The notes under the pieces were generated by a model, which had not been told where the DNA came from, made no database searches, and saw only the letters and a program-made list of their open reading frames with translations. DNA of 40,911 nucleotides from assembly GCA_031127095.1 (NCBI GenBank), contig JARIEX010000014.1, forward strand, positions 1 to 40,911. The letters are read 5' to 3'. A program made the position numbers and the translations under genes. Below, in pieces: positions 1 to 40,911 of the stretch. Position 1 is the first letter of the stretch, and the number at the start of each line of letters is the position of its first letter. This stretch comes from Gemmatimonadota bacterium (GTDB lineage: Bacteria > Gemmatimonadota > Gemmatimonadetes > Gemmatimonadales > Gemmatimonadaceae).

Positions 1-797
1 GGGCGCGCCAGATGCGGCAAGCCGCCGGGCTGCAGCTCCCGCAGATACCGCAACAGCGCCCCGGCCGCGCCCACGGCCGCCACATCATCACTGCCCAGGC
101 CGAAGCCTTCCAGCGACTGCACATCGAACTGGCGCGCGAGTTCATCGGCCGCTAGCTGGGCGTCGAACTCCCACCCTTCGCGCTCGGTCATGAGCACGTT
201 GTCCACCGCCGTCATCGCCGCCGCCAGCTCGGGGTGCGAGGCGCCACGCACCAGCAGCAGCTCGCGTGGCGCGAGACGGGCCAGCACCGCCGGCGCGTCC
301 ATCGGCGTCACGAGAAACAGACGCCATTCACCGGTAGAGAGGTCGGCCGCCGCGATTCCGATCTGATCGCGTGCCCCGTCGCGCGCGGCATCACGCCCGG
401 TCGCGATGGCGCACACGTAGTTCGCGCGCGCCCCATCCAGCAGATCATCGGCGAACACCGCACCCGGCGTGATCGTCTCCACGACTTCACGCTTCACTAG
501 CCCCTTGGCGAACTTCGGGTCTTCCACCTGCTCGCAGATCGCCACGCGGAAGCCCTGCCCTACCAGACGGCGCAGATATTCCGCCGCCGCCTTCACGGGA
601 ATACCTGCCAGCGGCACCTCCGCTGCGCCCCCGTTGTTGCGCGACGTGAGCGTCAGACCGATTGCCCGCGACGCCGTCTCGGCGTCGTCGTAGAACATTT
701 CGTAGAAGTCGCCCATCCGGAAAAACAGAATCGCGTCCTGATGGCGCGACTTGATCTCCCGGTACTGTTGCATCAACGGCGTGGCGGCACCACTCAC
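1..797 (-). CDS. mutS: DNA mismatch repair protein MutS, N-terminal part (gene runs off the window)
   Basis: MutS binds mismatched bases and starts mismatch repair. About 265 residues are visible. Near the N-terminus the protein reads TPLMQQY...GDFYEMFYDDA, the MutS domain I signature whose Phe-x-Glu inserts at the mismatch. This is followed by LAGIPVKAAAEYLRRLV and VAICEQVEDP, which are also typical of domain I, and then a domain II-like stretch. The remaining core, lever, clamp and ATPase domains (about 600 residues) lie beyond base 1. I chose the GTG at 797 because it overlaps the TGA of the upstream gene in a GTGA arrangement, which suggests translational coupling. An ATG eight codons further in is the alternative. 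The family assignment is secure; only the start codon is uncertain. Confidence 0.93.
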   Translation of the reverse strand, partial: MSGAATPLMQQYREIKSRHQDAILFFRMGDFYEMFYDDAETASRAIGLTLTSRNNGGAAEVPLAGIPVKAAAEYLRRLVGQGFRVAICEQVEDPKFAKGLVKREVVETITPGAVFADDLLDGARANYVCAIATGRDAARDGARDQIGIAAADLSTGEWRLFLVTPMDAPAVLARLAPRELLLVRGASHPELAAAMTAVDNVLMTEREGWEFDAQLAADELARQFDVQSLEGFGLGSDDVAAVGAAGALLRYLRELQPGGLPHLAR

Positions 798-1696
798 CGG
801 GCGGGCTCCGCCACGAAGCCGTCGTGCCCGCGCTTTTTCAGCGTCGCCAGCGCCGCGTTCGCGGCCGACCGCGTGGTGTAGTAGCCGGTCCGCACCCGGA
901 ACGGTTTCTCGGTGCCGTCGATGCGCGCGTCGATCGATTGCGTCGCGAAGCGGCGCACCGCCGCCTCCGCTTCGGCCCGCGTGTCGTACGCCGCCAGCTG
1001 CACCGAGTACCGTCCTGTGGTGCGATCGGCCGTGGCGCGATCACCGGCGGCGGGTGCAGGCGCCGGTGAGGGCGTCGCTAACGGCGCCGGAGCCGGCGTC
1101 GCCAGCATCGCCGACGTGCACCGGCGCTGCAATTCAGTGGACTGCAGGCGCAGTTCACCGTCGGGGATCTCCACCCCGCGCAACGAATCCAGCGCACGAC
1201 AGCCATTGGCCGTGTTGCGCTCGTCGAAGTAACTGCGCGTCATCCACAACAGTCCCTTCGTGCGGTAGCTGCCGCTCGGAAAGTCACGCAGCAGCCGCGC
1301 GAAATACACGCGTGCCTCGGCCGGATGCCCGCGCAGCATGTCGAGTTCACCCAAGCGGATCAGCGCATCGGGCGCACGCGGCGAGAGCGGAACCTCGATG
1401 ACCAAACGCTTCCAGTCACGCTCCGCCTCGCTCACGCGCTCGGCGAGCACGGCCCGCCAGTACAGCGCCTCCGCGTGCTCCATCGTGCCACGGGGCAGTA
1501 CGCCAACCAGTGAATCGAGCAAGGCGCGTGCGTCGGTCCCCTCGCCGGCATCGATCAGCGCGCGCGCGCGCGCGGTGGCGCGCTCCACCGCGGGTGCCAC
1601 CACAGGTGCCACCGCAGGTGACACTTGGGCCTGTACCGTCCCACCAAAGGACAGCAGCGCGAACACCGGCACCCATCGCCACGCGGACGATCGCAT
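794..1696 (-). CDS. Exported TPR-like protein with C-terminal SPOR domain
   Basis: Predicted 300-residue exported protein. Residues 1-24 form a signal peptide (MRSSAWRW followed by a hydrophobic core ending VQAQ). Residues about 35-160 are helical, alanine-rich, TPR-like repeats (for example ALIRLGELDMLRGHPAEAR). A Pro/Ala-rich linker follows. The last 75 residues match a SPOR domain (YSVQLAAYDTRAEAEAAVRRF... and a terminal LKKRGHDGFVAEP). SPOR domains bind denuded peptidoglycan, so a role in the envelope or at the division site is inferred. The open frame extends further upstream, but the ATG at 1696 overlaps the holA TGA as TGATG and begins a good signal sequence. It lies between holA and mutS, and its stop overlaps the mutS start. 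It may resemble YbgF/CpoB-type TPR proteins, but no specific family is recognised. Confidence 0.85.
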   Translation of the reverse strand: MRSSAWRWVPVFALLSFGGTVQAQVSPAVAPVVAPAVERATARARALIDAGEGTDARALLDSLVGVLPRGTMEHAEALYWRAVLAERVSEAERDWKRLVIEVPLSPRAPDALIRLGELDMLRGHPAEARVYFARLLRDFPSGSYRTKGLLWMTRSYFDERNTANGCRALDSLRGVEIPDGELRLQSTELQRRCTSAMLATPAPAPLATPSPAPAPAAGDRATADRTTGRYSVQLAAYDTRAEAEAAVRRFATQSIDARIDGTEKPFRVRTGYYTTRSAANAALATLKKRGHDGFVAEPAR

Positions 1697-2832
1697 CACG
1701 CCGCCTTCCGGCGTCGCATCGCACAGAGGCCCAGCACCAGCGACATCAGGATCTGTTCGTCGTTCGACACGGTCGATTCCTTGAGGGCGATATCCGCTTC
1801 CAACAGGAGCGCGAGCGCCTGTTCGCACGCCGATGCACTCCACTGGTCCGTCACTTTCGTCCACGCCGACGCCGCTTCCCCCCACGGCCGCCCCGGATAG
1901 CCACCGGTCTCCTTCAGGAACGCGAAGTATTCCTGCTGCAGCCGGTTGGTGGGCACACCGCCGTCACGACGCGCCCGACCGAGGGCCAGCGCAAACGCCT
2001 GCGTGCTCAACATCATCACCACCTGCACGGTGGACACTTTGGGCTGGCTGAGCACGTGACCAACCAATGCAACGGCGGCGGCGGCATCCTGCCGCGCCAC
2101 GGCGTCGAGCAGGTCGGTCACCGTCTCGCCACGGCGGATACCGACCACCGCCGAAACCATGTCCACGTCGATGCAAGCACGCGCCGGTACACCATCGGAC
2201 GGCATTGTGCCGCGGTCGGGCCCGGCATGCACGCCCAGCGCGTAGCTGGCGCACTTGTCGAGCTCGGACGCGAGCTGGTGGAGGTCATTACCGACCGCCT
2301 GCTGCAACAGTTGCGACGCGTCATCGGCAATGTCGGTGTGCAGCACCGTCGTCGCGTGATGGGTGATCCAGCGACGCACCCGTTCCGGCGTGAGCGGCGC
2401 GAATTCCAATGCGAGCGAGGCACCCGCCAGCGCGGCATCCACTTTCGTCCCGGCCGGACTCACCAGCAGCAATAGCGTGTCGGCCGCCGGTCGCGTGAGA
2501 TACCGGTCCAACTGCTGGCGTGCGGCCTTCTTGAGCGTCGTGACGTCACGGAGCACCACGGCGCGTCGTTCGGCCAGCATCGGCGGCGTGGAGAGCAGGC
2601 TACTCACCGTCTCCGCGTCGAGCTCGTTGGCACGGCGCACTTCGAGGTTGAAGTCGCGCGTGCCGGCGTCTATGGCGGCGTCGAGCAGTTCGCGCACCGC
2701 GCGGTCCTTGAGGTAATCGTCGTCGCCGTGCAGGTAGTACACCGGCGCGAAGGAGCGCGACTGGATCGCGGCCTGCACCACACGCTGTGGTGACGCTTCC
2801 TTGGCGGTAGTGGCAGGGGCGCGGGGCGGCAT
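1696..2832 (-). CDS. holA: DNA polymerase III subunit delta
   Basis: Delta is the clamp-loader subunit that opens the sliding clamp. The 378-residue length fits the family. The N-terminal pattern PVYYLHGDDDYLKDRAVRELLDA (about residues 30-52) is the usual HolA start. It is followed by LLSTPPMLAERRAVVLRDV and by the small helical middle domain (LTPERVRRWITHHA, then LLQQAVGNDLHQLASELDKCASYA). The C-terminal helical collar region (VALVGHVLSQ..., ALALLLEADIALKES) is also present. The ATG at 2832 lies 69 bp after the anti-sigma factor stop. Its own TGA overlaps the next ATG, so it is probably co-translated with the SPOR gene and mutS. Assignment is by sequence pattern and length, with good confidence. 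Confidence 0.92.
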   Translation of the reverse strand: MPPRAPATTAKEASPQRVVQAAIQSRSFAPVYYLHGDDDYLKDRAVRELLDAAIDAGTRDFNLEVRRANELDAETVSSLLSTPPMLAERRAVVLRDVTTLKKAARQQLDRYLTRPAADTLLLLVSPAGTKVDAALAGASLALEFAPLTPERVRRWITHHATTVLHTDIADDASQLLQQAVGNDLHQLASELDKCASYALGVHAGPDRGTMPSDGVPARACIDVDMVSAVVGIRRGETVTDLLDAVARQDAAAAVALVGHVLSQPKVSTVQVVMMLSTQAFALALGRARRDGGVPTNRLQQEYFAFLKETGGYPGRPWGEAASAWTKVTDQWSASACEQALALLLEADIALKESTVSNDEQILMSLVLGLCAMRRRKAA

Positions 2833-2851
2833 CCGTCAAAGATAAGGGAGC

Positions 2852-2872
2852 GGAGCCCCCCGGGGCGGCTCC
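2852..2872 (-). other. GC-rich hairpin between the anti-sigma gene and holA
   Basis: The bottom strand can pair GGAGCC with GGCTCC across a 9-nt C/G-rich loop, in the 69-bp gap after the anti-sigma factor gene. No strong T-tract follows, so it is at best a weak or Rho-assisted terminator, or an attenuator ahead of holA. Confidence 0.3.
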
Positions 2873-2901
2873 CCTGACGCGACGACGCTGATGCGACGAC
2901 G

Positions 2902-3531
2902 CTAGCGCGCGACGGAGAAGGTCGTGAGCGTGAAGTCGGGGTGCATATAGTGCGGGGGGGCGTCCTCGATGAGCAGCGCAGCCGGCCACACGGGATTCCC
3001 GGTGGACATTGCCTGCATCAGTTCGGGCGTGATGTACGGCGCCGGCGTGGGCATGGCGGGCTGCGAGGCGATCACCGGCTGGATCGACAGCGTCGAGGCG
3101 GGCGGCACCCCCCACCCCCGCCACGCGTACGCCCCGAGCATGGCGCCCGCCGCGGCGGCGACCATCAGGCGCGACGTGATCCGGCGCCCATCCGGTGCAG
3201 GGAGCGGCCGCGTCGGATCGGCACCCCAGTGGCGGGGAAATGCGGTACCGGCAGCCTGCGCCGTGCGCGACTCATCACGGCACTCGGCCAGACGCGCCCG
3301 TAGACGGGCCTGAAACTCGACACTGGGTGTGACCGTGGGCAGACTGCGCGCCACCATCAACGATCGGCGCACCAACGTGTCGTGGGCCGCACAACCGTCG
3401 CACACCATCACGTGATGTTGTGCCCTGGTCATGTCGTCACCCGGCATCGTGTCGTCCAGATAAGCCAGGTGCTGTTTACGGAAGCTCTTGCAGTCCATCG
3501 GTGCGCGGTTCATCGGTGTCTGGGACAGCAT
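2902..3531 (-). CDS. Putative zinc-finger, membrane-anchored anti-sigma factor
   Basis: 209-residue protein. The N-terminus contains an anti-sigma zinc-finger pattern: Cys14, His21, then H-x3-C-x2-C (His40, Cys44, Cys47) followed by a helical segment rich in Arg and Leu. One hydrophobic segment at about residues 118-137 (LMVAAAAGAMLGAYAW) predicts a single transmembrane helix, leaving about 70 residues outside. The family holds an ECF sigma factor inactive at the membrane until a signal releases it. The sigma factor encoded just upstream on the same strand is the obvious partner, although the two genes are separated by 227 bp instead of overlapping as usual. ATGs occur at codons 1, 7 and 12. 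No strong ribosome site chooses among them, so the start is uncertain. Confidence 0.8.
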   Translation of the reverse strand: MLSQTPMNRAPMDCKSFRKQHLAYLDDTMPGDDMTRAQHHVMVCDGCAAHDTLVRRSLMVARSLPTVTPSVEFQARLRARLAECRDESRTAQAAGTAFPRHWGADPTRPLPAPDGRRITSRLMVAAAAGAMLGAYAWRGWGVPPASTLSIQPVIASQPAMPTPAPYITPELMQAMSTGNPVWPAALLIEDAPPHYMHPDFTLTTFSVAR

Positions 3532-3647
3532 GTACGCTCGTCAATCGGCGATTCGGGGACAGCCGCAGCCGCCGGCTCGACGATCGCATGGCACGATACC
3601 CGTGGCGGCGAGCGCGGTTCCGCCACGTCGCCCCTATGGAAACGCCT

Positions 3648-3679
3648 CGCCCCCGCCACGGCAATACCGGACGGGGGCG
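3648..3679 (-). other. Inverted repeat between sigma and anti-sigma genes
   Basis: An 8-bp perfect stem (CGCCCCCG with CGGGGGCG) encloses a 16-nt loop in the 227-bp spacer between the sigma and anti-sigma genes. It could attenuate transcription of the anti-sigma gene. There is no T-tract. I see no convincing small gene in this spacer. Confidence 0.35.
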
Positions 3680-3758
3680 ATACAGCCGATGCTTCAGTTG
3701 TGAGATGCTTTCCGGTCTGCATCCGATCGCACCCGTGAGCAACGGGCGGCGTGTCGGC

Positions 3759-4403
3759 CTAGCGCACCAGCGGCGCGATGATGTCTGCGAAGGCGGTCCG
3801 TGCCCGGTTGAGTCGCGACTTGACCGTACCCAGGTTCACGCCGGTGATCTCGGCGATCTCCTCGTACGACTTCCCTTCGAGTTCGCGCAACACGAACACC
3901 TCACGATGATGCGCCGGCAACTGCCCCACGGACTGCTCGACCATCTCCCGCAGGTGGCGCTTGCGGAACATGTCGTCCGGACGCGTATGCGTGTCTTCGA
4001 ACTGCAACGGCCGGTCCTCGTCCTCGAACTTGGCCTTGATCGTCTGGAACAGCACCAGCGGATTGCGGGAGCGGTTGCGCAGCTCGTTCTTCGCCAGGTT
4101 CGACGCGATCGTGTAGATCCACGTCGAGAACTTCTTGGAGCGATCAAAACGGCCGATGTGGCGGTACACCCGGATGAAGACCTCTTGCACAAGGTCTTCC
4201 GCCCGGTCCCGATCACCGATCGTGCGGTAGATGAAGTTCAGCAGCCGACCCTGATACCGGTCGACGAGCTCTTCGAAGGCACGTTCCTCGCCGCCGAGGA
4301 ACGCCGACACCACATCACCATCCTCGAGCGTGCGCAGGTGCTCGCGCACCGACACGGCAGGGGTACTCTGTGAGGTCAGTTTCGTGCGAGCCAGCTCGGC
4401 CAT
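3759..4403 (-). CDS. RNA polymerase sigma factor, ECF (sigma-70 family, RpoE-like)
   Basis: 214-residue sigma factor with only regions 2 and 4. Region 2 spans about residues 40-110 (FEELVDRYQ..., DRAEDLVQEVFIRVYRHI, FSTWIYTIASNLAKNELR) and binds core polymerase and the -10 element. Region 4 spans about 158-205 (QLPAHHREVFVLRELEGKSYEEIA, then GTVKSRLNRAR), the -35 helix-turn-helix. The longer frame reaches 4454, but the ATG at 4403 has a strong GGAGGAGG ribosome site nine bases upstream, so I start there. A zinc-finger anti-sigma gene follows downstream. The role is presumably an envelope or stress response; the regulon cannot be read from this window. Confidence 0.92.
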   Translation of the reverse strand: MAELARTKLTSQSTPAVSVREHLRTLEDGDVVSAFLGGEERAFEELVDRYQGRLLNFIYRTIGDRDRAEDLVQEVFIRVYRHIGRFDRSKKFSTWIYTIASNLAKNELRNRSRNPLVLFQTIKAKFEDEDRPLQFEDTHTRPDDMFRKRHLREMVEQSVGQLPAHHREVFVLRELEGKSYEEIAEITGVNLGTVKSRLNRARTAFADIIAPLVR

Positions 4404-4412
4404 GGATCGAGT

Positions 4413-4420
4413 CCTCCTCC
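4413..4420 (-). promoter_or_regulatory. Strong ribosome binding site of the sigma factor gene
   Basis: The bottom strand reads GGAGGAGG, nine bases before the ATG at 4403. It decides the start of the sigma gene, and it is unusually strong for this window, where most genes have weak or coupled initiation. Confidence 0.75.
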
Positions 4421-4667
4421 AGCGGTGACGCGAGTCGGCAGACTCACGGGGCACCGACCAGACCGCCGGACGATCCGGACAACCATGTCAGTGCACACCA
4501 GGAGTAGGTGCATAGTGCGTGCCGCTGGGACCTTTTCGGAACAAATCAATCTAACACATTGATATACAACGGCTTACAACGATCCCACGAACATCACACG
4601 ACACACGCCGCCGTCTCATTCCGACTCGATTGTCCCGAATTGAGGACAATCGAAGAGGACAGATCTG
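4421..4667. other. Intergenic region upstream of the sigma factor, relatively AT-rich
   Basis: No gene is seen here. The stretch 4535-4580 is markedly AT-rich against the GC-rich background and lies upstream of the sigma gene, so its promoter is probably here. On the bottom strand a TTGTAA hexamer lies 17 bp before TGTTAG, which is a weak housekeeping-type match. A GTTCC followed by AAAAGGTC is also visible but I could not pair it with a convincing ECF -10 element. A 12-bp perfect palindrome, GACAGATCTGTC, at 4658-4669 overlaps the stop codon of the Nudix gene. Confidence 0.4.
4627..4652 (-). terminator. Perfect 9-bp hairpin after the Nudix gene, possible terminator
   Basis: CGATTGTCC and GGACAATCG form a perfect 9-bp stem with an 8-nt loop, beginning 15 bases after the Nudix stop codon. 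No T-run follows on the bottom strand, so it is not a canonical intrinsic terminator. It could also be an operator for the sigma gene. Confidence 0.45.
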
Positions 4668-5216
4668 TCAGTTGAGCCGGAATCCGGCCGTGTAGAGCAG
4701 CGCGAGCGCCGTCTTGGCATCCTGAATCTCACCTTGCTCGATCATGGACAGCGCCCGTGACAGCTTGGTTGGGGCCAGCTCCATGAACTCGTCCGCTTCC
4801 CGTTTCGCCTCGCCGGCCACGAGTCCGGTGGCCACGAACAAATGGATCTTCTCGTCGGTAAAGCCCGGGGTCGTGAACATCGTGAACAGATGCTCCACGC
4901 GGGCGGCGGTGTATCCGGTTTCCTCCGCCAGTTCACGATGGGCACAGGCCAGCGGGGCCTCACCGGGATCGAGACGACCGGCCGGGATCTCGTACAGGTA
5001 CCCCTCGGCGGCGTAGCGGTACTGCCGAATCAGCAGGACCTCTGGGTCATCGTCGAGGTCGCCCAGGAGCGGCACCACGGCGCTCGCCCCCGGGTGACGT
5101 ACCATCTCGAGCTCCCCCGTCGACCCATCAGGAAAGCGCACCGTGTCGAGGTCGATCGAGATCACGCGCCCGGTGTAGCCGCGCGTCCCGCTAATCTTGC
5201 CGGGGCCGTCGCTCAT
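4668..5216 (-). CDS. Nudix hydrolase, probable ADP-ribose pyrophosphatase
   Basis: 182-residue Nudix enzyme. The Nudix box is intact at residues 80-102: G80, five residues, E86, seven residues, then R94-E95-L96-x-E98-E99-x-G101. Upstream, VLLIRQYRYAAEGYLYEIPAG matches the ADP-ribose/NDP-sugar pyrophosphatase subgroup, as does the following FTMFTTPGFTDEKIHLFVA. The expected reaction is hydrolysis of ADP-ribose to AMP and ribose 5-phosphate in the cytoplasm. The ATG overlaps the TGA of the SET-domain gene by four bases, so the two are likely co-translated. Exact substrate specificity is inference. Confidence 0.88.
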   Translation of the reverse strand: MSDGPGKISGTRGYTGRVISIDLDTVRFPDGSTGELEMVRHPGASAVVPLLGDLDDDPEVLLIRQYRYAAEGYLYEIPAGRLDPGEAPLACAHRELAEETGYTAARVEHLFTMFTTPGFTDEKIHLFVATGLVAGEAKREADEFMELAPTKLSRALSMIEQGEIQDAKTALALLYTAGFRLN

Positions 5217-5884
5217 CGGGGCTGCTTGGCCGGCGCCTTCTTACTGGCCGCCTTTTTGAGGGATGCCTTCTTCGCGCCGGGCTTCACCCCTTTCTTCGGC
5301 TTTTTGGGCAGGGGCACATCGTTGCCGGCCAGCCACTGCTTGATCGTCGGACGCAGATACACCGGAATCCGCAGGATCGTCCCGCGGCACTTCGCCGTGC
5401 CGCAGCGACAGGCGTAGTAGCGCACGTCCTCCGGCTCGTACTCGTCCTGCCACTCGAAGCGGTAATCGTAGGCGAGCTCCGTTTCCGGCGTGATCGCCTT
5501 GATCGCCTTGATCCAGATGTGACCGTCCTCGATCTCGGTCTCGCAGTTCGGATCGCACGAGTGATTGATGAAGCGCGCATCGTTCCCGCCGTAGCGCGCG
5601 TCGAGCACGGTGTCATCATCGAGCACGAACAGGAACGTGTGGTGCCGGCCCTCGTTGTCGTCGTACCGACGATCGGCTTCCTCGTGCGTGATCGGCTGCC
5701 CCCAGTACTCGTCGATCTTCTTGCCCTTGCGGATCGGCAGCAGCGCGAAGGCGCCGCGCCCCTGGATTTTCGAGCGGCGCACCTCGTAGTACGGCGACTT
5801 CGGCGGCTTTACGCGCTTCGGAGCCTTCGGCACGGCAGGCGTCTTCACGGCAGGCGTCTTCACAGACTTCTTGGCTGGCGACAC
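5213..5884 (-). CDS. SET-domain protein lysine methyltransferase-like, with lysine-rich tails
   Basis: 223 residues. The SET domain runs from about 32 to 145: GRGAF at 42-46, NHSCDPN at 107-113 (S-adenosylmethionine/active-site motif) and AYDYRF at 138-143. A post-SET-type cysteine cluster C159-x-C161-x4-C166 follows and, with the Cys of NHSC, could bind zinc. Both ends are low-complexity and basic: residues 1-30 contain PAVKTPAVPKAPKR, and residues 190-223 are a run of KKxxKK, PAKK and KKAA motifs like histone H1-type tails. The likely reaction is lysine methylation of a protein. Such genes are scattered in bacteria and are best known from chlamydiae. The GTG at 5884 lies six bases after the M16 stop. 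The real target is unknown; the gene's own tails are plausible substrates. Confidence 0.87.
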   Translation of the reverse strand: MSPAKKSVKTPAVKTPAVPKAPKRVKPPKSPYYEVRRSKIQGRGAFALLPIRKGKKIDEYWGQPITHEEADRRYDDNEGRHHTFLFVLDDDTVLDARYGGNDARFINHSCDPNCETEIEDGHIWIKAIKAITPETELAYDYRFEWQDEYEPEDVRYYACRCGTAKCRGTILRIPVYLRPTIKQWLAGNDVPLPKKPKKGVKPGAKKASLKKAASKKAPAKQPR

Positions 5885-5890
5885 GTCGAT

Positions 5891-7327
5891 TCAGGAGGAT
5901 GAGGAGGAAGACACGGGCACGACAGCGACATCGTCGTCTGCCGGGTCGTATACGATGACGGGTCCGAGGTGCAGCGCCTCGACCGATGCACGGATCGCAC
6001 TGGCATCACCCACCACCACGACTTGCAACCGGCTCGGATCGAGGTGCGTCTGCGCCACCCGCAACACGTCCTGCGCGGTGACGGCCTTCACCCGGTCGCG
6101 GTACGTGTCGAAGTAGTTCGTAGGCAGGCGGAAGATCTCCACGTTCGCGAGGCCACCCGCCACCTCGGCGGTGGTCTCGAACCGGATCGGAAAGACCCCC
6201 ACGAGATAGCTCGTGGCCAGTGACAGCTCGGCCTCAGACACCGGGGCCTCGCGGATGCGCGTGAATTCCAGCGCGATCTCGCGCAGGGCATCGGCGGTCA
6301 CCACCGTTTCCACGGCCGTGGAGATCTCGAACGGACTCGCCGCGCGGCGCCAGTCGAACGCCGAGTGCGCGCCGTAGGTGTACGCATGCACTTCGCGCAG
6401 ATTCAGATTGAGCCGCGACGAAAACAGTCCGCCCAGAATCGCGTTCATCACCACCACGGGGAAGTAGTCCTCGTGCAGGCGCGGAATCGCCACGTGGCCC
6501 ACGCGCACTTCCGACTGCGACGCGTCCGGCTTGTGCACCAGATGCACGCGCGGCTCTGCATAGCGCTGCGCATCGAGCGGTTCCGTGACCGGCGGCGCGT
6601 TACCGGTCCAGTCACCGAAGTGCGTGCTCGCCAGTTTCACGGCGCGCTCCACATCGATGTCACCCACGATCATCAACGCCGTCGCGTCGGGACGATAGAA
6701 CTCGGCGTGATACGCCTCCACGCGCTCGCGGGTGAGTCGCATGATGCTCGCTTCGTCACCACCGGCCAATCGCGCGAAGCGCGACGCTTTCTGATACAGC
6801 AGGCGCGAGAAGAACACGTCCGACAGCCCGCGCGGTTCGGCCCGCAGTTGCGCGAGATCGGCCAGACGCTCGCCGCGCATGCGCTCCAGCTCCGACTCCG
6901 GAAAGGCGGGATGGCGCAGCACTTCCGACAGCACCGCCACGGCATCGTCGATCCGGCTGGACAACGCCGTGATCTGCACGATCGCCGAGTCCCAGTCGGC
7001 GCCGGTGTCGAGCGTCGTGCCCAGCATCTCGAGACGCGACGTGAGCTCGAGCGCGTTCATGTCACGCGTCCCTTCTGCCAACGCCCGCGTGGTGAGCTGC
7101 GCGAGCCCTTCGTAGTCGCGCGGATCGCGCGTGGCGCCCGCCTCGACAACGGCCAGCGTGGTCACCACCGGATACGCCGGCACCGAGGCCACGATCACCC
7201 GCAGGCCGTTGGCCAGAATGCGCGTCGCGAAGTGCGGAAACCGGTAGTCGCTCGGCGTGCCGGCGACGGGGCGCGGCGGCGCGGGCGGGGTCTCGGTCAT
7301 GGCGACGGTGGAGAGTGAATCGGTCAC
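5891..7327 (-). CDS. M16 family peptidase homologue lacking the zinc motif (regulatory partner)
   Basis: 478 residues with the overall M16 (pitrilysin/processing-peptidase) fold. It has an N-terminal FATRILANGLRVIVASVPAYPVVTTLAVVEAG strand region and a C-terminal half containing SEVRVGHVAIPR and a long DVLRVAQTHLDPSRLQVVVVGD. Where active members have HxxEH it reads LAQLTTRAL, so zinc ligands and the catalytic Glu are missing. Such inactive subunits pair with an active M16 subunit, and one is encoded immediately upstream. The C-terminus ends in an Asp/Val then poly-Ser run. The GTG at 7327 overlaps the upstream TGA (GTGA). An ATG ten codons later is the alternative start. There is no signal peptide, so a cytoplasmic location is likely. 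Confidence 0.88.
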   Translation of the reverse strand: MTDSLSTVAMTETPPAPPRPVAGTPSDYRFPHFATRILANGLRVIVASVPAYPVVTTLAVVEAGATRDPRDYEGLAQLTTRALAEGTRDMNALELTSRLEMLGTTLDTGADWDSAIVQITALSSRIDDAVAVLSEVLRHPAFPESELERMRGERLADLAQLRAEPRGLSDVFFSRLLYQKASRFARLAGGDEASIMRLTRERVEAYHAEFYRPDATALMIVGDIDVERAVKLASTHFGDWTGNAPPVTEPLDAQRYAEPRVHLVHKPDASQSEVRVGHVAIPRLHEDYFPVVVMNAILGGLFSSRLNLNLREVHAYTYGAHSAFDWRRAASPFEISTAVETVVTADALREIALEFTRIREAPVSEAELSLATSYLVGVFPIRFETTAEVAGGLANVEIFRLPTNYFDTYRDRVKAVTAQDVLRVAQTHLDPSRLQVVVVGDASAIRASVEALHLGPVIVYDPADDDVAVVPVSSSSSS

Positions 7328-8616
7328 GCGACCACCTCCGCCGACGCCGGCGCATCGGCCGGCACGTACATCAGCAACGCCCGGTTGTCGGGACCGAGCC
7401 GCTCGCGCGCCAGCGCGGAGACATCGGCGGTGGTCGTGGCGGCATAACGCGCCACCTGCTCGTTGATGAGCGTGGGGTCGCCGAAATACGTGGCAAACCG
7501 CGACAGCTGGTCGGCGCGTTCGGCGGCCGACTGCATGCTGGTCACGAAGCTCGTCTCGATCAGCGCGCGTGCCCGCGTAACTTCCATGTCCGTCACGCCG
7601 TTCACGTGGATGTCATCGAGTTCAGCCAGCACCGCGCGCTCGAGCTCCTCCGGCGTCACCTCCGGATGCGCCGTGGCATCCACGATCAGCAGGTCGCTCC
7701 CTTTGGCAAGGTCGTAGGTAAACGCCCCCGCCTGTGACGCGATCCGCTGACGACGCACCAACGACTGTTCCAGGCGGCACCCCGTCCGGAGCCCCAGCAC
7801 CGCGGACGCCAGCGAGGCCGCGTAGTACCCGTCGGTGCCGAAGACGGGAGTCCGACACGCCACGAACAGCCGCGGCAGCGCCACGGCATCGGGGACCACC
7901 TCGCGACGCGTGGTGCCGAAGGTGGGGGGCAAGGTCATGTCCCGCAGCGGCGGGCGGGCCGTCCCCCGGGGAATGCCACCGTAGTACGACTCGATCAGCC
8001 GCATCGTCTCGGCCCGGTCAAAATCGCCGGCCACCGTGAGCACCGCGTTGTCCGGGGTGTAATACGTCCGGAAGAAATCCGCCACGTCGTCCAACGACGC
8101 GTCGGTGAGATGCTCCATCGACCCGATCAGCGAGTGATGGAACGGATGCGTCTCGGGGAAACAGAGAGCCGGCAGACGCTCCCACCAGGTGCCGTACGGC
8201 TGGTTGTCCACCGACCACCGCCGCTCGTTTTTCACCACATCCCGCTGGGTGTCCAGCTTCTGCTGCGTCAGCGCCGGGAGCATCCGCCCCATACGATCCG
8301 CTTCGAGCCACAGGGCCATCGCAATCTGGTGCGACGGCACGGTTTCGTAATAATTGGTCCGGTCGAGCCATGTGGACCCGTTCAGGGTACCACCTGCACG
8401 CTGCACCAGTTCGAAATGCTCGTTGGCGTCGACATTGGCCGACCCCTGAAACAGCATATGTTCGAACAGGTGGGCAAAACCGGTACGATCGAGCCGCTCG
8501 TTGGCCGATCCCACGTGATACCACAAATTCACCGCAACGATCGGCGCTGTGTGATCCTCGGAGAGCACCACATGCAGGCCGTTCGGGAGGTGGTAGCTCT
8601 CGACTGGAATGCGCAT
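7324..8616 (-). CDS. M16 family zinc metallopeptidase, catalytic subunit
   Basis: 430-residue insulinase/processing-peptidase family protein. The inverted zinc motif is intact: H49-L-F-E52-H53 within GFAHLFEHMLFQGS. A downstream VVKNERRWS about 75-80 residues later supplies the third ligand Glu. The start YHLPNGLHVVLSEDHTAPIVAVNLWYHVGS is typical. The family degrades or processes peptides in a closed chamber, often as an active/inactive heterodimer. The inactive partner gene overlaps this one by four bases. No signal peptide is evident. The gene is first in a four-gene operon (M16 active, M16 inactive, SET, Nudix) and lies 152 bp from the divergent metalloprotease lipoprotein gene. Confidence 0.92.
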   Translation of the reverse strand: MRIPVESYHLPNGLHVVLSEDHTAPIVAVNLWYHVGSANERLDRTGFAHLFEHMLFQGSANVDANEHFELVQRAGGTLNGSTWLDRTNYYETVPSHQIAMALWLEADRMGRMLPALTQQKLDTQRDVVKNERRWSVDNQPYGTWWERLPALCFPETHPFHHSLIGSMEHLTDASLDDVADFFRTYYTPDNAVLTVAGDFDRAETMRLIESYYGGIPRGTARPPLRDMTLPPTFGTTRREVVPDAVALPRLFVACRTPVFGTDGYYAASLASAVLGLRTGCRLEQSLVRRQRIASQAGAFTYDLAKGSDLLIVDATAHPEVTPEELERAVLAELDDIHVNGVTDMEVTRARALIETSFVTSMQSAAERADQLSRFATYFGDPTLINEQVARYAATTTADVSALARERLGPDNRALLMYVPADAPASAEVVA

Positions 8617-8768
8617 GGTTCAATATTGGGGGGCTGGTCACAGAACTCGGAACCCCATCGGTGCGCATCTTTCCATTGCGTCGTCATTGTTTCGGTGCCA
8701 CATCACGCGACGGTCGCCGCGTCTCTCGGCATGACCATGGTCACGCTGGCTTTCCCTCACTTCGTCCG

Positions 8769-10613
8769 ATGACTCTCTCGATCCGACGCGCCGGCCGGCC
8801 GGCGCTCCTGCTGCTGACCACGATCGGTGTGCTGGCGGCCTGTGGCAGCGACCCGCAAGTGCCCACGGCAGCCGTCGCGACAGCGGGCACGTCCGTGGCC
8901 GCCACCGTCGCGGCGGTGGTGACTACCGTGCCCGCAGTCCGGATTACCGACGCCAAAGGGAAGGGGATCAAGAACGTGCTCGTGCGTTGGCGCATCGCGA
9001 GTGGTGGTGGTACGGTGCTGAACGACTCCGTGCGCACCACCGCCAGCGGCGAGGCCAGCGCCGGTGGATGGACGCTGGGCACCACAGCAGGGCAGCAGAC
9101 ACTCCAGGCCACAGCAGACGGGCTCAGCACCGTGACCTTTACGGCCACCGCGGCGCCCGGCCCGCTCGCCCGGTTGTCGCCCGTAAGCGTTGGCGACCAG
9201 CAGGCACCGGTGAACACCGTGGTGCCATCACTCCCGGCCGTCCGTGCGGAAGACCAATACGGCAACGCCGTTACGGGAGCGTCTGTCACCTTCACCCTCG
9301 TGCAGGGGATCGGCACCTTGGACGGGGCGCAGCAGTCCAGCAACACCGAGGGCGTGGCCCGGATCGGCGGCTGGAAACTGGGCACCGCCATCGGCCAACA
9401 GATCGTCACGGCCACCGCCACCGGCGTCAATCCAGCCATCTTCAGCGTGAACGCGCTGGCCGGTCCACCGACCAATCTCGTGAAGTTCGTGGGCGACAAT
9501 CAGGCCGGCGTCGCCAACCTCAACATCACCACGCCCCCGGGGGTACGGGTCACCGACGCCTTCGGCAACCCGGTCGGCACCGTACCGGTCACCTTCACAC
9601 CGGGCGCCAACTCGGGCACCGTCACCGGCGGGTCCGTGGTCTCCGATCCCGCCACCGGTACGGCCTTTGTGGGAAGTTGGCAACTCGGCACCGCCGGCAC
9701 CCAGACGCTCACCGCTGCCAGCAGCGCGATTCCCGGTGCCGCGGTGACGTTCACGTCCACCGTCACCACCTCCGCCTTCAACATCGACGTCCGCTTCATC
9801 GGCGAGGCCTCGCTTCCCGTGCGCACCGCCTTCGCGAATGCCGTCGCCAAATGGCGACGCGTCATCGTGGGCAGCACCGGCACCGTCAATGTGAACATCG
9901 CGGCCGGCGACTGCGGACGCTGGGCACCCGCCCTGTCCGGATCGGTGCAGAACATCGTGATCTTCGCCCGCATCGACTCCATCGACGGCGCGGGTACCTC
10001 GGGCAGCGGCAACATTCTCGGCCAGGCCAGCCCCTGCTACGTGAATGCCAACGCGATCCCGTTTCTCGGCTTCATGGAATTCGACAGCTACGACGTGGAT
10101 CTGCTGGTGGCGCGCGGACAGTTCGAAAAGGTTGTGCTGCACGAAATCGGACATGTCCTGGGCATCGGCACCGTCTGGAACTTCCGGCGTACCCTGCTCA
10201 ACACCACGGTGACGGGTGACCCGTACTACGTGGGAACCGAAGCACGCACGCAGTTCGCCGCGATCAATACGGTCACCTACGGCGGCAATCCGGTACCGGT
10301 CGAAAACACCGGTGGCACCGGTACCATCAACTCCCACTGGCGCACGTCCGTGATGGGACGCGAACTCATGCAGGGCTTTGCCGTCAACACCGCGCAGCCG
10401 CTCAGCCGCATCACCGTCGGATCCCTCAAGGATCTGGGATACACCGTGAACCTCGCGGGCGCCGACGCCTTCTCGCTCACCGCCGCACTGCGCAGCGGAT
10501 TCGGCTTCGACGCCGACGTCGAAGCGGCAACGCCATATCGCGATGTGATCCCGGATATCGTGATCAAGCAGCGCCTGCCCGACGGCACCATCGTCCCCGT
10601 GCTGCGGCGCTGA
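8769..10613 (+). CDS. Lipoprotein with Ig-like repeats and leishmanolysin-like metalloprotease domain
   Basis: 614 residues. A lipoprotein signal sequence (SIRRAGRPALLLL... with lipobox LAAC, Cys at about 22) predicts anchoring outside the cytoplasmic membrane. Three related Big/invasin-like repeats follow at about residues 45-140, 141-240 and 241-335. Each contains a V-x-D-x-x-GN/K-x-V, TF and W-x-LGT pattern (for example GGWTLGTTAGQQTL, GGWKLGTAIGQQIV, GSWQLGTAGTQTL). The C-terminal domain carries HEIGHVLGIGTVW with H458, E459 and H462, then NSHWRTSVMGRELMQGF, which matches the third-ligand and Met-turn region of leishmanolysin-like proteins. The open frame extends upstream of the ATG at 8769, but only from there does a signal sequence begin. 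Probable function: surface or secreted zinc protease; substrate unknown. Confidence 0.88.
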   Translation: MTLSIRRAGRPALLLLTTIGVLAACGSDPQVPTAAVATAGTSVAATVAAVVTTVPAVRITDAKGKGIKNVLVRWRIASGGGTVLNDSVRTTASGEASAGGWTLGTTAGQQTLQATADGLSTVTFTATAAPGPLARLSPVSVGDQQAPVNTVVPSLPAVRAEDQYGNAVTGASVTFTLVQGIGTLDGAQQSSNTEGVARIGGWKLGTAIGQQIVTATATGVNPAIFSVNALAGPPTNLVKFVGDNQAGVANLNITTPPGVRVTDAFGNPVGTVPVTFTPGANSGTVTGGSVVSDPATGTAFVGSWQLGTAGTQTLTAASSAIPGAAVTFTSTVTTSAFNIDVRFIGEASLPVRTAFANAVAKWRRVIVGSTGTVNVNIAAGDCGRWAPALSGSVQNIVIFARIDSIDGAGTSGSGNILGQASPCYVNANAIPFLGFMEFDSYDVDLLVARGQFEKVVLHEIGHVLGIGTVWNFRRTLLNTTVTGDPYYVGTEARTQFAAINTVTYGGNPVPVENTGGTGTINSHWRTSVMGRELMQGFAVNTAQPLSRITVGSLKDLGYTVNLAGADAFSLTAALRSGFGFDADVEAATPYRDVIPDIVIKQRLPDGTIVPVLRR

Positions 10614-10635
10614 CCCGGCCAAGGCGTCACTGACC

Positions 10636-10663
10636 GACCGCGCGCCGGAGCTACCGCGCGGTC
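10636..10663. terminator. Perfect 9-bp hairpin between convergent genes, probable bidirectional terminator
   Basis: GACCGCGCG pairs perfectly with CGCGCGGTC across a 10-nt loop. It begins 22 bases after the plus-strand lipoprotein stop and overlaps the stop codon of the minus-strand YdcF-like gene. No T-tract is present on either side, so it may need Rho or act only as a stabilising stem. Confidence 0.5.
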
Positions 10664-11331
10664 GACTCGCGCACGGTACGGCCGGTCAGCCTGAGCCAGA
10701 GCAGCAAGGCCACGTCGGTGGGCAAGGCGATCGATTCGCGGAGCATGTACTCGATGGCCACAGTGCGGTTGGCCGAGATGGGGCTCGTGCGCGTGGGGGA
10801 CGGCAACGGATGCAGGCCGTGCAGCCGTGCGAGCACCTCGAGCCGCAGCATGTGAAACGGATCGCTCACCAGCAGCACACGGGGGCGCACGAGCGCCGTG
10901 TCGCCGCGGCGCCCGGTACGTGACGCCTGCAGCAATTGCGCGGCCCCTTCCATCGAGGCCAGCGAGGTCCGGCCGGCCGTCTCGAGCAGAATGTCCTTGG
11001 TGGGCACACCGCGCCGCACCAGATACCGGCGACCCGCCGCCGCTTCACTGATCTGGTCTCCAGGCCGTCGCCCACCCGTGAGCACCACGCGATCGGCCCG
11101 CGCGCCGTTCCATAACCCCAGCGCGTGATCGAGACGGGCCCGGAGCACCGGTGAGGGACGCCCCCCGTATTGTGCCGCACCGAGCACCACGATGGCATCA
11201 GCGTGACCCGCTGCCGACCGGCGCGACCAGATGAAAATCATCGCCACGCACAGAATCCACCCCATCAGCAACGTGCCGATGACGCGGGACTTGAACGAGA
11301 GGCGGAATCGCCGGTCGGCTGCGCGGTCCAT
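10651..11331 (-). CDS. YdcF/SanA-like DUF218 membrane protein
   Basis: 226 residues with one N-terminal transmembrane helix (about residues 17-34, VIGTLLMGWILCVAMIFIW) and a DUF218 domain. Visible DUF218 hallmarks are DAIVVLGAAQYGGRPSPVLRARLDHAL, VVLTGGRRPGDQISEAAAG, a GVP...ILLE segment and TSLASMEGAAQ, then PRVLLVSDPFHMLRLEVLA. E. coli members (SanA, ElyC, YdcF) affect envelope integrity or peptidoglycan/ECA metabolism, and their chemistry is not settled. The ATG at 11331 is 61 bp after the beta-CASP gene stop, and the genes run in the same direction. Family membership is confident, function is not. Confidence 0.85.
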   Translation of the reverse strand: MDRAADRRFRLSFKSRVIGTLLMGWILCVAMIFIWSRRSAAGHADAIVVLGAAQYGGRPSPVLRARLDHALGLWNGARADRVVLTGGRRPGDQISEAAAGRRYLVRRGVPTKDILLETAGRTSLASMEGAAQLLQASRTGRRGDTALVRPRVLLVSDPFHMLRLEVLARLHGLHPLPSPTRTSPISANRTVAIEYMLRESIALPTDVALLLWLRLTGRTVRESTAR

Positions 11332-11392
11332 GCAGCCAAACTACTCCATGCGCCGCTGAGGCGAAGGCGGGCGGAACAGAGAGCGGCCGCGA

Positions 11393-12796
11393 CTACAACG
11401 TGATGACGGTGCCCGGCGCCGGAATATCCACGGTGAAACGGTCGCCACGCAGCCGTTCAGCAAACGCCGTCTGCGCCTCGGACTCGCCGTGTACCAGATA
11501 CACGTGGGGGTGATCCCGCCCGTCGGCGGCACCACCGGTGCGCACGGCCGACAACCACGTATGCAGTTCCGTGCGGTCCGCATGCGCACTGTAGCCGTTG
11601 AGCACTTCGATCTGCGCCGTCAGTTCGATTTCGTCGCCGAACACCTTGATGATCGGACGCCCTTCCAGCAGACGCCGCCCCAGCGTGTGCTCGGCCATGA
11701 ACCCGACAATCAGGATCGTGTTGCGCGGATCGTTGGCCCCGTTGCGCAGGTGATGCAGAATGCGCCCCGACTCGGCCATCCCTGACGCCGCAATGATCAC
11801 CATCGGCCCACGCATGGTGTTCAGTCCCTTCGACTCATTCACATCGCGCGTGAACTTCACCAGCGGGAAGTCGAAGAGATCAGTGGTATGCCGCACCAGA
11901 TCTTCGCTGTGATCGAACACTTCCGGATGCATCGCAAACACGGACGTGGCGTCGGTGGCCAGCGGTGAATCGATGAAGATGGGCACAGCCGGAATCTTCC
12001 CGGCGCGATGCAGTTGGTGCAGGTCGTAGACGAGTTCTTGTGTGCGCCCCACGGCAAAGGCGGGAATGAGCACGCGCCCGCCGCGGGCCGCGGTCTCGCG
12101 CACCACACGCCCGAGCTCTTCGCGTGCGCCCTCTACCGACTCGTGATCGCGGTTGCCGTACGTGCTTTCACACAACACCACATCGGCACCGCCCGTCGGC
12201 GGCGACGGATCGCGGATGATCGGGAGGTCGCATCGCCCCACGTCGCCCGAAAATATCACCCGGCGCAGCGTGTCCCCTTCGCGCAGCTCGAGCACCACCG
12301 ACGCGCTGCCCAGAATGTGCCCCGCTTCCCAATACTGCGCCCGGATGCCGTCCGTCACATCAAACCACTTGGCGTACGGCATGCCGATCATCTGCTCCAG
12401 CGTGCGCGTCGCATCCTCGATGGTATAGAGCGGCGCCGCATGCGGCCGGCCGTGCCGTTCAAGAAATTCCGCGTCCTTTTCCTGGATATGCGCCGAATCG
12501 GCCAGCATGAGCGCACACAGATCGCGGGTGGCCGCAGTCGCCCAGATGGAATTGCGGTAGCCGTTGGCCACGAGAAACGGCAAACGGCCGGAGTGATCGA
12601 TGTGCGCGTGCGAGAGAATCACCGCGTCGATCTGATCCACCGGCAATGGCAGCCGCGCGTTTTTCGCGTGGCTCTCGCTTCGCTTGCCCTGAAACAGCCC
12701 GCAATCGAGCAGCACGGTGCGCTGACCGACCCGCACGATGTGACAGGAGCCGGTCACTTCCTGCGCGGCACCCGAAAACTCGATCTCTATACTCAC
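11393..12796 (-). CDS. Metallo-beta-lactamase/beta-CASP RNA-processing nuclease
   Basis: 467 residues. The MBL core begins at residue 1 (IEIEFSGAAQEVTGSCHIVR, then LLDCGLFQG). The zinc-binding motif SHAHIDHSGRLP is at 62-73 (H63, H65, D67, H68). The beta-CASP region includes LIPAFAVGRTQELVYDLHQL, the PIFIDSPLA segment, MVIIAASGMAESGRILHHL and the C-terminal GYSAHADRTELHTWL with its ligand His. This architecture matches archaeal/bacterial CPSF73-like exonucleases, not the shorter MBL hydrolases. It probably processes or degrades RNA in the cytoplasm. The start is a GTG at 12796, nine bases after the stop of an ArsR-type regulator that probably controls it. Confidence 0.9.
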   Translation of the reverse strand: MSIEIEFSGAAQEVTGSCHIVRVGQRTVLLDCGLFQGKRSESHAKNARLPLPVDQIDAVILSHAHIDHSGRLPFLVANGYRNSIWATAATRDLCALMLADSAHIQEKDAEFLERHGRPHAAPLYTIEDATRTLEQMIGMPYAKWFDVTDGIRAQYWEAGHILGSASVVLELREGDTLRRVIFSGDVGRCDLPIIRDPSPPTGGADVVLCESTYGNRDHESVEGAREELGRVVRETAARGGRVLIPAFAVGRTQELVYDLHQLHRAGKIPAVPIFIDSPLATDATSVFAMHPEVFDHSEDLVRHTTDLFDFPLVKFTRDVNESKGLNTMRGPMVIIAASGMAESGRILHHLRNGANDPRNTILIVGFMAEHTLGRRLLEGRPIIKVFGDEIELTAQIEVLNGYSAHADRTELHTWLSAVRTGGAADGRDHPHVYLVHGESEAQTAFAERLRGDRFTVDIPAPGTVITL

Positions 12797-12805
12797 GTGG
12801 CTGCG

Positions 12806-13150
12806 TTACTCCATGCCGTCGGGACTTTCCAGCAGGCGTTCCTGCAATCGGCTGCGGTCGTCAAGGCGGTTGGACATCGTTTCACACAACCGCATCACGT
12901 TCCGGTCGGCCAGCGTGTAATGCACGTACAAGCCGTTCTTCCGTCGCCGCACGAATCCGTGCTGGTGCAGCACCTGCAGATGCTTCGACACATTGGCCTG
13001 CCCCAGCCCTGTCAGGTCGACCAGTTCATTCACGGTCTGCTCCCCAGACTGCAGCGCCGAAAGCAGCGCCAGTCGGGCCGGTTCCGAGAGTGCCTTGAAG
13101 CGCCCCGCGACGAACGGCAGCATCGCCTCCGACAGCATGAATCGTCCCAT
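12806..13150 (-). CDS. ArsR-family winged-helix transcriptional regulator
   Basis: 114 residues. ArsR/SmtB fold: FKALSEPARLALLSALQSGEQTVNELVD (helices 1-3), LGQANVSKHLQVLHQHGFV (recognition helix-turn-helix at about 47-66) and the wing RRRKNGLYVHYTL. The metal-binding CxC of helix 3 is absent and there is only one Cys (in RLCETM), so classical metal sensing is unlikely. The frame is open further upstream, but the ATG at 13150 has a GAGG ribosome site six bases before it and starts at the usual place. The adjoining beta-CASP nuclease gene nine bases downstream is the presumed target. Other signals could be redox or a small ligand; that is inference. Confidence 0.88.
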   Translation of the reverse strand: MGRFMLSEAMLPFVAGRFKALSEPARLALLSALQSGEQTVNELVDLTGLGQANVSKHLQVLHQHGFVRRRKNGLYVHYTLADRNVMRLCETMSNRLDDRSRLQERLLESPDGME

Positions 13151-13276
13151 CACCAACCTCGCATAGTCACCGTCATTGGCCCGTCGATTCGACGACAGGA
13201 GGGCGCTACTCGCGCGCTCCCGCAATGTTACGCAGCGGACCGTCAACCCGACAGGAGGCAACAACCGAGCACTTTA

Positions 13277-13894
13277 TCAGGTCTCCCCACTGCGAAGCCA
13301 ACGTCGCACCGAGGGGGCCGTGAACGCCTGCAGCCGCGTCAGCATCGACCCGGGATCATAGTCGCGCACGAGCCAGTCACGCGGCTCACCGCGCAGGAAC
13401 CCCTCGGTCGCCACATGGTCGATGAGTGCCACCAGCGGCGCCCAGAAGTCCGCGACGTCCAGCAGGCCCACCGGTTTGCGGTGCACGCCCAACTGCGCCC
13501 AGGTCCACGTTTCGAAGAACTCCTCGAGGGTGCCGATCCCGCCGGGGAGGGTGATGAAGGCATCCGCCAGATCGGCGATCATGGCCTTCCGCTCATGCAT
13601 CGAATCGACCACGCGAAGGGCCGAGAGCCCGTGATGGGCCACCTCCCGCTGGACCAGTCCGTGTGGCATCACGCCGATCACTTCACCGCCCGCGGCCAGC
13701 GCGGCGTCCGCCAGCGCGCCCATCAATCCCACACGGCCACCGCCGTACACCACGGTCAGACCGCGCTCCGCCATCAGGGTGCCGAGGGCGGTGGCGGCGG
13801 CCAGGTACTCCGGCCGCGCGCCATCGTTGGAGGCGCAGTACACGGCCACCCGCTGCAGGGGCGCGGCCACCGGAGTCGCAGGCTTCATGCTCAT
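13277..13894 (-). CDS. LOG-family (TIGR00730) nucleotide 5'-monophosphate phosphoribohydrolase
   Basis: 205-residue Rossmann-fold protein of the LOG/YgdH-like family. Features seen: VAVYCASNDG at about 16-25, VVYGGGRVGLMGALADAAL at 48-66, the MHERKAMI segment at about 99-106 and the hallmark PGGIGTLEEFFE at 117-128. Members cleave purine nucleoside 5'-monophosphates to free base and ribose 5-phosphate, including cytokinin ribotides in plants. The ATG at 13894 sits at the end of the divergent 58-bp gap to upp, which fits a nucleotide-salvage grouping with that gene. A second in-frame ATG two codons on is possible. Substrate in this organism is not determined. Confidence 0.9.
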   Translation of the reverse strand: MSMKPATPVAAPLQRVAVYCASNDGARPEYLAAATALGTLMAERGLTVVYGGGRVGLMGALADAALAAGGEVIGVMPHGLVQREVAHHGLSALRVVDSMHERKAMIADLADAFITLPGGIGTLEEFFETWTWAQLGVHRKPVGLLDVADFWAPLVALIDHVATEGFLRGEPRDWLVRDYDPGSMLTRLQAFTAPSVRRWLRSGET

Positions 13895-13952
13895 GGGCGG
13901 AAGATAATCCCTCACTATCCGGGCGCGGCGGCGTGCGGCTAGCTTCGTGGCC

Positions 13953-14603
13953 ATGTCTGCTACCCTGCCCGCTGCCCCCATGCTGCGTCTCGTCGACCAC
14001 CCGCTGGTCCGCCACAAAATCACGTTGCTGCGGGATCGGGCCACGCCCACCAAGCAGTTCAAGGAGCTGGTGGACGAAATCGCCATGCTCATGGCGTACG
14101 AAGCCACGCGCGATCTCGCGCTCGACCCGGTGCAGGTCGATACCCCGCTGGAAACCGCATCGGGCTGGGCGGTGCGGGGCAAGAAGCTCACACTGGTCCC
14201 GATTCTGCGCGCCGGACTGGGCATGGTCGAAGGGATCCTGCGGCTCATTCCCTCGGCGCGCGTCGGGCACATTGGGCTCTATCGCGATCACGACACGTTG
14301 GAGCCGGTGGACTACTACTTCAAAGTGCCGGGTGACGTGGGCGCGCGCGATTTCCTGCTGCTCGATCCGATGCTGGCCACCGGCGGCAGCGCCTGTGCCG
14401 CCGTCGCGTCGCTCAAGCGGGCGGGGGCCACACGAATCCGCTTTCTGTGCCTGGTTGCCGCACCGGAAGGTGTGGCGCGACTCAGCCGAGAGCACCCGGA
14501 CGTGCCAATTCTCGCCGCCGCCCTCGATCGGGAACTCAACGAGCAGGGCTACATCCTGCCCGGACTCGGTGACGCCGGCGACCGGCTGTTCGGCACACGG
14601 TAG
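13953..14603 (+). CDS. upp: Uracil phosphoribosyltransferase
   Basis: 216 residues; makes UMP from uracil and PRPP. Diagnostic segments are [17 protein letters not shown] at the N-terminus, [15 protein letters not shown] (about 81-95), DYYFKVPGD, and the PRPP loop [13 protein letters not shown] at 135-147. The C-terminal uracil-binding stretch [17 protein letters not shown] ends the protein. A GTG two codons before the chosen ATG at 13953 is an alternative start. The gene is divergent from the LOG gene and convergent with the DUF2225 gene 36 bp away. It is full-length with all key residues visible. Confidence 0.95.
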
Positions 14604-14639
14604 GGTCGCCGTTTCCTACCTCGACCGACGCCGGCCGGG

Positions 14640-15293
14640 TTACCCGAACCACTCCCGCGGGGCACGGCGCTGTTGGTCAGCTGCTTCGAGCACCCACAGT
14701 TGCGCGGTGGGCTCTGTGACTTCGTCCGCCACACAGTCAAACCATCCCTGTGCCTGCGCGTCGTCACCAATCCGCCGCCACAGTTCGCCAATCAGGTACG
14801 TGATCACGGCGCGCTCCTCCTCCGGCACCCCGTCGTACGCGGCCAACGCATCGGCAAACCGCCACGCGGCGTGTCGTCGGAAGTAGCGCTCGGCTTCGCT
14901 GTCCCCCTCGTCCACACAGCACCACGCCGCCCGCAGATACAGATCGGCCAGATAGCGCGGATCGGCGCCCTGCCACTCGGCGGCTTTGGCCGCGTGCTCG
15001 TACTTGAGTGATCCCGGCGTCGGCTGTGACGCGAGTGCCGGCGTCAATTCCAGCGGGACCCGTTCACGCAGCTCGACACTGACCTCGATCTCGCCGTTGA
15101 AATCCCGCTGCACGCCCGCATAGCCGCAGTGCGTGCACAAGTGCACGAAGTAGGGCAGCGGTTGCATCCCCGCGGCGCGTTCGTGAAAGTCGGTGCGTTT
15201 TCCACCCAGGGCGTTGGTGGCCACGACCGATTGCGAGAGAAATACGGTCTCGCAGATCGGGCAGGTGAGTTCGATGAGGTTGAGCGTCGTCAT
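14640..15293 (-). CDS. DUF2225 zinc-ribbon protein
   Basis: 217 residues. Two Cys pairs, C11-P-I-C14 and C53-T-H-C56, make a zinc ribbon like other DUF2225 proteins. They are followed by a helical TPR-like stretch (DLYLRAAWCCVDEGDSEAERYFRRHAAW) and a YLIGELWRRIGDDAQAQGWFD segment. Function in the family is unknown. The frame extends upstream to 15401, but the ATG at 15293 puts LIELTCPIC near the N-terminus as in relatives. It is convergent with upp and divergent from the protease gene. Confidence 0.8.
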   Translation of the reverse strand: MTTLNLIELTCPICETVFLSQSVVATNALGGKRTDFHERAAGMQPLPYFVHLCTHCGYAGVQRDFNGEIEVSVELRERVPLELTPALASQPTPGSLKYEHAAKAAEWQGADPRYLADLYLRAAWCCVDEGDSEAERYFRRHAAWRFADALAAYDGVPEEERAVITYLIGELWRRIGDDAQAQGWFDCVADEVTEPTAQLWVLEAADQQRRAPREWFG

Positions 15294-15381
15294 AAGGGAG
15301 GGGGGGCGGGTGACACCATGCAGTCTCGGCACCCTGATCGCGGGAGTTGAACGGGTTTTCCACACGCCTCCCGGCGCGAGC

Positions 15382-15410
15382 TTGTACGGTCCGCAATTCA
15401 CGGCTATCTT
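15382..15410 (+). promoter_or_regulatory. Possible sigma-70-type promoter of the protease gene
   Basis: TTGTAC and TATCTT are spaced 17 bp apart and lie about 100 bp before the ATG at 15513, within the 219-bp divergent region. The match is partial (3 of 6 and 4 of 6). Confidence 0.35.
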
Positions 15411-15512
15411 CTCGCGTCTCGTTCGGCGAATTGCGCTCGTGTGTCACGCTCTCATGGCGGCGGCGCACGAGGTCATGCACGATCGCGCCGGCCCCCCGTG
15501 CCCGGGTCGTTG

Positions 15513-16469
15513 ATGTTGATCAATCTGGTTCCAGATTTTCTCGCCGTACTCGAAGCCGACGATCGCGTGTCGGCATATCTGGCGTACTTCGAGCGCCACA
15601 AGGCATTGCTCACGGCATACTGGGAGAACTACGTCCTCGAGCCGTCAGGGCCGCACTTCGACGAGGTCGTCCGCGCCACGGTCGAGGCCTCCCGCGATGA
15701 TCTCCGCACCTTGCTCGCGCGCACCGATGTCATGGCGCTCGCGCGGCAGGCCGAAGAGAAGGTGCGTGTACTCCTCGACGTGGATGTCAGCTACGACATC
15801 GTCATCATGGTGGGCGTCGGTGCCGCCAATGCCGGTGAACTGGTCGTCAACGGCCGCGGGGTCGCGTTCGTCTGTCTGGAGCACTTCACCGGCGTCGCCA
15901 ACCCTGAAACGCAGGGACTTGGCCTCGACCCCGAACTCATTCCGCTCTGGCTCGCCCACGAGATCACACACGTGGTGCGTTACACCTCGCCCAGTAGCCG
16001 CAGCGACATGCGCGGGTTCGTCGAGGACGCCGGTGGCTACTACTCGTACTGGGAAACCGGACGTCAGGCCTCGCTCCGCGAGTTGCTGGTCAACGAGGGG
16101 CTCGCCGTCCACGTGTCGCGGGCGGTCAGCCCGGGCCACGCCGTCTGGGAGTACTTCGGGTTTGCCCGCAAGCAGTACGCCCGCATCCGCGAGATCGAGC
16201 CGGTACTGGCCCGCGCCGCCGACGCCGACGGTGACCGGTCCGCCCTGGGGTTGCGACTGCGCTACCTGTCCGGGGGCATGAGCGACGAAGCACGAACGAT
16301 AGAGCGCACGGTGCTTCCCGAGCGGGCGGGCTATTTCCTCGGCGCCCGCCTCGTGGAAGCCGCCATCGCCGCGCGCGGGTACGGGTGGGCGGTACGCGCC
16401 AGCGTGCATGAATTGGCCTCGGTCAACGACACCTTCGTGGAGCGGCCGCGGCTCACGATCGTCAGCTGA
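15513..16469 (+). CDS. Predicted zinc protease (DUF2268-like)
   Basis: 318 residues. A central HEITH motif (H149, E150, H153) in PLWLAHEITHVVRYTS and a downstream LRELLVNEGLAVHVSRAV, where NEGLA would supply the third ligand, follow the gluzincin-like pattern of DUF2268 proteins. The N-terminus (MLINLVPDFLAVLEADDRVSAYLAYFERHK) lacks a signal peptide, so it is probably cytoplasmic. The long frame begins at 15441, but the ATG at 15513 is the first in a good context. Its stop lies 36 bp before the palindromic repeat array. Substrate is unknown, and assignment to DUF2268 is by motif only. Confidence 0.7.
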   Translation: MLINLVPDFLAVLEADDRVSAYLAYFERHKALLTAYWENYVLEPSGPHFDEVVRATVEASRDDLRTLLARTDVMALARQAEEKVRVLLDVDVSYDIVIMVGVGAANAGELVVNGRGVAFVCLEHFTGVANPETQGLGLDPELIPLWLAHEITHVVRYTSPSSRSDMRGFVEDAGGYYSYWETGRQASLRELLVNEGLAVHVSRAVSPGHAVWEYFGFARKQYARIREIEPVLARAADADGDRSALGLRLRYLSGGMSDEARTIERTVLPERAGYFLGARLVEAAIAARGYGWAVRASVHELASVNDTFVERPRLTIVS

Positions 16470-16505
16470 TGCTCGATCAGACCGCTTGCGAACAGCAACG
16501 GCAAC

Positions 16506-16615
16506 AGCTGGAACACGGAGACCACCGATCACACCGAAACTGCCACGGATAAGCAAACAGCGCTTTTCGCTTATCTGTGTTGTTTCCGTCGATCGGTAAA
16601 ATCCGTGTTCTGGCT
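16506..16615. repeat. Palindromic repeat unit 1 (110 bp)
   Basis: Imperfect palindrome. The left arm starts AGCTGGAACACGGA and the right arm ends TCCGTGTTCTGGCT. The centre pairs GATAAGC with GCTTATC around a 13-14 nt loop. This copy has two substitutions relative to the others (ACCACCGATC and AACTGCC). Confidence 0.9.
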
Positions 16616-16641
16616 GTTGCAGTGGCTGTGGCAACAGCAAC

Positions 16642-16751
16642 AGCTGGAACACGGAGACCACGGATCACACCGAAACCGCCACGGATAAGCAAACAGCGCG
16701 GTTCGCTTATCTGTGTTGTTTCCGTCGATCGGTAAAATCCGTGTTCTGGCT
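16642..16751. repeat. Palindromic repeat unit 2 (110 bp)
   Basis: Second copy, 136 bp after unit 1. The 26-bp spacer before it is GTTGCAGTGGCT followed by GTGGCAACAGCAAC. The loop differs at two bases (GCGCGGTTC instead of GCGCTTTTC). Confidence 0.9.
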
Positions 16752-16777
16752 GTTGCAGTGGCTGTGGCAACAGCAAC

Positions 16778-16887
16778 AGCTGGAACACGGAGACCACGGA
16801 TCACACCGAAACCGCCGCGGATAAGCAAACAGCGCTTTTCGCTTATCTGTGTTGTTTCCGTCGATCGGTAAAATCCGTGTTCTGGCT
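16778..16887. repeat. Palindromic repeat unit 3 (110 bp)
   Basis: Third copy, again 136 bp after the previous one and with an identical 26-bp spacer. It has one difference in the left arm (GCCGCGG for GCCACGG). Confidence 0.9.
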
Positions 16888-16943
16888 GTTGCAGTGGCTG
16901 TTTCGGTAACTGTTGTAATGGCCGTGGCTGTGGCAACAGCAAC

Positions 16944-17053
16944 AGCTGGAACACGGAGACCACGGATCACACCGAAACCGCCACGGATAAGCAAACAGCG
17001 CTTTTCGCTTATCTGTGTTGTTTCCGTCGATCGGTAAAATCCGTGTTCTGGCT
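16944..17053. repeat. Palindromic repeat unit 4 (110 bp)
   Basis: Fourth copy, 166 bp after unit 3 because the intervening spacer is 56 bp, exactly five hexamers longer than the other spacers. Confidence 0.9.
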
Positions 17054-17113
17054 GTTGCAGTGGCTGTGGCAGTAGCTGTTGCAGTAGCTGTTGTAATGGC
17101 AGTGGCTGTGGCG
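17054..17113. repeat. Degenerate hexamer minisatellite GTNGCN
   Basis: Twenty consecutive triplets alternate mostly GTN and GCN (GTT GCA GTG GCT GTG GCA and so on). The same pattern fills 16616-16641, 16752-16777 and 16888-16943 between the palindromes. It ends four bases before the mnmE stop codon. Frames through it look like poly-Val-Ala or poly-Thr-Ala, but I do not regard them as genes. Confidence 0.8.
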
Positions 17114-17117
17114 GATC

Positions 17118-18491
17118 CTATTTTCCGATGCAGAAGTCCCGGAATACCCGGTCGAGCACGTCCTCGGTCTCCACGATCCCAATGAGATCCGAGAGCGCCT
17201 CCCGGGCCGCATAGAGGTGCACCGCCGCCACCGGCGCCGGCAGTGCCCCGTGCTCCCACACCATCAGAAACTCGGTGAGGTCGTCGTGCGCCGCCGTGAG
17301 TCCGACACGGTGCCGTTCGCGCGTCACGAGTACGTCATCACCCATCGGAAGTGCCGCCGCATCGGCCACCGCATCGGCCGCCGCCGCGCGATCAATCGCG
17401 TCCAGCAGCGCCCCCAAGCCGTGGCCCGTCTCGGCGCTCACCCCTAGCTCCGGCCCGGGTAACGCCGCCGGCGCCAGATCCGTTTTCGTGCGCACCCGAA
17501 TGACCGTCCCCGTCGTGTGGTGCGTGAGGGCCTGGCAGGTGGCCGCGATATCATCAGCGCCGGTGCCGCACGCCAGCACGACCCGTGCCTGCCCCAGATA
17601 GCGCCGACTCACCTCGATGCCGAGTCGTTCGATCTCGTCGTCGGTATCGCGGAGGCCGGCCGTGTCCACGAAGCGCAGGGGCAGCGGTGCGCGGTCCAGC
17701 ACGGCTTCGATAGCATCACGGGTCGTTCCCGCAATCGGCGTTACCAGCGCGCGCGATTCACCCAGCAGCGCATTGAACAGCGACGATTTCCCGGCATTCG
17801 GAGGCCCCGCAATCACCACCAGCACCCCGTCGCGCAGCACCGCAGCTCGTGGCGCCGTGTGCAGGAGCGCGCGGAGCGCGTCGCGCAGCGACTCCGCCGC
17901 CTGTTTGATCCGGGTGGGCGCGATCGGGCCGTCGTCTTCCTCGGGGAAGTCGATGTCGTAGGCGATCAGCGCTTCGAGATGGATCACGTCCTCGCGCAAT
18001 GCCAGCAGCCGTCGCGATAAGCCGCCATCGAGCTGGGACAGCGCCTGGCGGTGCATGGCCGTGGTGCGTGCATCGATCAGGTCAGCCACCGCTTCGGCTT
18101 GCACGAGATCCAGCCGACCGTTCAACACGGCGCGCCGGGTAAACTCGCCCGGCGTCGCGGGACGGGCCCCGGCGGCCACACACGCGGCCAGCACCAGCGA
18201 CGGCGCCACCTGGCCGCCGTGCGTGGAGATTTCGACCACGTCGTCTCCGGTGTACGAACGCGGTGCCGCAAAGCAGGTCACCAGCGTGTCGTCGAGCGAC
18301 GTCCCGTCGGGATGCCGCAACGCCACGCGGGTGGCACGACGCGGCTGCAGGTCAGATGCGCCAAGGGCGCGAGCGATCTCGATCGCCCGCGCCCCTGACA
18401 GCCGAATTACGGCAATCGCCCCGCGTCCAGCAGCCGTGACAAGGGCAACGATCGTGTCGTCGCCACCAGGCAGCTGGCGGGCCGTCACCAC
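17118..18491 (-). CDS. mnmE: tRNA uridine-5-carboxymethylaminomethyl modification GTPase MnmE
   Basis: About 457 residues. With MnmG it modifies the wobble uridine of certain tRNAs. The N-terminal formyl-THF domain begins DDTIVALVTAAGRGAIAVIRLSG. A central helical domain contains HGG, FTRRAVLNGRLDLVQAEAVADLI. The G domain has GPPNAGKS (about 229-236), TTRD (256-259) and DTAG (276-279), and the C-terminus ends in the conserved FCIGK. Start choice is open. GTG codons at 18491 and 18488 follow a GGGGA motif at suitable spacing and fall about 8 residues before DTIVA. A TTG at 18509 would overlap yidC by 14 bases. It is the last gene of the rpmH-rnpA-yidD-yidC-mnmE cluster. Confidence 0.93.
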   Translation of the reverse strand: MVTARQLPGGDDTIVALVTAAGRGAIAVIRLSGARAIEIARALGASDLQPRRATRVALRHPDGTSLDDTLVTCFAAPRSYTGDDVVEISTHGGQVAPSLVLAACVAAGARPATPGEFTRRAVLNGRLDLVQAEAVADLIDARTTAMHRQALSQLDGGLSRRLLALREDVIHLEALIAYDIDFPEEDDGPIAPTRIKQAAESLRDALRALLHTAPRAAVLRDGVLVVIAGPPNAGKSSLFNALLGESRALVTPIAGTTRDAIEAVLDRAPLPLRFVDTAGLRDTDDEIERLGIEVSRRYLGQARVVLACGTGADDIAATCQALTHHTTGTVIRVRTKTDLAPAALPGPELGVSAETGHGLGALLDAIDRAAAADAVADAAALPMGDDVLVTRERHRVGLTAAHDDLTEFLMVWEHGALPAPVAAVHLYAAREALSDLIGIVETEDVLDRVFRDFCIGK

Positions 18492-18495
18492 GTCA

Positions 18496-20202
18496 TTATC
18501 CCCGCACAACCGGTGGTTGCACCTTGGTGCGCTCCTGCGAGATCAACCACTGCTGCGGCAACGACGCGAGGTTCTGCACGAAGTAGTACAGGTTGAGCCC
18601 CGACGCCATGTTGAAGAAAATCACCATCATCATGGCTGGCATCAGGTACATCATCATCTTCTGCTGCTCGTTCGCCTTCATGCCACGCATGCCGATGTAC
18701 GACAGCCCCATGGCGGTGATGGCCACGAGAATCGGGATCACGTAGAACGGATCCTTGAGCGAGATGTCGGGGAACCACAGGAACGACACGCCGCGGAACT
18801 CGATCGTATTCTGGAACACGAAGAAGAGCGCAAAGAACACCGGCAGCGGGATGAGCATGGGGAGACACCCCGACAGGGAGCTGAACGGCGACATGCCATG
18901 CTCCTTGTACACCCGCATCATTTCCGACTGGAGCTTGGTCGGATCGCCCTTGTACTTGGTCTGGATTTCCTGCAGGTACGGCTGGATACGCTGCATTTGC
19001 ATCGAGCTGCGCATCGCCTTCTGATTGAGCGGCCACAAAATGATGCGCACCGCCACACCGAACAGCACCAGAATCCAGCCGTACGACAAGCCCAGCGTCA
19101 CCTTCATCCACAGCAGCGCGCGAATGACCAGCGTGGCAAACGGCTGCACGATGCCTTGGAGCCAGCCACCGTAGGGATTGGACGTCTCGAACGCGCGACC
19201 CATCGCCACGAGGCGCTTGAACTCCTGCGGCCCGGCGTACACCTCGAAGGCCACCGTGCCGCTCTTCAGTGACGCCACGATCGTGGCCTGCCCACGGGTG
19301 GCCGCTTTCGCGACCCGCTCACCGCCGGTGAAGTTGATTTCGGTGAAACCCGCCTCACCCGCCGGCGCCAGCACACCCAGCAGGAAATACTTGTTTTTCG
19401 CCACCGCCCAGTTGATCGGTCCCGCTTCGATCTGACGTTCCCCGGGATCGAGCGACCCGAAGGTCACACCATCGGCGTTCTGCTGATCGGGTTTGAACGC
19501 GTACGCGAGATGCGACTGATCCTCGGTGGTATCGGCCTCGGAGGAGCGGAAACCGGGCGGCATGTCGATCAGCAGGAAGCTGTTCTCCGGTGCGCCTTCC
19601 ACCGTGGCCGACACGTTCACGCGGTAGCTGTCGGGGAGGAACGAATACGCGATCGTGATCGCGCGGGCGCCCACCGTCGCGTCATAGCGCACCACCGCGC
19701 GTCCGTTGTCTTCGGTGCGCGTGGTCGTGAACGTCTGTGTATTGAGCGCGACGGTGTCACCCGGCGTCACGAGACGGAAGCTCAGCAACCGATCACCAGG
19801 CTTGGTCAATTCCACCGGACCACCCCTGGTACGCCCCTTGTTCGACAACGCGAGATACTGCTGCATCTCGGCACCGATCAGCGACGCGCCACGATTGGTG
19901 GTGCGGAAGACCGCCGGTGCGGTGGTGACCACCGCGGTGTCGATCGGCAACGCCAGCGATGGGGCCGAGAGAGCCGCGGAATCACCAGCCGGCACCGCGC
20001 CCATGCTGGGCTGCGCCGCGCGGGCACCATCGGCGACGACGGGGTTGCTGCTGGCCACCGTCGCCGAATCAGCGCGGCGGAGGGAGTCGGTCGCGATCGC
20101 GGGGTTCACGGGCGCCACCTTCGGCGCCGGGAACAGGATCGAGTTCAGAATCAGGACCGCCGCCATCAGGACGACGGCGAGGACGATGCGGCGTGGTTCC
20201 AT
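18496..20202 (-). CDS. yidC: Membrane protein insertase YidC
   Basis: 568 residues. The N-terminal signal-anchor helix (about 4-23, RIVLAVVLMAAVLILNSILF) is followed by an Ala/Thr-rich linker and a large periplasmic domain (about 90-330). The conserved five-helix insertase core comes next, at about 345-555: GWLQGIVQPFATLVIRALLWM, YGWILVLFGVAVRIILWPLNQKAMRS with the functionally important Arg, KYKGDPTKLQSEMMRVYKEHG, PMLIPLPVFFALFFVFQNTIE and LYYFVQNLASLPQQW. It inserts and folds inner-membrane proteins with or without SecYEG. The periplasmic domain makes this the Gram-negative type, supporting a diderm host. The ATG at 20202 lies 19 bp after yidD. The stop overlaps an out-of-frame ATG by one base. 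Confidence 0.95.
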   Translation of the reverse strand: MEPRRIVLAVVLMAAVLILNSILFPAPKVAPVNPAIATDSLRRADSATVASSNPVVADGARAAQPSMGAVPAGDSAALSAPSLALPIDTAVVTTAPAVFRTTNRGASLIGAEMQQYLALSNKGRTRGGPVELTKPGDRLLSFRLVTPGDTVALNTQTFTTTRTEDNGRAVVRYDATVGARAITIAYSFLPDSYRVNVSATVEGAPENSFLLIDMPPGFRSSEADTTEDQSHLAYAFKPDQQNADGVTFGSLDPGERQIEAGPINWAVAKNKYFLLGVLAPAGEAGFTEINFTGGERVAKAATRGQATIVASLKSGTVAFEVYAGPQEFKRLVAMGRAFETSNPYGGWLQGIVQPFATLVIRALLWMKVTLGLSYGWILVLFGVAVRIILWPLNQKAMRSSMQMQRIQPYLQEIQTKYKGDPTKLQSEMMRVYKEHGMSPFSSLSGCLPMLIPLPVFFALFFVFQNTIEFRGVSFLWFPDISLKDPFYVIPILVAITAMGLSYIGMRGMKANEQQKMMMYLMPAMMMVIFFNMASGLNLYYFVQNLASLPQQWLISQERTKVQPPVVRG

Positions 20203-20221
20203 GGTCTGTATAAGGGAGCGC

Positions 20222-20431
20222 TCAGGGCACCGGATCGAATCCGCCGGGCCGGAACGGATGACAGCGCCCGATGCGGCGCAAAGCCATCCATCCGCCGCGC
20301 AGCGCGCCGTGACGCTGGAGCGCCTCGATCGCGTACGCGGAACAGGAAGGATAATAGCGGCAGGCGCCCCCAAAGATGGGCGACAGCGTGAGCTGGTACC
20401 CGCGCACCAGCAGGATGAACAGGTTCGCCAT
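20222..20431 (-). CDS. yidD: Membrane protein insertion efficiency factor YidD
   Basis: 69 residues. Family signatures: LFILLVRGYQLTLSPIFGGACRYYPSCSAYAIEAL with C24 and C30, then GWMALRRIGRCHPFRPGGFDPVP. It helps YidC-dependent insertion at the inner face of the membrane. The frame is open further upstream to 20482, but the ATG at 20431 gives the standard length and lies just after the rnpA stop. The alternative start would overlap rnpA by about 40 bases. Confidence 0.93.
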   Translation of the reverse strand: MANLFILLVRGYQLTLSPIFGGACRYYPSCSAYAIEALQRHGALRGGWMALRRIGRCHPFRPGGFDPVP

Positions 20432-20441
20432 CACGTGATAC

Positions 20442-20777
20442 TCAGGGTCCGGACGCCGGGGGCGCACTCGCCGGAAGCGCACTCGCTATGGGCGAGCTCG
20501 CCACCGGCTCGATCTGCCGACCCACACGACGGACCGCCTGCACGACCTCGGCACGCAGCACATCGAACGTACGGTCGTACGCCACCGGCAAGACCCGCAC
20601 CACGAGGTCCATCGGCGCGAGTCCCGGCAGCACCTCGATCCGGATCACCTCGCGGAGCCGACGTTTGAGCCGGTTTCGCTCGACCCCCGAATGTTTGTAC
20701 TTTGGGATCACGAACCCCACCCGGGGAAACGCATGAAGGGAAGCCATGGCGCGCACATCCATAGAGGCCGTGCGCAC
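20442..20777 (-). CDS. rnpA: Ribonuclease P protein component (start codon unclear)
   Basis: Protein subunit of RNase P, which trims tRNA 5' leaders. The visible core is PRVGFVIPKYKHSGVERNRLKRRLREVIR, containing the conserved RNR motif, followed by DLVVRVLPVAY. The coordinates given start at a GTG (20777) and yield 111 residues. However, clear RnpA sequence continues upstream in frame (RLTRGTDLERVRHEGKRVR), so this GTG is inside the conserved N-terminus. Between that homology and the preceding in-frame stop inside rpmH there is no ATG, GTG or TTG. A CTG at 20825 is the only near-start. A rare start or a coupled mechanism is therefore likely. The C-terminal tail is Ala/Pro/Ser-rich. Confidence 0.88.
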   Translation of the reverse strand: MRTASMDVRAMASLHAFPRVGFVIPKYKHSGVERNRLKRRLREVIRIEVLPGLAPMDLVVRVLPVAYDRTFDVLRAEVVQAVRRVGRQIEPVASSPIASALPASAPPASGP

Positions 20778-20853
20778 TCGCTTCCCTTCGTGACGTACCC
20801 GCTCGAGGTCGGTCCCGCGCGTCAGTCGCTGCGCACGCGGGAACGACCGGCTA

Positions 20854-21018
20854 TCAGGCGCCGGCGTACTTCGACGGGATCTGGACGGTCAACACCTTGC
20901 GGCCCTTCCGGCGGCGACGGGCGAGAACCTCACGGCCCCACTTCGTCTCCATACGCGCACGGAAACCGTGCTTGCGGACTCGCTTGGTGTTGCGCGGACG
21001 GTATGTGGGCTTGCCCAT
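20854..21018 (-). CDS. rpmH: 50S ribosomal protein L34
   Basis: 54 residues reading [19 protein letters not shown], then [22 protein letters not shown], followed by a short [12 protein letters not shown] tail. This matches L34, with its typical TYRP and RKHGFR-RM motifs and the basic ARRRRKGRK. Most L34 proteins are about 44-50 residues, so the C-terminal extension is modest. It is the first gene of the cluster leading to mnmE and divergent from dnaA. Its stop TGA is followed at once by TAG. It is a short gene but the sequence is unmistakable. Confidence 0.97.
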
Positions 21019-21109
21019 ATCAATGCTCGAGGTAACGCGGTAGAAACTGCAAAGGAATCCAAGAAAGCCATGCGGGACGCGAGACAGACACGTTCCGTGG
21101 CAGCCTCAG

Positions 21110-21139
21110 AAAGTACTCGCACCACCGGCGTCCGGTCAA
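21110..21139 (-). promoter_or_regulatory. Possible promoter of the rpmH cluster
   Basis: The bottom strand reads TTGACC, an 18-bp spacer, then TACTTT, about 90 bp before the rpmH ATG. The -10 match is weak (3 of 6). A second TTGACG lies just upstream of it. Confidence 0.35.
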
Positions 21140-21245
21140 GGTCGTCAAGTAACCTCGGCACAACGATTTGCACCCGTACCGACCGTCATCGCAGCGACTT
21201 GCTTGCGCTCACGAATGCGGGAGTGGTGTCACGTCGATGACGCGA

Positions 21246-21273
21246 TTGACTTATCCACACGCCGGCGTAACCT
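21246..21273 (+). promoter_or_regulatory. Putative dnaA promoter containing a consensus DnaA box
   Basis: TTGACT (21246-21251) is followed after 16 bp by TAACCT (21268-21273). A perfect DnaA box TTATCCACA occupies 21251-21259, between the two hexamers and about 75 bp before the dnaA ATG. This arrangement would let DnaA repress its own promoter, as known for dnaA in several bacteria. The box is certain; the promoter hexamers are a moderate match. Confidence 0.6.
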
Positions 21274-21331
21274 TCGCCCCCCCGACCTACACGCCCGGTT
21301 GTCGGGACCGCCTGCTCTCCGACCTCCCGCC

Positions 21332-22750
21332 ATGTCCCTCACGCCTGCCGAAACCTGGGATCGCCTGCGCCAACGCGCACGTCAGATCCTCCCGGAGCAG
21401 ACGTACCGCACATGGCTCGAGCCCACCGACGCGCTCGGCATCGAGCACGACACACTCCTGATCGGCGCCCCCGATCAGTTTTCAGCCGACTGGAACGAGT
21501 CCAAGCACGCCGACCTGCTCACGAGCTTCGCCGCCGTCGCACTCGGCCACCCCATGAAGGTCCGCTTCAAAGTGGCCGAAGAGCGCATGGGGCGCGTCCA
21601 GATGGACATGTTCGTGCAGCCACCGCCAACCCCTGTTGTTGCGCCACCAACGGCACACCAACAGCGCTTGTCGGCGCCACTGAACCCGAGATACACCTTC
21701 GATCAGTTCGTCATCGGGAAGTCCAACGATGTCGCTGCCGCCGCCGCACAGGCCGCCGCACAGGCCCCCGGCAAGGTGTACAACCCGCTCTTCATCTATG
21801 GGGAGACCGGACTCGGCAAAACGCACCTCATGCAGGGCATCGCCCACGAGCTGCTCAAGCGCACCCCCACGCTGCGGCTGGCCTTCGTCGGCACCGAGCA
21901 GTTCACCAACGAGTTCGTCAACGCCATCCAGACCGGACAGATGGGCGACTTCCGTCGCCGCTTCCGCGAAATCGACCTGCTCCTGGTCGATGACGTCCAG
22001 TTCCTGAAGGGGAAAGAATCCACGCAGGAAGAATTCTTCCACACCTTCAACGCGATCTACGAAGCCGGTCGCCAAATCGTCCTCACCTCCGATCGGCCAC
22101 CCAAGGAGATCCCGGGACTCGAAGCCCGCCTGGTCTCCCGCTTCGAATGGGGAATGGTCGCCAATGTCGATGCCCCGGATCTCGAACACCGGATCGCCAT
22201 CCTCAAGAAGAAGGCGAGCCTCGATCACCTCGAACTCACCATTCCCGACGAAGTCATCGAGTTCATTGCCCAGCATGTGAAATCGTCCGTCCGGGAACTC
22301 GAAGGCTCGATCATCAAGCTCCTCGCCTACGCCTCCCTCAAGCACCGCGAGATCTCGGTCGAACTCGCACGGGAAGCGCTCCGCGACAAAATCCGGGCAT
22401 CCACCACCTCCGATTTCCCGGATATCCCACCCACCACCATCACGGTCGCCACCATCCAACAGGTGGTCTCCCGGGAGTGGGGGGTGACGCCCGACGGGCT
22501 CCGATCCAAGACGCGCACCAAGCAGCTCACCACCCCGCGTCAGATCGCCATGTACCTGTGCCGAGAGCTGTTGGCGCTGCAGTTGGTGGAAATCGGCAAC
22601 GCCTTCGGTGGGCGGGACCACTCCACGGTCATTCACTCGCTCGACCGCGTGGCGGAAGACATGGGAGGAGAACCTGGCTTTGCCGATCGCGTGCTCAAGG
22701 TTCGAGGCATGTTGGAAACCCTGCGATCCACTGGACAACTCGGCAGCTGA
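21332..22750 (+). CDS. dnaA: Chromosomal replication initiator protein DnaA
   Basis: 472 residues. Domain I (1-85: TWDRLRQRARQILPEQTYRTWLEP) is followed by a short Pro-rich linker (about 95-118). The AAA+ domain begins at NPRYTFDQFVIGKSN, with Walker A GETGLGKTH (157-165) and Walker B LLLVDDVQF (216-224), then TSDRPPKEIPGLEARLVSRFEWG. Domain IV carries the DNA-binding signature GGRDHSTVIHSL near residue 430. It binds DnaA boxes and melts oriC to start replication. The longer frame starts at 21203, but the ATG at 21332 gives the standard N-terminus. The gene is divergent from rpmH, with dnaN downstream after a 230-bp gap that may be oriC. Confidence 0.97.
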   Translation: MSLTPAETWDRLRQRARQILPEQTYRTWLEPTDALGIEHDTLLIGAPDQFSADWNESKHADLLTSFAAVALGHPMKVRFKVAEERMGRVQMDMFVQPPPTPVVAPPTAHQQRLSAPLNPRYTFDQFVIGKSNDVAAAAAQAAAQAPGKVYNPLFIYGETGLGKTHLMQGIAHELLKRTPTLRLAFVGTEQFTNEFVNAIQTGQMGDFRRRFREIDLLLVDDVQFLKGKESTQEEFFHTFNAIYEAGRQIVLTSDRPPKEIPGLEARLVSRFEWGMVANVDAPDLEHRIAILKKKASLDHLELTIPDEVIEFIAQHVKSSVRELEGSIIKLLAYASLKHREISVELAREALRDKIRASTTSDFPDIPPTTITVATIQQVVSREWGVTPDGLRSKTRTKQLTTPRQIAMYLCRELLALQLVEIGNAFGGRDHSTVIHSLDRVAEDMGGEPGFADRVLKVRGMLETLRSTGQLGS

Positions 22751-22980
22751 TCCCCAGCCGTCCACACCGATCCACAGTCGGCACCCCGTTGGAATGGCCG
22801 AGATGTGCATCGATGCGGAGAAAAAGCCCCTGTCGACATGGAATGCACATGACTTGGCATGGCGGAAGTGCTTCCAGACATGTAGCTTGCGGCGTTTGTA
22901 GACAAGCCCACACGCCCTGCTGCTACTACCAGTTTTATTTCTAAGACTCTTTTTAACAGCAGTCCTTCCACACAACGGGC
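22748..22980. other. Candidate replication origin (oriC/unwinding region) between dnaA and dnaN
   Basis: Three DnaA-box-like 9-mers start exactly 10 bp apart: TGATCCCCA (22748), CCGTCCACA (22758) and CGATCCACA (22768). The last matches the consensus at 7 of 9 positions. A further CCTTCCACA lies at 22964-22972. Between them, 22931-22957 is about 78 percent A+T (AGTTTTATTTCTAAGAC...), a strong contrast with its surroundings and a plausible DNA unwinding element. The bottom strand beside it reads TAGTAGCAGCAG, which recalls DnaA-trio spacing. No gene is seen. Position next to dnaA supports an origin, but only the sequence pattern supports it here. Confidence 0.55.
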
Positions 22981-24093
22981 ATGCGCTTCACGATCTCGCG
23001 CGAGAAACTCCAAGAAGGACTCGCGGCGGTAACCGCCGCCGTACCGGCCAAGACCACCTTGCCGGTCCTGTCGAACCTGCTCATCGAAACCACCGAGCGC
23101 GGAATTCGTTTCTCCGCGACCGACCTCGATATCGCCGTCAGCACGGAAGTCAGTGCCGATGTCGAAACGCCAGGGGCGATCACGATTCCCGCCAAGAAGC
23201 TGAGTGAGATCGCGCGCGAACTGCCGCCATCTCCCGTCAAGATTTCGGCCAGCGGCGAACAGCGCGTCACCATCGAGTGCGGACGCTCCAAGTTCAAACT
23301 GCTTGGACTGCCGCGCGAAGAGTTCCCGACCTTCCCCAGCGTGCGCTTCAACGACTCGTGGCGCGTGAAGTCGGGCGAGCTGCAGAAGCTCATTTCGCAC
23401 GTCGCCTTCGCCGTCAGCACCGAAGAGTCACGCCCCATTCTCAACGGCGTCCTTTGGGAGCTGCGCGAAGATCGCATGCGCATGGTGGCCACCAATGGTC
23501 ACCGTCTGTCGAAAATGGAACTGCCGGTCGAATCCAGCAGCGCCCCGCCCGGTGATCTGATCGTGCCGCCCAAGGCGCTCGAGCAGATCAAGCGTCTCTT
23601 CCCGGCCGAAGAAGAACTCGAGATTGCACGGGGCGAAAACCACCTCGGTTTCCGCTCGCCGTTCACCTCCGTGTTCACGCGCCTGGTCGAAGGCCCGTAT
23701 CCGAACTACGAGCAGGTCATTCCCAAGGACAACGATCGCTTCTGCCTGTGTGACAAGGCGGCGCTCACCAGCGCGCTCAAGCGCATGAGCGTGATCGCAT
23801 CCGATCAGACGCACCGCATCAAGATGTCGTTCAACACCGGCATGCTGAAGTTCAGCGTGACCACGCCGGATCTGGGCGAAGCGTCGGATGAACTGCCGGT
23901 GAACTACAACGGTGATCAGCTCGATATCGGCTTCAACGCCACGTATCTGCTGGAGATTCTGCGCTACATGCCCACCGAGCAGGTACGGCTCACGTTCAAA
24001 GCCCCTGAGCGCGCGGCCACGATCGAACCGGAAGGGTGGGACGATCCGGCCAAGTACCTCTGTCTCGTGATGCCGCTGCGCTTGATGGACTAA
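22981..24093 (+). CDS. dnaN: DNA polymerase III beta subunit (sliding clamp)
   Basis: 370 residues, the usual length for the three-domain clamp. The start MRFTISREKLQEGLAAVTAAVPAKTTLPVLSNLLIE is typical. Domain boundaries are marked by FPTFPSVRFNDSW, LPVNYNGDQLDIGFNATYLLEIL and the C-terminal YLCLVMPLRL, where the final M-P-L/M-R motif forms part of the partner-binding pocket. It tethers the polymerase to DNA. No clear ribosome site precedes the ATG at 22981. The gene ends 20 bp from a convergent lipoprotein gene. Confidence 0.97.
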   Translation: MRFTISREKLQEGLAAVTAAVPAKTTLPVLSNLLIETTERGIRFSATDLDIAVSTEVSADVETPGAITIPAKKLSEIARELPPSPVKISASGEQRVTIECGRSKFKLLGLPREEFPTFPSVRFNDSWRVKSGELQKLISHVAFAVSTEESRPILNGVLWELREDRMRMVATNGHRLSKMELPVESSSAPPGDLIVPPKALEQIKRLFPAEEELEIARGENHLGFRSPFTSVFTRLVEGPYPNYEQVIPKDNDRFCLCDKAALTSALKRMSVIASDQTHRIKMSFNTGMLKFSVTTPDLGEASDELPVNYNGDQLDIGFNATYLLEILRYMPTEQVRLTFKAPERAATIEPEGWDDPAKYLCLVMPLRLMD

Positions 24094-24113
24094 GCAGGAT
24101 TACGCTGTCGCGA

Positions 24114-25028
24114 TCACCGAACCCGTTCCGCCCGGATCTCCACCCGTTGCAGCACCTGCTGCAGACGAGGAGCTCCGGGCGGAATGCGTTCCACCACACG
24201 CAACGTCAGTGAACTCGTGCCCTGTAGTCGCTCCATGATGCCTGTCGTGGCGCTGATCTCCAGCCGTTGCATGCCTGACCCGGATCCGCTGAGTTCAAAG
24301 GCCCGAAAGGCCGATCCGCCTTTTCCTTCCATGGTCGAAGTGCTTTCGCGCATCACGACCAACAAGGCTCCCGACCGCTGCTCAAGTCGCGATCGGGTGA
24401 TGGTATAGACGGTGAGCGGCAAACCGCTTCGACAGACCAGCGTTACCGTACTGTCGCGCCACGTGCCACCCACAGCAACGCCGTCTGGAACCCGTACGAG
24501 CAGCTCGCGCGCCAGCTGCATCGCGCTCACTTCCGGACGGTCGCATTCATTGGCCAGTGGTGGTCTCGACACGACACGCAGGGAGCTGCTGTCGAGGACC
24601 GCATCGATCAGCAATAACGTCGGTGTGGCGGTCTTGCCGACCGTTGGGGTCCCCCCAACCGCGGTCGCCGGTTCCAGCGTGCTCCGCACCGTAAACGAAT
24701 CCACCTGACCACGTCCCCGTAACGCGCCTGATGGTGACCGCGCGAAGGCCAGCGTAATCCTGGCTCGCGTCTCGAGACGCTGTTCGTTTCCAACCCCGGC
24801 CGGGAGCGCACTACCTGACGCGTTCAAACGGGTCACAGCAGAGACGAGCCATTGGGTGGCCGGTAGCGTGCCCGGTAGGGTCACACCGGGAGACGGCGTG
24901 TCTACGGTAGGGGGCCGTTCGACGCCCAGCGTGGGCGTGGTGGAGACCGGGGCGGACCGGGCGCACCCCACGATCAGCAACATGGCGGGTATCGCGGCCA
25001 CCCACACGGTGCGTGTCACAACGCCCAC
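24114..25028 (-). CDS. Unknown lipoprotein
   Basis: 304 residues, no recognised domain. The N-terminus VTRTVWVAAIPAMLLIVGCARS has a hydrophobic stretch and lipobox ending in Cys, so export and lipidation are likely. The rest is rich in Thr, Ser and Arg and alternates short beta-like segments (ITLAFARSPSGALRGRGQVDSFTV, then TTGIMERLQGTSSLTLRV), as in many envelope proteins. The GTG at 25028 has a GAGG eight bases upstream, which lies inside the rnpB terminator stem. GTG 25019 is the alternative. Its transcription must come through that terminator or from a promoter inside rnpB. It is convergent with dnaN. Confidence 0.7.
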   Translation of the reverse strand: MGVVTRTVWVAAIPAMLLIVGCARSAPVSTTPTLGVERPPTVDTPSPGVTLPGTLPATQWLVSAVTRLNASGSALPAGVGNEQRLETRARITLAFARSPSGALRGRGQVDSFTVRSTLEPATAVGGTPTVGKTATPTLLLIDAVLDSSSLRVVSRPPLANECDRPEVSAMQLARELLVRVPDGVAVGGTWRDSTVTLVCRSGLPLTVYTITRSRLEQRSGALLVVMRESTSTMEGKGGSAFRAFELSGSGSGMQRLEISATTGIMERLQGTSSLTLRVVERIPPGAPRLQQVLQRVEIRAERVR

Positions 25029-25050
25029 AAAAAGGACCTCACGGAAGGTC
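25029..25050 (-). terminator. Intrinsic terminator of rnpB
   Basis: The bottom strand reads GACCT, a six-base loop TCCGTG, AGGTC, then CTTTTT. This is a short stem with a T-run directly after the RNase P RNA. The 5' half of the stem is also the end of helix P1, so the two structures compete. The next gene's GTG follows the T-run immediately. Confidence 0.65.
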
Positions 25051-25470
25051 GCCGGCCTATAAGCCGGGTTCTGTCAGCGCCGGCGTGTGCAAGCACACAC
25101 CGACACCGGACGGTCATTCCTCTCGGCGTGCAGTCACCCACACGCTCCAGCAGCCTACCCGCGGCTCGACGTCTTGCGACGTCCTTGCGAGACGGGTCAT
25201 CTCTCGCCGCTTATTTGGCCTTGCTCCGACTGGGGTTTACCGAGCCACCTTCGTTACCGAAGGCGCGGTGGGCTCTTACCCCACCCTTTCACCCTTACCG
25301 CCGCCTCGGTTGCCCGAGACGACGGCGGTTTGCTTTCTGTTGCACTGTCCGTCGCACGAAGCTCACGCCGCATGCGCCCAGGCGTTACCTGGCAGTCTAC
25401 CCTGTGGAGCCCGGACTTTCCTCGGTGCCTGAGCTTTCGCTCCGGCATCGCGACCATCCGGCCGGCAACC
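25047..25470 (-). ncRNA. rnpB: RNase P RNA (bacterial type A)
   Basis: RNA subunit of RNase P, about 424 nt on the minus strand. The 5' end GGTTGCCGGCC pairs with the 3' end GGCCGGCGACC to form helix P1 with a single G-U pair. Universally conserved segments are present: GAGGAAAGTCCGGGCTCC at 25406-25423 (CR-I/P4 5' strand), AGACTGCCAGGTAACGCCTGGG after it, and near the 3' end ACAGAACCCGGCTTATAG at about 25058-25075 (P4 3' strand and CR-V). The mature ends are inferred from P1 pairing. Protein frames through this region are spurious. The gene for the protein subunit, rnpA, is only about 4.3 kb away. Confidence 0.95.
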
Positions 25471-25487
25471 CATCCGTGAGATACCGG

Positions 25488-25493
25488 AATATA
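25488..25493 (-). promoter_or_regulatory. Possible -10 element of rnpB
   Basis: The bottom strand reads TATATT, ending about 18 bases before the predicted 5' end of the RNase P RNA. No good -35 element is visible (best candidate TCACCG). Confidence 0.4.
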
Positions 25494-25655
25494 ACGCACC
25501 CCTCCTGCGTCGGTGACGCAGCACGGTGCCCGAACACAATTCATCGCATCGGGGTGACACTGTGCTGACGCCGCCAGATAGCCTTGGCGCCATGTTCGGC
25601 CGACGACGAAGCGGTCGTCGGTCCCTCCATCAACGCACTGGTGCGCGAGGTTTGC

Positions 25656-26555
25656 ATGGCTACCGCGTCGTCACGCTCGATCGTCACCTTTCTTACGCCG
25701 ACCGAACAGCAACGGGTCGATGCGCTCGGCCAGGGCTCGTACACCACACTGCACCGCGAGAGCCTCGACGAGATGATGCGGGATCTCCGTACCAAACCGG
25801 TGTCGGCGATTCTCGTGTCCGTCTCGCGCTACCAGCAACATCACGGCGTTCAGGTGGCGCGCATGGTCCGCGAATTTCCTCGCGTCCCTGCGGTGGCCTT
25901 GCTCACCGGCAATGAACTGCGGAGTACACAATCGTTGCTCGCCCTTGGGCAACAGGGTGTTCAGACGCTCGTCGACGCGCGCGATCCCGCAGGTTGGCGC
26001 GATCTCCGGCAGGTCGTCAACCGCGAGACGTCCACCACGATCGAATCACTGGCCATTCAGCGCATCCACACCGACCTCGTCGGAGCGACCGACGATTGCT
26101 TGCGTTTCTTCGAGCAGCTCTTTCTCGCACCGCGATCGCTCACCACCGTCCGGCAGTTGGCCCGTCGCCTTGGCGTGGTACCGACCACCTTCATGAGCCG
26201 GTTCATTCGCGCCGGTATTCCGGCCCCGAAAAAATATCTGGCCACCGCGCGGCTCGTGCGTGCGGCACGGCTGCTCGAAAACCCCGGCTATAGCCTCACG
26301 CAGGTCGCCTTTCTTCTGGAGTACTCGTCGCCACAGAGTTTCTCCCGGCATGTGCGACACACGCTGCAGTGCGGTGCGGCCGATTTCCGCCGGACCTACA
26401 GCGGTCATGTGATGCTCGAACACATGCGACAACGGCTCATTCTCCCCTATCGCGAACAACTCCTCGCCTTTACCCCGGTCGAGCTCGCCCCACACTGGGT
26501 TGATCGTCCGGTCGCGTTATCGACGGCAACAGAACCGGCCCGCCGGTCGGCGTAG
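25656..26555 (+). CDS. AraC-type transcriptional regulator with receiver-like N-terminus
   Basis: 299 residues. The N-terminal 115 residues resemble a response-regulator receiver fold (VSAILVSVSRYQQHHGVQVARMVREFPRVPAVALLTGN) but lack an obvious phospho-acceptor Asp and acidic pocket, so they are probably a pseudo-receiver. The C-terminal half has AraC-like helix-turn-helix features: LTTVRQLARRLGVVPTTFMSRFIRAG and SLTQVAFLLEYSSPQSFSRHVR. The longer frame begins at 25584, but the ATG at 25656 has GCGAGG five bases before it. It is divergent from rnpB and convergent with the chemoreceptor gene. The regulated target is unknown. Confidence 0.78.
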   Translation: MATASSRSIVTFLTPTEQQRVDALGQGSYTTLHRESLDEMMRDLRTKPVSAILVSVSRYQQHHGVQVARMVREFPRVPAVALLTGNELRSTQSLLALGQQGVQTLVDARDPAGWRDLRQVVNRETSTTIESLAIQRIHTDLVGATDDCLRFFEQLFLAPRSLTTVRQLARRLGVVPTTFMSRFIRAGIPAPKKYLATARLVRAARLLENPGYSLTQVAFLLEYSSPQSFSRHVRHTLQCGAADFRRTYSGHVMLEHMRQRLILPYREQLLAFTPVELAPHWVDRPVALSTATEPARRSA

Positions 26556-26583
26556 CACCGCCAGCTGGCACACGGCCATCCAA

Positions 26584-27720
26584 CTAGCTGGGGCTGGCGT
26601 GTGCATCCGTGTGCTGTCGGAGAGCGGTGTTCAGATGTTCGGCGGTCCGCGACAGGTCTGTGGCCACGCGTACCAACGCGTCGATGTCCAATCGCTGCAC
26701 GGCGGCGGTATCGGTGATTCCCCGCGCACCGTGTGCCGCCTGTTCGGCGGCACCGGCGATCGTCTCCATCCCCTCGACGAGTCCGACGGTCAGCTGCGCC
26801 TGTGATCTGGTCAGCGTAGCGACGTCGTCGTTGTGACGCGCGATGCGTCCGATACCATCCACCATGGCCGACAGCGCGTGGGTCGCGTCGCGCGCGATCT
26901 CTCCGGCGCCGGCAACGTCGGCCGCGGTGCCGTCCATGGAACGGACGGCGGCATCGATATCGTCCCGTACCCGATGCACGATGGTGGCGATGCGTTTGGC
27001 TGCCTGGGCGCTTTCCGCCGCCAATGTCCGGATTTCTTCGGCGACCACAGCGAAGCCGAGTCCTTCGTCGCCCGCCCGTGAGGCTTCGATGGCGGCGTTG
27101 AGCGCCAGCAGATTGGTTTGCCGTGCGATGCGCGAGATCGTGTCGACGAAGTCGCCGACCTGCTCCGATGCCGGCGCCAGCAGCCGTACTTGTTCGGCGG
27201 TCGCTGTGACGTCGCTCCCGACACGCAGCAGCGCGTGCGCCGCGCCTTCGATGGCCTCGCGGCTCGCGGCGGCCGCCCGGTCAACCTGATGTGCATCGGT
27301 TGCCGCGCGGGCTGCCATCGATTGTGCGGTATCGGCCGTCTGACGGGCGTTGTTGATCAGTTGCAGGCTATCGCGGACCCGACGGTGCTGCTGATCCAAG
27401 TCATTGTCCAGCGCCTTGGTCACGGCGGTGCTGTTTTCGGCCCGCTGTTGCAACACCGCCGTGGTGCCGTGCATCCGTGCCGCCACATCCGTGACGCCGG
27501 CGGCTTCCCGGTGCACGAGCTCAAGCAGCACCGTCCGTTCGTCGAGCAGACGGTGCAGGCGTGCGCGCGCGGCCGCCGACTCCCGGCGGTGATGCACCAT
27601 ATACCCCGTGATCGCTGCCGCGTATACCAGGGCTGCGACCGGCCACCCCCACGCGTAGACGGCACCACCGATGGCCGTGCACGCGCCGACCAGCGCGCTG
27701 ATGCGCCAGATCTGTCGCAT
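26584..27720 (-). CDS. Methyl-accepting chemotaxis protein without periplasmic domain
   Basis: 378 residues. Two closely spaced hydrophobic helices (about 7-24 and 26-42) anchor it. There is no periplasmic sensor and no clear HAMP. A long coiled-coil follows. The conserved signalling hairpin tip is at 195-237 ([43 protein letters not shown]), the CheW/CheA-contacting region. A role in intracellular or membrane-tension signalling is possible. No che genes are in the window. The ATG at 27720 follows the pyrE stop by 15 bases, so it is the last gene of a kinase-pyrE-receptor series. A GTG three codons earlier is the alternative. Confidence 0.9.
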
Positions 27721-27735
27721 CGGGGCCACGCCGGA

Positions 27736-28317
27736 TCAGGCCGGCGCGATCAGTGGAGACAGGTCGGTTGCCGTGACGAGGCTTAGGACGGTCAGTCCAG
27801 CGGCCTCCAGTGCCTCTCGACCCCCCTCCTCGCGATCCACGAGAGCCAGTACGCCGAGCACGTTCCCTCCAGCCGCGCGGACCGCCTCGACCGCCTTGAG
27901 CGCCGAGCCGCCGGTGGTGATCACGTCTTCGACGACCACCACCTGGTCGCCGGCCGCGAACGGTCCCTCGATCAGCTTGCCGGTCCCATGTTGTTTGGCC
28001 TCTTTCCGCACGGTAAACGCCCGGATCATCCCGCCGGTCCCCGCCTCGGCTTCCAAGGCGGAAGCATGGGCGATGGCGTACGAAATCGGGTCTGCGCCCA
28101 GCGTGAGTCCACCGACGGCATCGACCGGCCAGCCACTCGAGCGGAGCGCGGCCAGTGCGGCCCGACCGATGAGCAACTGTCCTTCCGGACTCATCGCAGT
28201 CAAGCGGCAGTCGACGTAGAGGGTAGAGCGCCGGCCGGAGGCCAGTACGAAATCGCCCCGCTTGGCCGAACGTTCGGCGAGCAGGGCGATCAGTTGGGAC
28301 ATCGTGGATGTGGTCAC
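27736..28317 (-). CDS. pyrE: Orotate phosphoribosyltransferase
   Basis: 193 residues; converts orotate and PRPP to OMP in pyrimidine synthesis. Signature parts are the N-terminal ASGRRSTLYVDCRL, GGLTLGADPISYAIAH, FTVRKEAKQHGTGKLIEG (flexible catalytic loop with Lys) and the PRPP motif VVVVEDVITTGGSALKAVEAVR. Start is uncertain: GTG at 28317 or ATG at 28302, neither with a clear ribosome site. It lies 31 bp after the kinase stop and precedes the chemoreceptor gene. Confidence 0.93.
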   Translation of the reverse strand: MTTSTMSQLIALLAERSAKRGDFVLASGRRSTLYVDCRLTAMSPEGQLLIGRAALAALRSSGWPVDAVGGLTLGADPISYAIAHASALEAEAGTGGMIRAFTVRKEAKQHGTGKLIEGPFAAGDQVVVVEDVITTGGSALKAVEAVRAAGGNVLGVLALVDREEGGREALEAAGLTVLSLVTATDLSPLIAPA

Positions 28318-28348
28318 AGTGGCAGGAACGGGGAGATCGGCCTGATGG

Positions 28349-29290
28349 TCAGCTTCGGCGGAACAACCCCTTCATCTTACCGAACAGACCGGCCTTCCCG
28401 TCACCCTCATCCGACGCCGATCCCGAGGCGCTGGTCTCGGGGGCTTTCGCGGCCGCGGCCACAAAGGCGTCCGAAAACTCTTTCACGGAGCCGTACCGCT
28501 CATCCGGCTTCTTGGCCAGCGCCTTCATGACCACCTGCTCCACCTCGGTCGGGAAGGAGAGCCCGGGCTTCGCCTTGTTGAGCGTGATCGGCGGCTGCGT
28601 GAGCAACTGGGAGAACAGCTCGCGCGGCGACTTGCCCGTGTACGGCAGGACCCCTGTGAGGAGGTAGTACGCGATGGTACCCAGCGAGTACTGGTCGGCG
28701 GCCGGTCCGACGAGCTCCCCAGACAAGGCCTCGGGCGCCACATACATGAGTGTGCCGACGAAGAACCCAGCGCGGGTCAGGCGCTGATCGGGCGATGCGT
28801 CGGTGTCGGCCGCGATACCGAAATCGACCAGCTTCACATGATGTGAAGCGGGGTCGTACATGATGTTTTCCGGCTTCAGATCCCGATGCACGATCCCGAC
28901 ATCGTGGGCGGACTGGACTGCGCCGCAGATCTGCGAGAGAATCCCCGAGACCTCCTGGCACGACAACGGGCCCGACTTCTCGGCGAACTTATCGAGAATT
29001 TCGCCGCTGGCCCACTCGATGGCGAGGTAATAGCGCTCGCCGTCGGTCTGTCCATAGTCTAGGGTGCGCACGATGTTCGGGTGTTCTACCCGTGCGCCGA
29101 ACTGCGCCTCGCGCAGGAATCGCGCGACCGCGGTTTTGTCGAGCTGCAGCTTCTCGCGCAACACCTTGAGCGCAACGGTGCCGTGCTGGGCATGATCAGC
29201 GCGAAAGACGGTCGCTGTGCCGCCTTCACCAACTTTGGCTCGCAGCGTGTAGCCTGCCAGCGTCGTTCCGACTAGCGTCTCTATGGTCAC
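28349..29290 (-). CDS. Serine/threonine protein kinase (eukaryotic type)
   Basis: 313-residue Hanks-type kinase. Glycine-rich loop GEGGTATVF is at 21-29, the ATP-binding Lys at 42 (VALKVL) and the catalytic loop HRDLKPEN at 135-142. DFG is at about 156-158, then GTLMYVAPEALSGE (activation-loop end), ADQYSLGTIAYYLLTG and KKPDERYGS. No transmembrane segment is seen, so it is cytoplasmic, unlike many bacterial PASTA kinases. The C-terminal tail is short (FGKMKGLFRR). The longer frame reaches 29332, but the GTG at 29290 places the glycine loop at the usual distance. It is divergent from the GWxTD gene. Confidence 0.92.
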   Translation of the reverse strand: MTIETLVGTTLAGYTLRAKVGEGGTATVFRADHAQHGTVALKVLREKLQLDKTAVARFLREAQFGARVEHPNIVRTLDYGQTDGERYYLAIEWASGEILDKFAEKSGPLSCQEVSGILSQICGAVQSAHDVGIVHRDLKPENIMYDPASHHVKLVDFGIAADTDASPDQRLTRAGFFVGTLMYVAPEALSGELVGPAADQYSLGTIAYYLLTGVLPYTGKSPRELFSQLLTQPPITLNKAKPGLSFPTEVEQVVMKALAKKPDERYGSVKEFSDAFVAAAAKAPETSASGSASDEGDGKAGLFGKMKGLFRRS

Positions 29291-29380
29291 GGGGCGAACG
29301 TAACGCGCTCCCGCGGCAGCAGCAAGACACATTTATAGAAACCGTGACCGCGGGCACCCAATGTCTGCACGGACGGCACC

Positions 29381-30799
29381 ATGCGAATTGTGAACACACG
29401 CGCTTTGACGTTTCGTCTTCCATGCGCGGCTGCGGTCGCGCTCGCCACGCTGACGGCATGCGCGGGGAAGCGCCCGCCGGTCGGACCGGGCTCGTCCATG
29501 CCACCGGGCCCCAGCGGTCCCGGTGTGCCGGGGGTCGTCGCGGGGTCACCAGCCGATATGCAGCGTTTGTATCGCGGTATGGGGCTGATCGCCGGCGGTG
29601 GTGCTATTCCGTTCGTGTCGTCGGTGTCGTTCCTGCGCGCTGCGGCGGGGGACAGCACCCTGACCATGGTCGCTCTGAGCATGCCGTCGCGGGTACTGGG
29701 CTTTACCAGGCAGGGTGAGCGCTATGCCGCCGGCTATGTCGCGCGTCTCGAGGTGCGGCAGGGCAGCGCCGTGGTCAAGCTGATCGAGGCCACTGAAAAG
29801 GTGCTGGTGCCCACGTTTCGGGAGACGTCGCGGACCGATGAGGCGATCATCTGGCAGCAGTTCCTGACGCTCGCGCCCGGACGCTATACCCTCGCGCTGA
29901 GCATCAAGGACGAGGCGAGCATCCGCAATGCGACCGAAGAGGTGCAACTCGAAGTGCCACGACTCGCCGCCGATATGTTCGGGTCGCCGATGCCCGTGTA
30001 CGAAGCCATTCCGCGCACGAGTATCGATTCGCTGCCGCGTATTCTGGCGCGGCCGCGCTCCACGGTGGTGTTCGGACAGGATTCCCTGCTGCCGCTGTAC
30101 CTCGATGCGGTCGGCGCGGCCGCCCCGTCGCGGGCGCATCTCCGCATCGTGGGCGACGGGGATGTCGTCCTGCACGATCAGGACATCGATATGCCACCCC
30201 GTGGGGACGGGCACAGCACGACCGTCGGCGTGCCCGTGGCGAAAATGGGGATTGGCATCAATACGCTGCTCGTGAGTGTGCCCGGGCGTCCGGATACGGC
30301 GCGGGCGCGGGTCCTCGTGAGCCTCGGCGACGACCTCCCGATCGCGTCGTTCGACGAGATGTTCACGTATCTCCGCTACTTCACCACCGCCGATCGTCTC
30401 AAGACGCTGCGCGATGCCACACCGGCGCAGCGCCCCGAGGTGTGGGCTGCGTTCCTGAAGGCCACCGACCCCGTGCCCGGGACGGCCGAGCATGAGGGGC
30501 TTCGCGAGTACTTCTCGCGGATCCGCGTCGCCAACGTGCGCTTCCGCGACGACGGCCCCGTGGGCTGGCTGAGCGATCGCGGCATCGCGTTCGTGGCACT
30601 GGGTGATCCGGACAACATCATCGATACCGGCATGAGCGATCCCAACGCCCGCGTGCGTCAACAGGTGTGGGAGTATCGTGAGTTGCGGGTGCAGATCCTG
30701 TTCGTGGATCAAACCGGGTTCGGACGGTGGCGGCTGTCGTCCCAGAGTCGCGCGGAGCTCGACAACGCGATCCGTCGGCGCTTGGTGTCGCGCCCGTGA
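29381..30799 (+). CDS. GWxTD-domain lipoprotein
   Basis: 472 residues. A signal sequence ends in a lipobox (LATLTACAG), so it is an envelope lipoprotein. A Pro/Gly-rich linker follows, then a beta-rich region (about 75-310). The C-terminal GWxTD-type segment starts at about residue 393: VGWLSDRGIAFVALGDPDNI, then VWEYRELRVQILFVDQTGFGRWRL. The third residue pair reads L-S-D where the name motif has x-T-D, which is tolerated in the family. The function is unknown; it is common in Gemmatimonadota, Acidobacteriota and similar groups. The stop overlaps the GTG of polA by four bases, an odd pairing for a surface protein and a DNA polymerase. Confidence 0.82.
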   Translation: MRIVNTRALTFRLPCAAAVALATLTACAGKRPPVGPGSSMPPGPSGPGVPGVVAGSPADMQRLYRGMGLIAGGGAIPFVSSVSFLRAAAGDSTLTMVALSMPSRVLGFTRQGERYAAGYVARLEVRQGSAVVKLIEATEKVLVPTFRETSRTDEAIIWQQFLTLAPGRYTLALSIKDEASIRNATEEVQLEVPRLAADMFGSPMPVYEAIPRTSIDSLPRILARPRSTVVFGQDSLLPLYLDAVGAAAPSRAHLRIVGDGDVVLHDQDIDMPPRGDGHSTTVGVPVAKMGIGINTLLVSVPGRPDTARARVLVSLGDDLPIASFDEMFTYLRYFTTADRLKTLRDATPAQRPEVWAAFLKATDPVPGTAEHEGLREYFSRIRVANVRFRDDGPVGWLSDRGIAFVALGDPDNIIDTGMSDPNARVRQQVWEYRELRVQILFVDQTGFGRWRLSSQSRAELDNAIRRRLVSRP

Positions 30800-33744
30800 G
30801 TGAGGTTCAGCGCCCCGTCGCCCCGCGTCTGTTCCTGATCGATGGGTACGCCCTGATCTATCGCGCGTTCTTCGCGCTGATGACGCGGCCGCTCACCACC
30901 AGCCGCGGTGAGAACACCTCCGCCGCCTGGGGCATCGCGAATTTTCTGAAACGGTTGCTCGTCACCCACCAGCCCGAGTTGCTGGGCTGGGTGCATGACT
31001 CCGGCGCCACGTTCCGCGATGACTTGTATCCCGCGTACAAGGCCACCCGCGAGAAGCTGACCGACGAACTGCAGGCCGATTTCGATCAGGGGCTCGCGCG
31101 CATTCACCAGCTGTTGGCAGCCTACAGTATTCCCGTGCTGGCCGTGCCCGGCTTCGAGGCCGACGACGTGATCGGGACCCTTGCGAAGCAGGGCGCCGAG
31201 GCCGGGTACAATGTGGTCATCGTGTCGGGCGACAAGGACTTTCAGCAGCTCGTGCGTCCGGGCGTCTGGTTGCTCAACCCGGGACGTGGCGGGCCAGCCA
31301 GCGTCGAGGAACAGTGGGTCGGCGTCGAGAACGCCAACGACCGGCTGGGTGTCCCTCCCGAGCGGGTGATCGACTACCTCTCGCTCGTCGGTGACTCATC
31401 CGACAACGTGCCCGGGGTGAAAGGGATCGGCGAGAAAGGGGCGCAGGAACTCATTGCCCAGTTCGGCGCGCTCGAAGACATCATTGCCCACGCGCACGAG
31501 ATCACCAAGAAGCGTGCGCGTGAGGCGCTGCTCGCTCAGGAAGCCGAGGCGCGCCTATCCAAGCAGTTGGTCACGATTCGGTGTGATGTGCCGATCGCGC
31601 TGGATCCCGCGTCGCTGCAGCTGAGCGTGCCGGATGCGCAGGTGCTGCGACATCTGTATCTCGAGCTCGAGTTCACGTCGATGCTCAAGGATCTCGGGGG
31701 GAGTGCACTGGTGGCCGTCGCTCCGTCCGCGCCGGTACCCGTCGCCGGCGAATCGTCGGGGGTGGTGCCCGTGGTGACGGGTCGCCCGCCGGCGTTGCCC
31801 GTCGTCCTCGGGGAGAGTGGTGTTCCGGTGCTTCGGGATGCGCACTACGTCACCGTTGATACGCTGGACGCGCTCGAGCGGCTGCTGGCGCGCGTGCGCG
31901 CGGTGCCGTACATCGCGTTCGATACCGAAACGGTGTGTGATCCCGAGGCGCCCAACCGTATCGACGCCTTGCGTTCGCGTCTGGTTGGGTTGTCGATCGC
32001 AGTGGCCCCGGGCGAAGCCTACTATTTGCCGTTCACCCATCGGCATGACGATGGCAGCGGCAATCTGGCGCTGTTGTCGAATGATGCCGGGATTGCCGGT
32101 CGGCGGCTGAATGCCGGCGTGCCGGTGCCGACCAATCTGCCCGCGTTCGACAGCGCGGCGATGGCACCGTTGCGCGCGATGCTCGAAGATGCCTCCGTTG
32201 CCAAGATCGCGCAGAATGCGAAGTACGATGTGCTCGTGTTGCGCGGTGCCGGCGTGCGGGTGGCCGGACTCGTGTTCGATACCATGCTGGCCAGTTACGT
32301 CCTCGATCCGGGGCGCCGGTCGCACGGCATCGACCTGCTGGCGCTCGAGTTTCTCGGCCACACCATGACGGCGTATGAGCAGCTGTGTGGCAAGGGCCGC
32401 CAGCAGTTGCCGTTCGACGTCGTGCCGGTGGATGCCGCGCGCGACTATTCGTGCGAGGACGTGGACATCACGATGCGGCTGCGCGCCCTGCTGGAGCCGC
32501 AGCTCGAGGCGCACGGCATGTCCGCGCTGTTCCGCGATGTCGAGGTGCCGCTGGTCGGGGTGCTGGCCCAGATGGAATGGGACGGCATTGCGATCGATCT
32601 GTCGTGGTTTGCGTCGTTGAAGACGCGCTTCCAGAGCGAACGGGAGCGCGTGGAGCGGTTGATCTACACGGAGGCGGGCGAGGAGTTCAACATCAACTCC
32701 AATCCGAAGCTGCGCGTGATTCTGTTCGAGAAGCTCGGTTTGCCGGTGAAGAAAAAAACCGCGACCGGGCCGAGTACGGATGCCAGCGTGCTGCAGGAGC
32801 TGGCCGATGAGGGGCACGTGTTGCCGACGTTGCTCATGGAGTATCGCGAGATTTTCAAGCTGGAGGGCACGTACATCGATGCGTTGCCGAAGCTCGTTCA
32901 TCCGCGCGATCACCGGTTGCATACGTCCTTCAATCAGACAGTCGCCGCGACCGGTCGGCTGTCGTCCAGTGATCCGAACCTGCAGAACATCCCGAACCGT
33001 CGGGAGCTGGGGCGCGACATCCGCCGTGGCTTCGTGCCGGAGAACGGATGGAAATTGCTCAGCGCGGACTATTCGCAGATCGAGCTCCGGCTGCTGGCGC
33101 ACTTGTCGGGCGATCCGGCTTTCGTGACGGCGTTCAAGGCGGGCGGTGACATTCACCGGCAAACCGCGGCGATCATCTTCGGCGTCGACGCGGCCGATGT
33201 GACCGGTGAGATGCGGGCCCGTGCGAAGACGATCAATTTCGCCACGATCTACGGGCAGGGGGCACATGCGCTGTCGCGGCAACTCAAGATCGCCAACAGC
33301 GAGGCCAAGCGGTTTATCGACACCTATTTCGAGCGGTTCGCCGGCGTGAAGGCGTTTCTCGACCGCTGTGTGGTGGAGGCGAAGGACAAGGGATACGCCG
33401 AGACCCTGTTCCACCGCCGGCGCTACATCCCGGAGCTGCGTGAGCGGAACCACAACATGCGGGCCTTCGGAGAGCGTGTGGCGGCGAACGCGCCGATTCA
33501 GGGGTCCGCCGCCGATCTGATCAAGATCGCGATGATCCGGGTGCAGCGGGCGCTGGCCAGCGAGGGGCTCGCGTCGCGGATGCTGCTGCAGGTGCACGAT
33601 GAACTGGTGTTCGAACTGCCGGCGGAGGAGCAGGTGCCGTTGGCCGCGTTGGTGAAACGGGAGATGGAGTCGGCGGCCACCCTAAGTGTGCCCCTCCTGG
33701 TCGAGATGGGGATCGGTGACGATTGGGTGGCCGCCAAGTCCTGA
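30796..33744 (+). CDS. polA: DNA polymerase I
   Basis: 982 residues, full-length three-domain enzyme for lagging-strand maturation and repair. The 5' nuclease domain is residues 1-300 (LFLIDGYALIYRAFFAL, GFEADDVIGTLA, VSGDKDFQQLV, GDSSDNVPGVKGIGEKGA). The 3'-5' exonuclease domain has the intact FDTET at about 375-379 and later YSCEDVDITMRL, so proofreading is probably active. The polymerase domain has TGRLSSSDPNLQNIPNR, SADYSQIELRLLAHLSGD (about 757-774), RAKTINFATIYGQGAHAL and the terminal QVHDELVFELP. The GTG at 30796 overlaps the upstream TGA. The open frame extends earlier, but homology begins a few residues after this GTG. Confidence 0.96.
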   Translation: MSEVQRPVAPRLFLIDGYALIYRAFFALMTRPLTTSRGENTSAAWGIANFLKRLLVTHQPELLGWVHDSGATFRDDLYPAYKATREKLTDELQADFDQGLARIHQLLAAYSIPVLAVPGFEADDVIGTLAKQGAEAGYNVVIVSGDKDFQQLVRPGVWLLNPGRGGPASVEEQWVGVENANDRLGVPPERVIDYLSLVGDSSDNVPGVKGIGEKGAQELIAQFGALEDIIAHAHEITKKRAREALLAQEAEARLSKQLVTIRCDVPIALDPASLQLSVPDAQVLRHLYLELEFTSMLKDLGGSALVAVAPSAPVPVAGESSGVVPVVTGRPPALPVVLGESGVPVLRDAHYVTVDTLDALERLLARVRAVPYIAFDTETVCDPEAPNRIDALRSRLVGLSIAVAPGEAYYLPFTHRHDDGSGNLALLSNDAGIAGRRLNAGVPVPTNLPAFDSAAMAPLRAMLEDASVAKIAQNAKYDVLVLRGAGVRVAGLVFDTMLASYVLDPGRRSHGIDLLALEFLGHTMTAYEQLCGKGRQQLPFDVVPVDAARDYSCEDVDITMRLRALLEPQLEAHGMSALFRDVEVPLVGVLAQMEWDGIAIDLSWFASLKTRFQSERERVERLIYTEAGEEFNINSNPKLRVILFEKLGLPVKKKTATGPSTDASVLQELADEGHVLPTLLMEYREIFKLEGTYIDALPKLVHPRDHRLHTSFNQTVAATGRLSSSDPNLQNIPNRRELGRDIRRGFVPENGWKLLSADYSQIELRLLAHLSGDPAFVTAFKAGGDIHRQTAAIIFGVDAADVTGEMRARAKTINFATIYGQGAHALSRQLKIANSEAKRFIDTYFERFAGVKAFLDRCVVEAKDKGYAETLFHRRRYIPELRERNHNMRAFGERVAANAPIQGSAADLIKIAMIRVQRALASEGLASRMLLQVHDELVFELPAEEQVPLAALVKREMESAATLSVPLLVEMGIGDDWVAAKS

Positions 33745-33998
33745 TGCAGGAGGGGCTTGCTTCGATTCGCGTGCCTGTCTCGTTGCAATGTGCATGAAGT
33801 CGGGGGCGCTGCGAGAGACATTCCTTGCGGAAACCCCGGAATGTTTGTTGTAAAGCGTTTATGCGTAACGTCTTACGTTTTCAGGAATGCTGCGGCATCG
33901 AGGTTGCACTACGGTATGGTGTCGCGGGGTGCATGCCCCGCTCTCCCATGCCGATGCTTCAGGCGATGATGTCCGAAGCGGATCCTCGAGGAACCCAT
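33745..33998. other. Intergenic region before the pilin gene, with two inverted repeats
   Basis: No gene is seen. ACATTCC (33818-33824) and GGAATGT (33838-33844) form a perfect 7-bp inverted repeat followed by T/G-rich sequence. It could terminate polA transcription or act as an operator. CGTAA/TTACG at 33864-33877 is a second, smaller palindrome. The stretch 33838-33890 is clearly more AT-rich than the flanks, so the pilin promoter probably lies here. A TTGTAA at 33848 is a weak -35 candidate without a good -10. Confidence 0.45.
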
Positions 33999-34388
33999 AT
34001 GACAACATTTCGCGCGCGCCGCGGATTCACGCTGATCGAACTGCTGATTGTCGTGGTCGTGATCGGCATTCTTGCCGCCTTGGCCATTCCCAAGTTCCGG
34101 GAGACAAAGGGCAAGGCGTACGCCGGGACGCTGAAAAGCGACCTGAAGAATCTGGCGTCCATGCAGGAAGACTACTTCTACTACAACGAGTCGTACGCGA
34201 ACTCGACCTCGCTGCTGAGTTTTGCCGGCACGAACGGGGTGACGATCACCATCGTGGAAGCCGACGGGCGCGGGTGGTCTGCCACCTCGACCCACCCGGC
34301 GGCGTATCCGCTTACCTGCGCGGTGTTCTACGGTCAGGCGGCCCCTGTTGCATCAGCGACCGCAGAAGGCATTATTCACTGTCAGTAA
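33999..34388 (+). CDS. Type IV pilin-like (prepilin) protein
   Basis: 129 residues. A class III prepilin signal is evident: short basic leader MTTFRARRG, then F10-TLIELLIVVVVIGILAALAIPKF, with cleavage after Gly9 and the conserved Glu at mature position 5 (E14). The globular part is small, and Cys107 and Cys128 near the C-terminus could form a disulfide (D-region-like). GAGGAA lies five bases before the ATG at 33999. No pilus assembly, secretion or prepilin peptidase gene is in the window, so it is an orphan subunit: major pilin, minor pilin or pseudopilin. It is the first plus-strand gene after polA. Confidence 0.88.
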   Translation: MTTFRARRGFTLIELLIVVVVIGILAALAIPKFRETKGKAYAGTLKSDLKNLASMQEDYFYYNESYANSTSLLSFAGTNGVTITIVEADGRGWSATSTHPAAYPLTCAVFYGQAAPVASATAEGIIHCQ

Positions 34389-34538
34389 GATCATCATCTA
34401 TACTGTAATAAGCCACAATAGCGACATCTGACGCACACACACGAGTTTCAATTCACCATAGCCGCTGACCCGGATCCACACCGCCGGGCCGAGCGGCTTC
34501 GTGCTGTCACTTTTGCCTTTGGCGCCCGGGAGTTCCGG

Positions 34539-34802
34539 ATGCGGAAGGCCGGGATGATTCACGCCATGGACGGCGGGCTCTGGTTGCACCGGCACGTCTG
34601 GCTGGGTCAGCCCATGGTCCACTTTGTAAGTACCGATCGCGATCGCCTGCTTCAGTACGGAGACGCCGTCGGCATTCCGGCGCGTCGTCTCCAGTACAAG
34701 CCGCTTCGCGATCCGCGCACCGCCGTGCGCCGCGAGGCGTGGCACTGGGATCTTGGCGGCCCCGTGTATCCCCCGTTCGACGAGCGCTTGCTCGCCGACT
34801 GA
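34539..34802 (+). CDS. Small unknown protein, 5' end uncertain
   Basis: 87 residues, not confidently recognised. Strong third-position G/C bias and a patterned sequence (RLLQYGDAVGIPARRLQYKPLRDP, then REAWHWDLGGPVYPPFDERL) suggest a real coding region. It weakly recalls short proteins of the DUF4031 kind, but I do not claim membership. In-frame reading continues upstream without stop to about 34425 (ADPDPHRRAERLRAVTFAFG) but has no ATG, GTG or TTG, so the start could be atypical or the gene degraded. It lies between the pilin gene and the convergent acyltransferase gene. Confidence 0.45.
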   Translation: MRKAGMIHAMDGGLWLHRHVWLGQPMVHFVSTDRDRLLQYGDAVGIPARRLQYKPLRDPRTAVRREAWHWDLGGPVYPPFDERLLAD

Positions 34803-34819
34803 CGCGGGATCGGCGGGAA

Positions 34820-36193
34820 TCAGCCGGCTGCTCGGTCCGCGGCCAAGCGGTCCAAAGCGAACGCTTCCTGACGGATGGCATCGGCCTCGGCCAACAGCGC
34901 CGATTGCAGGGCCGGGGTGCGTCGGAAGTTGACATACGCCTGCGCGCGGCTGCGCGCCCGCCGGGTCCGGTCGCCGTAGCGCAGGTCGCTACCGGCTGAG
35001 GGGATGAGTGTGAGCAGGAAGCCCAGCGCCCACCACCGGCCGGCCACCGAGGCGACCAGCGCCGTTTCGACCGCGTACGTGATCAGGACCAGCAGAAATC
35101 CGAGTACCATCGTCCGCATGGCCGGTTCATCGAGTGACCGCACGTTCTGTGTGGCCAGCCGCCGTGCCAGTTGGATCGGGGCGAAATGGGTGATTCGACC
35201 CCACAGGCCGATCGGGGCGATGAGCAGCGCCAGCATGGCCTCCCGGGCGGCGAACCGGATGCCGTCACGGGCCCCGGCACTGATGGCGATATCGTGCGGG
35301 TCGATGTCCCGCGCATCGAGATCGGCGCGGAAGGCGCGTACGCGCGCTTCGAAAGCTGTGATGCGCCGGTCGATCTCCTGATCATCCTGGCGTCGCAGGG
35401 TGGCATGCACGCGGTCGAGCCGGCGCACCAGGGCAAGGCTTCTTCCCAGGGGCGCCGTCCCTTCGGAAATCGACGGCGTCGGTTCGAGCAGCGCCACCAG
35501 CGTGCTCCCCAACTGCTGGAGTCGCGCGGCATCCTCGGCCGACTCGAAGTTGAGCGTGACCCCGGCGAGTCGATCGGCCACCAGCTGGGTCAGGGTGGCT
35601 ACCGAGACGCCGGCATCGACGAGCGGATCGACGACAATGGGTTCACCCACCTGCAGCAGCACCCGCGAGCGGGGGGACTCCTTACGCTCGAACAACAGGC
35701 CGATCGGCACGATGCGGACGCCCCGCACCCCGTGCTGCTGATAGGCCTGCAGTGTCATCCGGGCGAGCCCTGTGCGCAGGGGGGCCAGTTGCGGCAGGTC
35801 ATGGCTCTTCCCCTCGGGGAAGATGACGATCGCCGCCTCGTCAGCGAGAGCCTGGGCGACCGCTTCGAAGGCGGCCACGTTGCGGTCGATGCCGGAGGGC
35901 TTGTCCGAAGTCGCCGCCGATTCGTCGCTGGCGCGCCGTAGCGGCACGACGCCAACGGTGCGCAGGAGCGCTGCGGCCAGCGGGTTGGCGAAGATCGTCG
36001 CCTTCGCCGTGAAGCGCACTCGCCGCGGCACTACCGTGCCCACGATCAGGGCATCGACGAGCGCGTTGGGGTGGTTGACGGCGAGAAACACTGGACCGCG
36101 CGTTGGAATCCGCGCGATCCCGTCGGCGATGATCGAGCGGTAGTACCAGCGCAGCGCGATGCCGACGACGGGCTTGAGCGTGTCGTAGAGCAT
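34820..36193 (-). CDS. PlsC-like glycerolipid acyltransferase
   Basis: 457 residues. The acyltransferase block is in the N-terminal half: VNHPNALVDALIVG (H41 and D47, the HX5D variant seen in a GPAT/DHAPAT-like subgroup), VRFTAKATIFANP, LRTVGVVPLRR, IVIFPEGKSHDLPQLAPLRTGLARM and VRIVPIGLLFERK. The reaction is probably acylation of a glycerol-phosphate-type acceptor at the membrane. The C-terminal third has two or three hydrophobic helices (ML...LIAPIGLWG, MVLGFLLVLITYAVETALVASVAG, WALGFLLTLIP) and a basic tail. It is 22 bp downstream of the UMF1 transporter gene, so probably co-transcribed. The exact acceptor is unknown. Confidence 0.85.
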   Translation of the reverse strand: MLYDTLKPVVGIALRWYYRSIIADGIARIPTRGPVFLAVNHPNALVDALIVGTVVPRRVRFTAKATIFANPLAAALLRTVGVVPLRRASDESAATSDKPSGIDRNVAAFEAVAQALADEAAIVIFPEGKSHDLPQLAPLRTGLARMTLQAYQQHGVRGVRIVPIGLLFERKESPRSRVLLQVGEPIVVDPLVDAGVSVATLTQLVADRLAGVTLNFESAEDAARLQQLGSTLVALLEPTPSISEGTAPLGRSLALVRRLDRVHATLRRQDDQEIDRRITAFEARVRAFRADLDARDIDPHDIAISAGARDGIRFAAREAMLALLIAPIGLWGRITHFAPIQLARRLATQNVRSLDEPAMRTMVLGFLLVLITYAVETALVASVAGRWWALGFLLTLIPSAGSDLRYGDRTRRARSRAQAYVNFRRTPALQSALLAEADAIRQEAFALDRLAADRAAG

Positions 36194-36215
36194 CAGCGCT
36201 GCACCATTCGCCGCA

Positions 36216-37583
36216 TCACACGCTGCGCAGTTGCCGGTCGGCGTCGCGTGCCGCGCGCTCGCCTTCCTTCACGTTCACCGCGGCGAGCAGCGCACCACCG
36301 ACGACGAAGAAGCCGATGACCCACAGAATCGCACCACGGCTGCTCCCGGTTTCTCCGATCGCGATGGCGAACAGGAGCGGACCGAAAATCCCGCCGAACT
36401 TTTCGAACACAGAGTAAAAACCGAAGAACTCGCCGCTCTTGTGTTTCGGCACCATGCTCGCGAACAGCGACCGGCTCAACGCCTGCGTGCCGCCCTGCAC
36501 CAGCCCAACCATCACTGCCAGTCCGTAGAACTCGGCTTCAGTGTGGATGCCGTACGCATAAATGCAAATGCCGGTATAGGCCACGAGCCCGATAAAAATC
36601 GACAGTTTGGCGCCGAGTTTTCCGGCCAGCGTGCCGAAGGCGAACGCGCACGGGATGCCGACGAACTGTACGAGCAGAATCGCCTTGATCAGCGCCGGGC
36701 GCTCGATGCCGATTTCGGTGCCGAACGCCGTCGCCATCTTGATGATCGTCTGAATGCCGTCGTTGTAGATGGTGAACGCGATCATCGCGAGAAAGGCTTG
36801 CTTGTACACGCGCATTTCGCGCAGCGTTTCCCCGAGCCGTGTGAAGGCGACGGCGAACGGATTGGCGGTGGAGCCTTCATCGGATTCCACCGTGCGCGGC
36901 GGTTCGGGCACGGTGCGCAGCACCGGGATCGAGAACAGCAGCCACCACACGCCCACCGAGATAAAGGCCAGCCGGACAGGCAGCGTGGCCTGCTGAGGGG
37001 TGAGTCCCTCGCCGCTGGGCAATCCGATCAGCCCGGGGTTGCTGATCCACGCGAGGTTGATCGCCAACAGGACACCGCCACCGACGTAGCCGATGGCATA
37101 CGCAGCCGTCGAGACACGGTCGATCTCTTCGTCGCTGGCGATATGCGGCAGGAGCGCCTCGTAGAACGTCATGCTGCCGGTCGCGCCCGCGATGGAGAGC
37201 ACGAAGAGCGCCGAGGCAAAGACCAACTCGCCGTGGTCGATGAAGAACATGGCCGACGTGGCCACCACACCGATGAGCATGAACGCCACGAGGAATCGCT
37301 TCTTGGCGGCTTTGAAATCGGCGACGGCGCCCAGTATCGGGGCGAGCACCGCGATGACGATCGCGGCGACCGTATTCGCGTAGCCCAACGATTGGGCTGC
37401 TGCCTCAGGTGTGCGCCCCGCTCCCGCGACCTGCATGTAGTAAATCGGGAACACGGCGGTGGTAATGACGGTCTGCATGGCGGAGACGGCCCAGTCGTAC
37501 ATCGCCCACGCCCGCAACTCGGGACGATGCAGCCCCAGGGCGTTTAACCATCGGCGTCCGGGTGCCTGGGTGGCATTAGCCAT
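36216..37583 (-). CDS. UMF1/Atg22-type MFS transporter
   Basis: 455 residues, about 12 hydrophobic helices. The N-terminal RAWAMYDWAVSAMQTVITTAVFPIYY and later GSMTFYEALLPHIASDEEIDRVSTAAYAIGYVGGG are hallmarks of the UMF1 family (related to yeast Atg22, an effluxer of amino acids from the vacuole). Other conserved pieces: FAFGTLAGKLGAKLS, LVQGGTQALSRSLFASMVPKHKSGEFFGFYSVFEKFGG. Function in bacteria is not well established, and amino-acid or metabolite export is inference. The ATG at 37583 is 57 bp from a divergent lipoprotein gene. It shares its operon with the acyltransferase gene. Confidence 0.88.
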   Translation of the reverse strand: MANATQAPGRRWLNALGLHRPELRAWAMYDWAVSAMQTVITTAVFPIYYMQVAGAGRTPEAAAQSLGYANTVAAIVIAVLAPILGAVADFKAAKKRFLVAFMLIGVVATSAMFFIDHGELVFASALFVLSIAGATGSMTFYEALLPHIASDEEIDRVSTAAYAIGYVGGGVLLAINLAWISNPGLIGLPSGEGLTPQQATLPVRLAFISVGVWWLLFSIPVLRTVPEPPRTVESDEGSTANPFAVAFTRLGETLREMRVYKQAFLAMIAFTIYNDGIQTIIKMATAFGTEIGIERPALIKAILLVQFVGIPCAFAFGTLAGKLGAKLSIFIGLVAYTGICIYAYGIHTEAEFYGLAVMVGLVQGGTQALSRSLFASMVPKHKSGEFFGFYSVFEKFGGIFGPLLFAIAIGETGSSRGAILWVIGFFVVGGALLAAVNVKEGERAARDADRQLRSV

Positions 37584-37640
37584 GTGTCGGCTCCGGCAGG
37601 TGTCTCGTTTTGGGCGTCGTCATGCGGCAGATTTAACACT

Positions 37641-38609
37641 GTGAACACCCTCCCGCTGTCCCGCGCGCTGTTTGGCCGCCGGGTGATCGCCTTGGCGATG
37701 ACCGTGTGGCTGGCCGCCGGCTGTGACCGCCAACCCCCGACGCCCTTGGGGGATTCGACGGCTGTCGGCGATTCGTCGCGCGCAGCCGGCCGGGAGCTGC
37801 TGCCCGTGACCGGTTCCGGGTGGGACGACGGGTTGGGCCCGTTCCTGGTGTTGCCGACGGTCGACGATGGCCTGATGGCGGGTTCGTTCCTGCGCCCGGA
37901 GGCCACGGAGTTGACGGTGGGGGACACGGTCGGGGTCGGTGCCGCCGCGGCGGATGGCCGGATCGAGCTGTTTTCGCGCGGTGGTCCGGTGGGCTGGGCA
38001 CGCCTCTCCGTCGAGCCGGCAGCATCGGTCGATGCCGGATGCACCGCGTGGCCGGTGGCTCGTCTGACGCGTGATGCGGGGGGGGCGGTGGTGCCGTGGA
38101 CGGTGGCGTTCGCGGCGGGCCGGGTTGAGTCGATTCCGCTCGATTCCATCGAGGGCTTTACGCCGCGGGATTCCACGCGACTGGCCACGGAGCTCACCCG
38201 ACTCGCGTCGGCGCTGCCGGATGATACGAGCCGCACGTTCCGCGGGCTGCCGTTCGTGGTGCTGCGCGCATGGCGATCGCGTGGTCTTGATACGGCGTTC
38301 GTGGTGGCCACGCTGGCCCGACGGGTCAATCAGGAAGACGCGCCAAAAGAAGAGCGACTCGTGCTGGTCGTCGATGCGATCGGCAACGATCCGAAACGCT
38401 GGACCGTGGCGTGGCATGAGCGCGCATCGGGGAGTGAAGACGAACTGGTCGTCGCCGAACCTTTGCTGGCGTTCCGTACCATGGGCGCGCGTGATCCGCG
38501 TCTGCTCTTCGGACGTGATGACGGTGTCGCCCTCAGTGCGGCCGTGCTGTCGCGCGAATCCAGCGGATGGCGTGTGCTCTGGGAAAGCGCGATGGTCGGC
38601 TGCAATTGA
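37641..38609 (+). CDS. Unknown lipoprotein
   Basis: 322 residues. From the GTG at 37641 there is a short basic N-region, a hydrophobic stretch (RVIALAMTVWLAAGC) and a perfect LAAGC lipobox. No known domain is recognised. A Ser/Thr/Asp-rich segment follows the Cys, then an alternating beta-like body with GVGAAAADGRIELFSRGGPVGWARLSVEP. The C-terminus holds one Cys (VGCN). The frame is open upstream to 37584, but only this start gives a normal lipoprotein signal. Its TGA overlaps the next gene's TTG, which suggests that the two proteins act together in the envelope. Confidence 0.72.
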   Translation: MNTLPLSRALFGRRVIALAMTVWLAAGCDRQPPTPLGDSTAVGDSSRAAGRELLPVTGSGWDDGLGPFLVLPTVDDGLMAGSFLRPEATELTVGDTVGVGAAAADGRIELFSRGGPVGWARLSVEPAASVDAGCTAWPVARLTRDAGGAVVPWTVAFAAGRVESIPLDSIEGFTPRDSTRLATELTRLASALPDDTSRTFRGLPFVVLRAWRSRGLDTAFVVATLARRVNQEDAPKEERLVLVVDAIGNDPKRWTVAWHERASGSEDELVVAEPLLAFRTMGARDPRLLFGRDDGVALSAAVLSRESSGWRVLWESAMVGCN

Positions 38610-39229
38610 GCCGCTCTACGCTGCTGGTGTTGGGGCTGGTGCTGTCGGCGATGTCGCGGGTGTCGGCGGCCGCCGTGGCGCCCGCGTGCGATGCGTCGGC
38701 GTGGCAGCGCGCCTTCCGACAGTACGTGGCGCGCTATCCGGCGGCTGGGGCTGCCGACCTCTACAAGCTCGCGCACCATGGCATCATGGGCAGCGAACAT
38801 GCTGTGCGTGACACGGTGCCGGTCCGCGCGTGGATGACACGTGAACTGGCACAGCTCGCGGCCGGGACGATGACGCGCACAAATCCCGTGGATGATCCGC
38901 TGATCGAGATTCTGCCCCCCGATGGCCGCTTTGTGCGCGTGCATCTGCGTCCCTTCGTGGCGCGCCGCGGTGACACGGAGGCGCTGCTGCGGGCGTTCGT
39001 GGCCACGGCGAACGAGGCACGCGGTGATACCGCACAGTTTGCCTGCGCCGAGCAGGCGTTGCGCGCGTTACCGGACGTGGCGATCAGCGCGGCGTCGCGT
39101 GCGTTCATCGCCAACAGGCGACGCGCCGGATTTCCCGCCGTGCACCATGCTGATGCATACGAACGTGCGTACGGTCCGGCGTATCGCGTGGTCGCGGCAC
39201 GCCGCGCGGCGGCGCTCACGGCGAAATAG
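38606..39229 (+). CDS. Unknown secreted protein
   Basis: 207 residues. I start it at the TTG at 38606, which overlaps the previous TGA as TTGA and gives a signal peptide (LSRSTLLVLGLVLSAMSRVSAAA). The mature part is conserved-looking and helical, with ADLYKLAHHGIMGSEHAVRD, PVDDPLIEILPPDGRFVRVHLRPFVARRGDTEALLRAFVATANEARGD and PAVHHADAYERAYGPAYRVV. I recall similar unnamed proteins but cannot name a family. A longer GTG/ATG start at 38567 would remove the signal and overlap the lipoprotein, so it is less likely. It is probably co-expressed with the preceding lipoprotein. Confidence 0.68.
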   Translation: MSRSTLLVLGLVLSAMSRVSAAAVAPACDASAWQRAFRQYVARYPAAGAADLYKLAHHGIMGSEHAVRDTVPVRAWMTRELAQLAAGTMTRTNPVDDPLIEILPPDGRFVRVHLRPFVARRGDTEALLRAFVATANEARGDTAQFACAEQALRALPDVAISAASRAFIANRRRAGFPAVHHADAYERAYGPAYRVVAARRAAALTAK

Positions 39230-39295
39230 CCATCGCGTCGGGCGAAAAATGCAAGGCGTGGAATTCGTGTCGGTGGCCGCATAGAATCCGCGCAC

Positions 39296-40911
39296 ATGAC
39301 TGATACGATCGCACCCGCCATCGTCGCACGCGTCGCGACGGAACTCTCGCTGAATCCACAACAGGTTCAGCGCACGCTCGCCCTCTTCGCCGAGGGAGCG
39401 ACCCTGCCGTTCGTCGCACGTTACCGAAAAGAAATGACGGGCGGCCTTGACGAGGTGCAGCTGCGCGACGTGCGCGAGCGCGCCGAGTACCTGAACGAAC
39501 TCGAGGATCGCCGCAGCGCCGTGCTCAAGAGTATTGATGAGCAGGGCAAGCTCGATGACAGACTGAAGGCGTCGATTTTGGCGGCCGATACCAAGCAGGC
39601 GCTCGAAGACCTGTATTTGCCATTCAAGCCCAAGCGTCGCACGCGCGCCATGATTGCACGCGAACGCGGACTTGGGCCGTTGGCCGAGGGACTGTGGAAC
39701 GGCTCGCTCGATGATGGCGCCGCACTGGCCGCTGCTGCGGGATATCTGTTGCCGGAAGTCGATGGCAAGCCGTCGGAAGTCCCCACCGTCGAGGCCGCCC
39801 TGCAAGGTGCGCGCGACATCCTGTCGGAACAGGTCGCGGAAGACGCGCTCATCCGTGGCTGGGTGCGCGAAATCACCCGCGCCAAGGGTGTCGTCAAGAG
39901 CAGCGTGATGACCGGCAAGGCGAGCGACGAATCGAAGTTCAAGGACTACTTCGATTATGCCGAATCTCTGGGCACGATTCCCAGCCACCGCATGCTGGCC
40001 ATCCGTCGCGGCGAAACGGAAGGCGAGTTGATGTGGCGGGTGGAAGCGCCGCTCGAAGAGATCAACGCGCGCATGGCGCGTGAGGTCACCAGCAGCCGCA
40101 CGGCGTCACAGCAGCTTACACTGGTGGCCGCGGACGCGTACAAGCGCCTGTTGTCGCCCGCGATCGAAGTGGAATTGCGTGTGGAGCTCAAGACGCGCGC
40201 CGATGACGAAGCGATCACGATTTTCGGTCGGAACCTCGAGCAGTTGCTGTTGTCGTCGCCGGCGGGCGAGAAGCGGGTGATCGGTCTCGACCCCGGTTTC
40301 CGGACCGGCGTGAAAGTGGCCGTGGTCAGTGCCACCGGCGCGCTGGTGCACACCGACACGTTGTATCTGCACCAGGAAGACCGGTTTGCCGGTGCCATCC
40401 GCGCGATGCTGCTGCGATTTACGCCGGAACTCATCGCCATCGGCAATGGCACAGCTAGCCGGGAAACGGAGAATCTCACGAAGGCCGCGATGCGCGAGCT
40501 CGATCCGCCCGCCGGCGGTGAGCGCCCGCAGGTGGTGGTGGTCAACGAAGCGGGGGCGTCGGTGTATTCGGCCTCCGATCTCGCGCGCGCCGAATTCCCC
40601 GAACTCGACGTGTCGCTGCGTGGTGCGGTGTCGATCGCGCGTCGCCTGCAGGATCCCCTCGCCGAACTGGTGAAAATCGATCCGAAGAGCATCGGAGTCG
40701 GCCAGTATCAGCACGATGTCAACCAGTCCCGCCTCAAGCAGCGTCTCGACGATATCGTGGAAAGCTGCGTGAACCGTGTGGGTGTCGAAGTGAACACGGC
40801 CTCGGCCGCGCTGTTGGGGTACGTCGCCGGCATCGGCCCGGGACTCGCGCAGGCGATCGTGACGTTGCGCGACCAGCGGGGCCGTCTCACGTCGCGCGCC
40901 GACCTCAAGGA
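39296..40911 (+). CDS. tex: RNA-binding transcription accessory protein Tex, N-terminal two thirds (runs off the window)
   Basis: 538 residues visible of an expected 750-780. Tex is a cytoplasmic protein affecting transcription and some toxin expression. The N-terminal Tex_N region reads LALFAEGATLPFVARYRKEMTGGLDEVQLRDVRER, then KQALEDLYLPFKPKRRTRA. The YqgF-like fold (about 320-450) has RVIGLDPGFRTGVKVAVV and ELIAIGNGTASRETE, then VVVNEAGASVYSASDLARAEFP. The helix-hairpin-helix part begins near the window end (LLGYVAGIGPGLAQAIVTLRD), and the S1 domain lies outside. The ATG at 39296 is in a normal position. The reading frame stays open to the last base. Confidence 0.95.
   Translation, partial: MTDTIAPAIVARVATELSLNPQQVQRTLALFAEGATLPFVARYRKEMTGGLDEVQLRDVRERAEYLNELEDRRSAVLKSIDEQGKLDDRLKASILAADTKQALEDLYLPFKPKRRTRAMIARERGLGPLAEGLWNGSLDDGAALAAAAGYLLPEVDGKPSEVPTVEAALQGARDILSEQVAEDALIRGWVREITRAKGVVKSSVMTGKASDESKFKDYFDYAESLGTIPSHRMLAIRRGETEGELMWRVEAPLEEINARMAREVTSSRTASQQLTLVAADAYKRLLSPAIEVELRVELKTRADDEAITIFGRNLEQLLLSSPAGEKRVIGLDPGFRTGVKVAVVSATGALVHTDTLYLHQEDRFAGAIRAMLLRFTPELIAIGNGTASRETENLTKAAMRELDPPAGGERPQVVVVNEAGASVYSASDLARAEFPELDVSLRGAVSIARRLQDPLAELVKIDPKSIGVGQYQHDVNQSRLKQRLDDIVESCVNRVGVEVNTASAALLGYVAGIGPGLAQAIVTLRDQRGRLTSRADLK

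What the first reader, a model, noticed from the sequence alone, without database searches (positions are those of the whole stretch)
16506..17113. Array of four 110-bp imperfect palindromes with GTNGCN-hexamer spacers between convergent genes
Directly seen: four near-identical units, each able to fold into one long stem (arms of about 48 and 46 bases, outer ends AGCTGGAACACGGA and TCCGTGTTCTGGCT, inner stem GATAAGC/GCTTATC). Periods are 136, 136 and 166 bp. Spacers are 26, 26 and 56 bp, so the long one has five extra hexamers. Units differ by only one to three bases, which suggests recent amplification or homogenisation. The array sits 36 bp past one gene and 64 bp before the stop of the convergent mnmE. 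It could be a bidirectional transcription barrier, a MITE-like or REP/BIME-like element, or a folded RNA. ACACGGA-rich intergenic repeats are known in some environmental bacteria, but I cannot say whether this one is described.
Basis: partly seen in the sequence, partly recalled or inferred. Interest (0 to 1): 0.72.

Follow-up and report, generated by a model that had tools for sequence, protein, structure and literature searches.

The report
Hairpin repeats at Gemmatimonas gene ends
Four copies of a long hairpin-forming DNA repeat sit between two genes that run toward each other; the same repeat family lies just past the stop codons of many genes in related Gemmatimonas bacteria and may help to stop transcription there, although that has not been tested.

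Summary
The array is real: four 110-bp quasi-palindromes at 16506-17053 that fold far better than shuffles. They belong to a dispersed family: 10 of 61 genomes match by BLAST, all in the window's genus; one, by exact length, is Gemmatimonas groenlandica TET16. Each copy is a hairpin flanked on both sides by outward T-rich (GTTGCN)n tracts. Copies lie just past stop codons: of 25 in G. groenlandica 13 are between convergent genes (background 16%), and all 10 in tandem gaps are nearer the upstream stop. At this junction 6 of 23 congeners carry intact units and the closest relative a half-deleted one; several others carry unrelated hairpins. No association with REP transposases and no canonical terminator here. 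Best reading: bidirectional 3'-end hairpins acting as terminators or read-through barriers (0.4). Against: no G-U over A-C excess in transcript orientation, and loss in sister species. Chief rival: REP/BIME-like repeats merely tolerated at gene ends (0.36).

The parts
15513..16469 (+). upstream gene, DUF2268 predicted Zn-dependent protease; stop codon 36 bp before unit 1 (an earlier in-frame start at 15441 is possible)
16491..16505 (.). left (GCAACN) hexamer tract of unit 1
16506..16615 (.). unit 1, 110-bp quasi-palindrome
16616..16641 (.). spacer 1, 26 bp: right GTNGCN tract plus left GCAACN tract of the next unit
16642..16751 (.). unit 2
16752..16777 (.). spacer 2, 26 bp, identical to spacer 1
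16778..16887 (.). unit 3
16888..16943 (.). spacer 3, 56 bp, 30 bp longer than the others
16944..17053 (.). unit 4
17054..17113 (.). right GTNGCN tract, degenerate
17118..18509 (-). convergent gene mnmE; its stop lies 64 bp from unit 4

Best explanation
A family of composite 3'-end elements: a hairpin of about 100-130 bp flanked by inverted hexamer tracts, (GCAACN)n on the left and (NGTTGC)n on the right, lying just after stop codons and preferentially between convergent genes. Proposed mechanism: RNA polymerase leaving either gene transcribes a long imperfect stem followed by a U-rich, A-poor tract of GUUGCN repeats, pauses and is released or slowed, so that transcripts from the two sides do not run through each other. 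Being symmetric, the element can serve both strands; tandem units would make a stronger barrier. Shown by sequence: anatomy, family, placement, two-strand symmetry, differing unit number at one junction. Inferred: every functional step.
For: Placement after stop codons: 13 of 25 convergent in G029 (background 53 of 334 pairs; Fisher P 8e-5), 10 of 10 tandem ones nearer the upstream stop; over 65 elements from 10 genomes 33 of 36 tandem ones nearer the stop, 30 of 36 within 60 nt. T 42% and A 6% in the first 12 nt outside the hairpin, both sides, against 19% and 20% in intergenic DNA. Strong folds on both strands. At the same junction other congeners without the family but with gaps of 85 bp or more mostly carry other well-folding sequences: G013, G005, G004, G010, G028, G003 with z -9.4 to -2.5. 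None of 13 convergent gaps with an element holds a compact terminator outside it, against 9 of 51 without (not significant, P 0.18).
Against: No canonical U-tract: the terminator scan finds 0 in 16300-17300 (shuffles 1.0). In transcript orientation G-U (80) does not exceed A-C (72) mispairs over 36 tandem elements (P 0.57), so selection on the transcribed RNA stem is not seen. Half-deleted in G026, a remnant in G027, absent in G011, so not essential. The remnant gap of G027 (89 bp) does not fold (z -0.5) and junctions of 16-78 bp without any strong hairpin also exist. No expression data.
Confidence: 0.4

Rival explanations
1. REP/BIME-like dispersed repeats without a needed host function: they spread or convert between sites and persist mainly where they do no harm, after stop codons and away from promoters. 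Palindromy is kept by DNA-level processes such as whole-copy conversion or template-switch correction.
For: No RNA-strand asymmetry. Orthologous-site copies (43 pairs, median identity 0.809) are hardly closer than other pairs (623, median 0.796). By eye the arm layout differs between species at four shared sites (A, B, I, K), at B between G000 and G026 whose loci are about 95% identical. Decay in sister species.
Against: Copies abut the stop codon rather than lying anywhere in the tandem gap (mean relative position 0.25; 0 of 10000 uniform draws as low). Other hairpins of unrelated sequence occupy the same junction. No mobilising enzyme identified.
Confidence: 0.36
2. mRNA 3'-end protector or processing site: the hairpin blocks 3' exonucleases or is cut by RNase III, setting transcript stability rather than termination.
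For: Position just after stop codons and a very stable fold.
Against: No excess of G-U over A-C in transcript orientation; convergent preference is not required by this reading.
Confidence: 0.1
3. Double-stranded binding platform for a nucleoid or other protein that reads the CACNGA motifs, about four per arm.
For: CACNGA-like motifs recur about every 9 bp along each arm; the inner GATA and outer ends are the most conserved columns (the outer ten bases are fixed by how the set was chosen).
Against: The arms covary more than shuffled columns (0.139 against 0.072, 0 of 500), which motif binding alone does not require, though relatedness inflates this. A 9-bp period does not keep helical phase.
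Confidence: 0.08

Closest known systems
REP / BIME elements with RAYT transposases
   Same: Dispersed intergenic palindromes, singly or in arrays. REPs are described as 20-40 bp (PMC3733652) and usually over 100 copies per genome (PMC2817692), both from abstracts in the listing; transcription attenuation by BIMEs is a cited title.
   Different: Unit of about 110 bp, no GTAG-type tag at the ends, hexamer tracts outside, tens of copies, and no association with PF01797.
MITEs
   Same: About 100-130 bp, inverted ends, tens of copies, intergenic.
   Different: No autonomous partner seen in the complete genome G029; target-site duplication not tested.
Bidirectional intrinsic terminators
   Same: Symmetric hairpin at 3' ends, enriched between convergent genes, T-rich tract downstream on both strands (A-rich upstream tracts mark bidirectional terminators: PMC12207403, passages seen).
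   Different: Stem far longer, and a GC-interrupted GUUGCN tract instead of a U-tract.
Hairpin terminators without a U-tract ('I-shaped') and hairpin clusters
   Same: Strong hairpins after the stop codon with no canonical U-tract (I-shaped: recalled and listing only; clusters: PMC8355165, abstract and passages).
   Different: Those clusters are of short hairpins with stems of 2-10 bp; here one very long stem per unit, repeated as a sequence family.

Membership tests
REP/BIME | RAYT (PF01797) transposase in the genome | tested here: not met
   Absent in 7 of 10 element-bearing genomes including the complete G029; present in 3 of 10 of them and in 5 of 16 congeners without BLAST-level elements.
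REP/BIME | short palindrome (20-40 bp) with a GTAG-type tag at one end | tested here: not met
   Units of 105-125 bp whose ends read AGCNRGAACACGGA; no GTAG tag at the ends, by eye.
REP/BIME | intergenic, dispersed, often in arrays | tested here: met
MITE | autonomous relative with the same ends and a transposase | tested here: not met
   51 end matches in G029: apart from nine places each has an opposite end close by; seven of the nine were printed and two are known elements with a degenerate end. The only ORF seen between ends is 214 aa without a Pfam match. Ends that differ from the 13-mer would be missed.
MITE | target-site duplication or clean empty site | not tested
   No clean empty site was found; the gap of G011 is short and different.
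canonical intrinsic terminator | GC-rich compact hairpin followed directly by a U-tract | tested here: not met
   0 found in 16300-17300; tract averages 42% T.
bidirectional terminator (as a function) | transcripts end at the element on both strands | not testable with these tools
   needs RNA 3'-end data
structured RNA families of Rfam 15 | match to a covariance model at gathering score | tested here: not met
   only RNase P in the whole window

The most novel reading that the evidence does not exclude
Gemmatimonas closes many convergent gene pairs with interchangeable, very long bidirectional hairpins: palindromes of unrelated sequence, built from degenerate 6-9-bp repeats, replace one another at the same junction, whole copies are exchanged between junctions, and a GUUGCN tract stands in for the U-tract. 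Shape, not sequence, would be what is kept.
Probability: 0.25. Interest if true: 0.62.

Novelty: new variant of a known kind. Interest (0 to 1): 0.42.

Why it matters
No study of transcription ends in Gemmatimonadota turned up in the searches. A family with a defined anatomy, present in a cultured type strain, makes it directly testable whether very long hairpins with degenerate tails terminate transcription in both directions, and how palindromes turn over at gene ends. Copies that differ in layout at shared sites may record conversion between dispersed repeats.

Tried and rejected
RAYT-driven REP: no association with PF01797. MITE with a partner IS: not found with the 13-mer ends. Known RNA: no Rfam match. 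DNA uptake signal: ACACGGAT occurs 39 times in 600 kb of G029 against 12.6 expected, 27 of them in gaps; too rare, by what I recall of uptake sequences. attC-like integron site: considered because of long imperfect palindromes in arrays; core motifs recalled and compared by eye only, no fit, no search made. Coding array: ORFs run through it mechanically, not pursued as genes. Selection on the RNA strand: tested, not seen. Complementary use with compact terminators: 0 of 13 convergent gaps with an element against 9 of 51 without, not significant; in tandem gaps 1 of 10 against 15 of 215. Literature: six sequence strings gave 0 papers; searches listed no paper whose title or abstract start describes these repeats; nothing outside the held library was searched.

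Limits of the sets: alignment A1 holds 46 of 49 distinct units, chosen by exact outer 10-mers, with three of the four window units left out. The 65-element set is 67 rows taken minus 2 duplicates; rows under about 60 bits, the long-loop arrays and the distant relatives were left out. The 25 G029 elements include three weak or split matches. Gene calls come from a simple codon-usage script of mine, so the two divergent cases may be miscalls. Several G029 regions were chosen because they held known hits, so densities are not estimated. Sites shared between species were taken from an output that was cut. The phylum scan drew 395 genomes and scored at most 9 candidates in each, so its counts are lower bounds. 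In one search one measure, pairs with a change on both sides, was only 8 against 6.2 in shuffles (32 of 500).

Full report
1. Observation. Units lie at 16506-16615, 16642-16751, 16778-16887 and 16944-17053, with spacers of 26, 26 and 56 bp; they differ by 1-4 bases. Single units fold at -49 to -54 kcal/mol (z -5.7 to -7.9), the whole gap at -341 (z -22 with 20 shuffles; -14 with 30 others). The neighbours are a DUF2268 protease gene (+) and mnmE (-); yidC, rnpA and dnaA follow.

2. A family. In the own genome (3.5 Mb, 229 contigs, 83% complete) BLAST with unit 2 gives 60 matches, both strands and arrays counted. Of 61 genomes (own plus 60 relatives) 10 have matches, all among the 30 of the window's genus. 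A pattern for both outer ends finds 8 to 23 units in 6 of 8 chosen genomes, 0 in the other two, and 0 with the reversed pattern in all eight. One carrier, G029, is a single contig of 5,179,092 bp, the size printed for Gemmatimonas groenlandica TET16 (PMC7844134, passages seen). A covariance model from 46 units matches 37 of 395 genomes of the phylum at E up to 1e-4: 35 in the same family, 18 of these in the genus, 1 elsewhere in the order and 1 elsewhere in the class (lower bounds). The 14 distant loci printed are also hairpins, most with CACGGA-like or CACAGA-like units along the arms, by eye.

3. Anatomy. Ends AGCNRGAACACGGA, about four CACNGA-like motifs per arm roughly 9 bp apart, and an inner stem around CACNGATAAGC. 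On 46 units 95.5% of the cells of the consensus structure are paired (shuffled 91.7%) and covariation is 0.139 against 0.072 (0 of 500 shuffles), while the number of pairs with two-sided change is only 8 against 6.2. Relatedness and the choice of exact ends inflate such numbers. Outside the hairpin, read outward on either side, stands (GTTGCN)n: over 65 elements the first 12 nt have 42% T and 6% A, against 19% and 20% in G029 intergenic DNA. Nine of 299 gaps of 40 bp or more in 600 kb of G029 hold GTTGC-N-GTTGC; all nine hold the element, by eye.

4. Placement. In G029, 25 elements: 13 convergent, 10 tandem, 2 divergent. Of 334 gene pairs in a 400-kb stretch 53 are convergent (Fisher P 8e-5); by gap length the expected convergent share is 17% (P 8e-5). 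All 10 tandem elements are nearer the upstream stop than the next start. Over 65 elements of 10 genomes: 36 tandem, 24 convergent, 2 divergent, 3 at contig edges; 33 of 36 tandem ones nearer the stop, 30 of 36 within 60 nt of it.

5. The same junction in other species. The protease-mnmE junction was read in 23 genomes of the genus, in G014 from two contigs. The model finds 4 units in G000, 2 in G014, 1 each in G015, G023, G024 and G029, a half-deleted one in G026 (protease 97.7% identical, the closest read here), G004 only at E 0.53, and nothing in the rest; G027 keeps a remnant by eye. Folding of the junctions without a unit: G013 z -9.4, G005 -8.7, G004 -7.9, G010 -5.8, G028 -3.6, G003 -2.5, but G027 (89 bp) -0.5; of seven gaps of 21-78 bp none reaches -3, and two of 16 and 18 bp were too short to test. 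The four-unit array is therefore most simply a local amplification, though loss from larger arrays elsewhere cannot be excluded.

6. Turnover. Many element sites are shared between species. Yet orthologous-site copies (13 sites, 43 pairs, median identity 0.809) are hardly closer than other pairs (623, median 0.796). G000 and G026 share loci A and B at about 95% while the elements there are 79% and 74% alike. By eye the arm layout itself differs at four shared sites: B in G000, A and I in G029, and K between G024 and G015, with both arms of the odd copy matching each other. At A between G000 and G026 the layout is the same, so that case is fast divergence rather than replacement. I read the four layout changes as replacement of whole copies; covariation then need not mean stepwise compensation. 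Within genomes the most alike copies reach 0.91, so there is no sign of very recent spread among the 65.

7. Mechanism. I favour a bidirectional 3'-end hairpin that ends or slows transcription (0.4). For: placement, two-strand symmetry, T-rich tracts, other hairpins at the same junction. Against: no canonical terminator, no excess of G-U (80) over A-C (72) in transcript orientation (P 0.57), decay in sister species. The tolerated REP/BIME-like repeat is nearly as likely (0.36). In 600 kb of G029 strong stems (score 40 or more) occur in 8 of 41 convergent, 2 of 65 divergent and 9 of 159 tandem gaps of 50-600 bp, and without gaps flagged as element-like in 3 of 34, 1 of 64 and 6 of 151; mean shuffled scores never reach 40. 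This hints at a wider class of such hairpins, in a small sample.

8. Known kinds. It fails the tested REP features (RAYT, tag, size) and no MITE partner was seen; it is not a canonical terminator. If it works, it works like a bidirectional terminator or an attenuating BIME. The searches of the held library (listings, and passages of four papers) showed no description of it.

Noticed in passing
L037 (G000:C110 about 3700-5400), L038 (G000:C161 about 5990-7250), L035 (G000:C204 about 1-510): Tandem arrays of long-loop relatives of the element, periods about 255 and 188 bp, also next to stop codons.
   Followed up: partly
L204 (G029 3914990-3916760): Array of long-loop units with an ORF of 214 aa (no Pfam match) lying between two arms; possibly cargo, possibly chance.
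   Followed up: partly
G029 convergent gaps at 3458668, 3658625, 3595518, 3452512, 3674216: Other long inverted repeats of unrelated sequence, some built of degenerate short repeats such as CTTTTTCTC or GATACGAAC, in convergent gaps.
   Followed up: no
L107 (G013), L112 (G005), L117 (G010), protease-mnmE junction: Unrelated hairpin-forming sequences in the same junction of congeners.
   Followed up: partly
L044 (G000:C82) 1655-1693: A 39-bp miniature copy that keeps only the outer ends as a short hairpin.
   Followed up: no
window 17118-22750: mnmE, yidC, rnpA and dnaA lie in a row beside the array, so it is probably near the replication origin; the origin was not tested.
   Followed up: no
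window 25044-25469 (-): Bacterial RNase P RNA, class A.
   Followed up: no
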